This document shows, piece after piece, positions 1 to 64,000 of a stretch of 64,000 nt of DNA. The position numbers and the translations under genes are program-made. Source of the DNA: an uncultured Pelagimonas sp. GTDB taxonomy: Bacteria; Pseudomonadota; Alphaproteobacteria; Rhodobacterales; Rhodobacteraceae. Location: positions 1 through 64,000 of the forward strand of contig NZ_CANMKO010000006.1 of NCBI RefSeq assembly GCF_947498515.1, written 5' to 3'. Position 1 is the stretch's first letter, and the number at the start of each line of letters is the position of its first letter. The notes under the pieces were generated by a model. The model was not told the DNA's origin. It saw nothing but the letters and a program-made list of their open reading frames with translations, and made no database searches.

Positions 1-242
1 GCGTGGCCGGGGCAGTCAACGTGCGCGTAGTGACGTGCATCGGTTTCATACTCAACGTGCGCGGTCGAGATGGTGATACCACGAGCTTTTTCTTCTGGCG
101 CGCCATCAATCTGGTCGTACGCTTTGAAGTCACCAAAATACTTGGTGATCGCCGCCGTCAGCGTGGTTTTACCGTGGTCAACGTGACCAATGGTGCCAAT
201 GTTACAGTGCGGCTTGCCGCGTTCAAACTTTTCCTTGCCCAT
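1..242 (-). CDS. tuf: Elongation factor Tu, N-terminal part (cut by window edge)
   Basis: GTPase that delivers aminoacyl-tRNA to the ribosome. The reverse strand from the ATG at 242 encodes 80 residues that read as the EF-Tu N-terminus: the P-loop GHVDHGKT, the switch I region with ARGITI, and the DCPGHA motif just at the edge. The rest lies left of base 1. No gene lies between it and the lipoprotein gene upstream; the 243-440 interval should hold its promoter and contains two GAGTC sites (348-352 and 371-375), which fit the CcrM/GcrA GANTC pattern. Identification is firm from sequence. Confidence 0.97.
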
Positions 243-440
243 CTTCAGACGCCTCAAGTTAGGGGGCCGCACTGGCCCAAGTTACATCGCGCGCCGTTTA
301 TTTGGTTGAGCACGGAAAATCAAGTGCCGGATGCATCGCAACACTGCGAGTCTGACAAGACGCGGCATTTGAGTCGGCATATTCAAGCCGATCTCAGGTC
401 AAACTCCGACCCCGAGCCAACCCAAACTAGAGAAAAGGCC

Positions 441-977
441 TTATTCTGTGGGCTTTTCTTCAGAACGCGCCGCGAACCACCCCTTGGCGGCATGCTCTTC
501 GCGCATCCATTTTTCAATCATCAAGGCCCCTTCTTCGGCCAAGAGTTTGATCTGATCTTCGCGCGACAAGCTAAGACGCGATTCGAAAACCCGAATAACA
601 TGGAACAGCTCGGTTTCTTCGTTGAGTTTTTTGCCCAAAGCGTCATCCCAAACGGTTGCGCGCAGGGCGATGGCCGATTTGCCGGGGGCCATGGACGGCG
701 GGATCGAATAGGCCTCGATGCTGACACCGATATGATAATACTGGGTGCCTTCGTAGCGACGGAACCGTTCTTCCAATGCACCATCAACGGCGGCAATCAA
801 CTCTTCTTCACTGGCCTCTTGGCTGATCAGCAGCTTTTCAAGATTGGGGGCCACAACTTCGGCATGTCCCAGCTTGAAGGCCCCAATCGGAACCGCAGGC
901 TTGTCCAAATCAGACGGTGATGCGTTACAGCCTGCAAGAAACAGCCCGACGCAAAGCGCTGCGATCATTCGAAACAT
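441..977 (-). CDS. Predicted small lipoprotein of unknown function
   Basis: A 178-residue protein starting MFRMIAALCVGLFLAGC, a lipoprotein signal with lipobox LAGC (Cys at about residue 17), so probably anchored to a membrane facing the periplasm. The body is mixed alpha/beta with no motif I recognise; its C-terminal half is Glu/Lys-rich. A longer in-frame start at 1046 exists, but it would place 23 residues ahead of the signal sequence, so the ATG at 977 is preferred. It lies between tuf and the P450 gene and is divergent from the latter. Function unknown. Confidence 0.8.
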   Translation of the reverse strand: MFRMIAALCVGLFLAGCNASPSDLDKPAVPIGAFKLGHAEVVAPNLEKLLISQEASEEELIAAVDGALEERFRRYEGTQYYHIGVSIEAYSIPPSMAPGKSAIALRATVWDDALGKKLNEETELFHVIRVFESRLSLSREDQIKLLAEEGALMIEKWMREEHAAKGWFAARSEEKPTE

Positions 978-1104
978 CCGGATCCCCCAAAGGTTTGTGG
1001 TTCGAAACCGGATACCCGAGCCAGCCCGCCTTAGCAATACACCCACGCCTTTGTCATTTCCCCGCTGCGCGCTATCATTAAACGGATCAAGGGTGGAGTG
1101 TCAG

Positions 1105-2472
1105 ATGTTAGCAACCCAAACGATAGCCAAACCCGTGCCGCCTCGGGTGCCTCTGGTCACCCAACCCATGGGGATCTGGAAAAGCCTGCAAACCTCGCGG
1201 CGCAACGTTCTGGCAATCATCCCGGACATCGCCACGCGCCAACCCATGGTCTCTGGCAAGACCGGGAAACGCTGGCACATGGTAACGGACCCAACCGCCA
1301 ACCGGCGGATATTGCTAGAAAACTTGGACAATTACCCGAAATCCATGGTGACCAAGAACCTGTTGCGCCCTGCCATTGGTGAATCGCTGTTTATCGCCGA
1401 AGGGGCACATTGGCGCTGGCAACGCCGCGCCGCCGCCCCCGCCTTTTCGCATCGCAATGTCATGAACCTTGCGCCAATCATGAGCGCCGCCGCGCAGCGT
1501 TCGGCCGAGCGAATCCATGACGCCGGGCCAAGGGCGATCAACTTTCTCGACGAAATGGTGTCTCTTACCTTTGATGTGATTTCAGATGTGACATTTTCCG
1601 GCGACGAAGGGTTTGACCGAAACTCAGTCCACACCGCCATCGACGCCTATATTTCCGAGGCCGGAAAACTATCGCTCTTCGACATTCTCGGCTTTCCCGA
1701 TTGGGTGCCACGCCCGGGCCGCATGTTTTCAGCGGGCGGTGTCTTGCAGATGAAAAAGGTCGCCGATCACGCCATCGAAGAACGCTCCAAACGCGATGTG
1801 TCTGGTGTGCCCGACCTGCTTGACCTGCTTTTGGCAGGCGAAGACCCTGAAACCCTGCGAAAGATGAACACAGCCGAGCTTCGGGATAATCTTCTGACCT
1901 TTATTGTCGCCGGGCACGAGACCACCGCACTGACGCTGGCATGGTCGCTTTATCTGTTGGCCTTTGATCCGGAGGTGCAAGAGCGCGCGCGCGCCGAAGT
2001 GTTGGCCGTTCTGGATGGCGACACCGCAACCGGCGAGGACGTCGCCAAGCTCCCCTTCATTCGTCAAATCGTTGACGAGGCGCTACGCCTATACCCTCCG
2101 GCGGGAATGGTGTCGCGCACGGCTTTGGCCAAAGACGAACTCTGTGGGCGGCAAATCTTGCCCGGCGATACGGTGATTTTGCCGATCTACGCCCTGCACC
2201 GGCATCACATGCTCTGGGACGATCCGGATCAGTTCAATCCTGATCGCTGGGCGGCGGGGAAACCCGACAGGTACAGCTATCTGCCCTTCGGTGATGGGCC
2301 ACGCATTTGCATCGGATCGTCTTTCGCAATCCAAGAAGCGGTGATTGTCCTCGCCACCTTGCTGGCGCGATTCCGGTTTAGCACCGTAGCAGGCAAGGTC
2401 CCCGATCCGGTGATGATCATCACGTTGCGGCCGCAAGGCGGTGTCTGGCTTGAGGCGGAACCTATTAACTGA
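1105..2472 (+). CDS. Cytochrome P450
   Basis: Heme-thiolate monooxygenase of 455 residues. Visible: I-helix oxygen-binding motif AGHETT (269-274), K-helix ExxR (E325-R328 in EALR), and heme loop FGDGPRICIG with the axial Cys402. There is no N-terminal membrane anchor, so it should be a soluble class I bacterial enzyme needing a ferredoxin and reductase, neither of which is adjacent. The start at 1105 is chosen because it follows GGTGGAG and begins the conserved fold; the frame stays open further upstream but overlaps the lipoprotein gene. Substrate cannot be read from context. A pair of palindromes follows the stop codon. Confidence 0.95.
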   Translation: MLATQTIAKPVPPRVPLVTQPMGIWKSLQTSRRNVLAIIPDIATRQPMVSGKTGKRWHMVTDPTANRRILLENLDNYPKSMVTKNLLRPAIGESLFIAEGAHWRWQRRAAAPAFSHRNVMNLAPIMSAAAQRSAERIHDAGPRAINFLDEMVSLTFDVISDVTFSGDEGFDRNSVHTAIDAYISEAGKLSLFDILGFPDWVPRPGRMFSAGGVLQMKKVADHAIEERSKRDVSGVPDLLDLLLAGEDPETLRKMNTAELRDNLLTFIVAGHETTALTLAWSLYLLAFDPEVQERARAEVLAVLDGDTATGEDVAKLPFIRQIVDEALRLYPPAGMVSRTALAKDELCGRQILPGDTVILPIYALHRHHMLWDDPDQFNPDRWAAGKPDRYSYLPFGDGPRICIGSSFAIQEAVIVLATLLARFRFSTVAGKVPDPVMIITLRPQGGVWLEAEPIN

Positions 2473-2502
2473 CAGGACCACAGGGTTCGCGACTTGGTTC
2501 AC

Positions 2503-2545
2503 CAAATTCCTTGCAAGGAATTTGCAAATCCCGTGCACGGGATTT
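2503..2545. repeat. Two adjacent perfect palindromes
   Basis: AAATTCCTTGCAAGGAATTT (2504-2523; the symmetry extends one base each side to 2503-2524) is followed one base later by AAATCCCGTGCACGGGATTT (2526-2545). Each is its own exact reverse complement, and the two share the AAAT...ATTT frame. They sit 30 bases after the P450 stop, between two convergent genes, so they could act as a bidirectional terminator, a REP/BIME-like repeat, or protein-binding sites. There is no U-tract, which argues against a simple intrinsic terminator. Confidence 0.85.
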
Positions 2546-2594
2546 ACCACCGCTTGCCACTCATAGATACATTTCCAAAAACCGAAACGCGATT

Positions 2595-2712
2595 TCCCCC
2601 GGACATTCCGCCGCTAGTCGCGGTTCGCTCCTGCCCAAAGGGCCGGGGCTCCGCCCTTCCAGGAGCCGCGATGTCCCCCGGACATCCCGCCGCTAGTCGC
2701 GGTTCGCTCCTG
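2595..2712. repeat. 39-bp direct repeat duplicating the end of the adenosyltransferase gene
   Basis: 2595-2633 and 2674-2712 are 39-base direct copies that differ at one position (ATTCC versus ATCCC). The right copy carries the last codons and the stop of the adenosyltransferase gene; the left copy lies just downstream in the intergenic space. Between them is a GC-rich stretch including GGCCGGGGCTCCGCCC. This looks like a local duplication or an inserted repeat unit that now supplies the gene's C-terminus. Confidence 0.8.
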
Positions 2713-3268
2713 GAACCCACAACACATCTTCTCGACCGTTGTCATTGGCGATTCGCGCTGCTGCAAAGAACCAATCCGACAGCCGGTTCAAATACTTAAC
2801 CGCCGCCGGATTCACCGTTTCAACCGCCGCCAAGGCCACAGCCAAACGCTCAGCCCGGCGTGCAACCGTTCGGCATTGGTGCAGATTGGCCGACAGGGCG
2901 CTACCACCGGGTAGGATAAAACTACGCAGCGGTTCCAACACAGCCGTCATAGCGTCGATCTCGGTTTCCAACCGATCGACCTGCGCCTGTACCATCCGCA
3001 ACGGCGGGTACTCTGCCTCGTCGTCCTTATCCATATCCGGCTGGCACATGTCTGCGCCAAGATCGAAGAGATCGTTCTGAATACGGCTTAGCTGCGCGTC
3101 CATCTCGCCACCTGCATGCAACCGCGCCAGTCCGACAATCGCGTTTAGCTCATCCGATGTGCCATAGGCCTCAACCCGCGCGTCATATTTCGCCACGCGC
3201 GCGCCATTGCCCAGCGCCGTATCGCCCTTATCACCCGTGCGGGTGTAGAGTTTGTTCAACACAACCAT
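2693..3268 (-). CDS. PduO-type cob(I)yrinic acid a,c-diamide adenosyltransferase
   Basis: Transfers the 5'-deoxyadenosyl group of ATP to cob(I)alamin, giving coenzyme B12. The protein has 191 residues. The N-terminal ATP-binding signature LYTRTGDKGDTAL is clear, as are YGTSDELNA and the C-terminal RRAERL and YLNRLSDWFF blocks of the PduO/MMAB family. The start at 3268 was chosen because the family begins a few residues ahead of LYTRTGDKG. It lies one base after the stop of the twin-helix gene in what looks like an SDR / twin-helix / adenosyltransferase operon. Its last codons lie inside a direct repeat. Confidence 0.95.
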   Translation of the reverse strand: MVVLNKLYTRTGDKGDTALGNGARVAKYDARVEAYGTSDELNAIVGLARLHAGGEMDAQLSRIQNDLFDLGADMCQPDMDKDDEAEYPPLRMVQAQVDRLETEIDAMTAVLEPLRSFILPGGSALSANLHQCRTVARRAERLAVALAAVETVNPAAVKYLNRLSDWFFAAARIANDNGREDVLWVPGANRD

Positions 3269-3269
3269 C

Positions 3270-3470
3270 TCAGCTGCTCCGCATCCAAGCAAAACCAACA
3301 ACCAACACAACCGCGATAAACTGGGCAATGATACGCCAGCGCATCGCCTTGTTGGCGTGTTTGCGATTGAACTCTCCGCCTTTGGCAAAGCTTCCTATGC
3401 CAAAGAACAAGATCCCGACCACCGCCGCCAAAGCGATGAGGATCACAAAAAATAACGGGTCCTGGGCCAT
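3270..3470 (-). CDS. Twin transmembrane helix small protein (HIG1-like)
   Basis: A 66-residue inner-membrane protein: helix 1 about residues 6-26, a short basic loop (KGGEFNRKHANKAMRWR), helix 2 about 47-62. The helix-loop-helix with the xxRxxxNKxMRWRxxxQ pattern is that of HIG1-like small proteins, which in mitochondria associate with cytochrome oxidase; that role here is inference. It starts at the ATG at 3470 and ends one base before the adenosyltransferase gene, so the two are probably cotranscribed and translationally linked. Confidence 0.85.
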   Translation of the reverse strand: MAQDPLFFVILIALAAVVGILFFGIGSFAKGGEFNRKHANKAMRWRIIAQFIAVVLVVGFAWMRSS

Positions 3471-3508
3471 GTAATCTCCGATCAGTTGCGTCAGACTTAG
3501 CGGCTCTC

Positions 3509-4339
3509 TCAGCCCTTGGAAACCAGCCAATCCATCGCAGGTGTCGACAACAATCGTCGCGCCGCCCCCATCAGATAGGTCGCCGTGGTGATATAGTATC
3601 TAGGCTTGGGGCGCTTGGCCTCAAGCGCATGGATCAATTTTGCGGTCACGGCCGAGGGCGGAAGCTCAAACACATCCGGCCCTCGCTCTTCGTACAACCG
3701 CGTGAGCAGTTGCTCCTCATATTGATCCGCGCGCGCCGAGGATTTCCAATCGATCCAGCGTTCAAACTGTTTGATCGCGTTTTTGCGAAACTGCGAGGTC
3801 ACGGGCCCGGTATTAAGCGACGCTACATGGATCGGTGTGTCGCGCATCTCGATACGAAGCGTATCGGTCAACCCTTCCAGCGCAAATTTGGTAGCATTAT
3901 ACGCCCCCCGCCATGGCCCCACGATCAGCCCTAGAACCGAGGAATGATTGACGATCCGCCCATGCCCCTGCGCCCGCATCACCGGAATCACCTGTCGGGT
4001 GAGCTCATGCCAGCCAAAGACATTGGCCTCAAAAATCGCGCGCAAGGCATCGGTCGGAAGGTCCTCAACCGCGCCGGGCGTAGCATAGGCACCATTGTTG
4101 AACAATGCATCCAATTGCCCGCCGGTTGCGGCCAACACCTCGGCCAATCCCTCAGTTATGGTGTCCGGGTCTGAGTAATCAATGCGCGGTGCATCAAACC
4201 CCATCTCGCGTAGTCGCTGGCAATCAGCCTCTTGGCGACAGGACGCAAACACGCGCCAGCCACGAACACGCAACCCAAGAGCTGCATCATAGCCAATACC
4301 AGAGGAACAGCCGGTGATAAGAATGCTTTTGCCTGTCAT
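3509..4339 (-). CDS. Short-chain dehydrogenase/reductase
   Basis: NAD(P)-dependent oxidoreductase of 276 residues, classical SDR. Cofactor motif TGCSSGIG (9-16), NNGA structural motif, active-site Ser in NHSS and catalytic YNATK are all present. The C-terminus (about 180-276) is longer than in a minimal SDR, as in 17-beta-HSD-like or retinol dehydrogenase-like members. A much longer open frame runs upstream to 4582, but the fold starts at the ATG at 4339. Substrate unknown. It is first in the run leading to the twin-helix and adenosyltransferase genes. Confidence 0.92.
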   Translation of the reverse strand: MTGKSILITGCSSGIGYDAALGLRVRGWRVFASCRQEADCQRLREMGFDAPRIDYSDPDTITEGLAEVLAATGGQLDALFNNGAYATPGAVEDLPTDALRAIFEANVFGWHELTRQVIPVMRAQGHGRIVNHSSVLGLIVGPWRGAYNATKFALEGLTDTLRIEMRDTPIHVASLNTGPVTSQFRKNAIKQFERWIDWKSSARADQYEEQLLTRLYEERGPDVFELPPSAVTAKLIHALEAKRPKPRYYITTATYLMGAARRLLSTPAMDWLVSKG

Positions 4340-4478
4340 GATGCCTCGTGTGATTTTGCTCTCTCTACAATGGGTGCCACTACATTTGAAACAACAACCG
4401 CACATCATTTGGCATCGTGTACAAGACCCGCGCCGCCCCTTGGGTCCGCTATTGTCACAATTTCCCAATGCCAAACGC

Positions 4479-4506
4479 AAAAAACGCGCGGTCGCCCGCG
4501 CGTTTT
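4479..4506 (-). terminator. Intrinsic terminator of the SH3 protein gene
   Basis: Arms AAAACGCGCGG (4481-4491) and CCGCGCGTTTT (4496-4506) form an 11-bp stem with a 4-base loop; on the reverse strand this is followed by a run of T. It lies 24 bases beyond the SH3 protein stop codon. Confidence 0.85.
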
Positions 4507-4529
4507 CCCCTCGTGCCTGAGGAAAGCAG

Positions 4530-5084
4530 TCAGTTGACCGCTTTGAGGAAACTCTCTGACATCCAGCCGATATCGCCGCCATCCAAGGCGCGCAGCTTAA
4601 CCCAACCGTCGGCTTGGCTCTCGGTCACTTCGACCTCTTCGCCACGCAATAGTTGGGTCACAACGTCAAAATCTGTGCCCGGCCCACCGCGCAGATTCAC
4701 ACGCGATCCGGTAACTTGACGGTAATCCAGCGCAAGCGCCGCAACTTCGATCACCGCATCGCTGATGACAGCCGGGTCTTCCAAAGCGGCCATTTTGGCC
4801 TGGCTTGGGGCAAAGGCCGGTGTTGGATTGAAAACCGCATTGGGAACCACAACTGATGATGCCTCGATCACGTTGTCCAATTTAGGGGCTGCAAAGACCG
4901 TCAGCGGCGCAGCTGTTGTATCAGCGCGCGCAACCTGAGGTTCAACCTCATCTATAATTTTGGCTTTGGGAACCGAGGCAAGCAACGTCACCCCGTTTTG
5001 GCCCGGCTGAAAATCAGCCCCGCCAGATAGCTCAAACCAAGCCCAACCAAGTACACCAAACGTCAAAAGAATGACTTTCGCCAT
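4530..5084 (-). CDS. SH3-domain protein with N-terminal membrane segment
   Basis: 184 residues. A hydrophobic N-terminal segment (about residues 3-18, AKVILLTFGVLGWAWFEL) acts as signal anchor or signal peptide, followed by a low-complexity linker and a C-terminal bacterial SH3 (SH3b) domain at about 125-183 with RVNLRGGPGTDFDVV and GWVKLR...GWM. SH3b domains bind cell-wall or protein ligands in the periplasm. A longer start at 5111 exists; 5084 was chosen because the hydrophobic segment follows directly. It is divergent from parC. Confidence 0.85.
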   Translation of the reverse strand: MAKVILLTFGVLGWAWFELSGGADFQPGQNGVTLLASVPKAKIIDEVEPQVARADTTAAPLTVFAAPKLDNVIEASSVVVPNAVFNPTPAFAPSQAKMAALEDPAVISDAVIEVAALALDYRQVTGSRVNLRGGPGTDFDVVTQLLRGEEVEVTESQADGWVKLRALDGGDIGWMSESFLKAVN

Positions 5085-5246
5085 GCTTTCACCCCCCAAA
5101 AGAAACCCCACCTGTTCGTCGCAAGCAGCGAATGCGACGATAAAACCACCTTACATGATTCCCGCCACAAAGCGTAAGGGAAAAACCGAGAATATTTCCC
5201 AGCCACGCGCTTTACGGTAGGCAAGTGCGGTTGTATCACAACATCT

Positions 5247-7670
5247 ATGACTGATGACACCTCAGACGACGATATCGCCGCACGCCAACTGACAGAACCG
5301 CTTCGCCGCGCCATCGGTGAACGCTACCTGACTTATGCGCTGTCCACGATTATGCACCGTGCTCTGCCTGATGCGCGCGACGGGCTGAAACCGGTTCACC
5401 GGCGCATTCTATATGCGATGCGGCGGTTGCGCCTGTCCTCTTCCGGTGGGTTTTTGAAATCGGCCAAGATCAGCGGCGACACCATGGGGGATTTCCACCC
5501 GCATGGTGACATGGCGATCTATGATGCCATGGCGCGTCTCGCTCAGGATTTCACCATCCGCTATCCTTTGGTTGATGGTCAGGGTAACTTTGGCAATATC
5601 GACGGGGATAACCCGGCGGCCTCGCGCTATACCGAAGCGCGCATGACCATCATGTCCGAGGCCCTTCTTGAGGGACTTGACGAGAACTCGGTCGATTTCC
5701 GCCCCAACTATGATGGCCGGCTAGAGGAACCCTCGGTTCTCCCCGCCTCTTATCCGAACCTATTGGCCAATGGCTCAAGCGGGATCGCGGTGGGCATGGC
5801 GACCAACATTCCGCCCCATAATATTGGTGAGTTGATCAATGCCTGTCTGCACCTGATCAAATCCCCAAACGCCGTTGACGACACGCTTTTGCAATATGTG
5901 CCCGGCCCCGATTTCCCCACCGGCGGCGTCATTGTCGAGCCACCTGAAAACATCGCCAACGCCTATCGCACCGGACGCGGGTCCATCCGCCTGCGCGCCC
6001 GCTGGTCGGTCGAGGATCTGGGCCGTGGACAATGGCAGGCCATCGTCACCGAGATTCCCTATCAGGTCCAGAAATCGAAATTGGTCGAACGGATCGCCGA
6101 GCTGATCCAATCCAAGAAAATCCCGATTCTTGCTGATGTGCGCGATGAATCCGCCGAAGATGTTCGTCTGATTCTTGAACCCAAATCCAAGAATGTTGAT
6201 CCAGATGTTCTGATGAACATGCTGTTCAAGAATTCCGATCTGGAAACCCGGTTCTCGCTCAACATGAACGTGCTGATCGACGGGGTCACCCCCAAGGTTT
6301 GTTCGCTCAAAGAAGTGCTGCGCGCCTTTGTCGATTTCCGCCGCGAGGTATTGATCCGCCGCTCGCGTCACCGCATGGCCAAAATCGACAACCGTCTCGA
6401 AGTGCTCGAAGGGTTGATCATTGCCTTCCTCAATCTGGACCGCGTGATCGATATCATCCGCTATGATGATGACCCCAAAGCCGCGCTCATGTACGAAGAT
6501 TGGTCACGAGATCATCAGGCCGGCATTCCGCGCGCTATGGATGAGGCCGACTACGTGTCTCCGCTTGCGGGGATCGATGTTAAATCCCTGACATTGAAAG
6601 AAGATCCCGAGGCAATCGCCCGCGGAATTCTTGCTGATGATGGCACTGATTCCAAAGTTCCATCACGGTTTGTTGGCCGCTCCGAAGGGTTGTCGGATGC
6701 GCAAGCCGAGGCCATCCTCAACATGCGCCTGCGCAGCTTGCGCCGCCTTGAGGAGCTTGAGCTTGTCAACGAACGCGACAAGTTGATGGAAGAACGCGCG
6801 GGCCTCGAAGACCTGCTCGACAGCGAAGAATTGCAGTGGAAATCCATCACCGACGAATTGCGTGAAGTGCGCAAAAAGTTCGCCAAGGATCATCCGCGCG
6901 GCCACCGCCTCACCACCTTTGCCGAAGCAGGCGAGGCCGAGGACGTGCCAATCGAGGCAATGATTGAACGTGAACCCATCACGGTGGTGTGTTCGAAAAT
7001 GGGTTGGATTCGCGCCATGACCGGTCATATCGACCTAAACCGCGAGCTCAAGTTCAAGGATGGCGACGGTCCGCGATTTATCTTCCACGCCGAAACCACC
7101 GACCGTCTTTTGGTGTTCGGAAGCAATGGCCGGTTCTACACCTTGTCCGCCGCCAATCTACCCGGTGGCCGCGGCATGGGCGAACCGCTGCGCCTGATGG
7201 TTGACCTTCCGAATGAGGCGGAGATCATTGATCTCTTCATCCACAAAGCCGATCGTAAACTGCTGGTCGCGTCGTCTGCCGGTGACGGGTTTGTCGTGCC
7301 TGAAAACGATGTGATCGCCCAAACCAAGAACGGCAAACAGGTTTTGAACGTCAAAGAACCGGTTCGCGCCAAACTCTGCAAACCCATCGACGGGGACGCG
7401 GTTGCCGTTGTCGGCGAAAACCGCAAAGTTTTGGTGTTTGATCTGGATGAGCTTCCTGAAATGGGCCGTGGCAAGGGCGTTCGGCTACAAAAGTACAAGG
7501 ATGGCGGCATGTCGGATGCCCGCACCTTTACCTTGGCCGAAGGGCTAAGCTGGCTTGATCCGGCGGGCCGCACCCGGACGGAAACCGAGCTAGACGAATG
7601 GCGCGGTAAACGGGCCGGAACCGGTCGCATGGCCCCACGCGGGTTCCCACGCGACAATCGTTTCACCTAA
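5247..7670 (+). CDS. parC: DNA topoisomerase IV subunit A
   Basis: DNA-cleaving subunit that unlinks replicated chromosomes. The protein has 807 residues: N-terminal winged-helix/tower breakage-reunion domain with catalytic Tyr128 in [11 protein letters not shown], and a C-terminal beta-pinwheel with GRFYTL and [15 protein letters not shown] repeats. The lack of a classical long GyrA C-terminus supports ParC rather than GyrA. The segment around the quinolone pocket reads [10 protein letters not shown], with Met89 at the place of Ser80 in the E. coli enzyme. A terminator follows the stop codon. Confidence 0.95.
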
Positions 7671-7679
7671 AACTTACTG

Positions 7680-7712
7680 GGCCTCGGACTTTGTCCGGGG
7701 CCTGTTAATTTT
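7680..7712 (+). terminator. Intrinsic terminator of parC
   Basis: GGCCTCGGAC (7680-7689), loop TTT, GTCCGGGGCC (7693-7702) forms a 10-bp stem with one G-U pair, followed by TGTTAATTTT. It begins 9 bases after the parC stop. Confidence 0.88.
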
Positions 7713-7781
7713 GGCCCCCCCCTTGTTCCCCTCACAACTCTGACGCAAGCTGTATCAAGTTTCATTCCGTAAGAGTTTCCC

Positions 7782-9122
7782 TTGCCAACAGACGATAATC
7801 GCCGCTCCCCTTGGGGGAAATCTTCTTCGCCCTGGGGGAATACCCGCGCTGTGCCCCAGCACGGCCCCGCGGCCCCGCCCCCATCGCCTCCGCCCAGTAC
7901 CGATGTGTTGAGCGGAGAGTTTGTGGGCCTGCGCGGTAACTTGTTTTCGCTGGCTTTGGTGACGGGGTTGTTCACCGTTCTGACCCTCGGACTCTATCGG
8001 TTTTGGATGAAAACCCGGCTGCGTCGCTGGTATTGGTCGGCCATTCGCATCGGCGGCGTGCCGCTGGAGTATGTCGGCGATCCCATTGAAAAGCTTTTGG
8101 GATTTCTAATCGCGGTGGTCATTTTGGCCTTTTACATCGGCATCGTGAACCTTTTGCTGATGTTTGTGAGCTTTTCATTCTTTCAGGACAATTTCGCCGC
8201 CTATTTGCTTAGCTTTATCGGCGTCATTCCCATCTGGTTTTACGCGCAATACCGCGCCCGGCGCTATGTTTTGGCCCGAACCCGTTGGCGTGGTTTGCGA
8301 TTTGGTCTGGACTCCGGTGCATGGGGCTATGCTCTGCGCGCCTTGATGTATTGGGTTTTGACGATTGTCTCTGCCGGGCTGCTTTGGCCGCTGATGACCT
8401 ACCGGCTCGAAGAATACAAAACCACCCGGACATCATGGGGCACGGCGACTTTGGAACAAGGTGGCCGGTGGACGATGCTATATGGCTCGGCCAAATGGCT
8501 GTTTGCCGGTTTGATTATTGCCGGAGCTGCCGCCGTTCTGATTTATCTGGAGTTTGAGGGCAAAGACCTTGGCAATTTGTTTTCCACGAACGAGTCCGAC
8601 AATGTCGTGATAACCCTACTGGCAACCCTTCTTGCCTTTTTGGTCCTGCCCTTCGGTCTCGTCCATTACCGCGTCGACAGCCTACGTCGCCTGACCGAAA
8701 CCAAACGCATGAACGATGTCACCCTAACTCTAGAGCCATCCTCCGGCCGCGTGTTCTGGATTTATGTTGGCGGTTACCTCGCGGCGACCTTGGCGCTTTC
8801 TCTTTTCCTTGTTGCCGCCGGTATTGCCATTGCCGTGGGTGTTTTTGGCTCACTCAGCATATCCGGGATAGAGACCGACTTGATCAAGAACATCCCGCAG
8901 TGGGTGATGATTATGCTGAGCACCATGATATATTTTGGCACGTTTCTGCTTTGGTCCGCCTTTATGCAGGCCTTTATCACCATGCCAATCATGCGCCATT
9001 ACAGCACGGTTCTTTCCTTGCATGGCGGCGATGGTCTGGCCGCGATACGCCAGCGCCCTCGCGACGAACATATTGAGGCTGAAGGCTTTGCCGAAGCTCT
9101 GGATGTGGGGGCCTCGATATGA
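7782..9122 (+). CDS. YjgN-type (DUF898) multi-pass membrane protein
   Basis: 446 residues with about eight to ten hydrophobic helices. The motif LRGNLFSLALVTGLFTVLTL with GLYRFWMKTRLRRWYW, repeated in weaker form later, is typical of the DUF898/YjgN family, inner-membrane proteins of unknown function. The only start upstream of the conserved region is a TTG at 7782; a Pro/Ser-rich leader with the tandem SPWGKS/SPWGNT repeat precedes the first helix. A later start near 7903 is possible. Its stop overlaps the start of the M48 protease gene (ATGA), a strong sign of one operon. Confidence 0.85.
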   Translation: MPTDDNRRSPWGKSSSPWGNTRAVPQHGPAAPPPSPPPSTDVLSGEFVGLRGNLFSLALVTGLFTVLTLGLYRFWMKTRLRRWYWSAIRIGGVPLEYVGDPIEKLLGFLIAVVILAFYIGIVNLLLMFVSFSFFQDNFAAYLLSFIGVIPIWFYAQYRARRYVLARTRWRGLRFGLDSGAWGYALRALMYWVLTIVSAGLLWPLMTYRLEEYKTTRTSWGTATLEQGGRWTMLYGSAKWLFAGLIIAGAAAVLIYLEFEGKDLGNLFSTNESDNVVITLLATLLAFLVLPFGLVHYRVDSLRRLTETKRMNDVTLTLEPSSGRVFWIYVGGYLAATLALSLFLVAAGIAIAVGVFGSLSISGIETDLIKNIPQWVMIMLSTMIYFGTFLLWSAFMQAFITMPIMRHYSTVLSLHGGDGLAAIRQRPRDEHIEAEGFAEALDVGASI

Positions 9123-10279
9123 GCAGCGCCGATTTCCCCAGACGTGCCCCCAACAATCAAACCTATATTGCCCGGTTTTTGGATGGCATTGTCCCTGTGC
9201 CCATTCGCGCCGAGGTTTGGATTGATCGCCAGCAAAACGCCTTGATCATTCGCACCGAAGAGGTGGATGAAAGCTGGCCAATGCGCGATATTCGCAAGTT
9301 GCAGGATCAGGCCGACAAGACGCGGCTGGTGTTGCGGCTGCGGGATGATCCGCTGCGCCGGCTTATTCTGCCAGATCATCAACTCTACCCCGATTTGCCC
9401 CACCCCAACCGCCGCGCACCGGTGACCCAACGGGGCAAATTGCTCACTTGGGCGGCGGCGGCTGTGGCGTCGGTGGCGTTGATCGTCTTTGTTTTGGTCC
9501 CGGTTATGGCCAACCAACTGGCTGAATTCATTCCCCCCGAGGGGGAGCACGCGTTAGGCGAAGTCACGCTCGAACAAATCCGCGGTGTCCTTGGCAACAA
9601 TTCGGCCACCGGTGTCCAATTTTGCGAAGGCGACAACGGCAAGGCCGCGTTGACGATGATGCAAAACCGCTTGGTCGACACTTTGGAAGCACCGCCGGAC
9701 CTAACCGTCTATGTGCTTGACCACCCTATGGTAAATGCCTTTGCCCTGCCCGGCGGCCATATCGTGTTATTCCGCGGATTGATCGACAAGGCAGAAAGCC
9801 CAGAAGAAGTGGCGGCGGTTTTTGCCCATGAGATTGGCCATGTGGTCAGCCGCGACCCAACCCGCCATGCCCTGCGCTCGGCCGGGTCGATCGGGGTGCT
9901 AGGCCTGTTGTTTGGTGATTTTGCGGGCGGCGCGGTGATGCTTTTGCTAGCCGAACAGTTGATCGAAGCCCAATACGCCCAAGGTGCGGAAGCGCAGGCC
10001 GATATCTTTGCCCATGACATGTTGCAAAAAGCCGGAATTTCGCCAGACGCATTGGCGGTGATGTTCGAACGGTTCCGAAGCCTCGGTGGCGAAGTCAGCG
10101 GCATCGAAGAACATTTCGTGTCACATCCGGCCCTTGGCGACCGCATTGAACAGGCGCGCGATGCCGTGCCCAGCGGGTTTGTCCCAAGGCCCTTGTTGTC
10201 CACCTCTCAGTGGAGCGCGTTGCAGTCAATCTGTACCGATCGCCGCAGCCATTCGCTTAGCCCGTTAAATGCGAAATGA
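9119..10279 (+). CDS. M48 family metalloprotease, membrane-anchored
   Basis: 386-residue zinc protease. HEIGH at 237-241 gives two zinc ligands and the catalytic Glu; E291 in GAEAQAD is the third ligand. One transmembrane helix at about 108-130 separates a cytoplasmic N-terminal part from a periplasmic catalytic domain, unlike HtpX which has several helices. It is translated from an ATG overlapping the stop of the YjgN-type gene. The pair suggests a common role in envelope protein quality control, which is inference. Confidence 0.9.
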   Translation: MSSADFPRRAPNNQTYIARFLDGIVPVPIRAEVWIDRQQNALIIRTEEVDESWPMRDIRKLQDQADKTRLVLRLRDDPLRRLILPDHQLYPDLPHPNRRAPVTQRGKLLTWAAAAVASVALIVFVLVPVMANQLAEFIPPEGEHALGEVTLEQIRGVLGNNSATGVQFCEGDNGKAALTMMQNRLVDTLEAPPDLTVYVLDHPMVNAFALPGGHIVLFRGLIDKAESPEEVAAVFAHEIGHVVSRDPTRHALRSAGSIGVLGLLFGDFAGGAVMLLLAEQLIEAQYAQGAEAQADIFAHDMLQKAGISPDALAVMFERFRSLGGEVSGIEEHFVSHPALGDRIEQARDAVPSGFVPRPLLSTSQWSALQSICTDRRSHSLSPLNAK

Positions 10280-10325
10280 GTTAAAAACGCTTTGTTTTTG
10301 GAAGCAGGACGCCCAAGACCCCTTG

Positions 10326-10341
10326 GTTGACAGCTGTCAAC
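10326..10341. promoter_or_regulatory. Perfect 16-bp palindrome upstream of etfB
   Basis: GTTGACAGCTGTCAAC is its own reverse complement and lies about 230 bases before etfB in a 292-base gene-free interval. Its length and symmetry suit a dimeric repressor or activator. It could instead belong to the 3' end of the protease transcript, but no U-tract follows. Confidence 0.6.
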
Positions 10342-10405
10342 TCTGTCAGCCAAGCAGGGAAAGCTTTCGAAACCTTTTCCAAATCATACTTTAGCCTTAC
10401 GAAAT

Positions 10406-10420
10406 CTTACCATAGGTAAG
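10406..10420. promoter_or_regulatory. 15-bp inverted repeat upstream of etfB
   Basis: CTTACC-ATA-GGTAAG has perfect 6-base arms around a 3-base centre, about 150 bases before the etfB start. It is a second candidate operator in the same interval as the GTTGACAGCTGTCAAC palindrome. Confidence 0.5.
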
Positions 10421-10571
10421 CAAACAGCGGCTTTCTTTTAAAACGCGACGTCTGTTGGCGGTAACGTGACGATTTTGCTCTGTTTCAACCGCGATCCCCG
10501 CGCTATCACCTTTTCGAGAATGACTGACATGTGGGGAATCCCCCGCCATTCGTTTAAAGGAGAGGAACGCG

Positions 10572-11330
10572 ATGAAGGTTTTGGTGCCTGTCAAGCGCGT
10601 GATTGACTACAACGTGAAAGTGCGCGTCAAAGCGGACGGATCGGGTGTTGATCTCGCCAACGTAAAAATGTCGATGAACCCATTCGACGAGATTGCCGTC
10701 GAAGAGGCCATCCGCCTGAAAGAAGCGGGCAAAGCGACTGAGGTCGTTGCCGTTTCCATCGGTGTAAAGCAGAGCCAGGAAACCCTGCGCACGGCTTTGG
10801 CAATGGGCGCCGACCGCGCCATTCTGGTCAACGCAGCCGACGATGTTCATACAGACATCGAGCCGCTGGCCGTTGCCAAAATTCTGGCCGCGATTGTCAA
10901 AGAAGAAGAGCCTGGTCTGGTTCTCGCCGGGAAACAGGCGATCGACAACGACATGAACGCAACTGGCCAAATGCTATCCGCCCTTTTGGGTTGGTCGCAG
11001 GGGACCTTTGCCTCCGAAGTCGACATTGACGGCGATAGCGCAAAAATCACCCGCGAAGTTGACGGCGGCCTTCAGACCATCAGCGTCAAGATGCCTGCCA
11101 TCGTGACCGTTGATTTGCGTTTGAACGAACCACGTTACGCGTCGCTGCCAAACATCATGAAGGCCAAGAAAAAGCCTTTGGATGAAAAGACACCTGCCGA
11201 TTACGGCGTTGATGTCACGCCACGCCTGACCGTTGTCAAAACAGAAGAGCCCGCCGCCCGTGCCGCTGGTATCGTGGTTGGCTCGGTTGACGAACTTGTT
11301 GCGAAACTCAAAGAAGCGGGGGCTGTGTAA
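10572..11330 (+). CDS. etfB: Electron transfer flavoprotein subunit beta
   Basis: 252-residue AMP-binding subunit of ETF, which takes electrons from acyl-CoA dehydrogenases and passes them to ETF-quinone oxidoreductase. It begins [19 protein letters not shown], and the ETF beta signature ([17 protein letters not shown]) is present at about 115-131. A strong Shine-Dalgarno AGGAGAGG precedes the start. Its stop overlaps the etfA start by one base. Partners in this window include the glutaryl-CoA dehydrogenase at 34.7 kb and the long acyl-CoA dehydrogenase at 43.8 kb. Confidence 0.97.
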
Positions 11331-12259
11331 TGGCTGTACTTCTTCTTGCCGAAGTCACAAATGGCGAACTGGCGATGGACGCCACCGCCAAGGCTGTCAC
11401 CGCTGCGAAAGCATTGGGTGATGTGACCGTTCTGGCCGCTGGTGCCTCTGCCGCTGCTGCGGGCGACGCGGCTGCGAAAATCGACGGTGTTGCCAAGGTT
11501 CTGGTTGCCGAGGATGCGTCCTTGGGCCACCGCCTTGCGGAACCAACAGCGGCGCTTATCGCATCGTTGGCCAGTGACTATTCGCATATCGTTGCCCCGG
11601 CGACCACCGACGCCAAAAACGTCATGCCACGCGTTGCCGCACTGTTGGACGTGATGGTAATTTCCGACGCCACAGCCGTTGTCGACGCCGATACGTTTGA
11701 GCGTCCGATTTATGCCGGTAACGCTATGCAAACCGTGAAATCGTCGGATGCGACCAAGGTTATCACCTTCCGCACCTCGACCTTTGACGCGGCTGGTGAA
11801 GGCGGTTCCGCCGCCGTTGAGACCATTGGCGCGGCCGAAAATCCCGGCCTGTCCGAATGGATCGAAGACAAGGTTGCCGAATCAGATCGCCCAGAGCTGA
11901 CCTCGGCTGGTGTTGTTGTGTCCGGTGGCCGCGGTGTTGGCTCCGAAGATGACTTTGCGTTGATCGAAAAGCTGGCTGACAAGCTCGGTGCTGCCGTTGG
12001 TGCCTCGCGTGCCGCGGTTGATTCGGGTTATGCTCCGAACGATTGGCAGGTTGGTCAGACAGGTAAGGTTGTGGCTCCGGATCTCTACATCGCTGTGGGT
12101 ATCTCGGGCGCAATTCAACACCTTGCCGGCATGAAAGATTCGAAGATCATCGTTGCGATCAACAAAGACGAAGAAGCGCCGATTTTCCAGGTTGCTGACT
12201 TTGGTTTGGTTGCTGACCTCTTCGACGCGGTTCCAGAACTCACCGAGAAACTCGGCTAA
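11330..12259 (+). CDS. etfA: Electron transfer flavoprotein subunit alpha
   Basis: 309-residue FAD-binding subunit of ETF. The C-terminal FAD domain with [13 protein letters not shown] and [19 protein letters not shown] is diagnostic. It starts in a TAATG overlap with etfB, ensuring equal synthesis of the two subunits, and is followed by a strong terminator, so etfBA is a two-gene transcript. Confidence 0.97.
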
Positions 12260-12305
12260 ACGCATCTGCGGGTTTTCATCGAAAACTCGACATATACAAA
12301 CATCG

Positions 12306-12334
12306 AAAGGCCCACCAAACTTGGTGGGCCTTTT
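12306..12334 (+). terminator. Intrinsic terminator after etfA
   Basis: AAAGGCCCACCAA (12306-12318), AC loop, TTGGTGGGCCTTT (12321-12333) forms a near-perfect 13-bp stem followed by T-rich sequence. With A and T runs on both sides it may also serve the convergent gene on the reverse strand. Confidence 0.92.
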
Positions 12335-12398
12335 CGTTTTTTTCCGAAGCTTTCACTTGGCCCTTTTCGACAAGCCCCTTGGAACAACAGCGTGACGC

Positions 12399-13238
12399 TT
12401 AGTCTTCCTCTCGGTCGGTTAACCGTCGAAGAACCCGTTCCAAAACATCTGCCGCATCCACATGAGCATAGGGGCCCATCACCTCGGCGGCAGCACATGC
12501 GTCAAAGTCGTTGAAAACCATACCCTTGGTCCCTTCCATAAGGGCGCTTTCCGAGGCGACAACCTCGGCCACTGCTGAAACGCGTGGGCGCAAGGTTTCG
12601 ACCATTTGGCGGGTCACAAACAAAGGATCCCCGTCAAGTGGCGCATCTAGCCCGGTCGGAATGGGATGGTCCGCAAACCAAAGCAAGACCACCTGACCAC
12701 GCAACAGCGTCAGAATATGTTTCATCCGGGCCACCCAGGCCGAGCGCAGCTCTTCGATCACAATTTCATAGCGATCTTCAGAGATTTCCGCCAAGCGCCC
12801 CAACATGTGGCGCACAAAATGAAACTCGGTAAAATCGACCTCTGGATAGAGGGATTCCAGCCGTTCGGATGCGCGCAAGAACCGATCATTTCGGCGCGGA
12901 TGCACCGAATAATAACGATTCGACATGTTTTGTGCGCCCATGATCTGAATAACCTTAGCTGCACTGCTAATGGCCAAATCCATCGACGCCGGATCGTTCA
13001 AGTATAAATCAACCCCGGCATTGACCACGCCGAAATTTGCGCATGACACCGACATGCGCCGCTCAATCAAGGTTGGAAACGGGTTTTCAATAAACCTACC
13101 ATAGGTTTCCGTTCCACCGAGAAAGGCAAAGTATTCTCCGTCCAACTGCCGGCGTGGTCCGCGAAACAAAACGCGAGAGCCACCGTATCGGCAAGGATAG
13201 TATTCAAGGGCACCATGGCCCCCGCCATGTACTGACAT
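12399..13238 (-). CDS. DUF6473-like protein of unknown function
   Basis: 279 residues from the ATG at 13238; a TTG further upstream (13265) is less likely because the conserved sequence begins near YYPCRYGGSRVLFRGPRR. I recognise the FRGPRRxLDGEYFAFLGGTETYG block as that of DUF6473 proteins common in Rhodobacterales. The order GGTETYG (about 41-47), NFGVVNAGVD, then FADHP in the C-terminal half recalls the block order of SGNH/GDSL hydrolases, but no clear catalytic Ser is visible. It is divergent from the 3-hydroxybutyryl-CoA dehydrogenase gene and convergent with etfA. Function unknown. Confidence 0.75.
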   Translation of the reverse strand: MSVHGGGHGALEYYPCRYGGSRVLFRGPRRQLDGEYFAFLGGTETYGRFIENPFPTLIERRMSVSCANFGVVNAGVDLYLNDPASMDLAISSAAKVIQIMGAQNMSNRYYSVHPRRNDRFLRASERLESLYPEVDFTEFHFVRHMLGRLAEISEDRYEIVIEELRSAWVARMKHILTLLRGQVVLLWFADHPIPTGLDAPLDGDPLFVTRQMVETLRPRVSAVAEVVASESALMEGTKGMVFNDFDACAAAEVMGPYAHVDAADVLERVLRRLTDREED

Positions 13239-13395
13239 AAAACCCACCTTATTTTTCTCACCCAAGCCTGAGAATCCATCAAACCTCTTTCGAAATGGCT
13301 AAAGGGCAAATGCGTCTATAAGTTTAGCCACCTGCCCTTGCGGCCCGGGCGTACAGGCGCCTATTGTTAGCCAAATTGACGAAGAGGAAGCTCCG

Positions 13396-14271
13396 ATGGA
13401 AATCAAATCGGTTGGCGTCGTAGGCGCAGGACAAATGGGCAATGGCATCGCCCATGTCATGGCGTTGGCGGGTTACAATGTCCGTTTGAACGATATCTCT
13501 CAGGAAGCATTGGAAAAAGCCGTCGGGCTCATCGGCAAGAATCTCGACCGCCAAGTCAGCCGTGAGAAGATTTCCGAACAGGCCCGCGATGACGCCTTGG
13601 CCCGGATCGTCACAACGCAAGACATCGTTGAGGTCGCAAAAACCGATCTGGTGATCGAAGCGGCAACCGAGCGCGAAGACATCAAGCACAAGATTTTCGC
13701 GGCAATTGTTCCCAATCTTGATGATCACACGATATTAACTTCAAACACGTCCTCGATTTCAATTACCCGACTCGCCTCTGGCACTGATCGGCCGGAAAAA
13801 TTCATGGGTTTCCATTTCATGAACCCGGTTCCGCTGATGCAATTGGTCGAACTCATTCGAGGTATCGCCACCGATCAGGATACATACAAATCCTGCCTCG
13901 CCGTGGTTGAAAGCTTGGACAAGACCGCCGCCAGTGCCGAGGACTTCCCGGCCTTTATCGTCAATAGGATTCTGATCCCGATGATCAACGAGGCCTGTTA
14001 TACGCTTTATGAAGGCGTGGGAAATGTGAGGTCGATTGATATGGCGATGAAGCTTGGGGCCAATCACCCAATGGGGCCTCTTGAGCTGGCCGACTTCATC
14101 GGACTCGACACCTGTTTGGCAATCATGAACGTGTTGCACGACGGTTTGGCCGATACAAAATATCGCCCTTGCCCCCTGCTGACCAAATATGTCGAAGCCG
14201 GTTGGCTTGGGCGTAAAACCCAACGCGGGTTTTATGACTATCGCGGTGAAACACCGGTCCCAACACGCTAA
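13396..14271 (+). CDS. 3-hydroxybutyryl-CoA dehydrogenase
   Basis: 291-residue NAD(P)-dependent dehydrogenase interconverting 3-hydroxybutyryl-CoA and acetoacetyl-CoA. Rossmann motif VGAGQMGNG near the N-terminus, signature MGFHFMNPVPLMQLVE with the catalytic His, and a C-terminal helical domain ending with LGRKTQRGFYDY. Length and the lack of a hydratase domain mark the single-function short form. A Shine-Dalgarno GAGGAAG lies ahead of the ATG. Its position close to etfBA fits butyrate or polyhydroxybutyrate-linked metabolism. Confidence 0.95.
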   Translation: MEIKSVGVVGAGQMGNGIAHVMALAGYNVRLNDISQEALEKAVGLIGKNLDRQVSREKISEQARDDALARIVTTQDIVEVAKTDLVIEAATEREDIKHKIFAAIVPNLDDHTILTSNTSSISITRLASGTDRPEKFMGFHFMNPVPLMQLVELIRGIATDQDTYKSCLAVVESLDKTAASAEDFPAFIVNRILIPMINEACYTLYEGVGNVRSIDMAMKLGANHPMGPLELADFIGLDTCLAIMNVLHDGLADTKYRPCPLLTKYVEAGWLGRKTQRGFYDYRGETPVPTR

Positions 14272-14357
14272 CGGTCTGCGTCCCGGTCATGGGGCGCGTC
14301 ACCGCCTGTCTTGCTTAAAGAAATGACCGCGGAAGCGGACCTTTTGGAAGCGTTTGG

Positions 14358-15242
14358 TTACTGGGCTTGGTCTTTCAAGGCCAAGGTTCGCTCACGCAGC
14401 CATGCCACAAACTCGCGCTGACCACCTTCAAAAGCCTTGATCTCATCCGGCAAAATCGGCGCTCCGACAATCGGTTTTTGTGGCCGTTTGCAGGCATGCA
14501 CAACTTCGTGGATCAACAAACCCTGACGGATCGTCGGCGATACCTTGTTGGCGATTTGGTAAACGCGGCTGTTCTGCCCCGGGAAATAGATCGGCACCAC
14601 CGTTGCACCAGATCGCTGAACCATCTTGGCGGTGAACGGGTTCCAGCCGGCCTCAATCGCGGGGCCGAACAGGGTTTCGCTTGAAGCTACAACGCCCGAT
14701 GGGAACAAGACGATGACGCCATTGCCCTTGAGGTGGTCCATCGCTTTTGCGCGCATCGCAAGGCTCTGCTGGCGGGCGTTTTCCTCATGCGGAAAGGGCA
14801 CAGGAATCATGAACGGGTCGATTTCCTCTACCCCGGTCAACAAACTGCGAGTCAGAATTTTGTAATCCGTCCGCACATGCCCGATCAGATGCGCCAATAC
14901 CATGCCATCAACCAAGCCATGCGGATGGTTCGCGACAATCACAACAGGCCCCTCTTGGGGAATGTTATTGATCTGCGCCAAAGGCGTCTGAAGTTCGATC
15001 CCCATCACACCCAAAGCGCGCGGCCAAAACGCTTGTCCTTCGACCATGCCCTGTTTTTCAAAACGGCGCACAATGCGAATAAGGGGAATTTTGCCGGTCA
15101 GCCACTCCATAACCCGGATGACATTTGCCTTCCACGGGTTGGTAAACGTGTTCGCGTAGCTAATCTTGCGCTTGTCATAGGGGACAGGCTGGGCCTCTGG
15201 TGTCTCTTCACCCACAGCCGAGGATTGTGTGCTGTCCACCAT
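14358..15242 (-). CDS. PlsC-like lysophospholipid acyltransferase
   Basis: 294 residues. The acyltransferase block NHPHGLVDG (105-113) and the FPSG block (LFPSGVVASSETLFG) place it in the PlsC/hemolysin-like family, which acylates lyso-lipids at the membrane; the His-to-Asp spacing is one residue longer than strict HX4D. Related roseobacter enzymes make aminolipids (OlsA/SalA type), so that role is possible but not shown. The ATG at 15242 is preferred to a TTG at 15266. It follows the HPr gene on the same strand with a 48-base gap and could be the last gene of the PTS/ChvGI run. Confidence 0.85.
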   Translation of the reverse strand: MVDSTQSSAVGEETPEAQPVPYDKRKISYANTFTNPWKANVIRVMEWLTGKIPLIRIVRRFEKQGMVEGQAFWPRALGVMGIELQTPLAQINNIPQEGPVVIVANHPHGLVDGMVLAHLIGHVRTDYKILTRSLLTGVEEIDPFMIPVPFPHEENARQQSLAMRAKAMDHLKGNGVIVLFPSGVVASSETLFGPAIEAGWNPFTAKMVQRSGATVVPIYFPGQNSRVYQIANKVSPTIRQGLLIHEVVHACKRPQKPIVGAPILPDEIKAFEGGQREFVAWLRERTLALKDQAQ

Positions 15243-15290
15243 CCGCTTGTTCAGTCCCGTCTCCAAGGCCCGGGACGATCTCGCCCCCGG

Positions 15291-15569
15291 CTAGCAATCT
15301 TCTCCGAAACGGTCAGCGACCAGCGCCTCAACCGCTTCTGCCAAGGCCAACGCATCTGGCCCTGAAGTTTGGACTTCAATAGTGGTTCCTTTGGCGGCTG
15401 CCAACATCAAAAGGCCCATAATGCTGTCTCCACCGGCTGACATTCCGTCGCGAGACACTTCTGCCGTTGCGTCAAAGCCCTCGACCACTTCAACAAGCCG
15501 GGCTGAGGCGCGGGCATGCAGGCCCTTTTCATTGATGATTCTCAGCTCACGGCGTGTGTTATCGGTCAT
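15291..15569 (-). CDS. ptsH: Phosphocarrier protein HPr
   Basis: 92-residue PTS phosphocarrier. Phosphorylatable His18 in EKGLHARASA and the regulatory Ser49 in GGDSIMGLL, target of HprK, are both present. In alphaproteobacteria lacking sugar-specific EIIB/EIIC partners, HPr serves regulatory phosphorelays. It lies 33 bases after the EIIA gene in the same operon. Confidence 0.96.
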   Translation of the reverse strand: MTDNTRRELRIINEKGLHARASARLVEVVEGFDATAEVSRDGMSAGGDSIMGLLMLAAAKGTTIEVQTSGPDALALAEAVEALVADRFGEDC

Positions 15570-15602
15570 ATTGCAATCTCGGTTTGAAAAATTTGAAAGG
15601 GA

Positions 15603-15992
15603 TCAGGCGTTGATGTTTTGGCTGTCGATATATTTGCGGCCCGCTTCCAAAGCAGCACGCACCGCATCGGCGACAGGTTTCTGGCGGCTCTTGGCCAGTT
15701 TGATCAACATCGGAAGGTTGGCACCGTAAACGATCCTTCGACCTTCCGGGCGGCAGGCGTTTAAAGACAAGTTTGACGGAGATCCCCCAAACATATCGGT
15801 GACAATGACCACACCCTCACCTTGATCAACGGCATCAGCGGCTTGGCAAATCTCAGCCTGTTTAAGACTTCGATCACAGTCTGCCTCAATCGGAATCGCC
15901 GCCATGCCGGGTTGCGCCCCGACGACATGTTCCACAGCCGCCAGATACTCTCCGGCCAATCCGCCATGTGCCACGATCACGATGCCGATCAC
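15603..15992 (-). CDS. PTS EIIA component, mannose family, regulatory
   Basis: 129-residue EIIA of the mannose family with active-site His9 in IVAHGGLAG and the VTDMFGGSPSN block. No EIIB, EIIC or EIID gene is nearby, which marks it as the regulatory EIIA found with hprK and rapZ in alphaproteobacteria. It accepts phosphate from HPr. Its start overlaps the rapZ stop by 4 bases. Confidence 0.95.
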   Translation of the reverse strand: MIGIVIVAHGGLAGEYLAAVEHVVGAQPGMAAIPIEADCDRSLKQAEICQAADAVDQGEGVVIVTDMFGGSPSNLSLNACRPEGRRIVYGANLPMLIKLAKSRQKPVADAVRAALEAGRKYIDSQNINA

Positions 15993-16918
15993 TCAGACGC
16001 CTCTCTTTCACTTTCCGGAGCAACAGGCGTCGTCACACGAACCCCCTGACGCTCTAATTCGCGATGTCTAATTGACACCCGCCAGCTCTGCTTCGCAAGG
16101 GCTGCCGCAACAGCTTCCGTAAGGGTAACTGACCGATGCTTGCCGCCGGTACAGCCAAAGCCAACGGAAAAGTGAGCTTTGCCCTCGTCCAAACAGCCGG
16201 GCAACACCACGCCCAACAGTTCCATAATATGTTTAACAAACACATCATAGCGTTTATCGGCTGCGACATAATCGGACACCTGACGGTCTAATCCGGTAAA
16301 GCGGCGCAGATCGGGTTCCCAATGTGGATTGCGCAGAAAGCGACAATCAAAGGCCATATCCAACCCCTGTGGCAATCCGCGTTTATAGGAAAAGGAATGG
16401 ATCGAAATCGCCATTCCCTGTCCGGTTGCATCTGAAAACCAATTCTCGATTTCTGCGCGTAGATCGTGGATCGTTAACTCACTCGTATCTACCAAAATAT
16501 CAGCGCGCGTTTTGACATCTTCAAGCAATGCAAGTTCACGCGCGATCCCATCCGCCGGGCTTTCATCCGGGGCAAGCGGGTGGCGGCGGCGGGTTTCGGA
16601 ATAACGGCGCGACAAGATATCAGGCAGGCAATCAAGGTACAAAAGTTCGCAATTCATATCACCGCGAGACGACAAAACGGCGTGCAGCTCCATCAACCCT
16701 TCGACCGAAAAGTCACGGTTCCGCGCGTCGATACCAAGGGCAAGAGGTTGCGCCAGTGCGTTTGCCCCATCGATAAGACGCGGAATCAGGCTCACAGGAA
16801 TGTTGTCAATCGCCTCAAATCCCAGATCCTCAAGCGTGTTGATCGCGGTTGAGCGCCCGGCCCCAGAGGGACCGGTGACCAGAACCACACGCTGGCTGGG
16901 AGTGGGATTGGCTTTCAT
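15989..16918 (-). CDS. rapZ: RNase adapter protein RapZ
   Basis: 309-residue P-loop protein with Walker A GPSGAGRST (16-24), the VDTSELTIHDLR block, and the highly conserved C-terminal GFGCTGGKHRSV domain. In E. coli RapZ targets sRNA GlmZ to RNase E; the alphaproteobacterial role is less clear. It is placed 2 bases after hprK and overlaps the EIIA gene. Confidence 0.96.
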   Translation of the reverse strand: MKANPTPSQRVVLVTGPSGAGRSTAINTLEDLGFEAIDNIPVSLIPRLIDGANALAQPLALGIDARNRDFSVEGLMELHAVLSSRGDMNCELLYLDCLPDILSRRYSETRRRHPLAPDESPADGIARELALLEDVKTRADILVDTSELTIHDLRAEIENWFSDATGQGMAISIHSFSYKRGLPQGLDMAFDCRFLRNPHWEPDLRRFTGLDRQVSDYVAADKRYDVFVKHIMELLGVVLPGCLDEGKAHFSVGFGCTGGKHRSVTLTEAVAAALAKQSWRVSIRHRELERQGVRVTTPVAPESEREASE

Positions 16919-16920
16919 GG

Positions 16921-17346
16921 CTATGCTCTCCGACCACCTTTGAGGAATTGTACAAGACCTGCAGGGAAATAAGGAGACGAAACCTTAAAAAGCAAGGGGA
17001 CGCTATACCCGAGTATAGGAAACTCGCGCTGCTGTGGCAGTCGGTCGCGTTCATTGTGATCAAGGTCAACCACGGCAAATAAACGGGCATGAGCCACATT
17101 TTCGGCCTGCAACAGGCCGATACCGCGCGCTTCGATCAGACCGGCGATGGTTTCCGGTGTCGAAAGCACCACCCCTTTGCCGTCGTCGATCAAAATCGTG
17201 CGATCATCTGAAATAAGCGTCGCGCCAAGCCCCATCATCGACAAAGCCAGCCCAGATTTTCCGGCCCCAGACGCGCCTTTGATCAATAGCCCCCGCCCCT
17301 GCACGACAACGGCGCTGGCATGCAGGTTCAAAGGGCTGTCTGACAT
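16921..17346 (-). CDS. hprK: HPr kinase/phosphorylase, short form
   Basis: 141 residues: only the kinase core, with Walker A GASGAGKSG (24-32), the HprK signature around RGIGLLQ, and the conserved His9 (LHAS) near the N-terminus. Gram-positive HprK is about 310 residues with an extra N-terminal domain; the truncated form is normal for alphaproteobacteria. It phosphorylates HPr on Ser49. It begins 3 bases after the chvG stop. Confidence 0.95.
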   Translation of the reverse strand: MSDSPLNLHASAVVVQGRGLLIKGASGAGKSGLALSMMGLGATLISDDRTILIDDGKGVVLSTPETIAGLIEARGIGLLQAENVAHARLFAVVDLDHNERDRLPQQREFPILGYSVPLLFKVSSPYFPAGLVQFLKGGRRA

Positions 17347-17349
17347 GGA

Positions 17350-19071
17350 TCAGAGCGGCAGGCCGACGACAAAACGCGCACCCAATGGTTCGGATGTAAC
17401 GTCTGCCTCGGTTGGACGAATGTTTTCCGCCCAGATCACACCGCCATGCGCCTCAACAATCTGTTTGGAAATCGCCAGCCCGAGGCCAGAGTTGTTGCCA
17501 AAATCGGATTGCGGGCGCGATGTGTAGAAGCGTTTGAAAATCTTAGCCAAGGCCTCTTCGGGAATGCCCGGTCCGGTATCTTCGACGACGACCAGAACCC
17601 GGTTGTCACGTCGGCGAGCCCATACACGAATGGCGTCGCCATCTTCGCAAAAACTAATCGCATTGGTGATCAGGTTGACAAAAACCTGCGCCAAACGCGG
17701 TTCCAATCCGTGAATGTTGATCGGACGCGACGGCAAGTCGGTGATGAACTCAATCCCCTTCTTCTCGGCATCTTGCCCAAGGAATTCTGCAATATTGCCA
17801 ACCATTTCCATAAGGTTGAATTCTTGCTCTTCCTCTTTGACCAGCTCGGAATCAAGGCGTGAGGCATTGGAGATATCACTCACCAGACGGTCCAACCGGC
17901 GCACGTCATGGTCGATGACATCCAGCAATTTGTTGCGGTGTTCTTCTTTCTTGACCATACGGAGCGAGCCAACGGCCGAGCGCAAACTCGCAAGTGGGTT
18001 CTTGATCTCATGCGCAACGTCAGCGGCAAATTGTTCATTGCTGTCGATCCGGTCGTAAAGCGCGCTCACCATACCGCGCAACGCCCCGGACAAGCGGCCA
18101 ATTTCATCGGGCCGCGCCGTCAGATCAGGAATTCTAATACGACCGGGCGCGACGCTACGGCGGTGCCGGTCGCGGCCAATTTCGGCGGCATCTGCCAAAT
18201 CAGAGATCGGATTAGCAATGGTCGAGGCAAGCACAAGGCTCAGACCAATCGACACAAGCGTGGCGATTACAAACATCTGAAGAATGCGTTCGCGTTCCAC
18301 CCGAACAGCGTCGTCAATTTCTTTGGCAGAAGAGACGAGGGCCACCGTTCCTAGAATAGCATTGCCTTGTTGGATCGGAGAAAAGGCGTGGAACAGGGCG
18401 TTGCCGCTGCTCACGTCTTCGGCGATGACCCGCGTCAAAGCCGGGTCTCCAGCTTCGATCATGCGACGCAGCTTGTCCTCAAGAACCAACTCAGGCTCAT
18501 CCGAGAACATCGTAAACAGGCCTGTGATGCTTTCGGTTGCGCGCCCCAAGAAATCCGAAATCAAGGTCGGCTTTTCTTCGGTTGGGGCAATCGACATCAT
18601 CGGTGCCATTTTCCCGGACGCCTCACCAACCAAGAAATTTCCGGTGTCGAAAATCATCAACTGAACGCCTTCGCGCAGCTCGATCCCTTCGACCGTTTCG
18701 GCAACATCTATTCCGTCGGACGTCGCAAGGCTTACCGGAGCACCGGAGGGCAGTTGAGCCTCGAACACATCTGCGATCAACTCAACTTCGGACTGCAAAG
18801 AGTTGGCCCGCTGAATGGCGAGAATATCACGCGACGAATTCAGCCACAAAATACCCGCCACCAACACGTTTACAGCAATCAGGTTAAACGTGATGATCTT
18901 GCGGGTCATCGGAGAGCGTTTTAGCGAAAACAGGCTGCGACGCGCACGGGTGTCACGCAGCTCTTTTTCAACAGTGCTGTCTGGCGCGACCCAATCGTCG
19001 CCCAGCACCAAATCGGCATCGCGGCGATCTTCGCCGCCGCCGCCAGAGTTCATACGTTCGGCCAAAGCCAT
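17350..19071 (-). CDS. chvG: Sensor histidine kinase ChvG (ExoS family)
   Basis: 573-residue sensor. Cytoplasmic N-terminus of about 55 residues, helix 1 at 58-78, a large periplasmic region (about 80-263) in which the inhibitor ExoR would bind in rhizobia, helix 2 at 264-287, HAMP, HisKA with phosphorylated His354 in DVAHEIKNPL, and HATPase with DTGPGIPEE and NSGLGLAI. The family senses low pH and envelope state. It is followed by hprK with a 3-base gap, linking ChvGI to the regulatory PTS. Confidence 0.95.
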   Translation of the reverse strand: MALAERMNSGGGGEDRRDADLVLGDDWVAPDSTVEKELRDTRARRSLFSLKRSPMTRKIITFNLIAVNVLVAGILWLNSSRDILAIQRANSLQSEVELIADVFEAQLPSGAPVSLATSDGIDVAETVEGIELREGVQLMIFDTGNFLVGEASGKMAPMMSIAPTEEKPTLISDFLGRATESITGLFTMFSDEPELVLEDKLRRMIEAGDPALTRVIAEDVSSGNALFHAFSPIQQGNAILGTVALVSSAKEIDDAVRVERERILQMFVIATLVSIGLSLVLASTIANPISDLADAAEIGRDRHRRSVAPGRIRIPDLTARPDEIGRLSGALRGMVSALYDRIDSNEQFAADVAHEIKNPLASLRSAVGSLRMVKKEEHRNKLLDVIDHDVRRLDRLVSDISNASRLDSELVKEEEQEFNLMEMVGNIAEFLGQDAEKKGIEFITDLPSRPINIHGLEPRLAQVFVNLITNAISFCEDGDAIRVWARRRDNRVLVVVEDTGPGIPEEALAKIFKRFYTSRPQSDFGNNSGLGLAISKQIVEAHGGVIWAENIRPTEADVTSEPLGARFVVGLPL

Positions 19072-19074
19072 CTC

Positions 19075-19776
19075 TTACTCTTCGTTATACCGGTAACCGA
19101 TACCATACAGTGTTTCGATCGCCGAAAATTCATCATCAGCGGTTCGCATTTTCTTGCGCAAGCGCTTGATATGGCTGTCGATCGTCCGGTCATCAACATA
19201 GACCTGATCATCATATGCGACATCCATCAGCTGATCGCGCGATTTCACAAATCCCGGGCGCTGAGCAAGCGCTTGCAGTAGCAAGAACTCTGTCACTGTT
19301 AGGGATACATCATTGCCCCGCCATGTCACCGCGTGACGCAGAGGGTCCATAGTCAGCGACCCGCGAGTCATCAGCTTGGTCTCTTCGGTGTCACCAACAA
19401 CGTCACCGGCAACGGCCTCTTGGCGACGCAAAAGCGCGCGAATACGCTCGACCAGCAAGCGCTGTGAAAACGGCTTTTTCACATAGTCGTCCGCGCCCAT
19501 ACGCAGGCCCAAAACCTCATCGATTTCATCGTCTTTGGAGGTCAGGAAGATAACCGGCATCTTGGATTTTTGGCGCACACGCTGCAACAGATCCATGCCG
19601 TCCATACGGGGCATTTTGATATCAAACACAGCCATATCGGGCATTTGTTTGTTGAACGCGTCAAGCGCGGCTTGACCGTCATTATATGTCTCTACTTCGA
19701 AACCCTCAGCCTCAAGAGTCATCGAAACCGACGTCAGGATATTCCTGTCATCGTCCACAAGGGCGATTTTTGACAT
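19075..19776 (-). CDS. chvI: Response regulator ChvI
   Basis: 233-residue OmpR-family regulator: receiver with acidic pocket DDD (8-10), phosphorylated Asp52 in VFDIKMP, Lys in VKKPF, then a winged-helix DNA-binding domain with [14 protein letters not shown]. The open frame extends to 19821, but [10 protein letters not shown] at 19776 is the family start. It is first in the chvI-chvG-hprK-rapZ-EIIA-ptsH operon and is divergent from pckA; ChvI homologues control carbon and envelope genes. Confidence 0.96.
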
Positions 19777-20134
19777 GGGGCATTCCTTATTACTGCTCTG
19801 GTTGCCTGTTTTTTGCGTCACTATGGGGCATTTACCACTTTACAACAATCCCCCACGGCGAATCAGGCACTGTCATTGCCACATTTCGGACGAAATCTGT
19901 TAAGGAATGACCAAAATGCCTCACCTTTGTTTCCACATGGGGGCGCAAACATTAGGCAGATTAACCAAAACCCTTGGCAAGCTTTCGCTATGGTATCGCT
20001 AAACCTTTGACTGGTTGCGCTAACTGCGCTTTTGCGTCCTGTTCACGCCGGAAAACGACGTGCTAAGGAGCTGTCATATTGCGGCCCCCTGCCGCAAGAA
20101 TCTTTCAAGACAGCGCGCTACAGGAGCTACGCAA
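19777..20134. promoter_or_regulatory. Divergent chvI/pckA control region
   Basis: 358 bases without a gene. It holds the inverted repeat ATTTCG-GA-CGAAAT (19883-19896), a candidate dimer-binding site; GAATC sites at about 19860 and 20098 of the GANTC type; and a hairpin TTGCGG (20079-20084) / CCGCAA (20092-20097) with a 7-base loop in the likely pckA leader. I cannot assign exact promoters for either gene by eye. Confidence 0.5.
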
Positions 20135-21733
20135 ATGACATTTGGACGGGTAAACCCGCAATTCCGCCTCGAAGATCAAGGGATCGAAGGGTTGGGCAAT
20201 GTCTATTACAACCTCATGGAGCCCGCTTTGATCGAAGCGGCCCTGAAACGAGGCGAAGGCAGCCTGGGCAAGGGCGGTTCGTTCCTTGTGACCACCGGCA
20301 AGTTCACCGGCCGGTCCCCCAAGGATAAATTCATCGTCAAGACAGACAGCGTTGCCGACAGCATCTGGTGGGAAAACAACGCCCCAATGACGCCCGAAGG
20401 CTTTGACGCGCTTCATGCCGACATGATCGAGCACATGAAAGGCAAGGACTATTACGTACAAGATCTGGTAGGTGGGGCCGATCCGGCCAACGCCATCGAC
20501 GTGCGGGTTGTGTCCGAGCTGGCTTGGCACAACCTGTTCATCCGTCACATGCTGCGTCGCCCAGATCGCGAAGATCTCGACACGTTTGTTGCCGATTGGA
20601 CAATCATCAACTGCCCATCGTTCCAAGCGAATCCGGAAAAGCACGGCTGTCGGACCGACACCGTGATTGCGATGAATTTCGACAAGAAAACCATCCTGAT
20701 CGCCAACACCGAATATGCCGGTGAGAACAAGAAATCTGTTTTCACCCTGCTCAACTACATCCTGCCCGGCAAAGACATCATGGCGATGCATTGTTCGGCG
20801 AACCATGCGGTTGGCAACCCTGTCGACACGGCCATCTTCTTTGGTCTGTCGGGCACCGGTAAAACCACCCTGTCCGCCGACCCAGAGCGCGTTCTGATTG
20901 GGGACGACGAACATGGTTGGTCGGATCGTGGCACCTTCAACTTTGAAGGTGGCTGCTATGCCAAGACCATTAACCTGTCGCCCGAGGCCGAGCCTGAAAT
21001 CTACGCCACGACCGAGAAATTCGGCACCGTGATCGAGAACATGGTCTACGACGAAGAGACCCGTGATCTCGACTTCAAAGATGACAGCCTCACCGCCAAC
21101 ATGCGTTGCGCCTACCCGCTTCACTACATCGACAACGCGTCGAAAACCGCGCTGGGTGGCCACCCCAAGAACATCATCATGCTGACATGTGATGCCTTTG
21201 GTGTTCTGCCTCCGATCGCGCGTTTGACACCTGCGCAGGCGATGTACCACTTCCTGTCGGGCTTCACCTCCAAGGTTGCGGGCACCGAGCGCGGCGTGAC
21301 CGAGCCAGAGCCAACATTTTCGACCTGCTTTGGGGCTCCGTTCATGCCACGCCGTCCAGAAGCCTATGGCAACCTGCTGCGCGACAAGATCGCCAAACAT
21401 GGCGCGACCTGCTGGTTGGTGAACACTGGCTGGACCGGTGGCGCCTATGGCGAAGGATCGCGGATGCCAATCCGCGCCACCCGCGCTTTGCTTCATGCCG
21501 CTTTGAACGGGTCGCTCAACAATGCTGAATACCGCAAAGACCCGAACTTCGGCTTTGAGGTTCCGGTGTCTGTAGAAGGTGTTGCCGAGCTATTGCTGGA
21601 CCCACGCAAGACGTGGGACGACAAAGAAGCCTATGACGCGCAGGCGGCCAAGCTGGTTGAAATGTTCGCGAACAATTTCGAACAGTACGTGCCCTTCATT
21701 GATGAAGATGTAAAAGCCGTGGCTATCGGGTAA
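20135..21733 (+). CDS. pckA: Phosphoenolpyruvate carboxykinase (ATP)
   Basis: 532-residue gluconeogenic enzyme converting oxaloacetate and ATP to PEP. The kinase-1a motif [11 protein letters not shown] and the [12 protein letters not shown] (kinase 2/metal) region are clear, as is [19 protein letters not shown] near the N-terminus. The start MTFGRVNP at 20135 follows CAGGAG; the frame is open 75 bases further upstream but that part is not conserved-looking. Its position opposite chvI is typical for the group and it ends at a strong terminator. Confidence 0.97.
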
Positions 21734-21764
21734 AACCGCCCGACGCCAAGCGAAACGCCTTATC

Positions 21765-21804
21765 CGGTCCTCTCTGATTGCTCAGAGGGGGCCGTTTTCG
21801 TTTG
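21765..21804 (+). terminator. Intrinsic terminator of pckA
   Basis: CGGTCCTCTCTGA (21765-21777), loop TTGC, TCAGAGGGGGCCG (21782-21794) forms a 13-bp stem with two G-U pairs, then TTTTCGTTT. Confidence 0.88.
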
Positions 21805-21888
21805 ACGCCCCCCCCTCTAGGGCGCGGTGGGGCTGCATTCCGATACAGGCACACCTATATTGCCATCAAGCCGATGAGAGGTCTGACC

Positions 21889-22410
21889 ATGTTTCGTTTC
21901 GCCATTTTGGCATTGCTTGTACCGTCTGTTTTGGTCGCCGAAGACGTGTCACCGGTTTCGCTTTTGGATCATGGGGTGATTTGCGAAGTGACCCAGACCG
22001 GAACCGAGGCCGCGCCGGAGACGGCATCCGGGGTGATCAACCTGATTGATCAGACCCGCGTGATAGACGTGACCACCCAATTCGTGCCCGCCCATATCGG
22101 GTTAAGCTTTGGCCTTCGCACTAAAATGAGCGCCGATGCAGTGCTCAATGGCGCACGGATGCGGATTATTCATCCGCCGATGGGCGCGAACGGGATCGCC
22201 GAACAAAGCTGGGCCGCGCCGATGCAAGCCGGTGAAGCCGCGCTGAACCTTTATACGTTCGAACAAGACGACGAACTGCTTTTGGGTGTTTGGACGTTTC
22301 AGGTGATCTTTGCGGACAAGGTCTTGATCGAACAGCGTTTTGAGGTTGTTCCCCAAGGAACCGTGCCGGTGGTTCAGCAGGTTTGTTTTGGGGCAAGCCT
22401 CACGTCCTGA
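21889..22410 (+). CDS. DUF3859-like exported protein
   Basis: 173 residues with an N-terminal signal peptide (MFRFAILALLVPSVLVAED; cleavage likely after VA). The rest is beta-rich, with VICEVTQTGTE...APETASG and LGVWTFQVIFADKVLIEQRFEVV, which I recognise as DUF3859-type. It is predicted periplasmic; function unknown. The ATG at 21889 was chosen because GAGAGG precedes it and it starts the signal peptide. A CACACCTATATTG stretch about 35 bases upstream may contain the -10 element. Confidence 0.8.
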   Translation: MFRFAILALLVPSVLVAEDVSPVSLLDHGVICEVTQTGTEAAPETASGVINLIDQTRVIDVTTQFVPAHIGLSFGLRTKMSADAVLNGARMRIIHPPMGANGIAEQSWAAPMQAGEAALNLYTFEQDDELLLGVWTFQVIFADKVLIEQRFEVVPQGTVPVVQQVCFGASLTS

Positions 22411-22630
22411 ACCCTTGTGCTCTCAAGCTGTGGATAACTCTATATTCTGTGGACAAGTCCAATCCATCCACAACTTACTGTGTGTGCACGTAAAATATTG
22501 CTTTACTTACCCCCCTCGGCACATGCACCATATCTGGTAAGGGTCGCGGGCTACAACGCAGACCCTAGAGCAGTCAGCAAGCGTTGGCAGAGATCGGCCC
22601 CTGTTACGCTATAACAAAAGAGGTGACGGC
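22411..22630. other. Gene-free interval with DnaA-box-like cluster
   Basis: Between the DUF3859 gene and the YbjN gene. TGTGGATAA at 22429-22437 is a perfect DnaA box (TTATCCACA) on the reverse strand; TGTGGACAA at 22448-22456 differs from the box by one base; CCATCCACA at 22464-22472 is a forward-strand match of 7 of 9. An AT-rich stretch with arms GTAAA and TTTAC lies at about 22490-22507. This may be a DnaA-regulated promoter; an origin is possible but unproven. Confidence 0.55.
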
Positions 22631-23131
22631 ATGTCCCTGTCCGAGCATTACCTTGAAGAAGACCTGCACCCGATCGATATTGTTGAGCACATCGCGGTTC
22701 ACAATGACTGGGAATTTGAGCGTTTGGCGGATGACCAAATCGCCATGGCAGTCGAAGGGCAATGGCGCACCTATTCGATCACACTGGCGTGGTCGGGTGG
22801 CGATGAAACACTGCGGATGATCTGTACGTTTGACATGGACCCGCCTTCGGACAAGGTGGATGTGCTGCACGAGGGGTTGAACCTTGTGAATGACCAATGC
22901 TGGGCCGGATCGTTCAGCTATTGGGCTGCGCAAAAGTTGATGGTTTACAAATACGGGTTGGTGCTCGCGGGTGGTAACGTTGCTTCGCCCGAGCAAATCG
23001 ACACGATGATCAACGCCGCCGTGATGAGCGCCGAACGGTATTACCCAGCCTTTCAATTGATGGTCTGGACCGACAAAAGCGCCAAGGCCTCAATGCAAGT
23101 GGCCATTGCCGAGGCCTATGGTCGGGCCTGA
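22631..23131 (+). CDS. YbjN-domain protein
   Basis: 166 residues, soluble, similar to YbjN / type III secretion chaperone-like folds: an N-terminal DWEFERLADDQIAMAVEGQWRTY beta region followed by helices. YbjN proteins influence stress and motility phenotypes, but the molecular role is not known. The DnaA-box-like cluster lies about 160-200 bases upstream. A GC-rich interspersed repeat follows the stop. Confidence 0.85.
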   Translation: MSLSEHYLEEDLHPIDIVEHIAVHNDWEFERLADDQIAMAVEGQWRTYSITLAWSGGDETLRMICTFDMDPPSDKVDVLHEGLNLVNDQCWAGSFSYWAAQKLMVYKYGLVLAGGNVASPEQIDTMINAAVMSAERYYPAFQLMVWTDKSAKASMQVAIAEAYGRA

Positions 23132-23149
23132 CACACGGGCCTGACACGC

Positions 23150-23226
23150 GGGCCTGAACCGGGTTTGGGGGCGCTGCCCCCGTCGCCACGGCGCCCCCCG
23201 GGATACTTTCGGAAAGAAGAAGCCAA
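23150..23226. repeat. GC-rich interspersed element, copy A
   Basis: Hairpin GGGGGC-GCT-GCCCCC (23167-23181), a second GC-rich segment, then CCCCCCGGGATACTTTCGGAAAGAAGAA. The same architecture recurs after the gcdH gene (copy B, near 36010). It is probably a dispersed intergenic repeat of the lineage that may double as a terminator. Confidence 0.7.
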
Positions 23227-23290
23227 GGGTGCCATTGCGGTGCCCTTTTTCTTTGCGTAGCTGTTGGGGAGTTGGATTTTGGGGGATGAG

Positions 23291-24106
23291 ATGCAAGACA
23301 GCGAGATCGCGAAACGCGGGTTGGTTTTGTTGGGATGCGGCAAGATGGGTTCGGCCATGTTGGAAGGCTGGCTGGCGCGTGGATTGCCGTCCGGCTCGGT
23401 TTGGGTAACCGATCCCTACCCGTCGGATTGGCTAAGCGCGCAGGGTGTGCATTTGAATGAACCCTTGCCCGCCAACCCGGCCATTGTTTTGGTGGCCGTC
23501 AAACCGCAGATGATGGCCGAGGCTTTACCGTCGCTACAAGCGCTAGGCAACGGGGAGACCTTGTTCTTGTCTGTGGCGGCTGGGGTGACCATCGCCAATT
23601 ACGAGGCGATTTTGGGGGCCGAGACCCCGATCATTCGCGCCATGCCCAACACACCCGCCGCCATCGGTCAGGGGATCACGGCCATAGCAGGCAACACTCG
23701 CGCCACATCCCACCACATGGATATGTCGCAAGATTTGCTATCAGCGGTTGGCGAAGTTGTGCGCTTGGACAATGAAGGTCAGATTGACGCGGTGACCGGG
23801 GTAAGCGGGTCAGGCCCGGCTTATGTCTTCCATATGATTGAATGCCTTGCCGCCGCCGGTGAGGCACAGGGCCTTGCACCCGAGATGGCGATGAAATTGG
23901 CCCAGGCGACCGTAGCCGGAGCGGGCGCATTGGCGCAACAAAGCGATGAAAGCGCCGCGCAACTACGCCGCAATGTGACCTCACCCAATGGCACAACACA
24001 GGCCGGACTTGAGGTTTTGATGAAAGACGACGGCGGTTTACCCGACCTGATCAAGGCAACAGTGGCCGCCGCAACGGATCGATCCAAGGAGTTGGCCAAT
24101 GGCTGA
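23291..24106 (+). CDS. proC: Pyrroline-5-carboxylate reductase
   Basis: 271-residue NAD(P)H enzyme for the last step of proline synthesis. Rossmann motif LGCGKMGSAMLEGW at the N-terminus, RAMPNTPAAIGQGI, and the C-terminal signature NVTSPNGTTQAGL are all present. The start at 23291 (MQDSE) was chosen over an upstream start at 23264 because it follows a purine-rich GGGGGATGAG. Its stop overlaps the csaA start by 8 bases. Confidence 0.96.
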   Translation: MQDSEIAKRGLVLLGCGKMGSAMLEGWLARGLPSGSVWVTDPYPSDWLSAQGVHLNEPLPANPAIVLVAVKPQMMAEALPSLQALGNGETLFLSVAAGVTIANYEAILGAETPIIRAMPNTPAAIGQGITAIAGNTRATSHHMDMSQDLLSAVGEVVRLDNEGQIDAVTGVSGSGPAYVFHMIECLAAAGEAQGLAPEMAMKLAQATVAGAGALAQQSDESAAQLRRNVTSPNGTTQAGLEVLMKDDGGLPDLIKATVAAATDRSKELANG

Positions 24107-24437
24107 GATCACATTTGACGATTTTCTGGCCGTAGATATTCGGGTGGGCACGGTTAAGCGCGCCGAACCCTTTCCCGAGGCCCGCAAACCCGCCATCAAG
24201 CTTTGGATCGATTTCGGCAAAGAGATTGGCGAAATGAAATCGTCGGCCCAGATCACTGTGCACTATACGCCCGAGGACCTTGTTGGAAAACAGGTGATGG
24301 CCGTGGTCAATTTCCCACCGCGTCAAATCGGGCCCTTTATGTCCGAGGTTCTGGTGCTTGGCTATTCCGACGACAACGGCGATATCGTTCTGGCCCGTCC
24401 GGATAAGCCGGTTCCCGCTGGTTCACGCCTGCATTAA
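24099..24437 (+). CDS. csaA: tRNA-binding protein of the CsaA family
   Basis: 112-residue OB-fold protein (EMAP/TRBD type): FLAVDIRVGTV at the start, GKQVMAVVNFPPRQIGPFMSEVLVLG in the middle. It binds tRNA and has been described as a chaperone in Bacillus. It starts inside the proC 3' end, so the two are translationally coupled. Confidence 0.93.
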   Translation: MAEITFDDFLAVDIRVGTVKRAEPFPEARKPAIKLWIDFGKEIGEMKSSAQITVHYTPEDLVGKQVMAVVNFPPRQIGPFMSEVLVLGYSDDNGDIVLARPDKPVPAGSRLH

Positions 24438-24512
24438 AGGCACTTTACCCTGCGGCAAAGCTTGACCTCTGCGCGTGGTTGGGGTTCGGTCTTGGGCCAA
24501 AGGAGAACTCGG

Positions 24513-25631
24513 ATGTACCAGCCAGCCATCACCGGACATGGGGTGTTCACCCCGTCGCAATCGATCAGCAACGACGAATTGGTGGTGGCGTTCAACGCCT
24601 ATGCAGACCGGTGGAATGCCGCGCATCAGGCCGAGATTGACGCCGGTGAGGCCGAGGCGATTGGTCATTCAAGTTCGGAATTCATCTTTAATGCCTCGGG
24701 GATTGAACGGCGCTATGTGATGAATAAATCCGGGGTTTTGGACCCGGATCGCATGCATCCACAATTGCCCGCCCGTGCCGATGATACCCCCGGTATTATG
24801 GCCGAAATGGGCGTGGACGCCGCCAACAAAGCGCTTGAAATGGCCGGGCTAAGCGGGGGCGATATTGATCTGGTGATTTGTGCCGCATCCAACCACGAAC
24901 GCGCCTACCCGGCAATTGCCATTGAGATTCAGAATCTTTTGGGCGCTGGCGGCTTTGCCTTTGACATGAATGTCGCCTGCTCCTCGGCCACTTTTGGCAT
25001 TCAGGCCGCCGCGGATATGGTGCGCTCGGGTTCGGTTCGCCGTGCTTTGGTCATTTGCCCTGAGATTTGTTCGGGGCATTTGGAGTGGCGCGACCGCGAT
25101 TGCCATTTCATCTTTGGCGACGTGGCCACGGCGGTGGTGATCCAACGCGACGAAGAGGCGACTGGCCCGCATTTCACCATCCAAGCGACCAGCTGCGCCA
25201 CCAAGTTCTCAAACAACATCCGCAATAACCACGGTTTCTTGCGCAACGCCCATGATCAGATGGAAGACCGCCGCGACATGCAGTTCATGCAGAACGGTCG
25301 CAGGGTCTTCAAAGAAGTATTGCCGATGGTTTCGACGCATATCCTGACCCATTTGGCCGACACGGGATGGGAGGCCAGCGACCTGCGCCGGCTTTGGCTG
25401 CATCAAGCCAACAAGACCATGAACGATTTCATCGGGAAAAAAGTGTTGGGCCGGGTACCGGAAGAGGGTGAACAACCCAACATCTTGCAAGACTATGCCA
25501 ATACATCCTCCGCCGGGTCGATCATCGCCTTTTCGCAAAACTCCGAAGATATGCAACCCGGTGATCGCGGCGTGATTTGTTCCTTTGGGGCGGGCTATTC
25601 GGTTGGCTCGGTTCTGGTCGAACGGGCCTAA
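24513..25631 (+). CDS. Beta-ketoacyl-ACP synthase III, PA3286 type
   Basis: 372-residue thiolase-fold enzyme with full triad: Cys156 (NVACSSATFG), His297 (LHQAN), Asn330 (YANTSSAGS). FabH is usually about 320 residues; the extra N-terminal segment (FNAYADRWNAAHQAEIDAGE...) and sequence match my memory of Pseudomonas aeruginosa PA3286, which condenses medium-chain acyl-CoA from beta-oxidation with malonyl-ACP. It may therefore shunt degraded fatty acids into synthesis. The start at 24513 is preceded by AGGAG. It converges on benE with a 6-base gap. Confidence 0.9.
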   Translation: MYQPAITGHGVFTPSQSISNDELVVAFNAYADRWNAAHQAEIDAGEAEAIGHSSSEFIFNASGIERRYVMNKSGVLDPDRMHPQLPARADDTPGIMAEMGVDAANKALEMAGLSGGDIDLVICAASNHERAYPAIAIEIQNLLGAGGFAFDMNVACSSATFGIQAAADMVRSGSVRRALVICPEICSGHLEWRDRDCHFIFGDVATAVVIQRDEEATGPHFTIQATSCATKFSNNIRNNHGFLRNAHDQMEDRRDMQFMQNGRRVFKEVLPMVSTHILTHLADTGWEASDLRRLWLHQANKTMNDFIGKKVLGRVPEEGEQPNILQDYANTSSAGSIIAFSQNSEDMQPGDRGVICSFGAGYSVGSVLVERA

Positions 25632-25637
25632 TCGCAA

Positions 25638-26807
25638 TCACCGCGCGCGGGTTGTCTTGAGTTTGATCAGGTGAACCGCGCAACCAACCAACAAACCCCA
25701 AACCGCCGCCCCTAGCCCAAGCATCGTCACCCCTGACGCCGTCATGACAAAGGTCAGAGCCGCGGCTTCGCGAGTGTCTTCGTTGCCTAGCGCGACCGAT
25801 GCGGAGTTAGCAAAGACATTGAATAGCGCCACACCGGCAAGGGTGGCCATGGCCAAGGGCGGTGCAAGACCGGCGATAAAGGTCACGCCCGCCGCCAAGA
25901 CCCCGAAGAGACAATAAAACAAGCCAGCCCAGACCGCCGCCATATAGCGTTGCGCCGGGTCAGGATGGGCGTTTTCATCACAACACATTGCCGCCGTGAT
26001 CGCGGCGACGCAGGTCGAAATGGCCCCAAAGGGCGCGCTAAGGATGCTAAACACCCCGACCGTCGCAAAGAGAGACCCCGAGGGCGGTTCATAGCCATTG
26101 GCCTTTAGGACCGAGACACCGGGAATGTTTTGCGTCGCGGTGGTGACAAGAAACAAAGGCAGGCCCAGACTTAGTATCGCGGAGAGAGAAAACACCGGCA
26201 CCACGACCACTGGGTCGGTCAAGATATCGGGTGGCACCGGAAATCCATCATTTTGGATGACGACAAGGACCACCAGCGCAATGACCGAAGCAGGCACAGC
26301 GAAGAGACGTGAGAATCGCCCAACCACAAACCATGTCAGCATGATCGGCACGGCAATGGCCGGAGCCTCAGCCAAGCTGCGAAACGGCACGAGGCAGATT
26401 GAGAACAACACGCCAGACAACATCGCCATAGTGATCGGCGCAGGGATTGCGGCGGCCAAACGGGCCAAGGGCCGCCAGAAGCCAGAGACAACCCCTAAGA
26501 CGCCTGCAAAGACAAATGCCCCCACCGCCCCGGCAAACCCGGCGGCATCCGGTACAGAGACCGCCAAGAGCGCCGCCCCCGGCGTCGACCACGCGACACT
26601 GGCGGGCATTTTGTAGCGCAGGCTTAAGAAGATCGCTGCGATGCCCATGGCCACGGACCCGGCCATAACCGCCGAAGAGGCTTGGGCGGGGCTGGCCCCC
26701 ATGGCTTCGACGCCTTGAAGGAAAATCGGGAAAGAGCTGAAGAAGCCGACAATTGCGACGACAAGACCGGTCCAAAAGGTTTGAGCGTTCAGCGAAAGCC
26801 CAAACAT
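25638..26807 (-). CDS. benE: Benzoate/H+ symporter, BenE family
   Basis: 389 residues, about 11-12 transmembrane helices. The family block NQxxPGxxVLxxxGY is visible as QNIPGVSVLKANGYEPPSG, as is APFGAISTCVAAITAAMC. The family imports benzoate or related aromatic acids by proton symport. No benzoate catabolic gene lies nearby, so the substrate is uncertain. It is 6 bases after tdk on the same strand and likely cotranscribed. Confidence 0.93.
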   Translation of the reverse strand: MFGLSLNAQTFWTGLVVAIVGFFSSFPIFLQGVEAMGASPAQASSAVMAGSVAMGIAAIFLSLRYKMPASVAWSTPGAALLAVSVPDAAGFAGAVGAFVFAGVLGVVSGFWRPLARLAAAIPAPITMAMLSGVLFSICLVPFRSLAEAPAIAVPIMLTWFVVGRFSRLFAVPASVIALVVLVVIQNDGFPVPPDILTDPVVVVPVFSLSAILSLGLPLFLVTTATQNIPGVSVLKANGYEPPSGSLFATVGVFSILSAPFGAISTCVAAITAAMCCDENAHPDPAQRYMAAVWAGLFYCLFGVLAAGVTFIAGLAPPLAMATLAGVALFNVFANSASVALGNEDTREAAALTFVMTASGVTMLGLGAAVWGLLVGCAVHLIKLKTTRAR

Positions 26808-26813
26808 CAGCGT

Positions 26814-27398
26814 TTACCCCTTGTCACCCACCGCAGCGCGCCAATGGCGTCGGCAAAGGCTAACGTAGGTTTCATTGCCGCCGATTTGCACCTGTTCACC
26901 ATCTACCAACGCCCTGCCCTGATCGTCTTGTCGGATGACCATAGTCGCCTTGCGTCCGCAATGGCAAATGGTGCGCACCTCGCGCATTTCATCGGCCAAG
27001 GCCAAGAGAGCGGCGGAACCGGGGAACAGCTCGCCCCGGAAATCGACCCGCAGCCCATAGGCCATCACCGGCACATCCAAATCATCGACCACACGCGCCA
27101 ATTGCCAGACTTGGTCGCGGGTCAGAAACTGGGCTTCGTCCACAAAAACGCAGGCCACGGGCCCTTGATCGAGACGTGTTTTGATTTTGGAAAACAGGTC
27201 GGCCTTGCTGTCAAACAAATCAGCCTCGCGTGACAGACCAATCCGCGAGCCAATTTTGCCCGCGCCCGCACGATCATCAAAAGAGGCGGTCAACAGATAG
27301 GTCTGCATCCCGCGTTCATTGTAGTTGTGCGCGGCTTGCAACAGCAAAGTCGATTTGCCGGCGTTCATGGTGGAGTATTGAAAGTGCAGTTTGGCCAT
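26814..27398 (-). CDS. tdk: Thymidine kinase
   Basis: 194-residue type II thymidine kinase: Walker A NAGKST in FQYSTMNAGKSTLLLQ, VFVDEAQFLT (Walker B and catalytic Glu), zinc-binding Cys pairs in CHCGRKA and LCRRHW, and the lasso with YVSLC. It salvages thymidine to dTMP. It is divergent from the locus at 27730. Confidence 0.96.
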   Translation of the reverse strand: MAKLHFQYSTMNAGKSTLLLQAAHNYNERGMQTYLLTASFDDRAGAGKIGSRIGLSREADLFDSKADLFSKIKTRLDQGPVACVFVDEAQFLTRDQVWQLARVVDDLDVPVMAYGLRVDFRGELFPGSAALLALADEMREVRTICHCGRKATMVIRQDDQGRALVDGEQVQIGGNETYVSLCRRHWRAAVGDKG

Positions 27399-27729
27399 GG
27401 CGCATCATGTGCCGCAACTGGGCAAAATGGGCAAGGTGAGAGCCGGAAAAAACCTATTCGCTCAGGTCAGGATCCTGGGGAGTATCCCCCGGGGGTCACG
27501 GGACCCTGAACCTGAGCAAACTGGGTAAATGAGAAGGGGCGGATAACCAAAGCACCCCCAGAGACCATTCAAAGCCTTCCCTTCTCGTCACCAAATCCGG
27601 TCTGGGAACCGGAAACTCGTACACCCCAACACACGCAGGGACGTTTTCTACATGACATTTCTGGCAGATAGCGGTAATGGGAATGAAGTTTGAAAGTTCC
27701 CCGGGAGGTCCCGGGCACGAGGACAAGAC
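27399..27729. promoter_or_regulatory. Structured interval between tdk and the HTH protein gene
   Basis: 331 bases without a gene. A long imperfect hairpin spans 27460-27517: 27460-27475 pairs with 27501-27517 (15 pairs, one mismatch, one bulge), and the loop holds CCCCCGGGGG. A second hairpin CCCGGG-AGGT-CCCGGG (27700-27715) lies immediately before the Shine-Dalgarno GAGGA (27719-27723) of the downstream gene. Promoters of both divergent genes should be here but none is clear. Confidence 0.6.
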
Positions 27730-28188
27730 ATGGCATCTGTCGGGCGCTACCTGAAAAAACACATCGAAGCTCTGGTCAAGGACGTCGGCATCGAAGCCGC
27801 CTGTGAATTGACTGGCAAATCCAAAGCAACGCTTGGGCGCTACTATTCCGACTATCCGGAACATGAAGATCGTTACATGCCGGTAGATGCAGTGGCCGCT
27901 TTGGAAGAGGCCGCGTCCTACCCGCATGTTACGGCTGCTTTGGCGGAACTTAAGGGAATAACCCTGAACTTCGACGAGTCGCGGAGAAACTCTCAGAGCG
28001 AAGGCGGCGTGAACTCAGACGTCATCGCCCTCTCGCAGCGGTTCGGGATGTTGATGGCCGAATACCACCAATCCATCGAAGACGGCATTATTACCGCCAA
28101 CGAAGCCAAGCGATTGCTCAAAGAAACGCTCGCGATTCAAAAGGTGCTCATTGATATGAAGCTGCACCTTGAGGATGAACAGGCCTAA
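27730..28188 (+). CDS. Phage CII-like putative DNA-binding protein
   Basis: 152 residues. The N-terminal part (IEAACELTGKSKATLGRYYSD, about 21-41) reads as a helix-turn-helix like that of phage CII-type regulators; the C-terminal half is a long helix (SQRFGMLMAEYHQSIEDGI...LKETLAIQKVLIDMK), probably for oligomerisation. Solitary: no other phage gene is near. It converges with the next gene and shares its stop (CTAA). Role unknown; transcription factor is inference. Confidence 0.6.
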   Translation: MASVGRYLKKHIEALVKDVGIEAACELTGKSKATLGRYYSDYPEHEDRYMPVDAVAALEEAASYPHVTAALAELKGITLNFDESRRNSQSEGGVNSDVIALSQRFGMLMAEYHQSIEDGIITANEAKRLLKETLAIQKVLIDMKLHLEDEQA

Positions 28189-29033
28189 GGCAAATCCGAG
28201 AACGTTGAGCGTTTTTCGACGGCACCTATGAGAGCTTGTTTTTGAACCGGGTTGGCCTGTGCGACGCACAAATCCGCCACTTTGTGTAGGGCACGCTGCC
28301 GATCCGGACCTAGCCTGCTGTAGCGAGCTTCTTCCAATGCAAAAACGCGTCGCATCGTATTTAGGTGCGACCCAAACCCAGCCCTCGGCTTCACCTCCGT
28401 CATATGTGACGGAGCGCGGAACCGGCTGAAAAACCACCAGAAAACCGGATTATTGATCTCAATACCATATGACACCAATTTTAGGGAAATGTCGTGAATA
28501 CGATCGACGTCTTGGGGAAATGACAACGCGGCAAGGCCGAGTGCCTTGACGATGTTGCTATTGCTGTTGAACAAATAGGGCGTCATTTGGCGCGGATTGA
28601 GTTTCTCAACCTCTTGCAGCACGATCTCAGCCCACTGGTTGGAACGGCGTCCTCCCGACAGAATATCCAGGTTCATAGCGACGTTGAGATAGGAAAACAC
28701 CAGATGTGTCCGATCTTTGCGCAAGCCGTAGCCAACAGGCATCGACCTGACATTTGGCCAATGAAGCCACATTTTTTCGGCACGCTCTTTGGCGCGCGGC
28801 AAATCGACCTGTTCACAAATCTTATGGGCACCAGCGATCAACGCATAAAAGTGGTCAAAACTTGTAAGCGTTTCATCTTTTTCCAAGGCTTCGAGAACCA
28901 ATAGCTGTTCAGCGAGGTCCTTGGGTCGAATACCCTTTTTGTAGATGAAACGACGCGCCATTTCGCGACGATGGCGGCGCGTCATATTTGAGAACTCTGA
29001 TAAAACAGATCGTCCACTTTGGTCAGTATACAT
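28185..29033 (-). CDS. Unrecognised helical protein
   Basis: 282 residues, no signal peptide, no transmembrane segment, no motif I know. Predicted almost entirely helical, with basic N-terminus (RRHRREMARRFIYKKG) and Trp-rich patch (FWWFFSRFR, about residue 199). Its 3' end overlaps the HTH gene by 4 bases on the opposite strand (28185-28188), so the two stop codons share the bases CTA. The protein looks real because the frame is long and codon use resembles its neighbours. A TPR-like or sulfotransferase-like fold cannot be decided by eye. Confidence 0.6.
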   Translation of the reverse strand: MYTDQSGRSVLSEFSNMTRRHRREMARRFIYKKGIRPKDLAEQLLVLEALEKDETLTSFDHFYALIAGAHKICEQVDLPRAKERAEKMWLHWPNVRSMPVGYGLRKDRTHLVFSYLNVAMNLDILSGGRRSNQWAEIVLQEVEKLNPRQMTPYLFNSNSNIVKALGLAALSFPQDVDRIHDISLKLVSYGIEINNPVFWWFFSRFRAPSHMTEVKPRAGFGSHLNTMRRVFALEEARYSRLGPDRQRALHKVADLCVAQANPVQKQALIGAVEKRSTFSDLP

Positions 29034-29161
29034 GACTGTCTCACAGTTGAAAAATTTCTCTCAACATGGGAGCGACGAGAGACCTTTTCAACACCGACGA
29101 GATGACCAAGCGGCACCTTGCCGACACTTTTTGTCATGTGAGCAATTCATTGCTGAAAGCC

Positions 29162-30532
29162 CTAAACCAAGCGTCCCCAAAGATCGTATTCCCCGGCTTC
29201 GTCCACCTCTACGGACACAATTTGACCCGGCGCAAGATCACCTGCCCCTTCGTCGATGAACAGGTTGCCATCAATCTCAGGCGCGTCCGCCTTGGTGCGA
29301 CAAGTGGCAATGCCATCTTCGTCAACGTCATCCACGATCACATCCATAACCTTGCCCACCTTGGCGGCCAGCTTGGCTTCGGAAATCGCCTGTGCCTTTT
29401 CCATGAACCGGTCCCAGCGCTCTTGCTTGACCTCATCTGGCACATGATCGGGCAAGTCGTTTGAGCGCGCACCGTCGACGTTTTCATATTGAAAACAGCC
29501 GACACGGTCCAATTGTGCTTCGTCCATCCAATCCAAAAGAGTTTGGAATTCGGCCTCGGTTTCCCCCGGATAGCCAACGATAAACGTACTGCGCAGCGTA
29601 ATGTCGGGGCAAATGCCGCGCCATTCCGCGATCCGGTCCAAGGTGCGTTCCGCCGCCGCCGGACGCGCCATGCGTTTGAGCGTATCAGGGTGCGCATGTT
29701 GGAATGGCACATCCAAATAGGGCAGGATCAAGCCATCCGCCATCAGCGGGATCAGCTCGCGCACATGCGGGTAAGGATAGATATAATGCAGGCGCACCCA
29801 CGCACCGAGGCTACCAAGGTCACGTGCAAGACGGGTAATGTGTTTTTCGGCGCCCCGCTCTGCATCCTTCCAATCAACCCCATAGGCCGAGGTATCTTGG
29901 CTAATCACCAAAAGCTCCTGCACACCTGCCTCAACAAGCTTTTCGGCTTCGCGCAGCACCGCCTTGTGGGGTCGTGATTGCAGCTTGCCGCGCATATCGG
30001 GGATGATGCAGAACTTGCACTTGTGATTGCAGCCCTCAGAAATCTTCAGATAGCTGAAATGGCGCGGGGTTAGGCTGATGCCACGGGCGGGCAATAGATC
30101 AATAAACGGATCGGGCGACGGCGGCACAACCCCATGCACCGCATCCAATACCTGTTCGTATTGGTGCGGGCCGGTGACCGCCATAACCTTGGGATGCACG
30201 CCGGTGATATATTCCGGGTCCGCGCCAAGACAGCCGGTCACGATGACCTTGCCGTTTTCCTGCAAAGCCTCACCAATCGCCTCAAGGCTTTCGGCCTTGG
30301 CGCTATCAAGGAACCCGCAGGTGTTCACAATCACCGCATCCGCGCCACTATAGTCGGGCGAAATCCCGTACCCTTCGGCACGCAGCCGGGTCAGGATGCG
30401 TTCGCTATCGACCAAGGCTTTGGGGCAACCAAGCGATACCATGCCAACAGTCGGCTGGCCATCGCGGCGCGTGTCACCAAATTGCGCACGCGGCGCAAGA
30501 TCGGGGCGGATATCTGGGGGATTCTGAACCAT
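29162..30532 (-). CDS. rimO: Ribosomal protein S12 methylthiotransferase RimO
   Basis: 456-residue radical-SAM enzyme that methylthiolates Asp88 of S12. N-terminal UPF0004 domain with cysteines in [15 protein letters not shown] and GCLGAD for one iron-sulfur cluster; radical-SAM motif CNHKCKFC for the other; C-terminal TRAM domain (about 385-456). [15 protein letters not shown] and SYLKISEGC separate RimO from MiaB and MtaB. Confidence 0.96.
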
Positions 30533-30574
30533 GCGGGCGTATAGCCTGCCCCCGGCCTTGTGGGAAGGGGGTCG

Positions 30575-31171
30575 TCAGGATTGCGCCCAGCGCCAAAGAA
30601 AGATGCCCACTAGGAGGAGCAGAACACTGCCCATCACACGGCACATCATTGTCATGTAGGCGGGGTTGCGCAAAAGGCGCTGCATCTGCGCACCAAACAC
30701 CGCCCAAACGCCAACCCCGATGAAACACAAAACGCTCCACACCGCGATCACCAAGACAAGGTCGAGTGATCCGGGCCGCAGATTGAACAATGAGAGCGCC
30801 GCAAGGATCGCGCCCCACGCTTTTGGGTTTAACCATTGCAACAACGCGCCCTGCGCAAAGGTCGGGATCGGTTGTTTCTGGGATGTGCCCAAGGCGTTTG
30901 GCCGAAAAAGCGGCATCGCAATATAAACGATCAACCCGGCCCCGATCCAGGTCATCACATCCAAGATCACCCCACCTGTCTCTGGTAATTCCGCCATTCC
31001 AACACCAATGACCGCCAACAACGCAGCAAACCCAAACGTGGCCCCAGTCACAAAGCCTAGCGTCGGGCGGACACCATTTTGCAAGCCCGAGGCAAGGGTG
31101 ATGATATTCACCGGTCCGGGCAAGAACGACATGGTAAACGCAAAGAAAGCGATGGGTAGCAGTGATGGCAT
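30575..31171 (-). CDS. LysE/RhtB family translocator
   Basis: 198-residue inner-membrane exporter with about six helices and the family start FTMSFLPGPVNIITLASGLQNG. Exports amino acids or derivatives; substrate not deducible. It is divergent from a LysR regulator with 93 bases between, in which the inverted arms AGGTCC (31175-31180) and GGACCT (31208-31213) might be the regulator's site. Confidence 0.9.
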   Translation of the reverse strand: MPSLLPIAFFAFTMSFLPGPVNIITLASGLQNGVRPTLGFVTGATFGFAALLAVIGVGMAELPETGGVILDVMTWIGAGLIVYIAMPLFRPNALGTSQKQPIPTFAQGALLQWLNPKAWGAILAALSLFNLRPGSLDLVLVIAVWSVLCFIGVGVWAVFGAQMQRLLRNPAYMTMMCRVMGSVLLLLVGIFLWRWAQS

Positions 31172-31264
31172 GGAAGGTCCTCGGTTAACCTAACCAACCT
31201 ATTGCTGGGACCTCTTGTACAAAATATAGTAACAATTGAACGCACTGATCAAAAAATTATAGCA

Positions 31265-32158
31265 ATGAGCATCGAACATCTCAAATCTCTCGGAATCTTT
31301 GCCGAGGTCGCGCAACAAGGCTCCTTTCGCGGAGCGGCGCGCGCTTTGGGCATGACACCGGCTGCGGTCACCTACCATGTCCAACTGCTTGAACAGGCCG
31401 TTGGCGGCCCGCTGATCTATCGCTCGACTCGCAAACTGACCCTGACCGAAACCGGTGAACGTTTGCGCGACGCAGCAAGTAACATGCGCCACCTAGCCGA
31501 AGCCGGGTTGGAAGAGGCGCTCAACGGCGATGGGACATTGCGGGGTCGATTTCGCATTGCGCTGACTGTTTCGCTGTTGCGATCTCCGGTCTCAAACGCA
31601 TTGGCACAATTCCAACGTGATCACCCAAATGTGGACTTGGATCTGTGCTACTCCGACACCGCACATGACTTGATTGCAGATCAAATCGATCTGGCATTGC
31701 GGGCTGGGGTCTTGCAAGATTCGTCGTTGAAATGCACCCACGTCTGGGAAATGCCTCGCATATTAGTGGCCGCCCCAAGGTTTTTAGCCGAGCATGGCAA
31801 GATCGAAACCCTCGACGATCTAGCCCAAGTGCCTTGGATCAAGCACAGCCATCTTGGCACTCGTCGACGGCTCACCCATATCTCCGGCACATCTCAAGAC
31901 ATTGAACAGGACGGCAACCTCAGTGTCGACAACATCGAAGCCATGGTTGATTTGGCGACACATGGTATGGCCGTGGCCTCACCGCCCCGTCATTATGTGG
32001 CGACCCAAATTGCGGATGGCTCGCTTGTTGAAATCTTGCCCGACTGGTCCCTGCCCGCCATTCCCGTTCACGCTATTTGGCCCGGGTCCAAAGTCGAAAA
32101 ACCAACGACCAAGGCCTTTCTGGCGATGCTGTCGCACCATACCAAGGCGCAGAAATGA
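31265..32158 (+). CDS. LysR-family regulator beside the LysE exporter
   Basis: 297 residues: N-terminal winged helix-turn-helix (SFRGAARALGMTPAAVTYHVQLLEQAVG, about 19-46), then a periplasmic-binding-like effector domain. The ATG at 31265 is the family start; an upstream in-frame start at 31202 would add residues not typical of LysR. Divergent arrangement implies control of the LysE gene. It ends at a terminator shared with gcrA. Confidence 0.9.
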   Translation: MSIEHLKSLGIFAEVAQQGSFRGAARALGMTPAAVTYHVQLLEQAVGGPLIYRSTRKLTLTETGERLRDAASNMRHLAEAGLEEALNGDGTLRGRFRIALTVSLLRSPVSNALAQFQRDHPNVDLDLCYSDTAHDLIADQIDLALRAGVLQDSSLKCTHVWEMPRILVAAPRFLAEHGKIETLDDLAQVPWIKHSHLGTRRRLTHISGTSQDIEQDGNLSVDNIEAMVDLATHGMAVASPPRHYVATQIADGSLVEILPDWSLPAIPVHAIWPGSKVEKPTTKAFLAMLSHHTKAQK

Positions 32159-32185
32159 AAACGCCCTGCCGATGTCGGCAGGGCG
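32158..32185 (-). terminator. Terminator of gcrA, convergent with LysR
   Basis: CGCCCTGCCGA (32162-32172), loop TG, TCGGCAGGGCG (32175-32185): a perfect 11-bp stem. On the reverse strand it is followed by TTTTC, fitting termination of gcrA; on the forward strand the tail is weak. Confidence 0.85.
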
Positions 32186-32210
32186 CTGTTCATGAGTTTT
32201 CTAAACAGGC

Positions 32211-32813
32211 TTAGCGACGGCGGTCGCGGCGCGAGCTCATAGGCTGGAAGGCGACGCCAACATGGGCTTCGCAATAGGGTTTGCCCTGTTGAACAGGCAG
32301 ACCGCAGAACCAGAAATCATCGGTCGCAGGGTCGCCAACCGGCCATTTGCAGGTCCGCTCAGTCAATTCCATCAACGTCAGCTTCTTGGCCTTCTTTTCA
32401 ACTTCGCTCACACGGGCCAAGGCCTCGGGCGAGATTTCGTTGGCCGAAGGTTGCGGTGGCAACGGCTGACCGGCTGGAATGATCTGTTTTCGCGCGGGCA
32501 AAACAGCCGGGGTTGTCGCCGCAGGTGCCGCCGCCGCTGGCTTGGGCTCTAGTGCGGGCTTTGGCTTGGGGGCCGCTTCGGCCGCCTTGGGCTTGGGCGC
32601 TGGCTTGGGCTTGACCTCTGTCTTCGCCTTGGCTTTGGCCTTGGCATCGGCTGATCCACCGGAACCGGCGCGGTTCGATAGGCCCAGACGGTGCACCTTG
32701 CCGATCACGGCATTTCGGGTCACCCCGCCGAGTTCTTTGGCAATCTGACTAGCGGATTGGCCTTCGCCCCACATCTTTTTGAGCGTCTCGACGCGTTCAT
32801 CGGTCCAGGACAT
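32211..32813 (-). CDS. gcrA: Cell cycle regulator GcrA
   Basis: 200-residue sigma70-associated activator of methylated GANTC promoters. N-terminal DNA-binding domain MSWTDERVETLKKMWGEGQSASQIA, a long Ala/Lys/Pro-rich linker (about 62-120), and a C-terminal sigma-binding part with CKWPVGDP and FCGLPVQQGKPYC. It starts at the ATG at 32813; an upstream frame extension is not typical. The low-complexity linker is longer and more repetitive than the minimal Caulobacter protein. Confidence 0.95.
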   Translation of the reverse strand: MSWTDERVETLKKMWGEGQSASQIAKELGGVTRNAVIGKVHRLGLSNRAGSGGSADAKAKAKAKTEVKPKPAPKPKAAEAAPKPKPALEPKPAAAAPAATTPAVLPARKQIIPAGQPLPPQPSANEISPEALARVSEVEKKAKKLTLMELTERTCKWPVGDPATDDFWFCGLPVQQGKPYCEAHVGVAFQPMSSRRDRRR

Positions 32814-32928
32814 CGTGTATTCCCACTGAAAAAGCGGCCCCCTAGGGACCGCCTGTCGTTTCTGAGTTGGCCCTATTCTAATCATTGCGAAACAAGATAC
32901 AAGACGGGCAAGGAAACGAGGGGCACCA

Positions 32929-33750
32929 ATGTCACAGACGAATCTACAAAATCCGAGCTTTCACCCCGGTGATCGACGCTTTGGCGCGGTAAATTGGCTG
33001 GGTCTCAAGACACTGGCTCTGCGCGAAATCCTGCGATTCTTAAATGTTTGGACCCAAACCTTGTTGGCACCCTTGGTAACGGCGGGCCTGTTCATGTTGA
33101 TTTTCACCATCGCCATCGGGTCAAAACGTGGCGATGTGATGGGGGTTGATTTCGCCACCTTTATCGCTCCGGGCATCTTGATGATGACGGTGATCCAAAA
33201 CGCCTTTGCCAACACGTCAAGTTCGCTGGTGATTTCAAAGGTCCAAGGCAATATCGTCGACACCTTGATGCCGCCTCTGTCAGCTTTCGAACTGGTGGTC
33301 GGCTATATGGCGGGCGGGGTTGTGCGTGGTGTTATCGTCGCTTTGGCGATCGGTACGGCCCAGTGGTTGGTCTTGGGCATTGTTCCCGCCCACCCGTTGG
33401 TGGCGCTGTGCTTTGTCATTCTGGGGGCTGCGTTCTTGTCGGCCTTAGGCATTTTGGCCGGGATCATCGCCAATAAGTTCGACCAAATGGCCGCCATCAC
33501 CAACTTTGTCGTCACGCCCTTGGCCTTCTTGTCCGGCACCTTTTATTCCGTCGAAGCATTGCCGCCGATTCTGTATCAAATCACCCATCTCAATCCGGTG
33601 TTTTACCTGATTGATGGGGCTCGTTGGGGTGTGATTGGCGTCTCTGACAGCAATCCGGCCTTTGGCTTTGCCGTAGCACTTGCGGCGACTTTGGCGATCT
33701 GCGGGCTGGCTTGGTATTGGTTCAAAAGCGGTTATCGCCTCAAAGCGTAA
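32929..33750 (+). CDS. ABC-2 type transporter permease
   Basis: 273-residue ABC-2 membrane protein with six helices; VTPLAFLSGTFYSVEALP in the fifth region is the family signature. No ATP-binding partner gene is adjacent, so the ATPase must be elsewhere. It overlaps the convergent LysR gene by 11 bases at the 3' end and is divergent from gcrA. Substrate (drug, lipid or polysaccharide) unknown. Confidence 0.9.
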   Translation: MSQTNLQNPSFHPGDRRFGAVNWLGLKTLALREILRFLNVWTQTLLAPLVTAGLFMLIFTIAIGSKRGDVMGVDFATFIAPGILMMTVIQNAFANTSSSLVISKVQGNIVDTLMPPLSAFELVVGYMAGGVVRGVIVALAIGTAQWLVLGIVPAHPLVALCFVILGAAFLSALGILAGIIANKFDQMAAITNFVVTPLAFLSGTFYSVEALPPILYQITHLNPVFYLIDGARWGVIGVSDSNPAFGFAVALAATLAICGLAWYWFKSGYRLKA

Positions 33751-34624
33751 AACGGGTCGCGCTGGCGGTTTGCAACCAATCCCGGAACGCGACCAAGGCG
33801 GGATAGTCCCCGCCGCGTTCCGGCCAGATCAGGAAGTAAGCACCGATGCTAACCGGCCGGGCTTGGGGCAGTTCGATCAAGGAACCCGCCTGAATCTCTT
33901 GCGCCACAAGATAGTCCGGCATCAAAGCGACACCCAATCCGGCCTGCGCCGCCCGTAACATCGTGCCAAATTGATCAACCACCATCGCCGGTTTGCCCGG
34001 CTGCGGCAGATTGTGCGCCGCAAACCAATCCGCCCAAGCGTTGGGGCGGGTTTCTAATTGCAAACGCGGCAAATCTGTCACTGCGCCCTGCGCCAAAAGC
34101 TCTGGCGCGGCAACGGCCAGCATCTGTTCATCCCACAGCTTCAATTGCCCGGTCCGCGGCCAGTTGCCCTGACCATGGACAATGGCAGCGTGAAAGCTTT
34201 CATCCGCGAAATCAAAAGCCACCAGTCGCGTCGACATGTTCAAGGTGATCCCCGGATGCGCCGATAGAAACCCCGGCAGCCGTGGAGCCAGCCAATGGGT
34301 GCCAAAGCTTGGCAAACTCGCGAGGTTGAGCGCCCCGCCGTCAGGATTGGATTGAAGCGCAATTGTTGCGGTTTGGATTTGAGCCAAGGCAGCGCGGATA
34401 TCGCGGGCATAAGACGCGCCTTGCGCCGTGAGGTGCAACCGCTTGCGGTCACGCTCAAACAACACCCCGCCGACCTGCGCCTCAAGCTTTTGGATCTGCC
34501 GGGACACGGCGCTTTGGGTTAGGTCCAACTCCCGCGCTGCGTCCGTCACCGATCCGTGACGCGCCACCGCTTCGAAGGCGGTTAAGTAAGCCAAAGGCGG
34601 TGTGAAGCGTCGTGATGTGGCCAT
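33740..34624 (-). CDS. LysR regulator (GcvA-like), probable regulator of gcdH
   Basis: 294 residues: HTH in SVTDAARELDLTQSAVSRQIQKLEA near the N-terminus, then a substrate-binding domain. The start at 34624 (MATSRRFTPPLAYLTAFEA) sits six bases after GGGGA; an alternative ATG at 34636 is also in frame. It is divergent from gcdH, and such pairs often form a GcdR-type regulatory unit for glutaryl-CoA oxidation. Its 3' end overlaps the ABC-2 permease gene. Confidence 0.88.
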   Translation of the reverse strand: MATSRRFTPPLAYLTAFEAVARHGSVTDAARELDLTQSAVSRQIQKLEAQVGGVLFERDRKRLHLTAQGASYARDIRAALAQIQTATIALQSNPDGGALNLASLPSFGTHWLAPRLPGFLSAHPGITLNMSTRLVAFDFADESFHAAIVHGQGNWPRTGQLKLWDEQMLAVAAPELLAQGAVTDLPRLQLETRPNAWADWFAAHNLPQPGKPAMVVDQFGTMLRAAQAGLGVALMPDYLVAQEIQAGSLIELPQARPVSIGAYFLIWPERGGDYPALVAFRDWLQTASATRFTL

Positions 34625-34724
34625 TTCATTCCCCATTGGAATGTTTTCATGCCGGAAATTTGCTTTGCGGGCAAGGTTCTTGCCCTTATGTCATGATGAA
34701 ACCCCGTCTTGAAAGGCTTTGCCC

Positions 34725-35939
34725 ATGTCATCGCATCTGTCCCCTCAGTCCCAACCCAGCTTGTCCAGCTTTTCTTGGGAAGACCCGTTTTTGCTGGAAA
34801 ACCAGCTGAATGAAGACGAACGCATGATCCGCGACAGCGCCAAGGCCTATGCGCAAGACAAGCTGATGTCGCGTGTGACCGATGCCTTTGCCAATGAACA
34901 AACCGACCCGGATATTTTCCGCGAGATGGGTGAGATGGGCCTGCTTGGCACCACAATCCCCGAAGAATACGGTGGGCTTGGCGCGGGCTATGTGACCTAT
35001 GGGCTCGTTGCGCGTGAGGTTGAGCGCGTGGATAGTGGCTATCGCTCGATGATGTCGGTTCAGTCCTCTTTGGTGATGTATCCAATCTATGCCTACGGCA
35101 CCGCCGAACAGCGCCAGAAGTACCTGCCAAAACTGGCAAGCGGCGAATACATCGGCTGTTTCGGCCTAACCGAACCCGACGCGGGGAGCGATCCAGGCAG
35201 CCTTAAAACCACCGCCAAAAAGGTTGATGGCGGCTATGTGTTGAATGGCTCCAAAATGTGGATTTCCAACGCGCCGATCGCCGATGTCTTTGTCGTCTGG
35301 GCCAAATCAGGAGCGCATGATGGCAAGATCAAAGGTTTTGTTCTTGAGAAGGGAACCAAGGGCCTTAGCGCGCCCAAGATTGAAGGCAAACAGAGCCTGC
35401 GCGCCTCGATCACCGGTGAAATTGTCATGGACAATGTTGAAGTCGGCGAGGACGCTTTGTTGCCCAATGTGTCCGGTCTGAAGGGGCCGTTTGGTTGCTT
35501 GAACCGCGCGCGCTACGGCATCAGCTGGGGCGCGATGGGTGCCGCTGAGGCCTGTTGGCACGCCGCTCTGCAATATGGGTTGGATCGCAAGCAGTTTGGC
35601 AAACCATTGGCGCAGACTCAGCTGTTTCAATTGAAGCTGGCGAATATGCAGACCGAGATTGCATTGGGCCTGCAGGCCTCTTTGCGCGTCGGGCGTTTGA
35701 TGGACGAGGCCCAAGCCGCGCCAGAGATGATTTCGATCATCAAGCGCAACAACTGTGGCAAAGCCCTAGAAATCGCCCGCCATGCCCGCGACATGCACGG
35801 TGGCAATGGCATCAGTCAAGATTTCCACGTTATCCGTCACATGGTGAACCTCGAAACCGTGAACACCTATGAAGGCACACATGACGTTCACGCGTTGATC
35901 TTGGGGCGGGCGCAAACCGGATTGCAGGCGTTTTTCTAA
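34725..35939 (+). CDS. gcdH: Glutaryl-CoA dehydrogenase
   Basis: 404-residue flavoenzyme oxidising and decarboxylating glutaryl-CoA to crotonyl-CoA in lysine and tryptophan breakdown; electrons go to ETF (etfBA at 10.6 kb). Signatures: [33 protein letters not shown], and catalytic Glu383 in [17 protein letters not shown], where the [12 protein letters not shown] form marks GCDH within the acyl-CoA dehydrogenase family. The ATG at 34725 follows GAAAGG. A GC-rich dispersed repeat follows. Confidence 0.95.
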
Positions 35940-35970
35940 TTCGCTACGCGACATTTTTGGAAAAAGTCGA

Positions 35971-36039
35971 GGGGGCGGTCTGCCCCCTCTTGGCCTAGCG
36001 GCCAATTCACCCCCGAGGATATTTCGGGAAAGAAGAAAC
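35971..36039. repeat. GC-rich interspersed element, copy B
   Basis: Hairpin GGGGGC-GGTCT-GCCCCC (35971-35987), hairpin TTGGCC-TAGC-GGCCAA (35990-36005), then CCCCCGAGGATATTTCGGG and AAAGAAGAAAC. Copy A at 23150-23226 has the same order and a closely matching CCCCCG...GGATA..TTTCGG..AAAGAAGAA tail. Confidence 0.72.
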
Positions 36040-36056
36040 ATGGCCGCCTTGTTGGG

Positions 36057-37352
36057 TCAGCCTTTTTCAGATTGAGCGATGAATTCAATCACCATGGCGG
36101 CGGTCCAAGTGAACCGAGTTCCACCACAGGGTTCGCCGGTTTTGGGGTCATAGTATTCGGCGAAACCGCTTTTCTCGATCAATTGCACCGAGGATGTAGC
36201 AATCCGGTTGGCCACCTCAATTTGACCGGCGCGGCGCAAACCGTCGCTGATCAGATAGTTGACGATGAGCCATGCCGGACCGCGCCAGTAGCGCTTGCCA
36301 TCATAATCCGGCGCATCAGGGTCGTGGCTTGGCACAAGATAGCTCACCTTGTCCGCCATTTCCGTCACTTTATCTGCCAAAGCTTTGGCGCGCTCAGCAG
36401 GGATAGGGGCGAAACCGGCAATCAACCCGCCGACCGACGGGCTATCGATCAATTGATCTAAACGGCGGTCTTGGCAGAGATATTGCCCGTGTTTGTCGCT
36501 CCACAGGCTTTCCATCGCCGCGATACCTTTGGCGGCTTGGGCGCGCGATTTCGCGGCGGTATCGGTGTCGCCCAGCGCATCGGCCAGGTCGGCCAAGTCC
36601 ATACAAGAGCGCAGCAAAATGCCGTTGAACCCCGGATCGACAACCTGAAACGGCGACGCATCGTGCAGTTTGGCATTGTCCCAATTCAGACTACGGAACA
36701 GTTGCACCAACCAAATGTAGCGTTCGTATTGCGCTTGGGTTGGGCGGTGTTCGGGGTTGGCATGTTGGGTGTCACGACGGGTGAACGGCAAGACGCCCTC
36801 GGTTGGGACCCGTTCAAATGCATCATCCCAGTCGATCGAGTTGTCACGCCCGGATTCCCAAGGGTGCAGAATGGCGACCAAACCAGTTCCCTCTGGATCA
36901 CGGTTGGCAAAGAACCATTCGTGCCAGGCAAAGACCTTGGGCAACAAGGTCCGCGCCATTTTGGCAGCGAGCTCTTTGTCTTTGGCGCGGTCAAACAGGC
37001 GCTTGATCGCAAAACCAGCGACGGCCGGCTGGGTGATGCCCGAGGTCGGAACATCGCGCCCGGTTGCCCAGACATCGGGACCGGGGAAATAGCCGTCATC
37101 TTCTTTGTGAAAGATGATATGTGGGACCATGCCGTCTTCCCATTGATGGGCCAGCAGGGTTTCGATCTCGCGCCACGCGCGGGCCTCATCAAAATGGGCC
37201 TGACCAAGGGCGGTAAGGCAACTGTCCCAGTTCCATTGAAACGGATAGAGGCCGTGGGTCGGCACGGTGTAAGTGCCAAGATCATTCTCACGGAGAATGT
37301 CCGAGGCGTTTTGCACAAGCGTTTGCATTGTCTGTTTGTCCTTATGCGTCAT
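36057..37352 (-). CDS. GH63/MGH1-like glycoside hydrolase (candidate glucosylglycerate or mannosylglycerate hydrolase)
   Basis: 431-residue (alpha/alpha)6-barrel enzyme. Motifs: FQWNWDSCLT, EDGMVPH, HPWESGRDNS with probable acid D170, YWRGPAWLIVNYL, and AEYYDPKTGEP with probable base E399, the layout of bacterial mannosylglycerate and glucosylglycerate hydrolases. It is encoded last in an operon with a sugar ABC importer (4-base overlap with the ATPase gene) under a LacI regulator, so the imported glycoside is probably its substrate. Exact substrate is inference. Confidence 0.88.
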   Translation of the reverse strand: MTHKDKQTMQTLVQNASDILRENDLGTYTVPTHGLYPFQWNWDSCLTALGQAHFDEARAWREIETLLAHQWEDGMVPHIIFHKEDDGYFPGPDVWATGRDVPTSGITQPAVAGFAIKRLFDRAKDKELAAKMARTLLPKVFAWHEWFFANRDPEGTGLVAILHPWESGRDNSIDWDDAFERVPTEGVLPFTRRDTQHANPEHRPTQAQYERYIWLVQLFRSLNWDNAKLHDASPFQVVDPGFNGILLRSCMDLADLADALGDTDTAAKSRAQAAKGIAAMESLWSDKHGQYLCQDRRLDQLIDSPSVGGLIAGFAPIPAERAKALADKVTEMADKVSYLVPSHDPDAPDYDGKRYWRGPAWLIVNYLISDGLRRAGQIEVANRIATSSVQLIEKSGFAEYYDPKTGEPCGGTRFTWTAAMVIEFIAQSEKG

Positions 37353-38389
37353 TGGACGGCATGGTGTGATTTCGGGTCAAACCAGCGGATGCGGTCTGGC
37401 GTTGGGGCAAGGGTCAGGACGTCGCCGGGGGACACCTTGAGGTCGCTATCTAGGACGGCGCGGAACAGGGTTCCGTCAACTTCGGCGGTGACCAAAAGAT
37501 GCGCGCCAAGCGGTTCGACAACCTTGGCTTTTGCCTTTAATCCAGCGTCCGAAAGGGTCATATCCTCGGGTCGAATTGCGAACTCCAGCGGACGGTTGAG
37601 ATCAGGCCCCTTAAGGGTTTGACCGGCAACGCGCCATTGGCCCGCCCCTGTCGGTTCGGCGGGGAGAAAATTCATCGGCGGATTGCCTATGAACCCGGCG
37701 ACAAAACGCTCGGCGGGGTCGCGATACACCTCGATGGGTGAGGCCGCCTGAACAATCCGCCCTTCGTGCATGACGCTAATCCGATCAGCCATCGACATGG
37801 CTTCGACTTGGTCATGGGTGACGTAGATCGCGGTTGTGTTGCTTTCAGCCAAAACCCCTTTGAGCTCGGCGCGCATCTCCATGCGCAACAGGGCATCAAG
37901 GTTGGAGAGCGGTTCATCCATCAAGATCACATCGGGCTCCATCGCCAAAGCACGCGCCACAGCAACCCGTTGACGTTGCCCACCCGAAAGCTCACCGGAA
38001 TAGCGGCTGAGCAATTGTTCGATATGCATCAGCTCGGCAGTGCGTTCGACGCGGCGCTTGACCTCATCATTTGGCAATTTCTGCATCCGCAGGCCAAAGC
38101 CGATGTTTTCGAACACCGTCAAATGCGGAAACACCGCATAGTTTTGAAACACCATTGCAATGCCACGATCTTTGGGTGGCAAATGGTCGATCCGCCGCCC
38201 CCCGATCCAGACTTCGCCGGTGGTCTGGGTTTCCAGCCCGGCAATGATCCGCAGCAAGGTGGATTTCCCACAGCCCGATGCGCCGAGCAGGACCATAAAC
38301 TCCTGATCGTCGATGGTCAGGTTGATGTCGTGAAGCGCCTGATAAGACCCAAACCGCTTGGCGACATTTTTGATTTCGATAACAGCCAT
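37349..38389 (-). CDS. Sugar ABC transporter ATP-binding protein (UgpC/MalK type)
   Basis: 346-residue ATPase: Walker A GASGCGKST, signature LSGGQRQRVA, Walker B VILMDEPLSNLD, H-loop VTHDQ, then a C-terminal OB/TOBE domain (about 235-346) typical of MalK/UgpC ATPases. MAVIEIKNV at 38389 is the family start; the upstream extension is not conserved. It energises the importer formed with the two permeases upstream and overlaps the hydrolase gene downstream. Confidence 0.95.
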   Translation of the reverse strand: MAVIEIKNVAKRFGSYQALHDINLTIDDQEFMVLLGASGCGKSTLLRIIAGLETQTTGEVWIGGRRIDHLPPKDRGIAMVFQNYAVFPHLTVFENIGFGLRMQKLPNDEVKRRVERTAELMHIEQLLSRYSGELSGGQRQRVAVARALAMEPDVILMDEPLSNLDALLRMEMRAELKGVLAESNTTAIYVTHDQVEAMSMADRISVMHEGRIVQAASPIEVYRDPAERFVAGFIGNPPMNFLPAEPTGAGQWRVAGQTLKGPDLNRPLEFAIRPEDMTLSDAGLKAKAKVVEPLGAHLLVTAEVDGTLFRAVLDSDLKVSPGDVLTLAPTPDRIRWFDPKSHHAVQ

Positions 38390-38414
38390 TTTCAGTTTCC
38401 AATCAGCGGTTGGC

Positions 38415-39230
38415 TTAACGGTTAGCGATGCCCCACATCGCAAACAGGTATTTGCGGACGGCAAAGATGAAGATCAGCGCTGGCACGACAAGGATGAAGC
38501 CACCGGCGAATTTCAAATGCAGTGGTGAGGTATCGAGGTTCTGCAATAGGAACGCCGTGAGGGTTCGGTTTTCGATTGTGAGAACTGCGGCGGCAAAGAC
38601 TTCGTTCCACGAGATCACAAAGGCAAAAATCGCGCTGGCGGTGATACCGGGAAGGATCAGCGGCAAGACAACCTTGGTAAAGGCGGTCAGGCGCGTACAG
38701 CCCAAGGTCCAAGCGGCTTCTTCCAACTCAATCGGGATGCCGGAGAACAGCGAGAAGGTGATCAGCACAGAAAACGGGATTGCCAATGTGGTGTGCACCA
38801 AGGCCAGACCAAACACCGTGTCGTCCAACCCTGTGCGGATAAACATCACTGCCAAAGGCAACGCCAGCAACGGCAACGGAAAGGCGCGGGTCAGCAAGAT
38901 CAACAGCCGAAACAACCCCTTGCCCGGAAAATCGAACCGCGACAGCGCATAACCAGCCGGGGCACCGATAGCGATGGACATGACCATCGTCATCGCGGCC
39001 ACAAGGATCGAGTTTTTAAGCGCTGTCAGCATCCCCTCAAATCCGGCGAAGAAGCTTAGACTGCCTAGGTCAAATTCCGGCCAGAACGGCTTGGGAAAAC
39101 TGTTGACCGTTTCGGGCGAGCTCAGCGTGTTGATCAGCAAAAGGTAAAGCGGCACGATGACCCAAGCGCAAAGCAGGACAACCGAGGCGGTGTATAGGAA
39201 CCGCCCGCTGGAACGCGTTTCGGCATTCAT
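38415..39230 (-). CDS. Sugar ABC transporter permease (MalG type)
   Basis: 271-residue inner-membrane permease with six helices and the EAA loop EEAAWTLGCTRLTAFTKVVLPLILPGI that docks to the ATPase. It overlaps the other permease gene by 4 bases. Confidence 0.93.
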   Translation of the reverse strand: MNAETRSSGRFLYTASVVLLCAWVIVPLYLLLINTLSSPETVNSFPKPFWPEFDLGSLSFFAGFEGMLTALKNSILVAAMTMVMSIAIGAPAGYALSRFDFPGKGLFRLLILLTRAFPLPLLALPLAVMFIRTGLDDTVFGLALVHTTLAIPFSVLITFSLFSGIPIELEEAAWTLGCTRLTAFTKVVLPLILPGITASAIFAFVISWNEVFAAAVLTIENRTLTAFLLQNLDTSPLHLKFAGGFILVVPALIFIFAVRKYLFAMWGIANR

Positions 39231-40072
39231 ATCGTTGCTCCTTTCGGGACGCGCAGGGCACGCATGATGATCAGAGTAAAGGCGATGGAGATCGCAAGGA
39301 TGATCAAGGCCATCGCCGCCGCGGCGCCGCCATTCAGCAGGTCAAATTGGTAGGCGTAGGTTTCGCCCATAAGGACCGGGAACAAGGTGCCGCCCAGCGC
39401 CGCAACCACGGCAAAGATTTCAAAGGCCAGGATGACACGTAACACCAGAGCGGTCTGCAAAGACGGGCGCAGCAGAGGAAGGGTGATACGGGTAAACCGT
39501 TTCCACGGGCTGGCACCAAACACTTCGGCGGCCTCGTAATATTCTTTGGGGATCAACCCGATACCCGCCACTAGGATAACCAGCATGATCGCTGTCGCGC
39601 GCCAGATCTCGGCCAAAGCAATGGCGAGGAAAACAATGCCGGGATGTTGATAGCTTAAGAAATTCACCGGGCGATCAACAACACCCAAGCCGCTCATCAT
39701 TGAGTTGAGGAAACCGGATTGTTCAAAGATCGCAAGCCAGATGATACCGGCCGCGAGATCGGAAATCCCAAGCGGGATCGTCCAGACATATAGGATAAGG
39801 TCGCGGCCCTTTTGCATGCGGGTGACCATCGTGGCCATCAACAGCGCCAGCGCCAATTGCACCGGCACAACAGCAGCCGCAAGCAACATGGTGTTCCTGA
39901 AAGAGATCGGGAATTTCCAATGGCTGGTCACGTCCTGAAAGTTCTTCAGACTCCAGCCGCCATCAGCATAAAACGCTTGCTGTGCCACCAGAATGAACGG
40001 GTACAAGAAGAAAAGGCACAGAAACAGCGTGACCGGCAGGATCAATAAATAGGGGAGGTACCGCGCGTTCAT
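39227..40072 (-). CDS. Sugar ABC transporter permease (MalF type)
   Basis: 281-residue permease, six helices, EAA loop YEAAEVFGASPWKRFTRITLPLLRPSL. A hairpin of 7 bp (40116-40140) separates it from the binding-protein gene. It forms the heterodimeric channel with the MalG-type protein. Confidence 0.93.
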   Translation of the reverse strand: MNARYLPYLLILPVTLFLCLFFLYPFILVAQQAFYADGGWSLKNFQDVTSHWKFPISFRNTMLLAAAVVPVQLALALLMATMVTRMQKGRDLILYVWTIPLGISDLAAGIIWLAIFEQSGFLNSMMSGLGVVDRPVNFLSYQHPGIVFLAIALAEIWRATAIMLVILVAGIGLIPKEYYEAAEVFGASPWKRFTRITLPLLRPSLQTALVLRVILAFEIFAVVAALGGTLFPVLMGETYAYQFDLLNGGAAAAMALIILAISIAFTLIIMRALRVPKGATI

Positions 40073-40115
40073 GGCGCTGCTCCTGTGTGTCAGTTAACAT
40101 GAAAAGGGAGTGGGT

Positions 40116-40140
40116 GTCCGGGCCCACGTGTGACCCGGAC
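40116..40140 (-). terminator. Intercistronic hairpin between binding protein and permease
   Basis: GTCCGGG (40116-40122) and CCCGGAC (40134-40140) form a stem with an 11-base loop just after the binding-protein stop (reverse strand). A weak T-run follows (CCCTTTTC). Such hairpins stabilise the upstream mRNA part or attenuate readthrough, so the binding protein is made in excess. Confidence 0.6.
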
Positions 40141-40151
40141 AAGCGCCGAGC

Positions 40152-41417
40152 TTACTCGACCGGGCAAGCACCTTCGGAAGGTGCATCCGGGGCCCAGCAG
40201 GGCGCGCCGGTTTCATTCATGATCGCCTCAAGCGCACCTTTTTGGTCATCCAGAACCGTACGGATGTCTTGATTGGCCAGAACGATCCGCTCAAACGTGT
40301 CGACAAAGACGCGGTTGAATTCGCCACCTTTGGCACCAAGGCCAGCAGGCAAAAGACCGGGGTTGGCATCGGCCGAACCGCTCATCTTGGCAACGGCCCC
40401 ACCGGCGGCCTGAACGGCAGGCGGCAGATCACCGGGAAGCTCTACATCAACAACCGGGAAGAAGTTGGTGGCGCGCAGAGTCGCCAGCTGAGTTTCCGGC
40501 TTGAGCATATGCGCCACCAGAGCCTTGGCCGCGTCCATATCAGGCGCGGTTTTCGGGATACCGACACCGGCGATCACAGGCATGAAACCACGACCGGTTG
40601 GACCTGCAGGCGCCGGGAAGGCGACGAAATCATCGGGACGTTCGTTAAACGCCTGTGCCAGACGCGAGGTGTGATCAAAGGCAATCCAAACGTCTTCGTT
40701 CAACAACTGTTCTTGAAGGAAGCTGAAGTTGGTCGAGGCTGGGTTGGTATGCGCCCAAAGCTTCTTGAAATCTTCCCATGCTGTAACCGCCGCATCCGAG
40801 GCAAAGGTACGCACCACGCCATCGGTGTAGGATGGGTACAAATAGCCTTGGAAGAAGCGGTGCTTAAGTCCCTTAGGGCCCGCAGGGAAACCAAACTTGG
40901 CCTCACCAGTTGCCTCATGGACATTGGCGGCCCATGCGATCAGTTGCTCATAGGTCAACGCATCAATGTCTGCACCTTCTGGCAGATGCTCTAGCGCCTT
41001 TTTATTGGCCGCCATGATATAGCTCGCCTGCATCCACGGGATGTATTGCGCACTATCGGTGCCCAGTTTGGCCAATTCATTGAAAGTGTCAGAGGCCGAC
41101 ATCACGCCAATATCGCTCAAATCAACCAGATCGTCGGCGTTCATCGCCGAGAAATCACCGTGTAGCGCACCCAGAACGCCAATTGTCCCGGTTCCGGCCT
41201 GCAATTCTGCCTGCAGACGGGTCAACCAAGGGCCGCCGTCGTTTGGCTGGTAGTCAACTTTGTCCTGAAAATTGCCAAGAACCTGTTCGCGCATGGCCTG
41301 CGCTTCTTCAACTGGTTTGGCTTGTGTCGACCAAAACAGAACATCCGCCTGCGCGGCACCTGTTGTCATGGTAACGGCCAAGGCGGCTGCCCCGGCAAAT
41401 TTGTATCCGAACGTCAT
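40152..41417 (-). CDS. Extracellular solute-binding protein, sugar ABC importer
   Basis: 421 residues with a cleavable signal peptide (MTFGYKFAGAAALAVTMTTGAAQA, cleavage after AQA). Family 1 binding protein fold; DVLFWSTQAKPVEEAQAMREQVLGNF at the mature N-terminus. The ATG at 41417 is preceded by GGGAGGAT; the longer frame to 41534 runs through the promoter. First gene of the operon binding protein / MalF / MalG / ATPase / hydrolase. Confidence 0.93.
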   Translation of the reverse strand: MTFGYKFAGAAALAVTMTTGAAQADVLFWSTQAKPVEEAQAMREQVLGNFQDKVDYQPNDGGPWLTRLQAELQAGTGTIGVLGALHGDFSAMNADDLVDLSDIGVMSASDTFNELAKLGTDSAQYIPWMQASYIMAANKKALEHLPEGADIDALTYEQLIAWAANVHEATGEAKFGFPAGPKGLKHRFFQGYLYPSYTDGVVRTFASDAAVTAWEDFKKLWAHTNPASTNFSFLQEQLLNEDVWIAFDHTSRLAQAFNERPDDFVAFPAPAGPTGRGFMPVIAGVGIPKTAPDMDAAKALVAHMLKPETQLATLRATNFFPVVDVELPGDLPPAVQAAGGAVAKMSGSADANPGLLPAGLGAKGGEFNRVFVDTFERIVLANQDIRTVLDDQKGALEAIMNETGAPCWAPDAPSEGACPVE

Positions 41418-41509
41418 GTCATCCTCCCGAGATGCATTTTTCCAATGCGGACTCAACTTCCCCCAGTGTGAACACCAGACCTCCGAAACTGAGTCTCTGG
41501 GTAAAGTTT

Positions 41510-41525
41510 GGTATAACGTTATACC
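41510..41525. promoter_or_regulatory. LacI-type operator in the sugar operon promoter
   Basis: GGTATAACGTTATACC is a perfect 16-bp palindrome with the central CG typical of LacI-family sites. On the reverse strand a -35-like TTGACA (41529-41534) lies directly upstream of it, so bound repressor would block transcription of the binding-protein gene. It lies between the divergent operon and its LacI gene. Confidence 0.85.
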
Positions 41526-41651
41526 TCCTGTCAATTCCCTTTTTTCGCCCTCACAGGAGCATACGCTAACATTTCGGTTGATATCTGCCTATAAAATCGC
41601 CAATTCTTGTCGCTATTGGTAAAACGCTGCATCACGAAAGCCCGCTCACGC

Positions 41652-42665
41652 ATGTCGCAAAAGCCCAAACTCTCTACCGTTGCTCGCGAAGCTGGGGTGT
41701 CGACCGCGACCGCCAGCCAAGTGATGCGCGGGGCCGGGAGAATATCGGACGCGACGCGTAAAAAGGTGCTCGAGGCGGCACATAAACTGCACTACGTACC
41801 CGATGGTCGGGCGGCCTCGATGCGCTCAGGCGTCAATCGTGAAATCGGATTTGTCATCCATCAAATCGCCAACCCGTTTAACGCCGAAGTCATCAGCGGC
41901 GTCAGCGACCTCTTCGAATCCGAAGGGTTTTTGGTCTCGGTTCTCGATAGCCGTGACGACACCGAACGCCAACGCCGCAACATTCAGGCCTTTATTCGCA
42001 ATGCACGCGGTGGCCTACTTTGGGTCCCTGCGGATGACACCGATGATAGCACTTATGACCTCTTGCGCACCCACGGCATTCCAACCGTGACCTTCTTGCG
42101 TCACCTACCCTCGGAACCCTTTGACCACGTGGGCATTCGCGATGCCGACGCGACCCAAACCGCGACCACGCATTTGGCTGATCTTGGCCACCACCACATT
42201 GCCTTTTTGGGCGGCAAATCCCGGTCCTTCGTGCGTACTGAACGGATCGCAGGCTATACCCGCGTGATGCAAGACCGCGGCTTGGGCGACCCAATTATCT
42301 GGGACACCGATGATGATAAACTGGCAGGAATGGAGGCGATGGTGGCTCTGCGCGACGCGTATCCAGAGGTCACGGCCTTGGTCTGCAACGGCGACATGGT
42401 GGCGATTGGGGCGTCTTTGGCGCTGCAATCCATGGGCTTACAGCCGGGCAAGGACATCTCAATTGTCGGCTTCGATGACGTCCAAGACGCGGCCGTCGCC
42501 ATTCCGCCGCTCACCACCATGGCCGTTTCACCTTATCAACTTGGCCGCAAACTCGCGCAAATCATGCTCGACCGGTTAGAGGCCCCCGACACGCCCGCGA
42601 CAGTGACCCAAGTCGCCGCAACCTTGGTGGTGCGCGACACAACGGGTGCGCCAATCCGGCCCTAG
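41652..42665 (+). CDS. LacI-family regulator of the sugar ABC operon
   Basis: 337 residues: HTH (LSTVAREAGVSTATASQVMRG, about 6-26) with hinge helix, then a periplasmic-binding-like sensor. The start at 41652 (MSQKPKLSTVA) is the family start; 15 more in-frame codons run upstream to a start at 41607. Its operator is very probably the palindrome at 41510-41525. It ends in CTAG shared with the stop of the convergent AraC gene. Confidence 0.93.
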   Translation: MSQKPKLSTVAREAGVSTATASQVMRGAGRISDATRKKVLEAAHKLHYVPDGRAASMRSGVNREIGFVIHQIANPFNAEVISGVSDLFESEGFLVSVLDSRDDTERQRRNIQAFIRNARGGLLWVPADDTDDSTYDLLRTHGIPTVTFLRHLPSEPFDHVGIRDADATQTATTHLADLGHHHIAFLGGKSRSFVRTERIAGYTRVMQDRGLGDPIIWDTDDDKLAGMEAMVALRDAYPEVTALVCNGDMVAIGASLALQSMGLQPGKDISIVGFDDVQDAAVAIPPLTTMAVSPYQLGRKLAQIMLDRLEAPDTPATVTQVAATLVVRDTTGAPIRP

Positions 42666-43684
42666 GTGCACATGTCATCGCGGTATTGGCGCGGGGTTTG
42701 TCCGGTCCATCCACGAAACGCCCTGTAAAAGCTCGCCGGTGTGGCAAACCCCGTGTCCTGAGAGATCGCCTCGATCGGTTTGCCCGTCGCCAAATCGCGC
42801 AAGGCCATGTCCCGCCGCACCCCGTCCTTGATGGCCTGAAAAGACGTCCCTTCGGATTTCAAACGCCGGATCAAGGTGCGCGGTGTGACATGCAAATGCC
42901 GCGCTGCGTCCCCAAGATCACAGTCCATGCGCGGTGACAGAACAAGCAGCTCTCGAATGCGCAAAGGCAAGGCGTGTTCACGTGAATTCGTGAAAATCCA
43001 ATCCCGCGGGGCGCGTTGGAGAAAGCTGGTCATATCGGCTTCGCTCCGCGACACGGGCAAATCCCCCAGCGCTTTGTCAAAACCGATCCAAGACGTGGTT
43101 TCGTCAAACACAATCGGACCGGGGAACAAAATCGGATAATCCTGAGCAAAACCCGGCTTGGGAAAGGTGAACCCAACCCCGGTCAAGGGCAGCTCGCGCA
43201 GCGCCAACCAAGACGCGACCCCATGCGCCAATTTCAACATAAGCATATGCCCGAACCGAGACGGGTTTGCGCCAGAAATCGGACGGATATGCAAGATCAG
43301 CGACCTGTCGGTTTCCGACAGGCTCAAGTGGTGGTCATCCAACACGAGGTTCCAAAAGGTCGAAAACCGGTACAAAGCCGCGGCAAGCGATGATGCCCCA
43401 AGGACGGAGGCGCACAGGTGCTTGAGCGCTCCGGGGCGAATGATGCGGCTCCAAAGCCCCATCATCTCATCTCCGGTTTCAGACACAACAATCTGATAAA
43501 GTTTCACAATTTGATCGTGCGTTACCCGCCCACGTCCGTCGATCCTCTCCTGTCGCAAGCCGCTTCGATATAGCATGTCGCTGACCTGATCTGGTGGGCA
43601 CATGCGATGAAGCGACTCGATCCAATCTTGGACAAAGGCGCGTGAAACGGTGGGCAAAACCGGAGGGGAGACGGGCATTGGCAT
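42662..43684 (-). CDS. AraC-family regulator (OruR/ArgR-like N-domain)
   Basis: 340 residues: an N-terminal 'Arabinose_bd'-type domain (WSRIIRPGALKHLCASVLGASSLAAAL...) and C-terminal double HTH (DLGDAARHLHVTPRTLIRRLKSEGTSFQAIKDGVRRDMA; FATPASFYRAFRGWTGQTPRQYR). Divergent from the acyl-CoA dehydrogenase gene, so likely its regulator. TTGTG-TC-CACAA (43723-43734) in the 116-base interval is a candidate site. The first ATG at 43732 is less likely than those at 43684 or 43678. Confidence 0.88.
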   Translation of the reverse strand: MPMPVSPPVLPTVSRAFVQDWIESLHRMCPPDQVSDMLYRSGLRQERIDGRGRVTHDQIVKLYQIVVSETGDEMMGLWSRIIRPGALKHLCASVLGASSLAAALYRFSTFWNLVLDDHHLSLSETDRSLILHIRPISGANPSRFGHMLMLKLAHGVASWLALRELPLTGVGFTFPKPGFAQDYPILFPGPIVFDETTSWIGFDKALGDLPVSRSEADMTSFLQRAPRDWIFTNSREHALPLRIRELLVLSPRMDCDLGDAARHLHVTPRTLIRRLKSEGTSFQAIKDGVRRDMALRDLATGKPIEAISQDTGFATPASFYRAFRGWTGQTPRQYRDDMCT

Positions 43685-43800
43685 GGTGGCAGTCTCTCTG
43701 AAAATGTCACTTTTTGCAAATATTGTGTCCACAACGGAGATAGCTCCACCCGCTGCGCAGCGCTACACCCCCTTCAACCCAATAATTGACGGAGCCCGCC

Positions 43801-45558
43801 ATGACCTTCCGCGCACCGGTGCAGGACATCACCTTTAACATCGAACATCTGAGTGGATGGCCCGAGCTGACCACCCTACCTGCCTATGAGGATTTCGAAC
43901 TCGATGATGTGCAGGCGGTTCTGGAAGAATTTGGCCGGTTTTGCAGCGAAGAGATCGCCCCGCTCAACGCCCCCGGCGATGAGGTCGGATCAAACTATGC
44001 CAATGGCAAGGTTGTGCTGCCCGATGGCTTTGCCGAGGCCTATGGCAAATGTGTCGAGATGGGCTGGCCCGGTTTGCCACACCCGGCGGAACACGGTGGT
44101 CAGGGCCTCCCCCGTGTTGTGGGGGCGGCCGCGACCGAGATCCTAAACGCCGCCAATATGAGCTTTGCTTTGTGCCAATTGCTCACCGATGGCGCGGTCG
44201 AGGCTTTGCTTACCGCCGGATCAGACCAACAAAAAGCCATCTATCTGGAGAAACTGATCACCGGGCATTGGACCGGGACGATGAACCTGACCGAACCGCA
44301 AGCCGGCAGCGACCTCGCCCTGCTGCGCACTCGTGCCGAGCCACAAGACAACGGCAGCTACGCCATCACCGGCACCAAGATTTTCATCACCTATGGCGAA
44401 CACGACATGGCCGAAAACACCGTGCATCTGGTGTTGGCCCGCCTGCCCGATGCGCCAAAGGGCGTCAAAGGCATCAGCCTGTTCTTGGTCCCCAAATTCA
44501 TGGTGTCCGACGACGGAAACATCGGCGATCGCAACACCGTGCGCTGTGTCAGCGTCGAACACAAGCTTGGCATCAAGGCTAGCCCAACAGCAGTTTTGGA
44601 ATTCGAAGGGGCCACCGGGTACTTGATCGGCAAGGAACACGCCGGTCTCGAATACATGTTCACCATGATGAACGCCGCACGCTTTGCCGTGGGCGTTCAA
44701 GGCATCGCCATTTCCGAACGCGCCTACCAACAAGCGCTTGCCTATGCCCAAGACCGGGTGCAAAGCCGCCCGGTTGATGGCTCTGCTCGTGAGGCGGTGC
44801 CAATCATCAACCACCCCGATGTTCGGCGTTTGTTGATGCGGATGAAGGCCTTGACCGAAGGCACCCGCGCCATGGCTTGCACGGCCGCCGCTTGGCAGGA
44901 TTTGGGCCATCACACCGACGACAAAACCTTGTCTGACCTGTCCGAATTTCTAACACCCCTTGTCAAAGGCTATAGCACCGAGATGGGTGTCGAAGTGGCC
45001 TCATGCGGTGTGCAAGTGCATGGCGGAATGGGGTTTATCGAAGAAACCGGAGCAGCTCAACATTACCGCGACGCCCGCATTTTGCCGATCTACGAAGGCA
45101 CCACCGCCATTCAGGCTAATGACCTTGTGGGGCGCAAAACGCTCCGCGATGGTGGTGTGACGGCGATGCGTCTGGCCGCGATGATTGGCGAAACCGAAGC
45201 CTTGCTCGCGGCGGGATCAAACGAGGCCCGCGCCGTGGCCAAACGTCTGGCCGAATCTCGCAGCGATTTCGAAGACGTCGTAGCTTATATGCTCGACACC
45301 GCCAAAACGGACCCAAATGCCGCCTTTGGGGCCGGTGTGCCCTATCTGATGTTGGCAGGGAACTTGGTTGCCGGTTGGCAGCTTGGTCGCGCCCTTTTGG
45401 CGGCTGAAACGGCCAAAACCCAAGGTGGCGACCCTGCGTTTCTATCTGCCAAAATCACCACAGCTCGGTTCTATGCCGATCACATCCTTGTAGACACCCA
45501 ATCCCAACGCGCCCGCATCCTTGAGGGGGCTGATGCCCTTCTCTCGGCGGTATTTTGA
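43801..45558 (+). CDS. Long acyl-CoA dehydrogenase (DmdC-like)
   Basis: 585 residues, longer than standard 380-400 residue members and similar to the DmdC/3-methylmercaptopropionyl-CoA dehydrogenase type. MNLTEPQAGSDLALLRT, GTKIFITYGEHD, GVQVHGGMGFIEETGAAQHYRDARILPIYEGTTAIQANDLVGRK with the catalytic Glu are visible. No acyl-CoA ligase is near, so a role in DMSP demethylation is only a possibility. Electrons go to ETF. Followed closely by a crotonase gene. Confidence 0.9.
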   Translation: MTFRAPVQDITFNIEHLSGWPELTTLPAYEDFELDDVQAVLEEFGRFCSEEIAPLNAPGDEVGSNYANGKVVLPDGFAEAYGKCVEMGWPGLPHPAEHGGQGLPRVVGAAATEILNAANMSFALCQLLTDGAVEALLTAGSDQQKAIYLEKLITGHWTGTMNLTEPQAGSDLALLRTRAEPQDNGSYAITGTKIFITYGEHDMAENTVHLVLARLPDAPKGVKGISLFLVPKFMVSDDGNIGDRNTVRCVSVEHKLGIKASPTAVLEFEGATGYLIGKEHAGLEYMFTMMNAARFAVGVQGIAISERAYQQALAYAQDRVQSRPVDGSAREAVPIINHPDVRRLLMRMKALTEGTRAMACTAAAWQDLGHHTDDKTLSDLSEFLTPLVKGYSTEMGVEVASCGVQVHGGMGFIEETGAAQHYRDARILPIYEGTTAIQANDLVGRKTLRDGGVTAMRLAAMIGETEALLAAGSNEARAVAKRLAESRSDFEDVVAYMLDTAKTDPNAAFGAGVPYLMLAGNLVAGWQLGRALLAAETAKTQGGDPAFLSAKITTARFYADHILVDTQSQRARILEGADALLSAVF

Positions 45559-45577
45559 TCCCTGAAAGGACACGGAT

Positions 45578-46384
45578 ATGCCCGTTACTCTAGACCAGAG
45601 CAATTTCAAAAACCTCGACTTTGATGCACAGGATGATGGCGTCTGGGTTGTCACCATGAACCGCGCGCACAAGCGCAACGCCCTCGACCTTGATACCATC
45701 GAGGAACTGGTTGATTTCTTTTCCGCCGCGCCGCGCGCCGGAGTCAAAGCCGTGGTTTTGGCCGGGTCTGGCGATCATTTCTGTGCCGGTCTTGACCTGA
45801 TCGAACATCACGATGCCGATCGCAGCCCCGCGGATTTCATGCATGTCTGCCTGCGCTGGCACGAGGCCTTTAACAAGATGGAATATGGCGGGGTTCCGGT
45901 GATTGCCGCCTGTCAGGGGGCCGTTGTTGGCGGTGGTCTTGAGCTGGCTAGCTCGGCCCATATTCGGGTGATGAACGAAACCACCTATTTCGCTTTGCCC
46001 GAGGGGCAGCGCGGATTGTTCACCGGTGGCGGCGCGACCATTCGGGTTGCCGATCTTGTTGGCAAGGACCGGATGATCGACATGATGCTCACCGGCCGCG
46101 TTTATCATGGCCAAGAGGCGATGGACCTGCACCTTGCGCAATATATGGTCGAAGGCTCTGTGATGGACAAAGCGCTCGAAATCGCGCGACGTACCGCTGA
46201 AAACCTGCCGTTGACCAATTTCGCTATCTGCTCAGCCATTAGCCACATGCAAAACATGTCGCCGCTTGATGCGGCCTATGCGGAATCCGTGGTGGCGGGC
46301 GTGGTCAATACCCAAGCTCCGGCGCGCGAACGCCTTGCCGCATTCGCCGATAAATCCGCCGCTCGGGTCCGCAAAGACGCGTAA
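45578..46384 (+). CDS. Enoyl-CoA hydratase/crotonase family protein
   Basis: 268 residues. Both catalytic Glu of hydratases are present, E122 (GGGLELA) and E142 (ALPEGQRG), 20 residues apart, so it should be catalytically active. Oxyanion-hole motifs DHFCAGLDL and GAVVGGGLE are clear. It follows the acyl-CoA dehydrogenase gene by 19 bases, so both are one transcript and catalyse consecutive beta-oxidation steps. Confidence 0.92.
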
Positions 46385-46400
46385 TGCCTTTGGCGCCGCT

Positions 46401-47312
46401 TCAAGCAGAGGCGGCGCTTATCTGATCCCATAGCTTTTTGAGCGATGGTTTGGTGTTTTCCACGCTGCGATACAGACGCACTTCGAGCTGCTCGACATAA
46501 GTATCGTCGCCGATAATCTGCAGCCGACCGTCCTCAAGCTCCTCCCGGCACAATTGGCGCGGAAGCCAGCCCATGCCGAACCCCTCCAAGATCATCGCCT
46601 TGACCGAAATCGCCAGTACATTGCGGTTCATCACAAGGATTTTCGGCCCATCCAAATGTTTGCGCAACAGCGCATCAACAACCGTGCGCAGCGCCGATGC
46701 CGTTCCATAAGACAGCAATGGAACAGGCTTGTTTTGCCCTTTGCCCATATGGAAGGCCGGGCCATCATTGTCCGCCTTGGCAACAGGAATGAAATCATCG
46801 CGGGTCAGGGTAACATAGTCACATTGGCTGGCCTCAAGCGGGGCCAAAAAATCCATGGTTGGATGCCAGTAGGTCAGGATGACATCACAATACCCTTGCT
46901 GAAGCGCGGACACGAATTGATCTGCCGCCCAAGAGGTTGAATTCAAATCAATATCAAGCCCACCCTCTTCGACCAGAGGGGCGATGTGGGTTTTGTAATG
47001 CGTCATATAAAGCGACTGGGAGGTCGCAAATCGGATGACGTTTTCGCCCGCCGCATCAATGATCTGACAGCGCTCAATCGTTTCTTCATAGGTGCGCAAC
47101 ATCACCCGCGCTTGGCTCAAAAACACTTCGCCCGCCGGGGTAAGTGACAGAGGCAACGTTTGGCGATTGATCAGTTTGACGCCAACCGTATCCTCAAGCG
47201 CGCGAATGCGCCGCGAAAACGCCGGCTGAGAGACATTGCGCTCTTCGGCCGCGCGCGAGAAATTCTTCTGCGCGACCAAAGCCTCAAAGTCTCTGAGCCA
47301 AATGATGTCCAA
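46401..47312 (-). CDS. LysR-family regulator (HypT-like)
   Basis: 303 residues, HTH NFSRAAEERNVSQPAFSRRIRALED at about 17-41. The N-terminus resembles the LysR subgroup of E. coli YjiE/HypT, which responds to hypochlorite, but this is a resemblance only. It faces the crotonase gene tail-to-tail with a 16-base gap. Confidence 0.85.
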   Translation of the reverse strand: MDIIWLRDFEALVAQKNFSRAAEERNVSQPAFSRRIRALEDTVGVKLINRQTLPLSLTPAGEVFLSQARVMLRTYEETIERCQIIDAAGENVIRFATSQSLYMTHYKTHIAPLVEEGGLDIDLNSTSWAADQFVSALQQGYCDVILTYWHPTMDFLAPLEASQCDYVTLTRDDFIPVAKADNDGPAFHMGKGQNKPVPLLSYGTASALRTVVDALLRKHLDGPKILVMNRNVLAISVKAMILEGFGMGWLPRQLCREELEDGRLQIIGDDTYVEQLEVRLYRSVENTKPSLKKLWDQISAASA

Positions 47313-47397
47313 ATGTCGGTACCCGTGTTGCCAGATCTACCAAGGGGCCATGTAGCCTGAGTAGAACGTCGGTGTCTTGATCAATGTCAGATGGGAC

Positions 47398-48438
47398 TTA
47401 GCCCGTTTGCCGCCCTTCTTCCACCGCGTGGCACGCAACCATCGCGCCATCAGGTTGTGCCAAGGGCCGCGGTTTTTCCGACAGACACCGATTGTCCGCC
47501 GACGCACAGCGCGACGCAAAGGGACAGCCAGTCGGAAGGTTGATCGGCGTCGGGATTTCCCCCTTGAGCCGGATATGGTTGGGCTTGTCGTCTTTGAGCT
47601 GCGGAACCGCCGACAAAAGCGCCTTGGTGTAGGGGTGTTTGGGGTTGTTAAACAACGTCGCTGTATCGGACAGTTCACAAACCGATCCGAGATACAAAAC
47701 CACCACCCGCGTGCCGAAATGTTGCACCACCGAAAGGTCATGGGTGATGAACAGATAGGTCAACCCACGCTCATCCTTGGCCTCTAGCATCAGGTTTAAA
47801 ACCTGTGCTTGGATTGACACGTCCAGCGCTGAAATAGGTTCATCGGCGATGATAAACTCAGGGTCCACGGTTAGGGCGCGGGCAATGGCGATCCGCTGAC
47901 GCTGACCACCTGAAAACTCGTGCGGATAGCGCGAGGCCCAAGTGGGATCGACCCCAACCGATTGCATGACCTCTGCCACCTTGGCCCGCACATCGCTGCG
48001 CGACATACCGGGGTTGTGATAGCGCACCGGCTCTTCGAGAGCTTGCTGAATCGTCATTCGTGGGTTCAAGGACGCATAAGGATTTTGGAAAATCATCTGC
48101 ATCTTTTTACGCATGCTCATCAGCTCGCGGCGCGACTTGTTGTCGATCCGGGTGCCATCATAGTGGATTTCACCCCCAGATGGATCAAGCAACCCGGCAA
48201 CCAAACGCGCCACCGTGGATTTCCCACAACCGGATTCCCCCACCACACACAACGCCTCGCCACGTTTGACCTCAAGCGAGACGTTGTTGACGGCGTGAAC
48301 GGCGCGCTCTTCGGTGGTGAACTTGCCGTTTTTAAATCTCAGCTTCTCAAGGAACCCCTTGTCCAGCTCAAAGCGTTTTTCCAGATTCTTCAGCTCAAGG
48401 ATGGTGTCCTGAGCGGTCTCGTTCACGATGTCCTTCAT
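47398..48438 (-). CDS. Peptide ABC transporter ATPase (DppF/OppF type)
   Basis: 346 residues: Walker A GESGCGKST, LSGGQ variant FSGGQRQRIA, Walker B FIIADEPISALD, and the oligopeptide-transport C-terminal domain with GCPFASRCASAD. Its start overlaps the preceding ATPase gene by 4 bases. It is the last gene of a five-gene importer operon. Confidence 0.94.
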   Translation of the reverse strand: MKDIVNETAQDTILELKNLEKRFELDKGFLEKLRFKNGKFTTEERAVHAVNNVSLEVKRGEALCVVGESGCGKSTVARLVAGLLDPSGGEIHYDGTRIDNKSRRELMSMRKKMQMIFQNPYASLNPRMTIQQALEEPVRYHNPGMSRSDVRAKVAEVMQSVGVDPTWASRYPHEFSGGQRQRIAIARALTVDPEFIIADEPISALDVSIQAQVLNLMLEAKDERGLTYLFITHDLSVVQHFGTRVVVLYLGSVCELSDTATLFNNPKHPYTKALLSAVPQLKDDKPNHIRLKGEIPTPINLPTGCPFASRCASADNRCLSEKPRPLAQPDGAMVACHAVEEGRQTG

Positions 48439-49427
48439 GCGCTTTGATCCTCAAGCACGGTGTTATGCAGCCGGTTCACCTCATGGCAGGCGACTTCGAC
48501 ATTGGCATAAGAAACGGTTTCGGGCCGGGTGCGACGACAATTGTCGATCGCGTATTGGCACCGCGGTGCAAAGGGGCAACCATCCGGAATGGCCGTCAGA
48601 CCGGGCATATTGCCGGGGATCTGTTTCAACCGCTGACCGGGCAATGTTTGCTGAGGCAACGCGTTGATCAACCCTTGGGTATAGGGGTGCTGTGGATCGT
48701 TGATAATCTCACGGGTTTTGCCCGCCTCGATGATCCGACCAGCATACATCACCAACGTGCGTTCGGTCATTTGGCTAACCACACCCAGATCGTGGGTGAT
48801 CAGGATCAGACCGACCATATTCGACGTACAAAGCTCGAGCAGAAGCTCCATAATGTCGGCCTGAATGGTCACATCCAAGGCCGTCGTCGGTTCGTCCGCA
48901 ATGATCAACTCGGGTTCGAGCAACAGCGCCATGGCGATAACGATCCGCTGGCGCATCCCACCCGAAAGCTCATGCGGGTATTGCCCAAGGCGGTCTTCTG
49001 GCGACGGAATATAAACCTCGCGCAGCTTCATGATCGAAATCTGCTCGGCATCGGCTTTGGACAGTTTGCGGTGCGCCTGAAGCGTCTCAACCATCTGTTG
49101 GCCGATGGTCAGAACCGGGTTCAGCGTGACCATCGGGTCCTGAAAGATCATCGCCATGCGGTTGCCGCGAATGGGGCGCATCTCTTTATCGGAAAGGCCG
49201 GCAATCTCGCGGCCTTCGAAATTGATCGACCCGCTATCGATAAATCCGGGGCGGCTGAGCAGGTTCATCAAGGCAAACCCGGTGATGGATTTACCCGCAC
49301 CCGATTCCCCAACGATACCAAGGCGTTCGCCTTTGCCAAGGTCAAAGCTGATCTGATCAAGGGCGGTAACCGTCTGATCGCGCATCGCGAATTTAACAGT
49401 CAGGTCACGTACGGAAAGCAAAGACAT
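48435..49427 (-). CDS. Peptide ABC transporter ATPase (DppD/OppD type)
   Basis: 330 residues: Walker [10 protein letters not shown], signature LSGGMRQRI, Walker [13 protein letters not shown], and C-terminal [25 protein letters not shown] at 49427 is the family start; the longer frame extends into the permease gene. Pairs with the DppF-type ATPase. Confidence 0.94.
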
Positions 49428-49432
49428 GCCGC

Positions 49433-50377
49433 TTATCCTTTGTACAGTTTCGGGTTCAGGACGTCGCGCATCCAATCGCCCAAAAGGTTGATCACCAGCA
49501 CCAGAACCACCAGCACCACACCGGGGATGGCGGTGATCCACCAGCTTCCGGAAAAGATATAGTCAAAGCCTGATGAAATCAGCGAGCCAAGCGATGGTTG
49601 GCTTGGCGGCATGCCAAGACCAAGGAAGCTAAGCGAGGCCTCGGAAATGATCGCGTTGGCGACCTGGACGGTCGAGATCACAAAGATTGGCGAGAGCGAG
49701 TTGGGCAGGATGTGCCGCACCATGATGCGTAGCGGGCCAAAGCCCAAAACGCGGGCGCTATCGACATATTCTTTTTTCTTCTCGGCCAGAACCGTAGCCC
49801 GCACGGTACGCGCATATTGCGGCCACTCGGCGACGCCGATGACGGCAATCAAAAAGAACACGGCGTATTGGTTGAAGGTTTCCGAGCCAAACATCGCCTG
49901 CGTCACCGCGAGGAAGATGATTGCCACCATCAAGGTGGAAAACGACAACTGAATATCCGCCAGACGCATCAAAAGGCTATCGAGGCGGCCACCGATGTAA
50001 CCGGCAATCAGGCCGATCGAGATGCCCAAGAACGCCTGCAAACCAACGGCACATAGGCCAATGAGCAACGACAAACGGGTTCCATAAAGGATCGTCGACC
50101 AAAGATCGCGCCCCTGATCATCGGTGCCCAAAATGAACTCAGGCTCAGACCCGTCGACCCAGACAGGAGGGTATTCGCTATTCATGATGTCGATCTGCGC
50201 CGGATCATAGGGATCAAACGGCGCAATCACCGGGGCCAACAAGGACATAATCGCAATGGCGAGAAAGATCGCCAGTGAGACAACAGCCACCGGATTGCGG
50301 CGAAAGCTGTAGGCCATGTTGGAGTTCCATATCCGCTCAAAACGGCTGGGTTCGGGGTTGGTGGCAACTGTGCTCAT
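49433..50377 (-). CDS. Peptide ABC transporter permease (DppC type)
   Basis: 314 residues, six helices, N-terminal OppC-type leader (FRRNPVAVVSLAIF...) and EAA loop VDSARVLGFGPLRIMVRHILPNSL. Overlaps the DppB-type gene by 4 bases. Confidence 0.94.
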   Translation of the reverse strand: MSTVATNPEPSRFERIWNSNMAYSFRRNPVAVVSLAIFLAIAIMSLLAPVIAPFDPYDPAQIDIMNSEYPPVWVDGSEPEFILGTDDQGRDLWSTILYGTRLSLLIGLCAVGLQAFLGISIGLIAGYIGGRLDSLLMRLADIQLSFSTLMVAIIFLAVTQAMFGSETFNQYAVFFLIAVIGVAEWPQYARTVRATVLAEKKKEYVDSARVLGFGPLRIMVRHILPNSLSPIFVISTVQVANAIISEASLSFLGLGMPPSQPSLGSLISSGFDYIFSGSWWITAIPGVVLVVLVLVINLLGDWMRDVLNPKLYKG

Positions 50378-51354
50378 GCGCCCATCCTCGCCAAGTTTAC
50401 GGTTGGATTCACAAGGCCATAGATCAGATCGACGATGGTGTTTGTGACAACAAAGATAAAGCCGACAACAATCAGATAGGCCACGATCAACGGGGTATCG
50501 ACGCGGTTCACCGCCTCAAGGAACATGAAGCCCATGCCCGGCCACTGAAACACGGTTTCGGTCAGAATGGTGTAAGCGACCATCGTCCCAATCTGTACGC
50601 CACCCACGGTAATCACCGGCAACAACGTGTTTTTCAGCGCGTGCACGAAATAGATACGGCCGGGGTGAATACCCTTGGCCTTGGCGTATTTGACATATTC
50701 GGATTGCAAGACTTCCATCATCTCGGCGCGGATCAAGCGCACAAAGAGCGGCAACATGATCGAGGCAAGTGCAATGGACGGCAATAGGATATGCGCCCAG
50801 CCATCCACATTGGCAAAGTTCGTATCCCAATACCCAAACACATGCACAACATCACCGCGCCCATAGCTTGGCAGCCAGTGCAGTTCGACCGAGAACACAT
50901 AGATCATCAGGATCGCAGTTAGGAAAACCGGGATCGAGATGCCGACAATCGACGCGCCCATGATGATTTTCGATGGGATGCTATTGGGTTTGATGGCGGT
51001 GTAGACGCCAAGCGGAACAGACAGGCCAACAATGATCAGCGTCGCGCCCAACACCAGCTCAAGCGTAGCGGGCAGCTTTTTCATAATCACGTCAAGCGCG
51101 GGTTCCTTAAAGAAATAGGACGTGCCCAAATCGCCCTGAACGGCATTGCCAAGAAACCGGACATACTGGGTTAGAAAACTGTCGTTCAGCCCTAGCTCAT
51201 CGCGTAACTGTTGGCGGGTTTCTTCTGACACCGACTGACCGACCAGCTCGCGCAGCGGGTCGCCAAGGTTGTCCTGAATGGCAAAGCCAATAAACGAGAT
51301 GGCGAGCATCACCGCGATGGCTTGGAAAAGTCGTTTGACGAGGTAGGCGAGCAT
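50374..51354 (-). CDS. Peptide ABC transporter permease (DppB type)
   Basis: 326 residues, six helices, start MLAYLVKRLFQAIAVMLAISFIGF and EAA loop VKYAKAKGIHPGRIYFVHALKNTLLP. The ATG at 51354 is preceded by AAAGGTGG. The TTAAGG/hairpin region upstream separates it from the binding-protein gene. Confidence 0.94.
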   Translation of the reverse strand: MLAYLVKRLFQAIAVMLAISFIGFAIQDNLGDPLRELVGQSVSEETRQQLRDELGLNDSFLTQYVRFLGNAVQGDLGTSYFFKEPALDVIMKKLPATLELVLGATLIIVGLSVPLGVYTAIKPNSIPSKIIMGASIVGISIPVFLTAILMIYVFSVELHWLPSYGRGDVVHVFGYWDTNFANVDGWAHILLPSIALASIMLPLFVRLIRAEMMEVLQSEYVKYAKAKGIHPGRIYFVHALKNTLLPVITVGGVQIGTMVAYTILTETVFQWPGMGFMFLEAVNRVDTPLIVAYLIVVGFIFVVTNTIVDLIYGLVNPTVNLARMGA

Positions 51355-51470
51355 ACCACCACCTTTGCTATGGTTCACTGTTAGCTGAGCACAGGAGATC
51401 AATAGCGCAAAAACCGCGCGGCGTGATCAGGTAAAAATGAACGAGGTTTCGACCAAAGAGAGCCGGGAGG

Positions 51471-51501
51471 AAAAAGCCGGGGCGGGAAAGGGCCCGCCCC
51501 G
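51471..51501 (-). terminator. Attenuator between binding protein and DppB
   Basis: CGGGGCGGG (51478-51486) and CCCGCCCCG (51493-51501) form a 9-bp stem, followed on the reverse strand by GCTTTTT. It lies 12 bases after the binding-protein stop and 117 bases before the DppB-type start, so readthrough is probably partial. Confidence 0.85.
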
Positions 51502-51512
51502 ACAAAGGAGCC

Positions 51513-53069
51513 TTACTCGACGACGAGGTCACCAAAGTAAGGGAAGTTCAGCGCGTTAACGATCGCGCCTGCTTTGACGTTGGATTTCGCTCCCCACGCC
51601 AGGTTCTGCCAATGCAGCGGGATAAACGCCGCTTCTTCGTACAAAATACCTTCGAGCTTTTGCAGCATCTCGGCACGTTTGGCTGCGTCGGTCTCGGAGT
51701 TCGAGTCCATCATCAGCTTGTCGGCTTCGGCGTTGCAATAGGCACCGGAGTTGTACTGACCGTTACCGGTTGCCTCATCGGGGCACGCCGACAGGAACTG
51801 GTGGAAGTTAGCGGAATCTTCGGTATCCGCGTGCCAGCCGATCATCATCATGTCCGCAGCGCGTTCATCAAACTTGGGCCAGTATTGGGCTTTTGGCATG
51901 GTCTGAAGGTCAACTTTGATGTTGATCTTGGAGAGCATGGACGCAACAGCCTGAGCGATCTTGTCGTCGTTCACATAGCGGTTGTTTGGTGCCATCATTG
52001 TGATCGAAAACCCATCGGCATAACCGGCTTCCGCCATCAAAGCCTTGGCTTTTTCCACGTCGAAACGTGGTGTCAGAGCTTCATCATAGCCAAGGTAGCC
52101 AGCAGGCGACGCCTGAGCGCCCACGGTGCCAAAGCCGCGCATGATTTTCTTAACGATTGCGTCGTTGTTGACGGCAAAATCAATCGCCTGACGCACGCGG
52201 GCATCTTTGAACGCTTCGACACGGTTCTGGTTCATCTGGAATGTGATGATCCGGGTGCCGGGCATGGTGATCAGGTCAACACCGTCTGCACCATCAACGC
52301 GCTTTAGGTCGGTTGGCGGTACGGGCGCGATGAAATCAACATCACCGGACAAAAGCGCCGCGACGCGGGTCGGGTCTTCTTTGATCGGGGTCAGAACGAT
52401 CTTGTCAACGTTGCCGGGGCTTGCCGCATCCCAATAACCGTCGAAACGATCGAACACGACTTTGACGCCTTGCTCACGCTCGGAAACCACAAATGGGCCG
52501 GTGCCGGATACATTGCGCGAGGCAAAGCTATCGCCGTGCTTGACCAGCTCGGCTTTGTCTTTGCCGTCATCTGTCTGGCCGGTGTAAAACGCGCTGTCCA
52601 TCGGGAAGATGTAGGTCGCGGTGTGGAGCACCAGCGGGTATGGCTCGGATGTTTTGAGGTCGAATGTCATGTCATCGACAACTTCAACATCGGTGAAAAG
52701 CGCAAAGATACCCTTGAAGTCGGGGCTTTCTTTCAGGCGATCAAACGTCCAATCGACGTCCTTCGCTGTAAGCGCGTTGCCGGAATGGAACGTCACGCCG
52801 CTGCGCAGCTTAAAGCGCGTGGTCGTCGCGTCGATCTGCTCCCAGCTTTCGGCCAGACGGGCTTCGAACTGCAAGTCTTGGGTCCAGCGCACCAGCGGGT
52901 CAAACACCATGTGCGACAGCTGCAATGTGCCGCCGGACAGTTGCTCATGCGGGTCCAGCGATACCGGATCCGCGTCATACGCCACCTTAACGGTTGTTTC
53001 TGCATTGGCCGCGAAACCGCACATAACGGTCATCACACCAGCCGCAGCAATGCGGATGAATTGATTCAT
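51513..53069 (-). CDS. Peptide/nickel-type ABC substrate-binding protein
   Basis: 518 residues, family 5 binding protein. Signal peptide MNQFIRIAAAGVMTVMCGFAANA, then AYDADPVSLDPHEQLSGGTLQLSHMVFDPLVRW, the family core. The ATG at 53069 follows GGAGGGAG. It delivers a peptide or similar ligand to the permeases; an exact substrate cannot be read. Similar family members also bind nickel, opines or glutathione. Confidence 0.94.
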   Translation of the reverse strand: MNQFIRIAAAGVMTVMCGFAANAETTVKVAYDADPVSLDPHEQLSGGTLQLSHMVFDPLVRWTQDLQFEARLAESWEQIDATTTRFKLRSGVTFHSGNALTAKDVDWTFDRLKESPDFKGIFALFTDVEVVDDMTFDLKTSEPYPLVLHTATYIFPMDSAFYTGQTDDGKDKAELVKHGDSFASRNVSGTGPFVVSEREQGVKVVFDRFDGYWDAASPGNVDKIVLTPIKEDPTRVAALLSGDVDFIAPVPPTDLKRVDGADGVDLITMPGTRIITFQMNQNRVEAFKDARVRQAIDFAVNNDAIVKKIMRGFGTVGAQASPAGYLGYDEALTPRFDVEKAKALMAEAGYADGFSITMMAPNNRYVNDDKIAQAVASMLSKINIKVDLQTMPKAQYWPKFDERAADMMMIGWHADTEDSANFHQFLSACPDEATGNGQYNSGAYCNAEADKLMMDSNSETDAAKRAEMLQKLEGILYEEAAFIPLHWQNLAWGAKSNVKAGAIVNALNFPYFGDLVVE

Positions 53070-53492
53070 TAGTCTCTCCCTCCGTGTCAGAGGCCGCAAC
53101 TGGCCCCGTCAAACGATGGCAGGAGTCGTAGTGTATGCATGGGGCGATTAACCAATGCTTATTTTGAATTGCCTATGCGTGATGTGAAGGCATACGGGGT
53201 AGGCGATTGAAAACCATACCTATTCCTGTGCCGTTTGGCACCGACACTTGCTCCTCCTTCACTCAAGACCACTGTAGCCGGAGTACCTTTTTGGGCCCAA
53301 CATACCCCCTCCCGCGCTGGCAATTGGCCGTTGCTCCCGAAACGTTCGTTGCCCCGCCGCGCCAAGACGGTCAGTCAAAAAGGCACTGTCCAACACTGCC
53401 CGGCAAAAGACCTTTGAGACAAGTCTGACTCGGGGCGACCCGCCACAGGCGGTCTTTTGAACCCCGCGTTTTTGCCCCACCTTTGGCAGGTA
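53070..53492. other. Long gene-free interval
   Basis: 423 bases between the binding-protein start and the end of the PASTA-like gene. It should carry the importer's promoter. A small open frame on the reverse strand (about 68 codons) has no recognisable features and I do not call it. CCGCC-ACA-GGCGG (near 53440-53452) is followed by TCTTTT on the forward strand, so it could be a weak terminator, but no forward gene ends there. Confidence 0.4.
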
Positions 53493-55688
53493 TCAGTCCG
53501 AACACGGGCCCGACTTTCCGTCTTGGTCAATCTGCTCGCACCCTGTTGGGGTGCCGTCTTGGCTCCATGATTTGGTGATTTTACGTTTTCCCTCTGAGTC
53601 AAATGTAGTGGTGATTGCCGGATGACCGTTTGGATAGAACTGCGTTTTGACAGTCGGGAGTCCGTTCACATATTTGGTTTCTGCAAACAAATGGGCGTTG
53701 CCAATAGTGGAGTCCCCGGTGCCCGCTTCGCAAACGTACAACCATTCGGCCTGCTTTTCGTTTCCCTCATAAACCTTCCGGATACGGCGATACCAATCAC
53801 AGCCAGGCTTAACGGCGTAGAGTAGATATTCGCCGTGCCGCTGCCCTTTGACAACAGGAGCCTGCTGCTTCAAGCGACCATCTTCGAAATAGGTGCAATC
53901 GACATAGGTTTTGTCATCAGTGGTTCCGCTTGCCACTTTCCTTTGGGTATCCCTGCTGGGATCTAGGTTTTTGACAGGACAGGTTTGCCCGGTGATTTGC
54001 GTCAAAGCCGCCGTTGCGACAATAAGCTGGACGGTACTGCCTCTGGCGGCTTCGGTACCGGGCGCAGGGAACGCAGTTTGAACGTCACCAACAGATTGGC
54101 CGTTTGCCGCAGGTGAGCCGTTTTTGGGCTCCGGCACGACAAAAAAGCCGTCATTTCCCTGTAGCATCTTCGTTGCCTCAGCCGCGGAAACGCCAATAAT
54201 CTCATGCGGGATCATTCGGAGATCGGCGCTGTCCTCACAATGCTCTGGGGTGTCCAACGCGTCCAGCTCTGCCAACAGGGGTTGTTGGTTTTGCTCGGAA
54301 CAGACCCCATCATTCATTCGGTAAATCGGGTTATTGGCAATCTCGGACAACAGCTGACGTTGCAAAGCAAAAGCACCCCTCATATCACAGCTGCGTTGCG
54401 ACGCCCAAATCTGATCCATTTTGACCCACCAATCGGATGACCGCGACCGCGCAACAGTCAGCAACTCGTTCCTCAAAGTGCGCGGAGACAACCGAGCCAT
54501 ATCACCCTGTCCGCCAAACAACGCCTCTCGGCAACTATGGCTATCTTGGCCCAGCACGGCCAACGTCCGATCAATATCGCTCTGGAAGGTTGTGAGCGCC
54601 TCGCAGGCCCGTGGCGTATTCAATCCGTCCAATGCCTTCTTATACAACGCCTCATAACGCAGGCGGGTCATTTCAAAATCACTGATTTTCTGACTGAGAT
54701 CGTCCTCGCGAATACCTTTAATCTCTGCGAAAATCTTCTCGTAACCACTTAGCGTGTTGCCCACCCGCTCAAGGTAGCGCTTTTGGCGTTCTAGGTCATT
54801 TACGATGGTGATCGTCGCGTTTGAATCGCCAATCAGATCGTTGTCCAACGTGTTGTAGGTTCGGATAATGTCCGAAACCAGCTCCGCTTCTAAGCTCCGG
54901 TATTGATGGCCCAGCGCCAGACAATCTTCGTCGGCCGTTTCCTCGGCCCGTTGCACCGCCAATCGGGCATCTTCAAAGCGGCACTGTTCGATGTTGAACT
55001 CATACTCGTCCAACGCAACAATCCAGCCATCCCACCAAAGCTCTTTGAGAAATCGTAGGGTCCGCCCGCCAGCAACCGTATTATAGGCCCGGCTAAACAG
55101 GCTCGTGTCTTGGACCCGATCGGTGGCCGCCAGCGCGGTTTGCGTCATGGCGGCGTCCAGAGCTTCGCTAGAGGCCTTAGACAGCCCCGCAGCCCCTTCG
55201 GAGAAGTCCTTCCAATCCTTGATCGTAAACATGTCGTCGATATCAGACTCGAAGCTTGCCTTTTTGGACGGCCCCAAAGACGACACACCGACAAACGATT
55301 TGAGAACGCATTTCACCGCATCTGATTTCAGCTCAGAGACCGTGTAAGGCACGCTATACGCCGCCGCAGGTGACATCGACACCGCAGCCAGCAACGCGTA
55401 TTTTTTCACCTGATCGACGTTTGTATTCGCGGTGACGCAATTGTCGTATAGCGACGAGGCAAGCTTGACCACGTAGGGGTCAAAATTGAGTTGATAAGGC
55501 TCAGGCAGGCAAAGATGCCCCTGTTTTTTCAACGCCTCCATTTGGGCTTCTAGTTCCAAATTGGGTGTCCAGCGCACATGGTGCGGCTCTCCCATAACAT
55601 CGGTCGCGGCGGCCAAAGCGCAAAACGCGACCACAGGTCCAAGAAGCGCGGCGGGTTTGGGAATGGTTCGGTCAAATATAGCCATCAT
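53493..55688 (-). CDS. Exported protein with PASTA-like domain and MORN-like C-terminus
   Basis: 731 residues. N-terminal signal peptide (hydrophobic 12-30, cleavage near 33). Residues 40-480 are helical and Cys-bearing (C60, C84, C127, C236, C256, C362, C386, C434, C463, C484). Residues 493-557 read as a PASTA domain (IIGVSAAEATKMLQ ... FPAPGTEAARGSTVQLIV). Residues 595-731 contain MORN-like blocks (YFEDGRLK...KGQRHGEYLLY, TKYVNGLPTVKTQFYPNGHP, TFDSEGKRKI). PASTA domains usually lie on kinases or penicillin-binding proteins of Gram-positives. GGAGGGGG precedes the tandem ATGs at 55688 and 55685. Function unknown. Confidence 0.75.
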   Translation of the reverse strand: MMAIFDRTIPKPAALLGPVVAFCALAAATDVMGEPHHVRWTPNLELEAQMEALKKQGHLCLPEPYQLNFDPYVVKLASSLYDNCVTANTNVDQVKKYALLAAVSMSPAAAYSVPYTVSELKSDAVKCVLKSFVGVSSLGPSKKASFESDIDDMFTIKDWKDFSEGAAGLSKASSEALDAAMTQTALAATDRVQDTSLFSRAYNTVAGGRTLRFLKELWWDGWIVALDEYEFNIEQCRFEDARLAVQRAEETADEDCLALGHQYRSLEAELVSDIIRTYNTLDNDLIGDSNATITIVNDLERQKRYLERVGNTLSGYEKIFAEIKGIREDDLSQKISDFEMTRLRYEALYKKALDGLNTPRACEALTTFQSDIDRTLAVLGQDSHSCREALFGGQGDMARLSPRTLRNELLTVARSRSSDWWVKMDQIWASQRSCDMRGAFALQRQLLSEIANNPIYRMNDGVCSEQNQQPLLAELDALDTPEHCEDSADLRMIPHEIIGVSAAEATKMLQGNDGFFVVPEPKNGSPAANGQSVGDVQTAFPAPGTEAARGSTVQLIVATAALTQITGQTCPVKNLDPSRDTQRKVASGTTDDKTYVDCTYFEDGRLKQQAPVVKGQRHGEYLLYAVKPGCDWYRRIRKVYEGNEKQAEWLYVCEAGTGDSTIGNAHLFAETKYVNGLPTVKTQFYPNGHPAITTTFDSEGKRKITKSWSQDGTPTGCEQIDQDGKSGPCSD

Positions 55689-55937
55689 AGCCCCCTCCAG
55701 AAGCGAACGGCCCAAGACCAATCTGAACGACCATGTTGGCGACAGGGACTTGCGCCCTTAAATGCCTATATTTTATATCATATTTTGTTTTTGCGATATG
55801 ACTTCAATCAATCGACCAACGGTCACAAATCGGTGCCACTGCGTCAAACGCCCCCGATTTGGAGACCCGATAAATGCATAGCAAGAACCGCCCCCTAGGG
55901 GGGCGCCAAGCGGCAATTTTTGTATTAAGGGAAGAAG
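55689..55937. other. Gene-free interval with AT-rich patch
   Basis: 249 bases between the PASTA-like gene and tRNA-Lys. It contains an AT-rich island at about 55765-55800 (TATATTTTATATCATATTTTG), probably the promoter of the PASTA-like gene, and the hairpin at 55889-55905. Confidence 0.5.
55889..55905 (-). terminator. GC-rich hairpin downstream of tRNA-Lys
   Basis: CGCCCC-CTAG...GGGGCG (55889-55905) is a short strong hairpin 33 bases after the tRNA 3' end on the reverse strand, followed by GTTCTT. A probable transcription end. Confidence 0.5.
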
Positions 55938-56013
55938 TGGTGAGCCGTGCAGGATTCGAACCTGCGGCCAACTGATTAAAAGTCAGTTGCTCTACCAACT
56001 GAGCTAACGGCCC
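55938..56013 (-). tRNA. tRNA-Lys (anticodon UUU)
   Basis: 76 bases with encoded CCA. The acceptor stem GGGCCGT pairs with ACGGCTC (one G-U), the D-arm is AGCTCAGTTGGTAGAGC, the anticodon stem-loop ACTGA-CTTTTAA-TCAGT has anticodon TTT at 55980-55978, and the T-arm is GCAGGTTCGAATCCTGC. All arms close correctly. Confidence 0.97.
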
Positions 56014-56157
56014 ACTCTGTTGTGTGGCGGGTTCTAGAAACAAGGTGGGTTAGGGTCAACCCCGAAACCTCACCTTTTTGAACGTTTTTCGTTTTTCTTT
56101 CGAAACGCTGATGTGGCGTTGCTTTCTTTTAGCTGATCTTGCGCCTATATGGCCCTT

Positions 56158-56994
56158 ATGACCCAAGAGAATCCCCATACCAGCTTGCCTTTCATGAAGA
56201 TGCACGGCCTCGGCAACGACTTTGTCGTGATCGATTCCCGCAAACGCACGCATGAGTTGTCACCCAAGCTTGTGACCGCAATTGGTGACCGCCATCGCGG
56301 TGTGGGATTCGATCAGCTGGCTGAAATCACCCTGCGGGATGGTGTTCCGCATCTGACGTTTTACAATTCTGATGGCTCGACCTCGGCGGCCTGTGGCAAT
56401 GCGACCCGCTGTATTGCCCGCTACTTGATGGACGAAACGGGCGCGCGTGACCTGACCCTGACAACCGATCGTGGCACCTTGCCGACGCGGGATGCGGGCA
56501 ATGGGCTGGTTTCTGTGAACATGGGCCATCCGCAACTTCGCTGGGATGACGTCCCCCTAGCGCAGGACATAGACACGCTCGAACTCCCGATTGATGGCGC
56601 GCCAAGCGCCACCGGAATGGGCAATCCGCATTGCACCTTTTTCGTCGATGACGCCGACGCGGTTGATCTCGAAACACGCGGTGCGGACATCGAACATCAC
56701 CCGCTATACCCTCAACGCACTAACGTGCAATTCGCCAGTGTGATTGGCGAAAACCACCTGCGTATGCGGGTTTGGGAACGCGGCGTTGGCCCGACATTGG
56801 CCTCGGGGTCGTCTTCCTGTGCCACTGCTGTGGCGGCGGCGCGGCGCGGTCTGACGGGCCGTTCGGTCAAGATCGACCTTGATGGCGGCACGCTTTGGAT
56901 CGACTGGAAAGACGACGGTGTTTGGATGACCGGCGGCACAGCTTATGTGTTTGACGGTGCCTTCACCGCTGCGTGGCTTGAGGCAAACCAATGA
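56158..56994 (+). CDS. dapF: Diaminopimelate epimerase
   Basis: 278-residue enzyme converting LL- to meso-diaminopimelate for lysine and peptidoglycan. [16 protein letters not shown] at the start, catalytic Cys in AACGNATRC and the second in [13 protein letters not shown]. ATGs at 56149 and 56158 are both in frame; 56158 is chosen because the first lies inside TTGCGCCTATATGG, which looks like a -10 region. There is no Shine-Dalgarno for either, so translation may start on a very short or absent leader. It overlaps mtaB by 4 bases. Confidence 0.93.
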
Positions 56995-58259
56995 GCATCC
57001 CAAACATCAAGCCGCCCAAATTCACCACGCTTGGCTGCCGCCTCAACGCCTATGAAACCGAGGCGATGAAAGATTTGGCCGCCAAGGCCGGCGTCGACAA
57101 CGCCGTGGTGATCAACACCTGCGCCGTCACCCAAGAGGCCGTGCGCAAAGCCCGGCAAGAAATTCGCCGCCTGCGTCGCGAAAACCCCGATGCCAAGCTG
57201 ATTGTCACCGGTTGCGCCGCGCAAATTGACCCCGATAGCTTTGCCACGATGGACGAAGTCGACACCGTCATCGGCAACACCGAAAAGATGTCACCCGAGA
57301 CGTGGAACGGTCTCGGCCCGAATTTTATCGGCGATACCGAAAGCGTTCAGGTCAACGACATCATGTCGGTCACCGAAACCGCCGGTCATTTGATCGACGG
57401 CTTTGGCACACGTTCGCGCGCATATGTTCAGGTCCAGAACGGCTGTGACCACCGCTGTACGTTTTGCATTATCCCCTATGGCCGTGGCAATTCTCGCTCT
57501 GTCCCGGCCGGTGTTGTGGTGGATCAGATCAAGCGCCTTGTTCAACAGGGCTATAACGAAGTCGTTCTGACCGGTGTTGATCTCACGTCATGGGGCGCCG
57601 ACCTTCCGGGGGAGCCGCGGCTTGGCGATTTGGTTATGCGCATCCTTCGTCTTACCGATGTGCCGCGCCTGCGGATTAGCTCAATTGATTCCATCGAAGC
57701 CGATGACAATCTGATGCTCGCCATCGCGTCGGAGCCTCGTTTGATGCCGCATCTGCATCTGTCACTTCAGCATGGCGATGATCTGATTCTGAAACGGATG
57801 AAACGCCGCCATTTGCGCGACGATGCCATCAAATTCTGCGAAGACGCCCGCAAACTGCGCCCCGAGATCACCTTTGGGGCCGATATCATCGCCGGCTTCC
57901 CAACCGAGACCGAGGCGCATTTCGACAATTCGGTGAAACTGGTCACCGATTGTGATCTGACATGGCTGCATGTGTTCCCCTATTCGGTGCGCGAAGGCAC
58001 CCCCGCCGCCAAGATCCCCAACAAGGTCAATGGCAAGGTGATCAAAGAGCGTGCCGCCCGGCTGCGCACCGCCGGTGATGTTCAAGTGCAACGCCACCTC
58101 AAAGCCCAGATCGGCACCAACCATAGCATTCTGATGGAATCGCCAACCATGGGCCGGACCGAACAATTCACCGAAGTGACCTTCGAAACCAAACACCCGG
58201 TCGGGCAAATCATCGGCGCAAAAATCACCGGCGCGCGCGGCACTCAGCTAAGCGCCTGA
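56991..58259 (+). CDS. mtaB: tRNA (t6A37) methylthiotransferase MtaB
   Basis: 422-residue radical-SAM enzyme making ms2t6A37 in t[15 protein letters not shown] with one N-terminal cluster Cys, [19 protein letters not shown], and radical-SAM [15 protein letters not shown]; the LGCRLN start separates MtaB from MiaB (LGCQMN). ATGA overlap with dapF. Confidence 0.95.
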
Positions 58260-58298
58260 GTATTTGCGCATTGACGCAAATTGGTTCATGACAGGCCC

Positions 58299-58991
58299 AT
58301 GACTATTCAGACCCGCGCCCTGCTTGTTCACCTCTTTACCGCCACTGGCGCGGTCTTTGCCATGCTCGCGATGCTTGCCGCTGCGCGCGAAGAATGGTCG
58401 CTGATGTTTCTCTGGCTGGTTGTTGCCTTTGCCGTTGATGGCATCGATGGCCCATTGGCGCGCAAATTTGACGTCAAGACCAACGCGCCGCGGTTTGACG
58501 GTGTGTTGCTTGACCTGATCATCGACTACCTAACCTATGTGTTCATCCCGGCCTTTGCGTTGTTTCAATCCGGGTTGCTGCCGGGTTGGACCGGCTGGTT
58601 TGCGATCATCGTGATCACCTTTGCCAGCGCGATGTATTTCTGCGACAGCCGGATGAAGACTTCGGACAATTCGTTCCAAGGGTTCCCGGGCTGTTGGAAC
58701 ATGCTTGTCATTGTGCTCTTCGCCCTGAAACCGGACTTCTGGACCATTCTGGCGCTGGTCACAGTTCTCGCCGTTGCTATGTTCCTGCCGTTGAAATTCA
58801 TCCACCCGGTGCGCACGGAACGGTGGCGCAATGTCTCTTTGCCAATGGCCTTGGCTTGGACGTTCTTTGCCGGATGGGCCGCTTGGGTTGATTTCCATCC
58901 CCAAAGCTGGGCGCATTGGGGTCTGAACATCACTTCGATCTATCTGCTCTTCGCTGGCATCGCCCAGCAACTCATACCTGAGAAACCCTGA
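58299..58991 (+). CDS. pcs: Phosphatidylcholine synthase
   Basis: 230-residue inner-membrane enzyme joining CDP-diacylglycerol and choline directly. The CDP-alcohol phosphotransferase motif is visible as D50-G51-x2-A54-R55 ... G68-x3-D72-x3-D76, with about seven helices. The longer frame starts with a TTG at 58281; the ATG at 58299 is preferred. The inverted repeat ATTTGCG/CGCAAAT lies just upstream. Confidence 0.93.
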   Translation: MTIQTRALLVHLFTATGAVFAMLAMLAAAREEWSLMFLWLVVAFAVDGIDGPLARKFDVKTNAPRFDGVLLDLIIDYLTYVFIPAFALFQSGLLPGWTGWFAIIVITFASAMYFCDSRMKTSDNSFQGFPGCWNMLVIVLFALKPDFWTILALVTVLAVAMFLPLKFIHPVRTERWRNVSLPMALAWTFFAGWAAWVDFHPQSWAHWGLNITSIYLLFAGIAQQLIPEKP

Positions 58992-59016
58992 CTTTCCTCC
59001 AAAACGGACCTTTGTC

Positions 59017-59457
59017 ATGACTGCCAACAAACGCATCGCCCTCTCTAGCGACCACGCCGCCATCGACCTGCGCCAAGCCATCGCCGCCCACATCAAAGCG
59101 GCGGGCTGGGAACCGGTCGACATCGGCCCAACCAGCACCGAAAGCACCCATTACCCCAAACATGGCAAGGCAGCGGCGGAACTGGTGGCATCGGGCGATT
59201 GCGCGCTTGGCATCATCCTATGCGGCACTGGCCAAGGCATCATGATGGCCGCGAACAAGGTCCCCGGAATCCGCTGTGGTGTCTGCTCCGACACGTTTTC
59301 CGCCGGCATGATCCGCGCCCATAACAACGCAAACATCCTATCCATCGGCGCACGCGTTGTCGGCGAAGGCCTCGCACTCGACATCGTTGACGCCTATCTC
59401 AACACCGAATTCGAAGGCGGCCGCCACGCCACCCGCGTGGATATGATCGAGGCGTGA
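59017..59457 (+). CDS. rpiB: Ribose-5-phosphate isomerase B
   Basis: 146-residue isomerase of the pentose phosphate pathway. SSDHAAIDLR at the start, active-site Cys in ILCGTGQGIMMAANKVPGIRCGVCSD, and AHNNANILSIGARVVG. The active-site segment has CGTGQGIMM rather than the commoner CGTGIGMSI, which is a small difference. Confidence 0.93.
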   Translation: MTANKRIALSSDHAAIDLRQAIAAHIKAAGWEPVDIGPTSTESTHYPKHGKAAAELVASGDCALGIILCGTGQGIMMAANKVPGIRCGVCSDTFSAGMIRAHNNANILSIGARVVGEGLALDIVDAYLNTEFEGGRHATRVDMIEA

Positions 59458-59524
59458 TCGCCAATCCCGTCTACCGGCCCGTCTACCCGAACCTACGGGT
59501 CCAACCGTCGGACAACGCCGCCTG

Positions 59525-60430
59525 ATGGAACTCTGGATAACAATTACGATCGCAGCTGCATTCTTGCAAAACCTGCGATCGACCCTCCAAAAACACCTCA
59601 AAGGGGTCATGGGTACAACCGGGGCAACCTTTGTCCGGTTTGGCTTTGGTCTCCCTTTTGCGGCTCTCTATTGGTCCGTCCTCATATGGGGTTTTGGGTT
59701 TGAGCCCCCGGACCTGTCGGCAAAATTTGCGCTGTGGGTGATCATCGGGGCCTTGGCCCAAATCGCCGCCACCTTCTTGTTGGTTCACTTGTTCTCACTG
59801 CGTAATTTCGCCGTTGGCAACGCCTATTCGCGCACCGAACCGATGCAAACCGCCATCTTTGCCTTTGTTTTGTTTGGAACCGAATTCTCGGCCGGGGCGA
59901 TCATCGCCATTTGTATCGCCGTCATGGGCGTCATGCTGATCTCTGTTGCTCAAACCAAGATCACACCGCGCAACTTGCTGGTGTCGGTCACAAGCCCAAC
60001 CGCATTGATCGGGATTGGAGCAGGCACGCTCTTTGGCCTCGCTGCAATCGGCTTTCAAACCGCCGCACGTAGCGTCGGCTCTGACGTCTTTGTTGTTCAG
60101 GCCGCGGCCACGCTTTTGATCGGAATTTCCTTCCAAACCGCCGTGATGCTTTTGTATATGCTGCTCAAAGACCCCGGCGAACTTGTCAAAATTAGACGCG
60201 CATGGAAACCGGCCTTCGCGGTGGGCTTTGTCGGGGCCACGGCCACCTTTGGCTGGTTCGCTGCCTTCACCCTACAACAAGCCGCGCTTGTCAAAGTGGT
60301 GGCTCAGATTGAAATGCTGTTTAGCTTTGGGTCTAGCATCTTTGTGTTCAAAGAAACCCCAAACCGCACCGAAACAATCGGCTGCCTGTTCATTGTAGCA
60401 AGCATCATCTGCCTGCTGCTATGGGCCTGA
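59525..60430 (+). CDS. EamA-family (DMT) transporter
   Basis: 301 residues, ten predicted helices in two EamA repeats; N-terminus MELWITITIAAAFLQNLRSTLQKHLKG. Members export metabolites or import amino compounds; substrate unknown. Tail-to-tail with ubiK. Confidence 0.88.
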   Translation: MELWITITIAAAFLQNLRSTLQKHLKGVMGTTGATFVRFGFGLPFAALYWSVLIWGFGFEPPDLSAKFALWVIIGALAQIAATFLLVHLFSLRNFAVGNAYSRTEPMQTAIFAFVLFGTEFSAGAIIAICIAVMGVMLISVAQTKITPRNLLVSVTSPTALIGIGAGTLFGLAAIGFQTAARSVGSDVFVVQAAATLLIGISFQTAVMLLYMLLKDPGELVKIRRAWKPAFAVGFVGATATFGWFAAFTLQQAALVKVVAQIEMLFSFGSSIFVFKETPNRTETIGCLFIVASIICLLLWA

Positions 60431-60458
60431 AGGCGAACCCCTAGCGGGATGGTGGGTG

Positions 60459-60487
60459 GGGTGATGTCCAAAGGACGAACGTCACCC
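60459..60487. terminator. Possible shared terminator between EamA and ubiK
   Basis: Arms GGGTGA (60459-60464) and TCACCC (60482-60487) with an inner GTCC/GGAC pair form an imperfect hairpin between two convergent genes. No clean U-tract, so tentative. Confidence 0.4.
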
Positions 60488-60495
60488 TCCATTCC

Positions 60496-60741
60496 TTACT
60501 TAGACGCGTTCTCCAAGGCATCCAGCCGCGCCTTTAGCGCCTCATTTTCTTCGCGGGCCTTTTGCGCCATGGCGCGTACGGCATCAAACTCTTCACGCGT
60601 GACAAAATCACGATCCGCCAACCAACGGTCCATCATCGAACTCACGGCGTTTTCGGCTTCGGTCTTTGCCCCCTGCGCCACGCCCATGGCGTTGGTCATC
60701 AGCTGGCCAATATCTTCAAATACCTTGTTGCGGCTTTGCAT
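60496..60741 (-). CDS. ubiK: Ubiquinone biosynthesis accessory factor UbiK
   Basis: 81-residue BMFP/YqiC-type protein: N-terminal amphipathic region (FEDIGQLMTNAMGVAQGAKTEAE) and C-terminal coiled coil (TREEFDAVRAMAQKAREENEALKARLDALE). It forms part of the soluble ubiquinone-synthesis complex with UbiJ in E. coli. Divergent from lgt. Confidence 0.93.
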   Translation of the reverse strand: MQSRNKVFEDIGQLMTNAMGVAQGAKTEAENAVSSMMDRWLADRDFVTREEFDAVRAMAQKAREENEALKARLDALENASK

Positions 60742-60937
60742 AGGTCACTCCGGCATTACGTTTTGAACGTTCCGCAAAACACACCCTGAATCAATCCCCA
60801 TTTGGCGCACCGAAATCTCGTATTTCTGGCCGCGGCAAGTGATTCACGTTTTTCCGACAACGCTTTGCACCTATATGGGGCTCAATACCCCGGTTCACAA
60901 GCTTGACTTCCCCCCAAATCCAGAGGCAACAGGACGC

Positions 60938-61825
60938 ATGTTGGCAGCAATCCCCTTCCCGCCCCTTTCGCCCGAACTGTTCGCAATCGACATTTTCGGC
61001 TTTCATCTCGCTCTGCGCTGGTACGCACTCGCCTATATCGTTGGCATCCTGTTGGGCTGGCGCTTTGCGGTGATGACGGTCAACCGCGCCGCCCTTTGGC
61101 GCGACGATCAGCCCCCCATGACCCGCGACCAGATCGAAGACTTGCTGACTTGGATCATCCTCGGCGTGATTATTGGCGGGCGGCTTGGTTATGTGCTGTT
61201 TTACCAACCCGGTTACTACCTCGCCAACCCCACCGAAATCCCCATCATCTGGCAGGGCGGCATGTCCTTTCATGGCGGTTTCCTTGGCACCGTGATCGGG
61301 GCGTGGATCTTTTGTGCCCGTCACAACATTCCCAAACTGCCCACCGCTGATATGCTTGCGTTGGCCGCCCCGGCGGGCTTGTTCTTTGGCCGGATCGCCA
61401 ACTTCATCAACGCCGAACTCTGGGGGCGTCAAACCGACGTTCCTTGGGGGGTCATCTTTCCCGGTGATCACCCACAAAACTGTGGCCAGCCTCTCGGCGA
61501 ATTCTGCGCCCGCCACCCGTCCCAGCTTTACGAAGCCGGCCTCGAAGGTCTCGCCCTTGGCCTCATCATATTCGTCTTGATCCGACGCGGCGCACTCAAA
61601 AAACCCGGTCTGATCGCGGGCACTTTCTTTGCCGGTTATGGGGCCGCGCGCTTCTTTGTCGAATTTTTCCGCCAGCCCGATGCGCAATTCCAATCGCCCG
61701 GAAATCCGCTTGGCCTCGCGTGGCACATCAACGGCTATGGCTTGACCATGGGCCAAATCCTGACGCTGCCGATGATCGCGGTTGGCATCTGGTTCATTCT
61801 CCGCGCCAAACGGGCCGCCAAATGA
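60938..61825 (+). CDS. lgt: Prolipoprotein diacylglyceryl transferase
   Basis: 295-residue membrane enzyme that attaches diacylglycerol to lipobox Cys. [12 protein letters not shown], the catalytic-region signature [26 protein letters not shown], and [12 protein letters not shown] are diagnostic. The ATG at 60938 ([17 protein letters not shown]) follows an AGGACGC; the upstream frame to 60839 includes a TTGCACCTATATGG element resembling that at dapF, so is more likely promoter than coding. Confidence 0.95.
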
Positions 61826-62886
61826 CCACGCTGCACGACATCCTCATCCGTCAGATCGCCACCACCGGGCCGATCACGCTTGCGGACTATATGACACAAT
61901 GCCTGCTCCATCCCGAGCACGGCTATTATACCACCCGCGATCCGCTTGGTTCGGCGGGGGATTTCACCACCGCCCCTGAGATCAGCCAAATGTTTGGCGA
62001 ACTTATCGGGTTGTGTCTTGCCCAGACCTGGCTCGACCAAGGCGCGCCCGGCGCCTTTACCCTTGCTGAAATCGGCCCCGGTCGCGGCACGCTTATGGCC
62101 GACATCCTACGCGCCACCCGCGCCGTGCCCGGCTTTCACGCCGCCGCCACCCTTCATCTGATCGAAGCGTCACCAACGCTACGCAAAGCACAGGCCGACC
62201 GTCTAACCGACCACACCCCGACATGGCACGACAGCATCACCACCCTCCCCGAGGCCCCGCTCCTCCTTGTTGCCAATGAATTCTTTGACGCCCTGCCGAT
62301 CCGCCAATTCACCCGCGATGCCAAAGGTTGGCGCGAAACCATGGTGGCCGTCCAAGACACCACTTTAATTGCGGGCCTTTCCGACCCGGCCCCAATCGAA
62401 ATGCTCGACCACCGCCTAGCGGACACCGAAACGGGGCAGATCGTCGAAACCTGCGCCCCCGCCGCGCCTATCACCGCCGAAATCAGCCGCCGCATCGCCA
62501 CGTACGGCGGCACGGCGCTGATCTTTGACTATGGAGACTGGCATTCGCGTGGCGACACCTTCCAAGCCCTGCGAAACCATCACCCCGTTGATCCCTTTGC
62601 CACCCCCGGTGCCGCCGATCTCACCGCACATGTTGATTTTGAGGCGTTGGCCCTTGCAGCCACTGGCGTCACCCATAGCGCCATGACGACCCAAGGAGTC
62701 TTTCTCGAACGACTTGGTATCACGGCACGGGCGCAAACCCTTGCCACGTCTCTTACCGGTACGGCGCTTGAATCGCATATTCAGGCACATCGCCGGTTGA
62801 CGCATCCCCAAGAAATGGGTTCGTTGTTCAAGACACTGGCGCTCGTTCCGACGGGTGCCCCGCTGCCACCGGGATATAATCAATGA
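61822..62886 (+). CDS. Class I SAM-dependent methyltransferase (MidA/NDUFAF7 type)
   Basis: 354 residues. [27 protein letters not shown] and [16 protein letters not shown] (SAM motif I) match the NDUFAF7 family, in which the human enzyme methylates an Arg of complex I; a role in complex I assembly here is inference. ATGA overlaps with lgt before it and pgeF after it indicate one operon. Confidence 0.93.
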
Positions 62887-63635
62887 CTTTGGAAATCATC
62901 ACCTCTGATGCTTTGACCCCGTTTCGTCACGGGTTCTTTACCCGCAAAGGCGGTGCCTCTTCTGGTGTGTTTGACGGGCTGAACTGTGGTTCCGGCTCGA
63001 CCGATCAGGCCGAAATCGTTGCCATCAACCGCGCCCGCGTTGCCGAAGCCATGGACGTCAACGCCCTCGCCTCCGTTCATCAGGTGCATTCCCCCGACGT
63101 GATCACCGTCACCGAAACCGCCCAACCAAATGACAAACCCAAGGCCGACGCCCTCGTCACCGCAACCCCCGGTGTGGCGCTATCGATTCTCACCGCCGAC
63201 TGTCAGCCGGTTTTGTTTGCCGATGCCGAGGCCGAGGTTATCGGTGCCGCACATGCCGGGTGGAAAGGCGCGATGGGCGGGGTTCTGGAAACAACCATCG
63301 ACGCGATGATCGCCCTAGGCGCCACGCGCGAAAACATCTCGGCCGTGATTGGCCCCTCGATCAGTCAACGCGCCTATGAGGTCGGCCCGGAATTCCTTGA
63401 TAGCTTTCTAAGCGAAGACCCAGAGAACAGCCGTTTCTTTGCGGATGGTCAGGGCGACAAAGCCCAATTCGACCTGCCGTCCTATGGCTTGCACAAGTTG
63501 CGCAACGCCGGGGTCAACGCCGAATGGACCCGGCACTGCACCTATTCCGATCCCGACCGGTTCTTTTCCTATCGCCGTGCCACACATGCCGGTGATGCGG
63601 ACTATGGCCGCCTCATTTCGGTGATCCGCATCTGA
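62883..63635 (+). CDS. pgeF: Polyphenol oxidase family protein / purine nucleoside phosphorylase YfiH
   Basis: 250 residues. Family signatures GFFTRKGGASSG, HQVHSPDVITV, LTADCQPVL and AAHAGWKGAMGGV are visible; His and Cys of these blocks bind zinc. PgeF edits a peptidoglycan precursor in E. coli, while homologues have purine nucleoside phosphorylase activity. Confidence 0.93.
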   Translation: MTLEIITSDALTPFRHGFFTRKGGASSGVFDGLNCGSGSTDQAEIVAINRARVAEAMDVNALASVHQVHSPDVITVTETAQPNDKPKADALVTATPGVALSILTADCQPVLFADAEAEVIGAAHAGWKGAMGGVLETTIDAMIALGATRENISAVIGPSISQRAYEVGPEFLDSFLSEDPENSRFFADGQGDKAQFDLPSYGLHKLRNAGVNAEWTRHCTYSDPDRFFSYRRATHAGDADYGRLISVIRI

Positions 63636-63770
63636 TTGGAAACAATCACCACCTTGTCGCGGTATTATCCCACCTTAGTCACATGTCTGCCCCAATTCAG
63701 GGTCAAAACAATTTTAACAAAGGCGCAAACGCCACCCCTGATAAGACCCGAGCAGACACGGAGACGACCC

Positions 63771-63929
63771 ATGAAAACGCAGATGAAACCAAAGACCCGC
63801 TTCATCAAGTCCATCGTTGCCACCGCCAAGGAAACTCAGACCCAGATGCCTTGGGAACGTGGGGCAACCCGCATGGCCAGCATCGCGCGCCGCCGCGCCG
63901 CGCTAATGGGCAATCTGCGGACCGCCTGA
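63771..63929 (+). CDS. Small basic protein, conserved-looking
   Basis: 52 residues: MKTQMKPKTRFIKSIVATAK... with PWERGATRMASIARRRAAL. Very basic (Lys/Arg about 25%). GGAG precedes the ATG by 8 bases. I recall similar short PWERGxRR proteins in Rhodobacterales. It may bind nucleic acid, but this is inference. The last 70 bases of the window hold no recognisable feature. Confidence 0.65.
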   Translation: MKTQMKPKTRFIKSIVATAKETQTQMPWERGATRMASIARRRAALMGNLRTA

Positions 63930-64000
63930 TTCTATTCAAATTGCCCGCATTTCGGCGCCCTCCCTGTCGAAATGTGGCATTTTCGTTGATGTATTCGTGA

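Follow-up and report, generated by a model that had tools for sequence, protein, structure and literature searches.

What are two perfect palindromes that stand in direct tandem 30 nt behind the stop codon of a cytochrome P450-type gene, and what keeps them there? In the window, by which we mean the whole 64-kb stretch of DNA analysed here, the two dyads pointed out in the initial annotation are real: one of 22 bp (2503–2524) is followed, with a period of 22, by one of 20 bp (2526–2545) with a different stem. Set in the same 22-bp frame, the second unit spans 2525–2546, and the C and A at its ends are unpaired. The features of this neighbourhood are as follows:

1168–2472, plus strand: cytochrome P450-type gene (best NCBIfam matches below the curated cut-offs)
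2503–2524, no strand assigned: hairpin 1, a perfect 22-bp palindrome with a 9-bp stem and a TGCA loop on either strand, CAAATTCCTTGCAAGGAATTTG
2525–2546, no strand assigned: hairpin 2, a 22-nt unit, perfect over 2526–2545 (AAATCCCGTGCACGGGATTT), with a stem unlike that of hairpin 1
2693–3268, minus strand: PduO-type cob(I)yrinic acid a,c-diamide adenosyltransferase gene (TIGR00636, above cut-off)

The PduO-type gene is convergent with the P450 gene and separated from the element by 146 nt; the P450 protein is 87% identical to that of P. varians and 83% to that of P. phthalicica. That the dyads are no product of chance, as had been argued from two perfect dyads lying side by side, is borne out by their absence from 100 dinucleotide shuffles of the window. 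Each palindrome pattern is found once in the 64 kb even with 3 mismatches allowed, and among the four perfect palindromes of at least 16 bp these two alone reach 20 bp. The other two, at 10326–10341 (GTTGACAGCTGTCAAC) and 41510–41525 (GGTATAACGTTATACC), are perfect over 16 bp and are possible operators. Positions 2580–2700, close to the 3' end of PduO, carry another kind of near-tandem repeat, GC-rich and of the GGACATCCCGCCGCTAGTCGCGGTTCGC... type; repeats of this type are also present behind the P450 gene in L086, L088, L107, L118 and L128, with longer arrays in several.

A dispersed twin-hairpin repeat

In G000, the genome of the window (4.63 Mb), a loose pattern, AAATYCCNTGCANGGRATTT, matched 78 places with up to 3 mismatches, and the same pattern read backwards as a control matched none in the whole genome. 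Two different tandem hairpins were recognised by eye in 16 of the first 18 loci, which had been chosen by the sequence of one member. A covariance model, R1, built from 13 pairs that contain an AAATTCC-type hairpin and prone to miss pairs of other types, picked up in G000 a minimum of 51 full pairs, along with some 16 weaker places that are single or partial; these come from 131 strand matches at E <=1 and form a lower bound, 150 of 1877 candidates having been scored, and 2 weak places of the 67 were left out of the locus set. In G001, taken as Pelagimonas phthalicica DSM 26923, whose record NZ_SOAP01000004.1 carries an element, R1 returned 66 places (128 strand matches, E <=0.01), 60 of which were taken for analysis. 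The initial annotation had named a lone copy in the genome, with no conservation in relatives, as the outcome that would refute its reading. The copy is not alone, and with elements masked for the comparison, the corresponding gene junction in G001 also carries an element for 36 of the 51 pairs in G000, L060 being a further shared site. Window 2503–2546 is one copy of a dispersed twin-hairpin repeat that consists of two abutting palindromes of about 22 nt and is present in numerous marine bacteria.

The repeat unit can be written as CAAnnnnnn-TnnA-nnnnnnTTG, twice. Hairpins are mostly 22 nt long, with some of 20–24 nt, and have 9-bp stems and loops that are mostly T..A; units of 20–24 nt with non-palindromic loops also exist. 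Near constant are solely the AA..TT close to the unit ends and the T..A at the loop edges. At some loci the array runs to three or four hairpins, none identical to another (L088:2362-2453, L096:2323-2392 and L082:2383-2497), and the flanks of L275 and L276 suggest the same. A scan for tandem hairpins that uses no sequence model (arms >=8, gap <=4), run over 80 P450 loci with 578,649 bases, gave 9 tandem pairs in six loci (L080, L082, L088, L090, L096 and L140). All nine are no more than 200 nt from the end of the P450 gene, with none elsewhere and none in one letter shuffle; by the same scan, tandem hairpins are absent from the P450 end in 74 of the 80 related loci, including that of P. varians.

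Kept pairing, changing letters and two unlike halves

Pairing in the stems is nearly complete. The 198 pair entries, drawn from 29 genomes of Rhodobacteraceae (197 distinct places, L168 and L242 being the same one; single-genome loci are each genome's best match, and L163 and L178, with the element off-centre, were omitted), comprise 3168 stem positions, of which 3152 are Watson-Crick, the others being 6 G-T, 5 A-C and 5 of other kinds. The letters themselves are replaced in pairs: alignment A2 has 41 cells in which both sides differ, where shuffles give 10.6 and none of 500 reaches the observed number, and alignment A3, comprising 27 of the 198 entries picked for diversity, has 123 such changes against 34.3. 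At sites shared by G000 and G001, 72 of the 80 changed stem positions show a pair replaced by a pair, and 30 of 72 stems are identical between the two genomes. At one orthologous site (L045 in G000, L226 in G001) the same two stems occur in swapped order, which, since the stems are palindromes, equals an inversion of the 44-bp core.

G-T mismatches are as rare as A-C mismatches. This parity would fit a constraint that acts on the DNA or on both strands, or the restoration of perfect pairing in one step, as by template switching. At co-directional sites, 4 G-T stand against 1 A-C in 928 cells; G-U is not in clear excess there, and this counts against a function of the RNA from one strand.

The persistence of sites extends to other genera. 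Genes that end at an element recur between genomes in 49 protein pairs (>=50% identity, G000–G001 comparisons excluded), of which 10 link G002, a genome of the same genus, with G000 or G001, 2 reflect the duplicate locus and 37 are between genera. At the fabD-fabG junction, twin hairpins with differing stems were read by eye in 9 of 26 readable genomes (G000, G001, G002, G191, G004, G007, G043, G204 and G155); the sample was of 30 hand-picked genomes, many of them chosen for R1 matches, and the junction was unreadable in 3 more. Just 4 of these nine have a perfect palindrome of at least 14 bp at the junction.

In none of the pairs read are the two hairpins the same. Identical 8-bp stems occur in none of the 51 pairs of G000, where re-pairing the same hairpins leads one to expect 5.4 (P 0.00075), and in none of the 60 pairs of G001, with 12.6 expected and no case as low among 20,000 shuffles. 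The same holds for 66 pairs from seven other genomes, where 9.5 identical ones would be expected, and for 21 single-locus entries, giving 0 of 87 outside G000 and G001. Two identical tandem palindromes amount to one 44-bp palindrome, which would collapse into a single 20-bp hairpin, and predicted folding reflects this. Among pairs whose hairpins are both 22 nt long (45 of 51 in G000 and 57 of 60 in G001), the 44-mers taken as RNA favour the two-hairpin fold in 83 of the 90 strands from G000 and 105 of the 114 from G001, or 188 of 204 together; once the halves are made identical, this fold wins in none of the 90 and in one of the 114. Random non-identical re-pairings already form two hairpins in 0.81 (G000) and 0.86 (G001) of strands, against 0.92 and 0.92 for the natural pairs, so that little extra selection is visible beyond non-identity. 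A rule that one hairpin closes with G and the other does not was considered and set aside as mostly a consequence of non-identity (conditional P 0.045 and 0.099).

In longer sequences, both hairpins are present at minimum energy in 5 of 7 element folds; the minus strand of the window and L031 adopt another minimum-energy fold, and L040 another centroid. For the fabD-fabG spacers the minimum-energy fold contains both hairpins in 3 of 7 (G191, G155 and G204), that of G155 being no more stable than its shuffles (53 of 200); G007 has both in the centroid alone, and G000, G002 and G004 in neither fold. An outer third stem, which would make a three-way junction, had been hinted at by single folds and by a GCGCnCC/GGnGCGC bias in the flanks. 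It was rejected, as an element's own flanks pair like swapped ones (complementarity 5.20 against 5.19 in G000 and 5.44 against 5.33 in G001).

Gene ends, insertion and a possible barrier in mRNA

Of the 111 pairs in G000 and G001, 108 lie behind a gene, with a median of 21 nt from stop codon to element (quartiles 11, 21 and 39); these placements follow our own gene caller and count orthologous sites of the two genomes twice. The expectation that copies would sit as pairs between convergent genes holds for 50 of the 111, whereas co-directional neighbours are about as frequent (58); 2 are divergent and L058 falls in no class. The two divergent cases are a single site, L037/L185, with identical stems in both Pelagimonas genomes, and perhaps lie behind an uncalled small gene or RNA. 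For the 58 co-directional elements the next start codon is at a median of 58 nt; it lies 21–34 nt away in 15 of them and less than 21 nt away in 4, where the gene calls touch or overlap the element. A crude motif test found a Shine-Dalgarno-like stretch in 10 of 12 inspected sites, most of them short-distance ones. The gene pairs that flank such elements include:

fabD/fabG: next start 34 nt from the element; both above NCBIfam cut-offs, with a Shine-Dalgarno-like stretch
Polyamine ABC transporter ATPase/permease: 29 nt; ATPase (TIGR01187) above cut-off, PotH-like permease below cut-off
PdxA/RrnaAD: 25 nt to the next start (Pfam)
MacB/FtsX permease and ABC ATPase (Pfam)
NMT1-like protein and ABC ATPase (Pfam)
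Acyl-CoA dehydrogenase and enoyl-CoA hydratase (Pfam)
Two GNAT genes (Pfam)

Just upstream of the element in another locus (L038:1032-1469) there is a match resembling the cspA thermoregulator (RF01766), at 63.2 bits against a cut-off of 78 bits.

The pair of GNAT genes also offers a view of an empty site. At L029, 92 bp of G000 are missing in G001, where the GNAT stop and start overlap in CATGA, and the site is empty in G002 too; the G000 insert is bordered by CATGA at either end, which preserves the stop and the start, and this may be a 5-bp target duplication. Conversely, 64 bp present in G001 at L196 are missing in G000 and in G002, with no target duplication seen at this second of the two empty sites examined. 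The extra 92 and 64 bp imply an inserted unit longer than 44 bp. In G209, 5 of the 13 pairs taken (L245–L249) share an identical core in either order within flanks that are unrelated by eye. The empty sites and the dispersed identical cores together indicate spread by insertion. A plasmid or phage origin was considered and dropped, the window 44-mer having no match in plasmid and phage collections.

We propose, with moderate confidence and from sequence comparison, that this is an insertion-derived REP/BIME-like element whose two hairpins would form a barrier between cistrons and at the ends of mRNAs. A short unit would insert at new gene ends and then be kept. In RNA, the two short hairpins side by side could block 3'-5' exonucleases, set the stability of the upstream cistron and possibly slow the polymerase; between convergent genes, the barrier would be usable on both strands. 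A long hairpin is an RNase III-type substrate, and a long DNA palindrome is unstable. The halves would have to differ, as identical ones would either form one 20-bp hairpin or disappear through slippage. Template switching during replication may rebuild a perfect stem in a single event; this would account for the double changes and for G-U intermediates being almost absent. If such switching acts between the halves of a pair, it should yield identical pairs, and their absence would then point to removal by selection or by instability. Somewhat more tentatively, we suggest that the element may be inherited and selected as a shape rather than as a sequence, its letters being replaced by paired changes (probably through template switching) at gene ends that stay fixed across genera, with hairpins that are never identical and so are unable to merge.

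The principal alternative, which we regard as rather unlikely, is a purely selfish repeat of the MITE or REPIN kind, found at gene ends as the places of least harm, with pairing that would be needed solely for a transposase to recognise the single-stranded hairpin DNA, and with no function for the host. The insertion evidence just described would suit it, as would the equal rarity of G-T and A-C, which points to DNA, and a patchy distribution: in the family sample of 295 genomes, with no more than 21 candidates scored in each, R1 matches 34 and R2 57, and an R1 search of 385 genomes in the class sample matched G000 itself alone. The initial annotation had advised looking for a RAYT gene, and here the sequence speaks against mobilisation of that type: PF01797 (Y1_Tnp) has no match in G000 at E 0.001, the control being positive in 5 of 14 named genomes, and a RAYT-mobilised REP was rejected on this ground. 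Further, sites persist between species and, at fabD-fabG and other shared gene ends, between genera, their letters replaced but their stems still perfect; selfish copies in decay would lose such pairing unless template switching alone maintains it.

Less probable still is a bidirectional terminator, in which two adjacent hairpins without a U-tract would end convergent transcripts in the manner of a hairpin cluster. Adjacent hairpins have reportedly been proposed elsewhere as intrinsic terminators of this sort, and the convergent elements, which lie behind stop codons and are symmetric on both strands, have a suitable position; also, among 17 related P450 ends, several without twin hairpins have another hairpin behind the stop (by eye). 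The initial annotation was right that there is no U-tract, none of the 222 outer sides of the 111 pairs having a T-run within 12 nt of the stems, and this weighs against termination. So do the 15 operon sites with the next start at 21–34 nt, where little room is left for a promoter and the polymerase should read through; a full terminator between fabD and fabG would cut off fabG. On the idea that the element takes the place of canonical terminators, the counts point neither way: such terminators accompany 5 of 89 convergent gene ends near elements against 3 of 16 other convergent ends, and 6 of 56 co-directional ends near elements against 3 of 49 others. A structural or protein-binding site in the DNA, such as a cruciform or a supercoil or nucleoid marker at gene ends, would account for the perfect dyads, the 22-bp period of about two helical turns and the both-strand constraint, but is improbable, because arms that vary freely while pairing is kept, units of 20–24 nt and non-palindromic loops are unlike a fixed dimer site, and the protein-binding array suggested in the initial annotation is unsupported on the same ground.

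The twin hairpins offer an extensive natural set: several genera have dozens per genome, many of them at orthologous sites, and across the set the stems stay paired while their sequence is free to vary. This set bears on one-step compensatory change by template switching and on the role of intercistronic hairpins in operons, and the non-identity rule gives a sharp and simple prediction for RNA folding, RNase III cleavage or palindrome stability.

Relation to known repeats and hairpin systems

Clustered-hairpin terminators go by the name 'U-shaped'. The twin hairpins resemble them as adjacent hairpins behind stop codons from which the U-tract is absent; they differ in lying often inside operons and in being a repeat family with a non-identity rule. 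Small mobile repeats of the MITE-like kind include Correia/NEMIS, ERIC and RPE, and these too are short hairpin-forming insertions between genes. The twin hairpin, in contrast, shows no clear constant terminal inverted repeats, its flank motif being no more than a bias in the position profile of 111 elements, and has the one possible 5-bp target duplication. Among RNA families, a search of the window with Rfam 15 returned tRNA alone at the gathering threshold, and at E <=1 no credible match lay on the element in 18 loci, a mir-23 match (E 0.3, half the cut-off) overlapping that of L170. The open-licence PMC literature, searched with an exact 20-letter word and with keywords, yielded studies of REPs, MITEs and hairpin terminators but no description of the element.

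The closest known kind is the dispersed BIME/REP-like unit. REP and BIME elements occur as pairs, 3' of genes and within operons. Like those of E. coli and Pseudomonas, the twin hairpin is short, extragenic, palindromic and present in many copies per genome. One account gives proposed roles for REP elements in mRNA stabilisation, termination and supercoiling, and states that REPs bear a GTAG or CGTC tag and that GTAG REPs associate with RAYT (PMC3733652). Neither tag has a conserved position in the profile of our 111 elements: in their 10-nt flank pairs, counting each motif once per element, GTAG/CTAC occurs in 4 (2+2) and CGTC/GACG in 17 (12+5). Hence the BIME/REP-like unit offered in the initial annotation survives in part, as many extragenic paired copies, often between convergent genes, and fails on the tag and on the RAYT or other Y1_Tnp transposase. 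The twin hairpin differs from REP/BIME also in that its palindromes are perfect, its tandem pair is non-identical and its arm sequence is not conserved.

For the mode of change, the nearest parallel is with RNA hairpins, for which PMC8794818 describes template switching as able to create and maintain hairpins. Multibase compensatory changes with stems that stay perfect are common to both; that system, as described there, concerns RNA genes, whereas the twin hairpin is a dispersed intergenic bacterial repeat in which template switching would be the probable agent. What is new relative to all of these is the non-identity rule, together with the conservation of shape without that of sequence.
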